DNA of 11,507 nt from the NCBI GenBank assembly GCA_002731295.1, contig PCBE01000064.1:32787-44293 (forward strand), given 5' to 3'. Each line of letters begins with the position of its first letter. Position 1 is the first letter of the stretch. Below are positions 1-11,507 of the stretch, in pieces. Under the pieces are notes generated by a model, which was not told the DNA's origin, searched no databases, and worked only from the letters and a program-made list of their open reading frames with translations. This DNA is from Acidiferrobacteraceae bacterium. Its GTDB lineage: Bacteria; Pseudomonadota; Gammaproteobacteria; Arenicellales; UBA868. Both the position numbers and the translations under genes were made by a program.

Positions 1-456
1 AGTGTTGTCGCCATATCGCCCAACTTGCGCCATTTGGATGAATATATTTCAGCTGAGACAACAGCCCGGGCGAATAACCAGGGAATGTGGACAATCGACT
101 ACTACCGTGCCAGTTCGGTTTCGATGATCAAACCTGCAGGTGGCTATACTTTTGTCTATGGTCGAGTTCAGCGCGTGGAACTCACCGAAAGGTGGTTTGT
201 GTTCGCTCTTGCAAAAAATTTTGTTGTGCTGATACCGCGGCAGGAGTGGAGCCGGCACTTTGATTACAAACCCTGCAGCCTAGACCGGGCAAGGATAGCA
301 GTTCGGGGCTGGGTCTCGATGGCGGGCAAACGCTATCGACTGATAATCAACCATCCTTTCATGCTTGAACGTTGTGGTTACGAACCGATACGATTGTGCC
401 CAAGCAGCCAGGCTCGATCCGTATTATCCAGCCAGGGACAGGATGCGTGTGTATGA
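1..456 (+). CDS. Thermonuclease-family protein, C-terminal part (5' end outside window)
   Basis: The frame is open from base 1 and ends at TGA 454-456, giving 151 visible residues. The first ~35 residues resemble the end of a staphylococcal nuclease-like fold: a short stretch SVVAISPN, then a helix of the form E-x2-A-R-A-x4-G-M-W (visible residues ~19-31), which in this family closes the nuclease domain. The remaining ~80 residues (GGYTFVYGRV onward, to about LIINHPF) look like a small beta-rich, OB-like domain that often follows the nuclease domain in proteobacterial relatives. The catalytic Arg/Glu/Asp residues would lie upstream of the window, so activity cannot be judged. A TTG at 25 could be mistaken for a start, but coding continues before it. 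No signal peptide is visible because the N-terminus is missing. The assignment rests on a short motif and domain layout and is moderate. Confidence 0.6.
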   Translation, partial: SVVAISPNLRHLDEYISAETTARANNQGMWTIDYYRASSVSMIKPAGGYTFVYGRVQRVELTERWFVFALAKNFVVLIPRQEWSRHFDYKPCSLDRARIAVRGWVSMAGKRYRLIINHPFMLERCGYEPIRLCPSSQARSVLSSQGQDACV

Positions 457-523
457 TTTCCGAGTGTTACCGTTGTGCCGATTGGCGCCGACTCACGTGT
501 CGTACATGAACCTCGGAGTGCTT

Positions 524-1114
524 ATGCCAAAACTGCTACTGCTCGTATCACTAACGATCGTCGTTCTGGTCGGGTTAGTTGCCGGACTGTGGATCCAACA
601 TCAGGACCGAGAAGTCACAAACCCTTTCGCCACGGTCGGCGGTGACTTTACGCTGGTCTCAAAGGATGGTGAGGTTTCACTGTCCGATTTCAACGGCAAG
701 GTGGTCCTGTTGTTTTTTGGCTATACATTCTGTCCGGATGTTTGCCCGACCGAGCTCGCAAATATGCGGGGTGCTTTCAACGATCTTTCCAGCTCTGAGA
801 TTGAACAGGTGGTAGGGATTTTTGTCAGCGTGGACACGAATCGGGATACACCGGAAAAGGTCAGCGCTTACGCGTCATTTTTTCACGACAGAATTATTGG
901 CCTAACCGGCACTCGGGAACAGATCTCAGAAGTAGCAAAACTCTATTTTGTGGCTTACCAGGAAGTTGAAGCCAAGGGCTCGGCTACGGGTTACACCGTG
1001 GATCATACAGCCACAACCTATCTGATTGGACAAGATGGCAAGGTCCAGAAATTGCTGCGGGGACCCACAAGCCAGGAAATAGTTCAGGAACTGCGCAATC
1101 AGTTGGCCAGTTGA
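524..1114 (+). CDS. SCO1/SenC/PrrC-family copper-binding thioredoxin-like protein
   Basis: The product has 196 residues. Residues ~3-23 form one hydrophobic segment (membrane anchor or uncleaved signal), placing the soluble domain in the periplasm. The thioredoxin-like SCO domain follows: FFGYTFCPDVCP carries the C-x3-C copper/redox pair (Cys70, Cys74), and His161 in TVDHTA is the third copper ligand of the family. All three ligands are intact. SCO proteins deliver copper to, or reduce, the CuA site of cytochrome c oxidase; some act in redox signalling, and the sequence alone does not separate these roles. The ATG at 524 is chosen because GGAG (515-518) lies 5 bases upstream and the anchor starts at once. 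The frame is open further upstream to 365, but that would overlap the preceding gene and add an unlikely leader. No cytochrome oxidase gene is in the window. Confidence 0.9.
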   Translation: MPKLLLLVSLTIVVLVGLVAGLWIQHQDREVTNPFATVGGDFTLVSKDGEVSLSDFNGKVVLLFFGYTFCPDVCPTELANMRGAFNDLSSSEIEQVVGIFVSVDTNRDTPEKVSAYASFFHDRIIGLTGTREQISEVAKLYFVAYQEVEAKGSATGYTVDHTATTYLIGQDGKVQKLLRGPTSQEIVQELRNQLAS

Positions 1115-1142
1115 GCTTCATTCTGACCGGGGCAGTGGGCAA

Positions 1143-2027
1143 ATGAAACTAGTAGATTGTGTGTCCGAAGTAGAGCAGCAGCTCCAGCACGCGAAGCTTT
1201 ATTTTGGGCATGGTACAGACAACGCTCGTGATGAAGCAGCCTGGCTTGTGATGGCAGCATCAGGCATTAATGTCGGTACATTTGATGGGGACTGGACACA
1301 GGAACTATCAGTACAGCAGTTAGCGGAAACTGAAAAACTGGTCTTGAAAAGGATCCACAGCGGACAACCATTGGCCTATATTCTTAACAGCGCCTGGTTC
1401 GCAGAGACCGAGTTCTACATCGACGAGCGCGCGATAGTCCCGCGTTCTCACATTGGTGAGTGGATACCGGAGTGTTTTGAACCTTGGCTTGATCCAACTG
1501 GTGTGCAAGATGTGCTCGACTTGTGTACCGGGGGTGGTTGTATCGCTGTCGCACTTGCTCTAGTTCTGAACCAGGCTAGATTTGATGCCGTGGATATTTC
1601 CACGGACGCATTGGCAGTGGCGGCTATAAATGCCCGTCGCCACGCGGTGAGTGATCGAATCCGGCTGATCCAATCCGATCTGTTTACAGCATTGCCTGAT
1701 CATCGGTACGACTTGATTCTGTGTAATCCTCCGTATGTTGCAGACCAACTGATGGATGAACTACCGCTTGAATATAGTCATGAGCCTGAAATCGCATTCA
1801 GTGGCGGTTCAGATGGGCTTACGATAATTCGGCAGGTTTTGGCAGAATCGCGGGCACACCTTACTCAGCGGGGATTGTTGGTCGTTGAAGCTGGTAGCGC
1901 GGCGCTGTCTGTCGAAAGTGCGTGGCCTACGGTACCGTTTACCTGGCTTATGTCAGCTAATGGCGAATCAGTGGTGTTTGTGTTGTCAGCTGATGAACTA
2001 GATGCTTTTGGGCAGCGTTTTGTATAG
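1143..2027 (+). CDS. prmB: Ribosomal protein L3 N5-glutamine methyltransferase PrmB
   Basis: PrmB methylates a glutamine side chain of ribosomal protein L3 using S-adenosylmethionine, in the cytoplasm. The product is 294 residues, close to the usual ~300. The N-terminal helical part contains the PrmB-typical FGHGTDNARDEA (residues 21-32). The substrate-loop region PRSHIGEW (100-107) corresponds to PRSPIAEL in most PrmB proteins. The SAM-binding motif is DLCTGGGCIAV (126-136), and the catalytic NPPY (195-198) is intact. The C-terminal block PFTWL (265-269) is also characteristic of PrmB rather than PrmC/HemK. The start ATG is 28 bases after the SCO stop, with only a weak purine-rich stretch before it, so it may be co-transcribed with the SCO gene. 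No aroC follows; a rubredoxin gene converges from the other strand 19 bases after the stop. Confidence 0.92.
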   Translation: MKLVDCVSEVEQQLQHAKLYFGHGTDNARDEAAWLVMAASGINVGTFDGDWTQELSVQQLAETEKLVLKRIHSGQPLAYILNSAWFAETEFYIDERAIVPRSHIGEWIPECFEPWLDPTGVQDVLDLCTGGGCIAVALALVLNQARFDAVDISTDALAVAAINARRHAVSDRIRLIQSDLFTALPDHRYDLILCNPPYVADQLMDELPLEYSHEPEIAFSGGSDGLTIIRQVLAESRAHLTQRGLLVVEAGSAALSVESAWPTVPFTWLMSANGESVVFVLSADELDAFGQRFV

Positions 2028-2046
2028 ACACTCAGATAGTCGATCG

Positions 2047-2217
2047 TCAGATCTCGATCATTTCAAAGTCGATCTTGGTCGCATCACAATCGGGGCACTG
2101 CCACGAATCAGGGATATCTTTCCAGCGCGTACCTGGATCAAGTCCGTCTTCTGGCAGACCCTCAGCTTCATCGTAAATGAAGCCGCAGATGACACACATC
2201 CACGTCTTATAGTCCAT
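2047..2217 (-). CDS. Rubredoxin (56 residues)
   Basis: Reading the minus strand from ATG at 2217 to TGA at 2047-2049 gives 56 residues beginning [12 protein letters not shown]. It is a small cytoplasmic one-iron electron carrier. The four iron-binding cysteines are intact in the two rubredoxin knuckles: C8-V-I-C11-G and C41-P-D-C44. The conserved aromatic/proline core is present: Y15-D, the G25-L-D-P-G-T region and W39-Q-C-P. Length matches free-standing rubredoxins (about 52-56). The electron partner is unknown; in gammaproteobacteria candidates include rubredoxin reductase, alkane hydroxylase and oxygen/ROS detoxification enzymes, none of them in the window. It is divergent from hemL, an arrangement I recall near hemL in pseudomonads. 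A 5' leader of about 27 bases is inferred from the promoter-like motif at 2248-2260. The Shine-Dalgarno sequence is weak. Confidence 0.95.
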
Positions 2218-2247
2218 ACTGGTTTCTTGTCTTAGGGCTCAAAGCAC

Positions 2248-2260
2248 GGCATTCTAACCG
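2248..2260 (-). promoter_or_regulatory. Probable promoter -10 region for rubredoxin
   Basis: On the minus strand this reads CGGTTAGAATGCC. TAGAAT (2251-2256) matches the sigma-70 -10 consensus at 5 of 6 positions. It would start transcription near 2244, about 27 bases before the rubredoxin ATG. TTGAGT upstream is a -35 candidate but the spacer is only 14 bases. The same 13 bases occur upstream of argS, which supports a functional promoter core. Confidence 0.5.
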
Positions 2261-2339
2261 AAAGCTTTCCACTCAACCCACTCAAGTTAGGTGCAATTGT
2301 TTCTAACACAATCAAAGTCTTCAACACCGGAGTATCAGA

Positions 2340-3626
2340 ATGAAAGACGCCAATCAAAGGTTGTTTAACGCAGCGAAGAAAGTCATACCGGGCGGTGTGA
2401 ATTCACCTGTTCGTGCTTACAAAGCTGTGGGGGGCACACCCGTTTTTATCGACCATGCACACGGTGCCTATATTTATGATACGGATGGGAAAGAATACAT
2501 CGATTACGTATGTTCCTGGGGACCGATGATTCTGGGTCACGCCGATCCATTGGTGGTGGCTGCTGTACAGGCGGCGGCAGGGCAAGGCTTGAGTTTTGGT
2601 GCACCGACCACTATGGAAACTAAGCTGGCGGAACTGATTTGCTCGGCTGTGGCATCTATCGAACAGGTGCGAATGGTCAATTCAGGTACGGAAGCAACGA
2701 TGAGTGCTATCCGATTGGCACGTGGTTTTACCGGCAGAGACAAAATAATCAAGTTTGAAGGTTGCTACCATGGGCACGCCGACGGTTTGCTGGTCAAAGC
2801 CGGGTCAGGCGCCCTTACACTTGGTGTGCCAACCTCTCCGGGTGTGCCTGCAGCCATGGCTGAGCATACGCTGACCCTGGAATTTAATAACCTTGAGCAG
2901 GTGACAACGGTGTTCGACGAGGTGGGGGAACAGTTGGCCGCGGTGATTGTTGAGCCTGTTGCCGGGAATATGAATTGCGTGCCGCCTAAATCTGGGTTTC
3001 TTGGAGGACTCAGAAATTTGTGCGATCAATACAACACTGTGCTCATATTTGACGAGGTTATGACTGGATTCAGGGTCGCTGCTGCAGGCGCTCAGACCCT
3101 GTACAGCGTGACTCCTGATTTGACTACACTGGGCAAGGTGGTTGGGGGTGGATTACCGGTTGGAGCTTTCGGTGGGCGCGCCGAAATCATGGCCCACCTG
3201 GCACCACAGGGAGCGGTATACCAGGCTGGAACCCTTTCCGGGAATCCGTTGGCAATGGCTGCGGGAATAGCTACTGTGCAACAGGTACTTGAAGTGGGTT
3301 TTTATGAACGCCTCGGGGAGCGTCTCGACAGACTTATTGAAGGTCTGCGCAGTGTCGCCTCAGACACAGACATCCCATTAACCACCAACCATGTGGGTAC
3401 TATGTTCGGGTTGTTCTTTACCGAAGCAGATACGGTGAGCAGTTTCGCTGATGTCATGGCGTGCGACACTGTTCGATTTGGTCGCTTTTTTCATGGCATG
3501 CTTGAAGAGGGTATCTACCTGGCCCCTTCGGCATTTGAAGCTGGCTTTATTTCATCAGCTCATGGGAATTCAGAGATTGATAGAACGCTAGAATCTGCGC
3601 GTCAGGTACTGAAAACACTCAATTGA
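2340..3626 (+). CDS. hemL: Glutamate-1-semialdehyde 2,1-aminomutase HemL
   Basis: HemL converts glutamate-1-semialdehyde to 5-aminolevulinate, the last step of the C5 route into haem and other tetrapyrroles; it is a cytoplasmic PLP enzyme. The product has 428 residues, normal for the family (about 426). The N-terminal part includes the family signature [11 protein letters not shown] (residues 16-26). The cofactor phosphate loop is [10 protein letters not shown] (114-123), and YHGHADG (143-149) is the HemL-type loop that distinguishes it from acetylornithine transaminases. FDEVMTGFR (237-245) holds the aspartate that binds the PLP ring nitrogen. The Schiff-base lysine is Lys266 in [11 protein letters not shown]. 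The start is well supported by GGAG at 2329-2332, seven bases before ATG. A ~120-base divergent region separates it from rubredoxin; I could not pick a convincing hemL promoter there. Confidence 0.97.
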
Positions 3627-3639
3627 AATAGTTCAAGCG

Positions 3640-3656
3640 CAATGCATACTGCATTG
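3640..3656. repeat. Short perfect inverted repeat after hemL
   Basis: CAATGCA (3640-3646) and TGCATTG (3650-3656) are perfect inverted arms around a 3-base loop TAC, 13 bases after the hemL stop. No T-run follows on either side, so it is not a convincing intrinsic terminator. It may help end or stabilise the hemL transcript. Confidence 0.35.
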
Positions 3657-3710
3657 GTAACTCTCGATAGATCCGTGCACTGTTAAGCAAAATAAAGGTG
3701 ATGTCGGTAA

Positions 3711-4008
3711 CTATTCAGTGTCGAGTACGAAAATCAATAACATAATGACCAACAAGTACAGCGATGTGCTCAGTGCAAACTTGGCGCCACTTCGGTTGTC
3801 ATCGTTAAGAGATTTTGATGAACCTGACCCGCATTACCACAGTGCCTAGGGTAGCAAAAGGTTGCGCAAATGTAATTACCGTCAGCAGAGGTGAGAACAA
3901 AAGGATCTGACTGACGTCATGGCGCTCGGTTAGCGTCAGGATGACAATAACATAGACAGCAATCGCCAACGCCAGTCCGCTGATCACAAACAGGCTCGGT
4001 AAGCTTCA
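3711..4008 (-). pseudogene. Possible decayed or frame-disrupted small membrane-protein gene
   Basis: No intact gene is visible between hemL and the cold-shock gene. On the minus strand, 4008 down to 3805 is open in one frame (GTG at 3987) and encodes two strongly hydrophobic stretches, one around SGLALAIAVYVIVILTL and one around ILLFSPLLTVITFAQPF, with TERHD between them. It stops at TAA 3805-3807. From 3833 to 3711 a second minus-strand frame, offset by one base, is open for 40 residues and ends in a third hydrophobic stretch (LSTSLYLLVIMLLIFVLD) before TAG. Three membrane-type segments in succession, in frames joined by a +1 shift, suggest one former gene. I do not recognise the family. A genuine 60-residue two-span protein starting at GTG 3987 is the alternative; its ribosome site is poor. 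Confidence is low because AT-rich noncoding DNA can also look hydrophobic. Confidence 0.3.
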
Positions 4009-4046
4009 ACCGGTAACTCTTTTCATACGGACAGAACCGACCGTTA

Positions 4047-4062
4047 CCGTGCTTTCGCACGG
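4047..4062 (-). other. Hairpin with GAAA tetraloop, downstream of cold-shock gene
   Basis: On the minus strand this reads CCGTGC-GAAA-GCACGG: a perfect 6-bp GC-rich stem closed by a GNRA-type GAAA loop, a very stable RNA element. It lies 63 bases past the cold-shock stop codon. No U-run follows it, so it is unlikely to be a simple terminator. It could be part of the 3' untranslated RNA of the cold-shock transcript or of a small RNA. Confidence 0.4.
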
Positions 4063-4095
4063 CATAAGAAACCAGATCGCGACGGGGAACAGCCG

Positions 4096-4114
4096 GCCGA
4101 CCAGAATGGTCGGC
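4096..4114 (-). terminator. Hairpin after the cold-shock gene, candidate terminator
   Basis: GCCGACCA and TGGTCGGC form a perfect 8-bp stem around a 3-base loop, beginning 11 bases after the cold-shock TGA on the minus strand. The downstream sequence (CGGCTGTTCCCC) lacks a proper U-tract, so efficiency as an intrinsic terminator is doubtful; it may instead protect the 3' end of the mRNA. Confidence 0.4.
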
Positions 4115-4124
4115 GGACAACTGG

Positions 4125-4337
4125 TCAGTCCGCTGGTGCTACGTCTTCAGCGGCTGGGCCCTTATCCCGGGTAGTAAGGCTGAATTCAACCCGTTGACCT
4201 TCAGTCAACGTCTTGAAACCTTCACCCCGGATCTCGCGGTAGTGAACGAAAACATCGTCTCCGTTTTCCTGCGCTATGAAACCATAGCCCTTGCGCTCGT
4301 TAAACCACTTCACTGTACCTAAATGTCGTTCCGACAT
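4125..4337 (-). CDS. Cold-shock domain protein, CspA family (70 residues)
   Basis: This is a single cold-shock domain, a small beta-barrel that binds single-stranded RNA/DNA and melts RNA structure. RNP1 is KGYGFI (residues 16-21) and RNP2 is VFVHY (29-33); Trp11 and Phe12 in the KWFN motif are the usual base-stacking residues. The product is 70 residues, standard for the family. The frame extends upstream to 4433, but the ATG at 4337 is clearly the start: the minus-strand sequence just before it is GGAGGAGTT, an almost perfect Shine-Dalgarno sequence, and the protein then begins [12 protein letters not shown] as family members do. The C-terminal tail (AAEDVAPAD) is short and acidic. It lies 99 bases downstream of nudC with its own promoter-like sequence at 4402-4429. 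Whether it is cold-induced or constitutive cannot be told. Confidence 0.95.
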
Positions 4338-4401
4338 AACTCCTCCAAACAGGGTTACTTCAATACCAGAAAGCAAACAATATGGTGCTTCCCTGGCGCC
4401 C

Positions 4402-4429
4402 ATTGTAACGGTGTTGCCTCTGAACGCAA
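4402..4429 (-). promoter_or_regulatory. Probable promoter of the cold-shock gene
   Basis: On the minus strand, TTGCGT (4424-4429) and TACAAT (4402-4407) are separated by 16 bases. The -10 matches consensus at 5 of 6 positions, the -35 only at 3. The predicted start near 4395 would give a leader of about 58 bases. The -35 lies a few bases after the nudC stop, so the cold-shock gene can be expressed independently. Confidence 0.45.
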
Positions 4430-4436
4430 ACATTTA

Positions 4437-5426
4437 TTACCCATCTTTATGATAGCGATTTCGCAATGTCCTCAGCGATTCTCCATCTTTTTTGTTGTAC
4501 CAATCTTCAATCAGCCTAAACGAAATGGAAATATCTGTGGGCAGCTGAAATCGCCCTGTTGCCAATCCTTCGCTGATTTGTTTGCGACTCAGCCAGCAGG
4601 CGTCTTCAAGTTCTTTATCATTTAAGGAAATCGAACGACTAGCAGCCTGAGCATGGTATCCGAGCATCAGCGTACCTGGGAACGGCCACGGTTGCGATGA
4701 ATGATAACTTGCACTTTCAACCTGTATTCCCGTTTCCTCAGCGACCTCCCTGATGACAGCTTGTTCTGCACTTTCACCTGGTTCTACGAATCCAGCAATG
4801 GTGGAATAGCGTTTCTCCGGCCATTCACTTTTGCGACCGAAAAGTGCTTCATCGCCGTGCTCAACAAGTACGATAATCGCCGGATCGGTTCGCGGATAGT
4901 GTTCACGGGTACACTGTGGTGCAGTGCATTGGAGCATATGTCCACCGGAACGAGCCACCGTTCGGGCACCACACGAACCGCAAAAACTCTGAGTCTTCCT
5001 CCAATTGAGGATAGCTCGGGCATAACTCAAAAGTGCAGCATGGCGCTCGTCCAGTAATGCAGCACAAGACCGGAGGTCGACGAATTCCCCGTGATTAGAG
5101 GAATTCTCCTCGACTATGGTTGCAAAATAATGCTGATCAAATTCGCGCCCCAGGTAAACATAGTCAACAAGCACGCCAAAGGTTTTTTCGAATTCGATCA
5201 AGGACAGCAAAGCTGCCCGGTAGCCGGATGCTTCCCGCCGGACAAACACATTTGTGCCTGAGACCGGTAAGAAACGACTGGATTCACTGTTGATCAGACA
5301 CGCCAGTGTTGTTTCGGTACTGCGCTGCTCCGGGGCACGGTCAGTGGTCTGACTTGAGAACAGATTGAGTGAACTGAGTTGTAGGTGGTTCATGGTTGGC
5401 GAATTCTCGAGGGCAACGTGATTCAT
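4437..5426 (-). CDS. nudC: NAD(+)/NADH pyrophosphatase and NAD-decapping Nudix hydrolase NudC
   Basis: NudC cleaves NAD(H) to NMN(H) and AMP and, in E. coli, removes NAD caps from RNA. The product has 329 residues, somewhat longer than E. coli NudC (257) through a longer N-terminal domain, as in many proteobacteria. In order: an N-terminal domain (1-~140); a zinc ribbon with Cys149, Cys152, Cys167 and Cys172 (FCGSCG and MLQC..PQC); then the Nudix domain. The Nudix box is complete: Gly212, Glu218, Arg226-Glu227, Glu230-Glu231 and Gly233. The NADH-pyrophosphatase signature SQPWPFP (244-250) follows and separates it from other Nudix families. Two start choices exist, ATG at 5426 and ATG at 5393 (residue 12); neither has a good ribosome site and the upstream one is used here. 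The gene is divergent from argS. Confidence 0.93.
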   Translation of the reverse strand: MNHVALENSPTMNHLQLSSLNLFSSQTTDRAPEQRSTETTLACLINSESSRFLPVSGTNVFVRREASGYRAALLSLIEFEKTFGVLVDYVYLGREFDQHYFATIVEENSSNHGEFVDLRSCAALLDERHAALLSYARAILNWRKTQSFCGSCGARTVARSGGHMLQCTAPQCTREHYPRTDPAIIVLVEHGDEALFGRKSEWPEKRYSTIAGFVEPGESAEQAVIREVAEETGIQVESASYHSSQPWPFPGTLMLGYHAQAASRSISLNDKELEDACWLSRKQISEGLATGRFQLPTDISISFRLIEDWYNKKDGESLRTLRNRYHKDG

Positions 5427-5473
5427 ACATGAGTAAAGTTAAGCCTGTCTAAGGGTACTACAGGCTGCAACGT

Positions 5474-5502
5474 TTAAGTCGTTGGTGTCCTGCGGTTAGA
5501 AT
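5474..5502 (+). promoter_or_regulatory. Probable argS promoter
   Basis: TAGAAT (5497-5502) matches the -10 consensus at 5 of 6 positions. TTAAGT (5474-5479) lies 17 bases upstream and is a weak -35. Start near 5509 would leave a leader of about 80 bases before the argS ATG. The sequence around the -10, CGGTTAGAATGCC (5493-5505), recurs exactly upstream of rubredoxin. Confidence 0.45.
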
Positions 5503-5587
5503 GCCTGTACGCAGAGTTCCGGCACTCTCGCGATGTGTGACCTGAACACTGTCGACCAACATTACCGCCCAAGATCCTAGAATCATT

Positions 5588-7324
5588 ATGCGCCAGGAAC
5601 TTCGCGACCTGCTGAAAATCTCCGTTTCAGCTCTGATCGAGGAAGGTGTGATCTCTGTAGATGTTCCAGCCGACGTTCACATCGAACGAACGCGACAGCG
5701 AGATCACGGCGATTTTGCTTGCAACATTGCGATGATATTGGCTAAGTCCGCCAGAATGAAACCACGCGATCTGGCCAGTTTGCTGCTCTCCCGTTTGCCA
5801 CAGAACACATTGATCGACAGAACGGAGGTGGCTGGACCGGGTTTCATCAATATCTTTCTGACCCATGATGCGTTCTACAAACTGATCCCCGTGGTCCGAA
5901 AAGCCGGGGATAACTTCGGTTGTTGCACCGCTGGAGAGCAAAAACGCATTCTGGTGGAGTTCGTGTCCGCCAACCCGACTGGCCCACTCCATGTGGGACA
6001 TGGCCGCGGTGCCGCCTATGGCGATGCACTGGTCCGAGTTCTCAGAGCAGCCGGATACGACGCCGCGAGTGAGTACTACATCAATGATGCCGGGCGCCAG
6101 ATGGATATTCTGGCGGTCAGTGTGTTTTTACGTTACCTGGAACTGTGTGGCGAAGAATTCGAATTTCCTGATAACGCCTACCAGGGGGACTACGTTTTCG
6201 ATATTGCGGCGAGTTTGCATCGCGACCAGGGGGAGGATTTGCGACAACCGTTAGACGCAATCACTGGCTCTTTGCCGGCAGACGGTGACCAATTGCTCGA
6301 TACGCTAATTTTGCGTGCAAAGACGTTGCTCGGTAAGGAACGGTTTACTCAAATACACGACTTGGCCGGAGATACACTGGTCGATGACATCCGTAAAGAC
6401 CTCTCACAGTTTAGAGTAACTTTCGATCACTGGTTCTCGGAAAACACCCTGGTCACAGGAAATGCAGTTGCACGGGCCGTGGAGAAGTTGACCGGAAACG
6501 GTCTGATGTATGAAAAAGACGGTGCATTATGGCTGCGTACGACTGACTACGGTGATGAAAAGGATCGCGTTGTAATCCGGGCTAATGGAAACCACACCTA
6601 TTTTGCAACTGATATTGCCTATCACCTAGACAAGTTTGAGCGTGGTTTTGATCATGCCATCAATATCTGGGGTGCGGATCATCATGGCTATATCAAGCGG
6701 GTCAAGGCTTCGATCGCAGGATTAGGCCGAGAGCCGGATGCGCTCACAGTATTACTGGTGCAATTCGCTGTACTGTACCGGAACGGTGAAAAGGTCTCTA
6801 TGTCAACACGCAGTGGCCAGTTTATAACGCTGCGGGAATTACGGCAGGAAGTCGGTACCGATGCAGCCCGCTTTTTTTATGCCCTGCGTAAACCCGAACA
6901 GCATATGGACTTCGACTTGGATCTGGCCAAGTCCCAGTCCAGTGACAACCCGGTGTACTATGTTCAGTATGCCCATGCGCGGATCTGCAGCGTTTTCAAG
7001 CAGCTGCTCGAAAAAGACATAGCTGTAGACCTTGATAATTCTGACTTTGGTTTGTTGACAGAAGAGCGCGAACTGGATCTGTTGCGTGAACTGTCACGCT
7101 ATCCAGAAATTGTCGAAACGGCTGCGCGCAGCTACGAACCTCACCTCGTCGCCTATTACGTTCGCGATCTCGCCAACGAGTTCCACACCTATTACAACGC
7201 ACATCCATTTATAGCTACCGATGCACCTCTCCGAAACGCCAGATTGTCGCTGATTGATGCCACCCGAGTCGTATTGGCCAACGCGCTCACTCTGCTCGGT
7301 GTTTCAGCACCGAGCAGTATGTGA
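5588..7324 (+). CDS. argS: Arginyl-tRNA synthetase ArgS
   Basis: ArgS is the class Ia synthetase that charges tRNA-Arg with arginine in the cytoplasm. The product is 578 residues, normal for bacteria (about 560-590). The N-terminal tRNA-recognition domain covers about residues 1-110 (RDHGDFACNIAM is typical). The HIGH signature is HVGH (135-138) within SANPTGPLHVGHGRGA, and YINDAG (164-169) is a family-specific active-site block. The KMSKS position reads VSMSTRSG (403-410), a variant common in ArgRS. The DALR anticodon-binding domain starts near residue 455 (NPVYYVQYAHARI) and runs to the end. ATG 5588 is used; no strong Shine-Dalgarno precedes it. The last codons include a perfect 10-bp inverted repeat. 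The stop codon is 4 bases before the SPOR-domain gene, so the two are probably co-transcribed. Confidence 0.98.
   Translation: MRQELRDLLKISVSALIEEGVISVDVPADVHIERTRQRDHGDFACNIAMILAKSARMKPRDLASLLLSRLPQNTLIDRTEVAGPGFINIFLTHDAFYKLIPVVRKAGDNFGCCTAGEQKRILVEFVSANPTGPLHVGHGRGAAYGDALVRVLRAAGYDAASEYYINDAGRQMDILAVSVFLRYLELCGEEFEFPDNAYQGDYVFDIAASLHRDQGEDLRQPLDAITGSLPADGDQLLDTLILRAKTLLGKERFTQIHDLAGDTLVDDIRKDLSQFRVTFDHWFSENTLVTGNAVARAVEKLTGNGLMYEKDGALWLRTTDYGDEKDRVVIRANGNHTYFATDIAYHLDKFERGFDHAINIWGADHHGYIKRVKASIAGLGREPDALTVLLVQFAVLYRNGEKVSMSTRSGQFITLRELRQEVGTDAARFFYALRKPEQHMDFDLDLAKSQSSDNPVYYVQYAHARICSVFKQLLEKDIAVDLDNSDFGLLTEERELDLLRELSRYPEIVETAARSYEPHLVAYYVRDLANEFHTYYNAHPFIATDAPLRNARLSLIDATRVVLANALTLLGVSAPSSM
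7292..7317 (+). promoter_or_regulatory. Stem-loop spanning the 3' end of argS, just before the SPOR gene
   Basis: CTGCTCGGTG (7292-7301) and CACCGAGCAG (7308-7317) pair perfectly over 10 bp around the loop TTTCAG. The element lies inside the last argS codons, ends 4 bases before the argS stop codon and 11 bases before the ATG of the next gene. No U-run follows, so it is not a standard terminator. Its position suggests an effect on translation coupling or mRNA processing between the two genes; this is inference. Confidence 0.55.
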
Positions 7325-7328
7325 TCAG

Positions 7329-7934
7329 ATGTTCCCCTGGCGACGAAGAAACGTAAGATTACGACCAGGCCGAATAGTGTCGGCGACGTTCACACTGGCC
7401 GTGGGCCTGGTGGTTGGTTGGGGGGGGACCATCATGTACAACGGAATGAAAAGCGACGATCCAGACGGAATGGGTGCTGGGCTAAAACAGTTATTTACAG
7501 ATTCGCAGGAAAGTGAGGTTGCCAATGTGCTCAGCAAGAGAGCTACATCAACCGATCCCGTTCGGGCCAGCTTTGAATTTTACACGGTGCTGCCTGATGT
7601 CGAACGAGTGGTGTCTATCGAAGAGACCACACCGCAAACACAACCCAGCCAAGAGACTGTCAAGCAATCAGTTAAGAACCAGGATAGCAATGGTTATTAC
7701 ATGCTCCAGGTGGGTTCTTACAGCAAACAGTCGATGGCGGAAAAAATGAAGGCGAATCTGGCAATTACTGGCTTTGAGCCAGCGATACAGAGAGTCAGTA
7801 TTCAAGGTCAAGGACAGTTGTTTCGTGTTCAAGTCGGCCCGTTTGCGACCATGGGACAGTTGGGAAAAGCAAACCGTAAACTCGAGCAGATGGGATTTAA
7901 GACCTTGTGGCTGAAAGTCTCAAAACGACCCTGA
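7329..7934 (+). CDS. SPOR-domain (FtsN-like) inner-membrane protein
   Basis: The product is 201 residues in the order: a short basic cytoplasmic tail (MFPWRRRNVRLRPGR), one membrane span at about residues 16-37, a ~80-residue periplasmic linker containing the FEFYTVLPD block (82-90) common to proteins of this type, then a C-terminal SPOR domain (~122-200) starting YYMLQVGSYS with the typical RVQVGPF near 166-172. SPOR domains bind glycan strands lacking stem peptides at the septum, so a role in cell division or envelope maintenance is likely. FtsN itself is a candidate, since in pseudomonads the gene after argS is an FtsN-like SPOR protein followed by hslVU; here hslVU is absent. The ATG at 7329 is 4 bases after the argS stop, with no clear ribosome site, consistent with coupled translation. 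The frame is open upstream to 7254 inside argS. A run of eight G (7420-7427) lies in the membrane-span codons. Confidence 0.88.
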   Translation: MFPWRRRNVRLRPGRIVSATFTLAVGLVVGWGGTIMYNGMKSDDPDGMGAGLKQLFTDSQESEVANVLSKRATSTDPVRASFEFYTVLPDVERVVSIEETTPQTQPSQETVKQSVKNQDSNGYYMLQVGSYSKQSMAEKMKANLAITGFEPAIQRVSIQGQGQLFRVQVGPFATMGQLGKANRKLEQMGFKTLWLKVSKRP

Positions 7935-8054
7935 GCACACAGAAATGAAATACATGTACAGAACCGATGCCGGTCAGGATGACCTGAGTGGGATCATTGT
8001 CTTAATTGGCGGGTATTTTTTCGTTCTTTGTTTAGTGTGCCAGGAGATAACAAC

Positions 8055-9716
8055 ATGGAAATAAACAGAACTGGGGGTCAATTATTGATTGAGTCCCTGC
8101 AGCAACAGGGCACAGATCATATTTTCTGTGTACCAGGAGAAAGTTTTCTATCGGCACTCGATGGTTTGCATGGTATGGAATCGATTCGCACCATCATCTG
8201 TAGACAAGAAGGTGGTGCGGCGATGATGGCCGATGCCTACGGCAAGCTCACCCACCGCCCCGGGGTGTGTTTTGTCAGCCGTGGGCCCGGGGCGAGCAAC
8301 GCGGCATCAGGTATTCATATCGCCTCCCAGGACTCGACACCTCTGGTGATGTTCGTTGGTCAGATTGAGCGTAGTACGACCGGGCGTGAAGCATTTCAGG
8401 AAATTGATTACAGAGCAATGTTTGGATATGCCGCCAAGCGGGTAGAGCAGATTGAAGATGTGGATCGGATTCCAGAAGTCGTCAGCCGTGCTTTTCATAC
8501 AGCTGTTAACGGCCGTGCAGGACCAGTCGTGGTCGCCTTGCCGGAAGACATGCTGCGGGATACAACGACCGCTGCGCCTGTTGCATTGTTTCGGCGCGTG
8601 GAACCGGCGCCGGGCGCAGCAGCTGTTGCGGATTTCGAAGAAAGACTTAAAGCTGCCCGAAAGCCGATAATGATCGTCGGTGGGCGGGGCTGGAGACCAG
8701 ACACGAAAGAGAAAATTCAGCAGTTCTCAGAAGACTGGGATTTGCGAGTTGTGGCTGGGTTTCGTTTTCAGGATTGTGTCGACAATGATCATGATCATTA
8801 CATCGGCGAACTGGGCCTTGGCACCAATCCTGTGCTGACCGACGCGATACAGGCTGCTGATCTGCTGATCGTGCTGGGTGTTCGTCTTGGTGAGTTGACA
8901 ACAGCAGGGTACACGTTGATCGATATCCCCGTTCCGCGACAGCAGCTGGTGCATATTTATCCAGGAATGGAAGAGCTTGGCAGTGTCTATTACCCAACGC
9001 TCGCGATCAATGCATCGGTAAACCAGTTTGCTGATGTATTGCCGGACTTGGGAGGACGACCCGCAGATCCGCCATGGTCGGCACTTCGCAAGCAAGGTCG
9101 TCAAGCCTATCTGGCCTGGACAAAACCGGTTTTTTCGCCGGGGCGGGTCAACCTGTCGGAAGTGATCTGTTCGCTCAACGATGTCCTGCCAGACAATGCC
9201 ATTATTGCCAATGGTGCTGGAAACTACACCGCCTGGGTTCACCGCTTCTACCGCTATCGAACGCTAGGCAGTCAGTTGGCACCTACCGCAGGTTCCATGG
9301 GATATGGCCTGCCGGCAGCAGTGGCCGCTAAACTGGTTCAACCGCACCGGCCAGCAATCGTATTCGCCGGCGACGGCTGTTTTATGATGACCGGCCAGGA
9401 GCTTGCAACCGCTGTGCAGTACCAGCTTTCTGTGGTGATTGTCGTTGTTAACAACGGGATGTTCGGTACGATTCGAATGCATCAGGAACGACGGTTCCCC
9501 GGCCGAGTCATCGGCACGGACCTTGTTAACCCTGATTTTTGTGCGCTGGCCCAGGCCTACGGTGCTCATGCAGAACGGGTTGAGGAAACCGCAGCATTTC
9601 TACCGACCCTGCGGCGTGCGCTCGACATATCAGGTCCCGCGCTGATAGAACTGATTGTCGATCCTGAAGCAATCACACCCGCCCGAACATTGTCGGATCT
9701 AAAAGCCGGCGGATAA
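8055..9716 (+). CDS. Thiamine-diphosphate-dependent enzyme, acetolactate synthase-like
   Basis: The product has 553 residues and the three-domain layout of the pyruvate oxidase/acetohydroxyacid synthase superfamily. The N-terminal Pyr domain carries the catalytic glutamate, Glu52 in CRQEGGAAMMADAYGK, and the SRGPGASNA block (75-83). The middle domain (~190-330) contains MIVGGRGWR (206-213) and LIVLGVRLGE. The C-terminal PP domain binds Mg-ThDP through AGDGCFMMTGQE (438-449) and ends that motif at NN (466-467). The start ATG 8055 is supported by CAGGAG (8041-8046), eight bases upstream; the frame is open to 8028. The exact reaction cannot be read from the motifs: no regulatory IlvN-type subunit lies beside it, and relatives include acetolactate synthases, sulfoacetaldehyde acetyltransferases, glyoxylate carboligases and benzoylformate decarboxylases. 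It stands alone on its strand, after a 120-base gap from the SPOR gene, and converges with the aminotransferase gene, 10 bases from stop to stop. Confidence 0.85.
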   Translation: MEINRTGGQLLIESLQQQGTDHIFCVPGESFLSALDGLHGMESIRTIICRQEGGAAMMADAYGKLTHRPGVCFVSRGPGASNAASGIHIASQDSTPLVMFVGQIERSTTGREAFQEIDYRAMFGYAAKRVEQIEDVDRIPEVVSRAFHTAVNGRAGPVVVALPEDMLRDTTTAAPVALFRRVEPAPGAAAVADFEERLKAARKPIMIVGGRGWRPDTKEKIQQFSEDWDLRVVAGFRFQDCVDNDHDHYIGELGLGTNPVLTDAIQAADLLIVLGVRLGELTTAGYTLIDIPVPRQQLVHIYPGMEELGSVYYPTLAINASVNQFADVLPDLGGRPADPPWSALRKQGRQAYLAWTKPVFSPGRVNLSEVICSLNDVLPDNAIIANGAGNYTAWVHRFYRYRTLGSQLAPTAGSMGYGLPAAVAAKLVQPHRPAIVFAGDGCFMMTGQELATAVQYQLSVVIVVVNNGMFGTIRMHQERRFPGRVIGTDLVNPDFCALAQAYGAHAERVEETAAFLPTLRRALDISGPALIELIVDPEAITPARTLSDLKAGG

Positions 9717-9726
9717 TCGAAACGGT

Positions 9727-10872
9727 CTAGGTGAGCACCAAGCGTAGCTTCTCGATCACTGTGTCGAGCTGCGCTTCAGTGATGACCAGCGGCGGTAGCA
9801 GCCGGATCACGGTTGGTCCGGCTGGCAGCGCCAGTATGCCCTGGTTCAGCAAGGCCTGCAGATAGGGGGTGGCCTTTTCCTTGAGCTCAATACCGATCAT
9901 CAGGCCGATCTGGCGTACGTCTCTGACCCGCTCTGGCAGGTGAGCGTTAAACTGACTGGCAAAATAATCACCCCGTACCCTGGCTTGTTCTGCCAGTTGC
10001 TGGGTCTGCATGAATTCAATGGCCGCGAGTGCTGCAGCGCAGGCCAAGGGGTTACCGCCGAAAGTTGACCCATGAGTGCCTATGCCGGGATCGATACGCG
10101 CAGAGCACACGACGGCACCCATGGGGACGCCACCAGCAATCCCTTTGGCTAGGCACAGCATGTCCGGCAAAAGGTCGTGATGCTGGCAGGCAAAGAAAGC
10201 ACCAGTACGACAGAAGCCGGTCTGCACTTCGTCAATAATAAGAAGCGCTCCACGGGCATCGCATAACTGACGAGCACCTGCCAGGTAATCTGCGTTGGCT
10301 GGACGGACACCGCCTTCACCCTGAACAGGTTCCAAAATTACAGCCGCGGTATTGTCATCGATGGCTGCGTCTAACTTATCGATATTGTTCAGGGGAACAA
10401 AGCTGCAGTTCGGCAGCAGTGGTTCAAACGCGTCACGGTATTTAAAAGTTGCACTGAGTGCGCCCAACGTACGACCGTGAAAACCACGCATCGCGGTTAC
10501 CAACCCGTTGCGCCCGGTCGTTTTTCGTGCAAACTTGATCGCCGCTTCAGTGCTTTCAGTGCCAGAGTTGCAGAGAAACACGCGCTCCAGACCGGGCGGT
10601 GTGACCTCGACCAGTTTTTTCATCAACCGCCCGCGCGTGTCATTAAAAAATATACCCGGGCAGGTAATCAGACTTTCTGCCTGGTGCGCAAGAGCAGCCG
10701 CTACCGCTGGATTGGCGTGACCAATGTTGGCAACGCCCACACCAGCGGCGCAGTCCAGATACTCAGTTCCCTGATCATCCCATAACAATGCACCTTCCCC
10801 CCGAACGATGGTCACACCCCGGCGGGGATAGATCGGCAAAGCGTAGCGTTCTTCGAGATCTTTACCGTTCAT
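9727..10872 (-). CDS. lysJ: LysJ-like aminotransferase (carrier-protein-linked semialdehyde; ArgD/LysJ family)
   Basis: This is a class III PLP aminotransferase of 381 residues. It has the family phosphate loop NSGTESTEAA (102-111), the ring-stacking FHGRT (131-135), Asp214 in IIDEVQTG and Schiff-base Lys243 in CLAKGIAGGVP. ArgD converts N-acetylglutamate semialdehyde to N-acetylornithine; LysJ does the equivalent step on a substrate bound to the carrier protein LysW. Several blocks match Thermus LysJ as I recall it: YPRRG..IVRGEGALLWD (15-32), GVANIGHANP (46-55), ILEPVQGEGGVRPA (179-192), GLMIGIELKEKATPY (323-337) and AGPTVIRLLPPLVI (351-364). Shared family motifs explain part of this, so the LysJ call depends also on its LysZ-like neighbour. 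It overlaps that upstream gene by 4 bases (ATGA), so the two are translationally coupled. An ordinary ArgD is the main alternative. Confidence 0.75.
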   Translation of the reverse strand: MNGKDLEERYALPIYPRRGVTIVRGEGALLWDDQGTEYLDCAAGVGVANIGHANPAVAAALAHQAESLITCPGIFFNDTRGRLMKKLVEVTPPGLERVFLCNSGTESTEAAIKFARKTTGRNGLVTAMRGFHGRTLGALSATFKYRDAFEPLLPNCSFVPLNNIDKLDAAIDDNTAAVILEPVQGEGGVRPANADYLAGARQLCDARGALLIIDEVQTGFCRTGAFFACQHHDLLPDMLCLAKGIAGGVPMGAVVCSARIDPGIGTHGSTFGGNPLACAAALAAIEFMQTQQLAEQARVRGDYFASQFNAHLPERVRDVRQIGLMIGIELKEKATPYLQALLNQGILALPAGPTVIRLLPPLVITEAQLDTVIEKLRLVLT

Positions 10873-11507
10873 CGAATAATCGTTCCACGGCCAGACAGTG
10901 CATCCCGAACGGGATGTTCTACTCGGCCGTCTGCGATGACAACCTCTGCTGCACCAGTGGTGAAGAGGGTGCGTAAAGCCAGCATTTTACGTTTCATGCG
11001 GCCTTCTACCTGCTGTTCGCGCTGCACCAGCTCTGCTTGAGTCATCTGGGGTACCACACTCGTCGGATCTTTCCGATTATCGAGAAAGCCGGGGGCCTCA
11101 ATCAACTGCAGAATCCTGGTCGCATTAATCCCTTTCTGCAAAATATTTACGATGTCATCGTTTTCAGAGTTAATGGCATGGCCTTGTTCGTCGATTATGG
11201 GTATGCTGATCACGGGGCGATAGTCGTGTTTCAGCAACAGTTCCAGCAGAGCAGTATTTGCGGAACGGGGTTTACCAGAAAAATCCCGCTTGAGGATTGT
11301 TTTCCCCCCCTCCCGAACTCGAATACCACGATTCCTTTCACCCTGAACGAGGCGGCCATCCAGACCACTGAGGCCGATCGCGTTGATGCCTTGTCGTTGG
11401 CAAAGCTCGACAAAACGACGGTTGCGAAGGCCCGCATAGGTCATCATGATGAGGTCTATGGCTTGCTCGTCAGAATAAACACTGGTATAGCCAGACAGCG
11501 AAGTCAG
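10869..11507 (-). CDS. lysZ: LysZ-like amino-acid kinase (ArgB/LysZ family), 5' end outside window
   Basis: The minus-strand frame is open to the window edge; 212 C-terminal residues are visible of an expected ~265. ATG codons at 11447 and 11444 are internal, because the coding match continues upstream (LTSLSGYTSVYSDEQ). ArgB and LysZ phosphorylate the side-chain carboxylate of N-blocked glutamate or aminoadipate with ATP. Visible motifs: YAGLRNRRFVEL (24-35), NAIGLSGLDGRL (42-53), AINSENDDI (111-119), EGRMKRKM (168-175), ADGRVEHPVRDALSG (192-206) and a GTIIR end (208-212). GLSGLDGRL, GRMKRK and the short DALSG-GT-IR end match Thermus LysZ as I recall it; typical ArgB has GxxGKDG, GGMxPK and a longer ending. 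This suggests the substrate is attached to LysW rather than N-acetylated. It is the first gene of at least a two-gene unit with the LysJ-like aminotransferase; more pathway genes may lie upstream, off the right edge. Confidence 0.8.
   Translation of the reverse strand: MTSLSGYTSVYSDEQAIDLIMMTYAGLRNRRFVELCQRQGINAIGLSGLDGRLVQGERNRGIRVREGGKTILKRDFSGKPRSANTALLELLLKHDYRPVISIPIIDEQGHAINSENDDIVNILQKGINATRILQLIEAPGFLDNRKDPTSVVPQMTQAELVQREQQVEGRMKRKMLALRTLFTTGAAEVVIADGRVEHPVRDALSGRGTIIR

What the first reader, a model, noticed from the sequence alone, without database searches (positions are those of the whole stretch)
9727..11507. Carrier-protein (LysW-type) amino-acid synthesis genes in an apparently gammaproteobacterial genome
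The kinase and aminotransferase occupy argB/argD positions but carry LysZ/LysJ-like motifs: GLSGLDGRL, GRMKRK and the short DALSG..GTIIR end in the kinase; VRGEGALLWD, GVANIGHANP and AGPTVIRLLPPLVI in the aminotransferase. Seen: these motifs and the ATGA overlap. Known: LysZ/LysJ act on glutamate or aminoadipate attached to the acidic carrier LysW in Thermus and archaea, and related carrier systems occur in some actinobacteria. Inferred: this bacterium makes ornithine/arginine, lysine or an unusual diamino acid on a carrier protein, either replacing or alongside the N-acetyl route. Neighbouring genes are ordinary core genes, so this would be a chromosomal pathway rather than a mobile island.
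Basis: partly seen in the sequence, partly recalled or inferred. Interest (0 to 1): 0.72.

Follow-up and report, generated by a model that had tools for sequence, protein, structure and literature searches.

The report
Carrier-protein operon with new release enzyme
This gammaproteobacterium carries a full set of genes that build a small amino acid on a protein carrier (LysW), with an unexpected glutaminase-like enzyme where the usual release enzyme should be, and the same arrangement recurs in several other groups of bacteria and in some archaea.

Summary
The two genes are real lysZ and lysJ. Just right of the window, same strand, lie lysW (54 aa, ending EEDWGE), lysX, lysY and a 211-aa class-II glutaminase-fold protein ("GAT"), then lysZ, lysJ. 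GAT is in all 36 LysW-bearing relatives found; order W-X-Y-GAT-Z-J recurs in several bacterial phyla and archaea. No LysK passes its cut-off in 40 such genomes; two archaea have no match at all. GAT's predicted fold is nearest EgtC; it keeps the catalytic Cys but has Gly for an Asp present in YafJ, GlmS and PurF. LysW's attachment residue is Glu or Gln here, switching at least 9 times, but Gln in only 1 of 158 listed Thermus- or Sulfolobus-type carriers. Best reading, inferred: GAT hydrolyses the gamma-amide of carrier residue 54, priming Gln-ended carriers and releasing product, as Dop does for Pup. This genome also has classical arginine and diaminopimelate-lysine genes, so its product is open. 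Verdict: new variant of the LysW pathway.

The parts
9727..10872 (-). lysJ, LysW-type aminotransferase (last gene of the operon)
10869..11507 (-). lysZ, LysW-type kinase, 3' part; the gene runs on to extrapolated window position 11660. Outside the window, extrapolated (contig C74 = window + 32786), all minus strand: GAT 11663-12298, lysY 12308-13333, lysX 13330-14163, lysW 14160-14324
10869..10872 (-). four-base overlap of lysZ stop and lysJ start

Best explanation
The window holds the end of a LysW carrier-protein operon, lysW-lysX-lysY-GAT-lysZ-lysJ. Shown by sequence: the gene set, its order and conservation, and no LysK over cut-off. Established for the families: LysX joins the alpha-amino group of glutamate or aminoadipate to the side-chain carboxyl of the carrier's last residue; LysZ, LysY and LysJ phosphorylate, reduce and transaminate it to a bound diamino acid. 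Inferred: GAT is the releasing enzyme in place of the M20 hydrolase LysK. It is an Ntn-type (N-terminal cysteine) hydrolase of the EgtC fold that hydrolyses the gamma-amide of carrier residue 54. That one chemistry would do two jobs: deamidate carriers made with a C-terminal Gln so that LysX can use them, and cut the gamma-glutamyl isopeptide bond to free the product. In archaeon AR15 the product is most likely lysine, in Gemmatimonadota most likely ornithine; in this gammaproteobacterium it is unresolved, a separate ornithine pool being my first guess (about 0.45).
Against: No biochemistry. GAT scores far below the EgtC cut-off (49.1 against 218.65). 38 of 40 genomes have weaker M20 matches that could hold an unrecognised releaser. 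The homoaconitase- and dehydrogenase-type genes in AR15 belong to families shared with leucine synthesis, and LysN was not sought. One Gln-ended carrier (P0276) turned up with the archaeal query, and neighbourhoods of those 158 carriers were not checked. The gammaproteobacteria do not need the operon for arginine or lysine by gene content, which leaves its purpose here unexplained. L144 and L153 show GAT-Z-J without W, X, Y nearby, and L098 only Y-GAT.
Confidence: 0.72

Rival explanations
1. GAT only primes Gln-ended carriers (a deamidase); release is done by an unrecognised M20 or other peptidase elsewhere in the genome.
For: 38 of 40 operon genomes have M20 matches below the LysK cut-off; in G000 the three are DapE, ArgE and another M20 hydrolase.
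Against: GAT is kept beside Glu-ended carriers, which need no priming (55 of 76 rows); AR15 and the Woesearchaeote have no such M20 match at E <= 0.001.
Confidence: 0.13
2. GAT is a true glutaminase that supplies ammonia to the pathway or to a partner synthetase.
For: It has the class-II glutaminase fold and weak Pfam GATase_4 similarity (20.6 bits, cut-off 23).
Against: The Asp shared by YafJ, GlmS and PurF is Gly in 105 of 105; no step of the LysW route uses free ammonia (family knowledge); this would not explain Gln-ended carriers.
Confidence: 0.06
3. About the product only: in this lineage the operon makes lysine from aminoadipate rather than ornithine from glutamate.
For: LysX keeps VNEVN(Y/H)TMEF(K/R)NS as in Thermus LysX, unlike Sulfolobus ArgX (VNELNDVPEFKG).
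Against: No close homocitrate synthase in the gammaproteobacteria searched: best-scoring matches 29-34%, in G000 LeuA and a CimA-like protein. LysA is present. The same motif occurs in lineages without ArgB, so it may not discriminate.
Confidence: 0.25
4. The two genes are ordinary argB and argD of the N-acetyl route.
For: LysJ passes the argD cut-off.
Against: LysW, LysX and GAT in the same operon; a separate ArgB over cut-off in the genome.
Confidence: 0.01

Closest known systems
LysW-mediated lysine/arginine biosynthesis (Thermus, Sulfolobus, haloarchaea)
   Same: LysW with EDWGE end, LysX, LysY, LysZ and LysJ in one operon
   Different: No LysK over cut-off; GAT inserted between lysY and lysZ; carrier may end in Gln; here it runs beside complete N-acetyl arginine and diaminopimelate lysine genes
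EgtC, amidohydrolase of ergothioneine biosynthesis
   Same: Nearest solved fold; N-terminal Cys; EgtC cleaves off glutamic acid (PMC11993508, passage), from memory as a gamma-glutamyl amide
   Different: Far below EgtC's family cut-off; sits in LysW operons; predicted substrate is a protein C-terminus
Dop acting on Pup (pupylation)
   Same: One enzyme deamidates a C-terminal Gln of a small modifier and hydrolyses the gamma-glutamyl isopeptide bond (PMC8223512, passage); the modifier ends in Gln or Glu by species
   Different: Dop is a different fold (from memory, glutamine-synthetase-like) and acts in protein degradation; here by analogy only
Dug2p-Dug3p glutathione-degrading complex of yeast
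   Same: A glutamine-amidotransferase-type enzyme that cuts gamma-glutamyl bonds (PMC7617739, passages and reference title)
   Different: Acts on small free peptides

Membership tests
LysW carrier pathway | LysW: small zinc-ribbon carrier with EDWGE end | tested here: met
   64.4 bits, cut-off 53.2; ends EEDWGE; four Cys in 34 of 36 relatives' carriers, five in 2
LysW carrier pathway | LysX ATP-grasp ligase | tested here: met
   TIGR02144 327.7 bits, cut-off 275.6
LysW carrier pathway | LysY reductase | tested here: met
   argC-type reductase in the operon, 387.6 bits, cut-off 233.6; no LysY-specific model appeared
LysW carrier pathway | LysZ kinase distinct from ArgB | tested here: met
   Best model is LysW-aminoadipate kinase, 1.2 bits under cut-off; all 21 LysZ rows apart from 8 ArgB rows
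LysW carrier pathway | LysJ aminotransferase distinct from ArgD | tested here: inconclusive
   Best model LysJ but under its cut-off, argD over its cut-off; apart from only two ArgD rows, long branches
LysW carrier pathway | LysK, M20-type releasing hydrolase | tested here: not met
   Own genome best 71.1 bits, cut-off 163.1, and that hit is DapE; 0 of 40 operon genomes over cut-off; own draft 81.5% complete
EgtC | EgtC family score (TIGR03442) | tested here: not met
   49.1 bits, cut-off 218.65
EgtC | Class-II Ntn-hydrolase fold with N-terminal Cys | tested here: met
Class-II glutaminase / amidotransferase | Asp at the position shared by YafJ, GlmS and PurF (alpha-amino recognition, from memory) | tested here: not met
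   Gly in 105 of 105
Dop-like modifier amidase (by analogy) | Deamidation and isopeptide hydrolysis at the carrier's last residue | not testable with these tools
   Needs purified protein and mass spectrometry; Gln/Glu switching is indirect evidence

The most novel reading that the evidence does not exclude
A class of LysW pathways in several bacterial phyla and archaea uses one Ntn-type gamma-amidase both to prime the carrier (C-terminal Gln to Glu) and to release the product, a metabolic counterpart of Dop and Pup that has replaced LysK; in gammaproteobacteria with complete arginine and lysine routes it feeds a separate diamino-acid pool.
Probability: 0.6. Interest if true: 0.88.

Novelty: new variant of a known kind. 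Interest (0 to 1): 0.76.

Why it matters
It would give a widespread pathway its missing last enzyme, explain carriers that end in the 'wrong' residue, and show that priming and unloading a carrier by one amidase arose in metabolism as it did in pupylation. It also bears on which uncultured Gemmatimonadota and archaea can make arginine or lysine: annotation that demands LysK or ArgB would call the route incomplete.

Tried and rejected
Replacement of arginine synthesis: I expected LysW-bearing relatives to lack the N-acetyl route. They do not: ArgJ is over cut-off in 32 of 36 with LysW and 38 of 44 without, ArgB in 35 of 36 and 40 of 44 (tallied). Replacement of lysine synthesis fell too: LysA 31 of 36 and 39 of 44.

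The M20 amidohydrolase near lysW (L010:9492-10685) as LysK: seen beside the operon only in four genus-g1 loci and in G005; it fits an amidohydrolase family (TIGR01891 over cut-off; CpsA 352.6 bits under its cut-off of 500). LysX motif as a substrate reader: the same with and without a homocitrate synthase nearby. A homocitrate-synthase-like hit in a Longimicrobiales chromosome (L190) lies beside frames that I read as LeuC and LeuD, so I take it for LeuA (no family search). GAT alone against PDB sequences gave no relative (one spurious hit at E 0.24); the profile reached 3mdn (2.3e-5) and EgtC (0.014-0.028). Papers: of 28 with two of the terms LysW, EgtC, glutamine amidotransferase and LysK, the 20 listed include none joining LysW with EgtC or glutamine amidotransferase; the one paper with LysW and amidotransferase is a rumen review (listing only); none of the 8 papers with EDWGE or EDWGQ has EDWGQ. 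Other listings. Most subscription journals are not held, so prior description is not excluded. PMC5584792 uses 'lysW' for a transporter gene (passages).

Full report
What is there. The window (G000:C74:32787-44293; draft of 2.5 Mb in 126 contigs, 81.5% complete) ends inside an operon on the minus strand. The two genes of the finding are present with all quoted motifs. The contig to the right shows, in order of transcription, lysW (54 aa), lysX (277 aa), lysY (341 aa, argC-like), a 211-aa class-II glutaminase-fold protein (GAT), lysZ (263 aa) and lysJ (381 aa), overlapping or a few bases apart. Families: LysW and LysX over cut-off, LysY as ArgC over cut-off, LysZ 1.2 bits under its LysW-kinase cut-off, LysJ under the LysJ and over the ArgD cut-off, GAT only weakly EgtC. 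A close named relative is titled 'Candidatus Thioglobus sp. MED-G25' (L080, GAT 96% identical).

How widespread. LysW is over cut-off in 36 of 80 relatives, G000 included. I fetched the other 35 neighbourhoods: 34 of 36 contain GAT, and all 28 with 2.3 kb or more on both sides have the five partners in order. The two others (L046, L073) stop at a contig end; the continuing contigs, fetched later, hold GAT between LysY and LysZ, so GAT is in 36 of 36. A scan of genome contigs with the GAT alignment gave 212 relatives, of which the best 80 were kept. Of these, 63 of 67 with room upstream have W, X and Y; 61 of 66 with room downstream have Z and J; 50 of 55 with room on both sides have everything. 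Exceptions: L095, L102 and L113 have W-X-Y-GAT without Z and J, L098 only Y-GAT, L144 and L153 GAT-Z-J, L133 no W found, L128 no J found. By record title the 80 include Gammaproteobacteria, Gemmatimonadota, Acidobacteriota, Calditrichota, KSB1, Ignavibacteria, Binatia, 'Deltaproteobacteria', Woesearchaeota and archaeon GW2011_AR15. A protein search counts 3042 relatives of GAT at E <= 0.001 (120 shown).

The missing LysK. TIGR01902 is over cut-off in 0 of 40 genomes bearing the operon or part of it (18 relatives with G000, 22 from the contig scan) and in 4 of 14 controls (which four is not printed). Thirty-eight of 40 have weaker matches; in G000 the three are DapE, ArgE and another M20 hydrolase. 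AR15 (record titled chromosome, 1.16 Mb) and the Woesearchaeote have none at E <= 0.001. Both carry, between LysW and LysX, genes like homocitrate synthase, homoaconitase large and small subunit and homoisocitrate dehydrogenase. In AR15 the first passes the homocitrate synthase cut-off, and also a 2-isopropylmalate synthase subfamily cut-off; the others fall in families shared with leucine synthesis. LysN was not sought. Read as an aminoadipate-lysine operon, it has every step I looked for except release, and GAT is the one gene left over. Seven of 80 loci have such a synthase in reach.

The Gln-ended carriers. In the LysW route the cargo hangs on the gamma-carboxyl of the last residue, Glu54 (PMC10433800 and PMC9303977, passages). 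Here the carrier ends EDWGE in 24 and EDWGQ in 12 of 36 relatives' loci, and in 50 and 14 of 65 genome-contig loci, the last one being frameshifted. After near-copies are removed, 21 of 76 end in Gln, and a tree of LysX+LysY+GAT needs 11 switches, at least 9 by its supported branches (quick method, no bootstrap; 101 loci reduced to 98, then 76). Among carriers listed for Thermus and S. tokodaii queries, 115 of 120 (of 152 found) and 36 of 38 end in Glu, 0 and 1 in Gln; the other six are extended, truncated or altered. Their neighbourhoods were not checked. Fisher p = 1.9e-10 ignores relatedness. LysX needs a free carboxyl, so a Gln end must be deamidated first. If the release enzyme hydrolyses gamma-amides at residue 54, Gln and Glu become interchangeable and can drift, which is what is seen. 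The precedent is Pup: some actinobacteria encode it with a C-terminal Gln, and Dop both deamidates it and cuts its isopeptide bond, chemically equivalent steps (PMC8223512, passage). GAT stays beside the 55 Glu-ended carriers, so it should do more than prime.

What it makes here. This genome has its own ArgB, ArgE, DapE, LeuA and a CimA-like protein, a partial ArgJ, and ArgH and LysA side by side. No classical ArgD is in the draft, but each of the three same-genus relatives has one besides LysJ, and all four genomes of the genus have a second ArgC-like protein below the cut-off (138-144 bits). Over 80 relatives ArgJ, ArgB and LysA are about as common with LysW as without (32/36 and 38/44; 35/36 and 40/44; 31/36 and 39/44). 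LysW counts are lower bounds: three 'negative' drafts (G014, G022, G027) hold a LysZ-like kinase. So here the operon runs beside the standard routes, and its product is a second pool of ornithine or lysine, or another diamino acid. LysX has a Thermus-like motif, but no close homocitrate synthase was found. Elsewhere the operon may be the main route: of 30 genomes tested, 14 have no ArgB over cut-off, among them all 10 titled Gemmatimonadota, Gemmatimonadetes or Longimicrobiales, three of these chromosome-level records. Whether they make arginine was not tested.

Trees. LysZ (21 rows) and ArgB (8) are split by one fully supported branch; LysJ (20) is apart from two ArgD rows. Both trees carry long-branch warnings, and no Thermus rows were at hand.

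Verdict. It is a new variant of a known pathway; the amidase's activity is a prediction.

Noticed in passing
window:8028-9716: A thiamine-pyrophosphate enzyme (PRK08199 subfamily, 822.8 bits, over cut-off) ends next to lysJ on the other strand; it is beside the operon in genus g1, G005 and G007, not elsewhere in the set.
   Followed up: partly
L010:9492-10685: An M20 amidohydrolase lies about 3.4 kb beyond lysW in genus g1 and in G005; not LysK by score.
   Followed up: partly
L120:5260-6926: Two LysX-like genes in tandem (70% and 58% identical to the query) in a 'bacterium' genome without ArgB over cut-off: perhaps one for glutamate and one for aminoadipate, as Sulfolobus has ArgX and LysX.
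   Followed up: no
L095, L102, L113: W-X-Y-GAT without lysZ and lysJ beside it; the genomes of L095 and L113 hold LysZ-like kinases elsewhere.
   Followed up: partly
P0276: The only Gln-ended carrier among 38 listed for the S. tokodaii query; its neighbourhood is unknown.
   Followed up: no
L126 near 5961-6115: The lysW frame is shifted before its acidic tail; assembly error or real loss not settled.
   Followed up: no
L011:10850-13686: argH and lysA lie side by side on the same contig, left of the window.
   Followed up: yes
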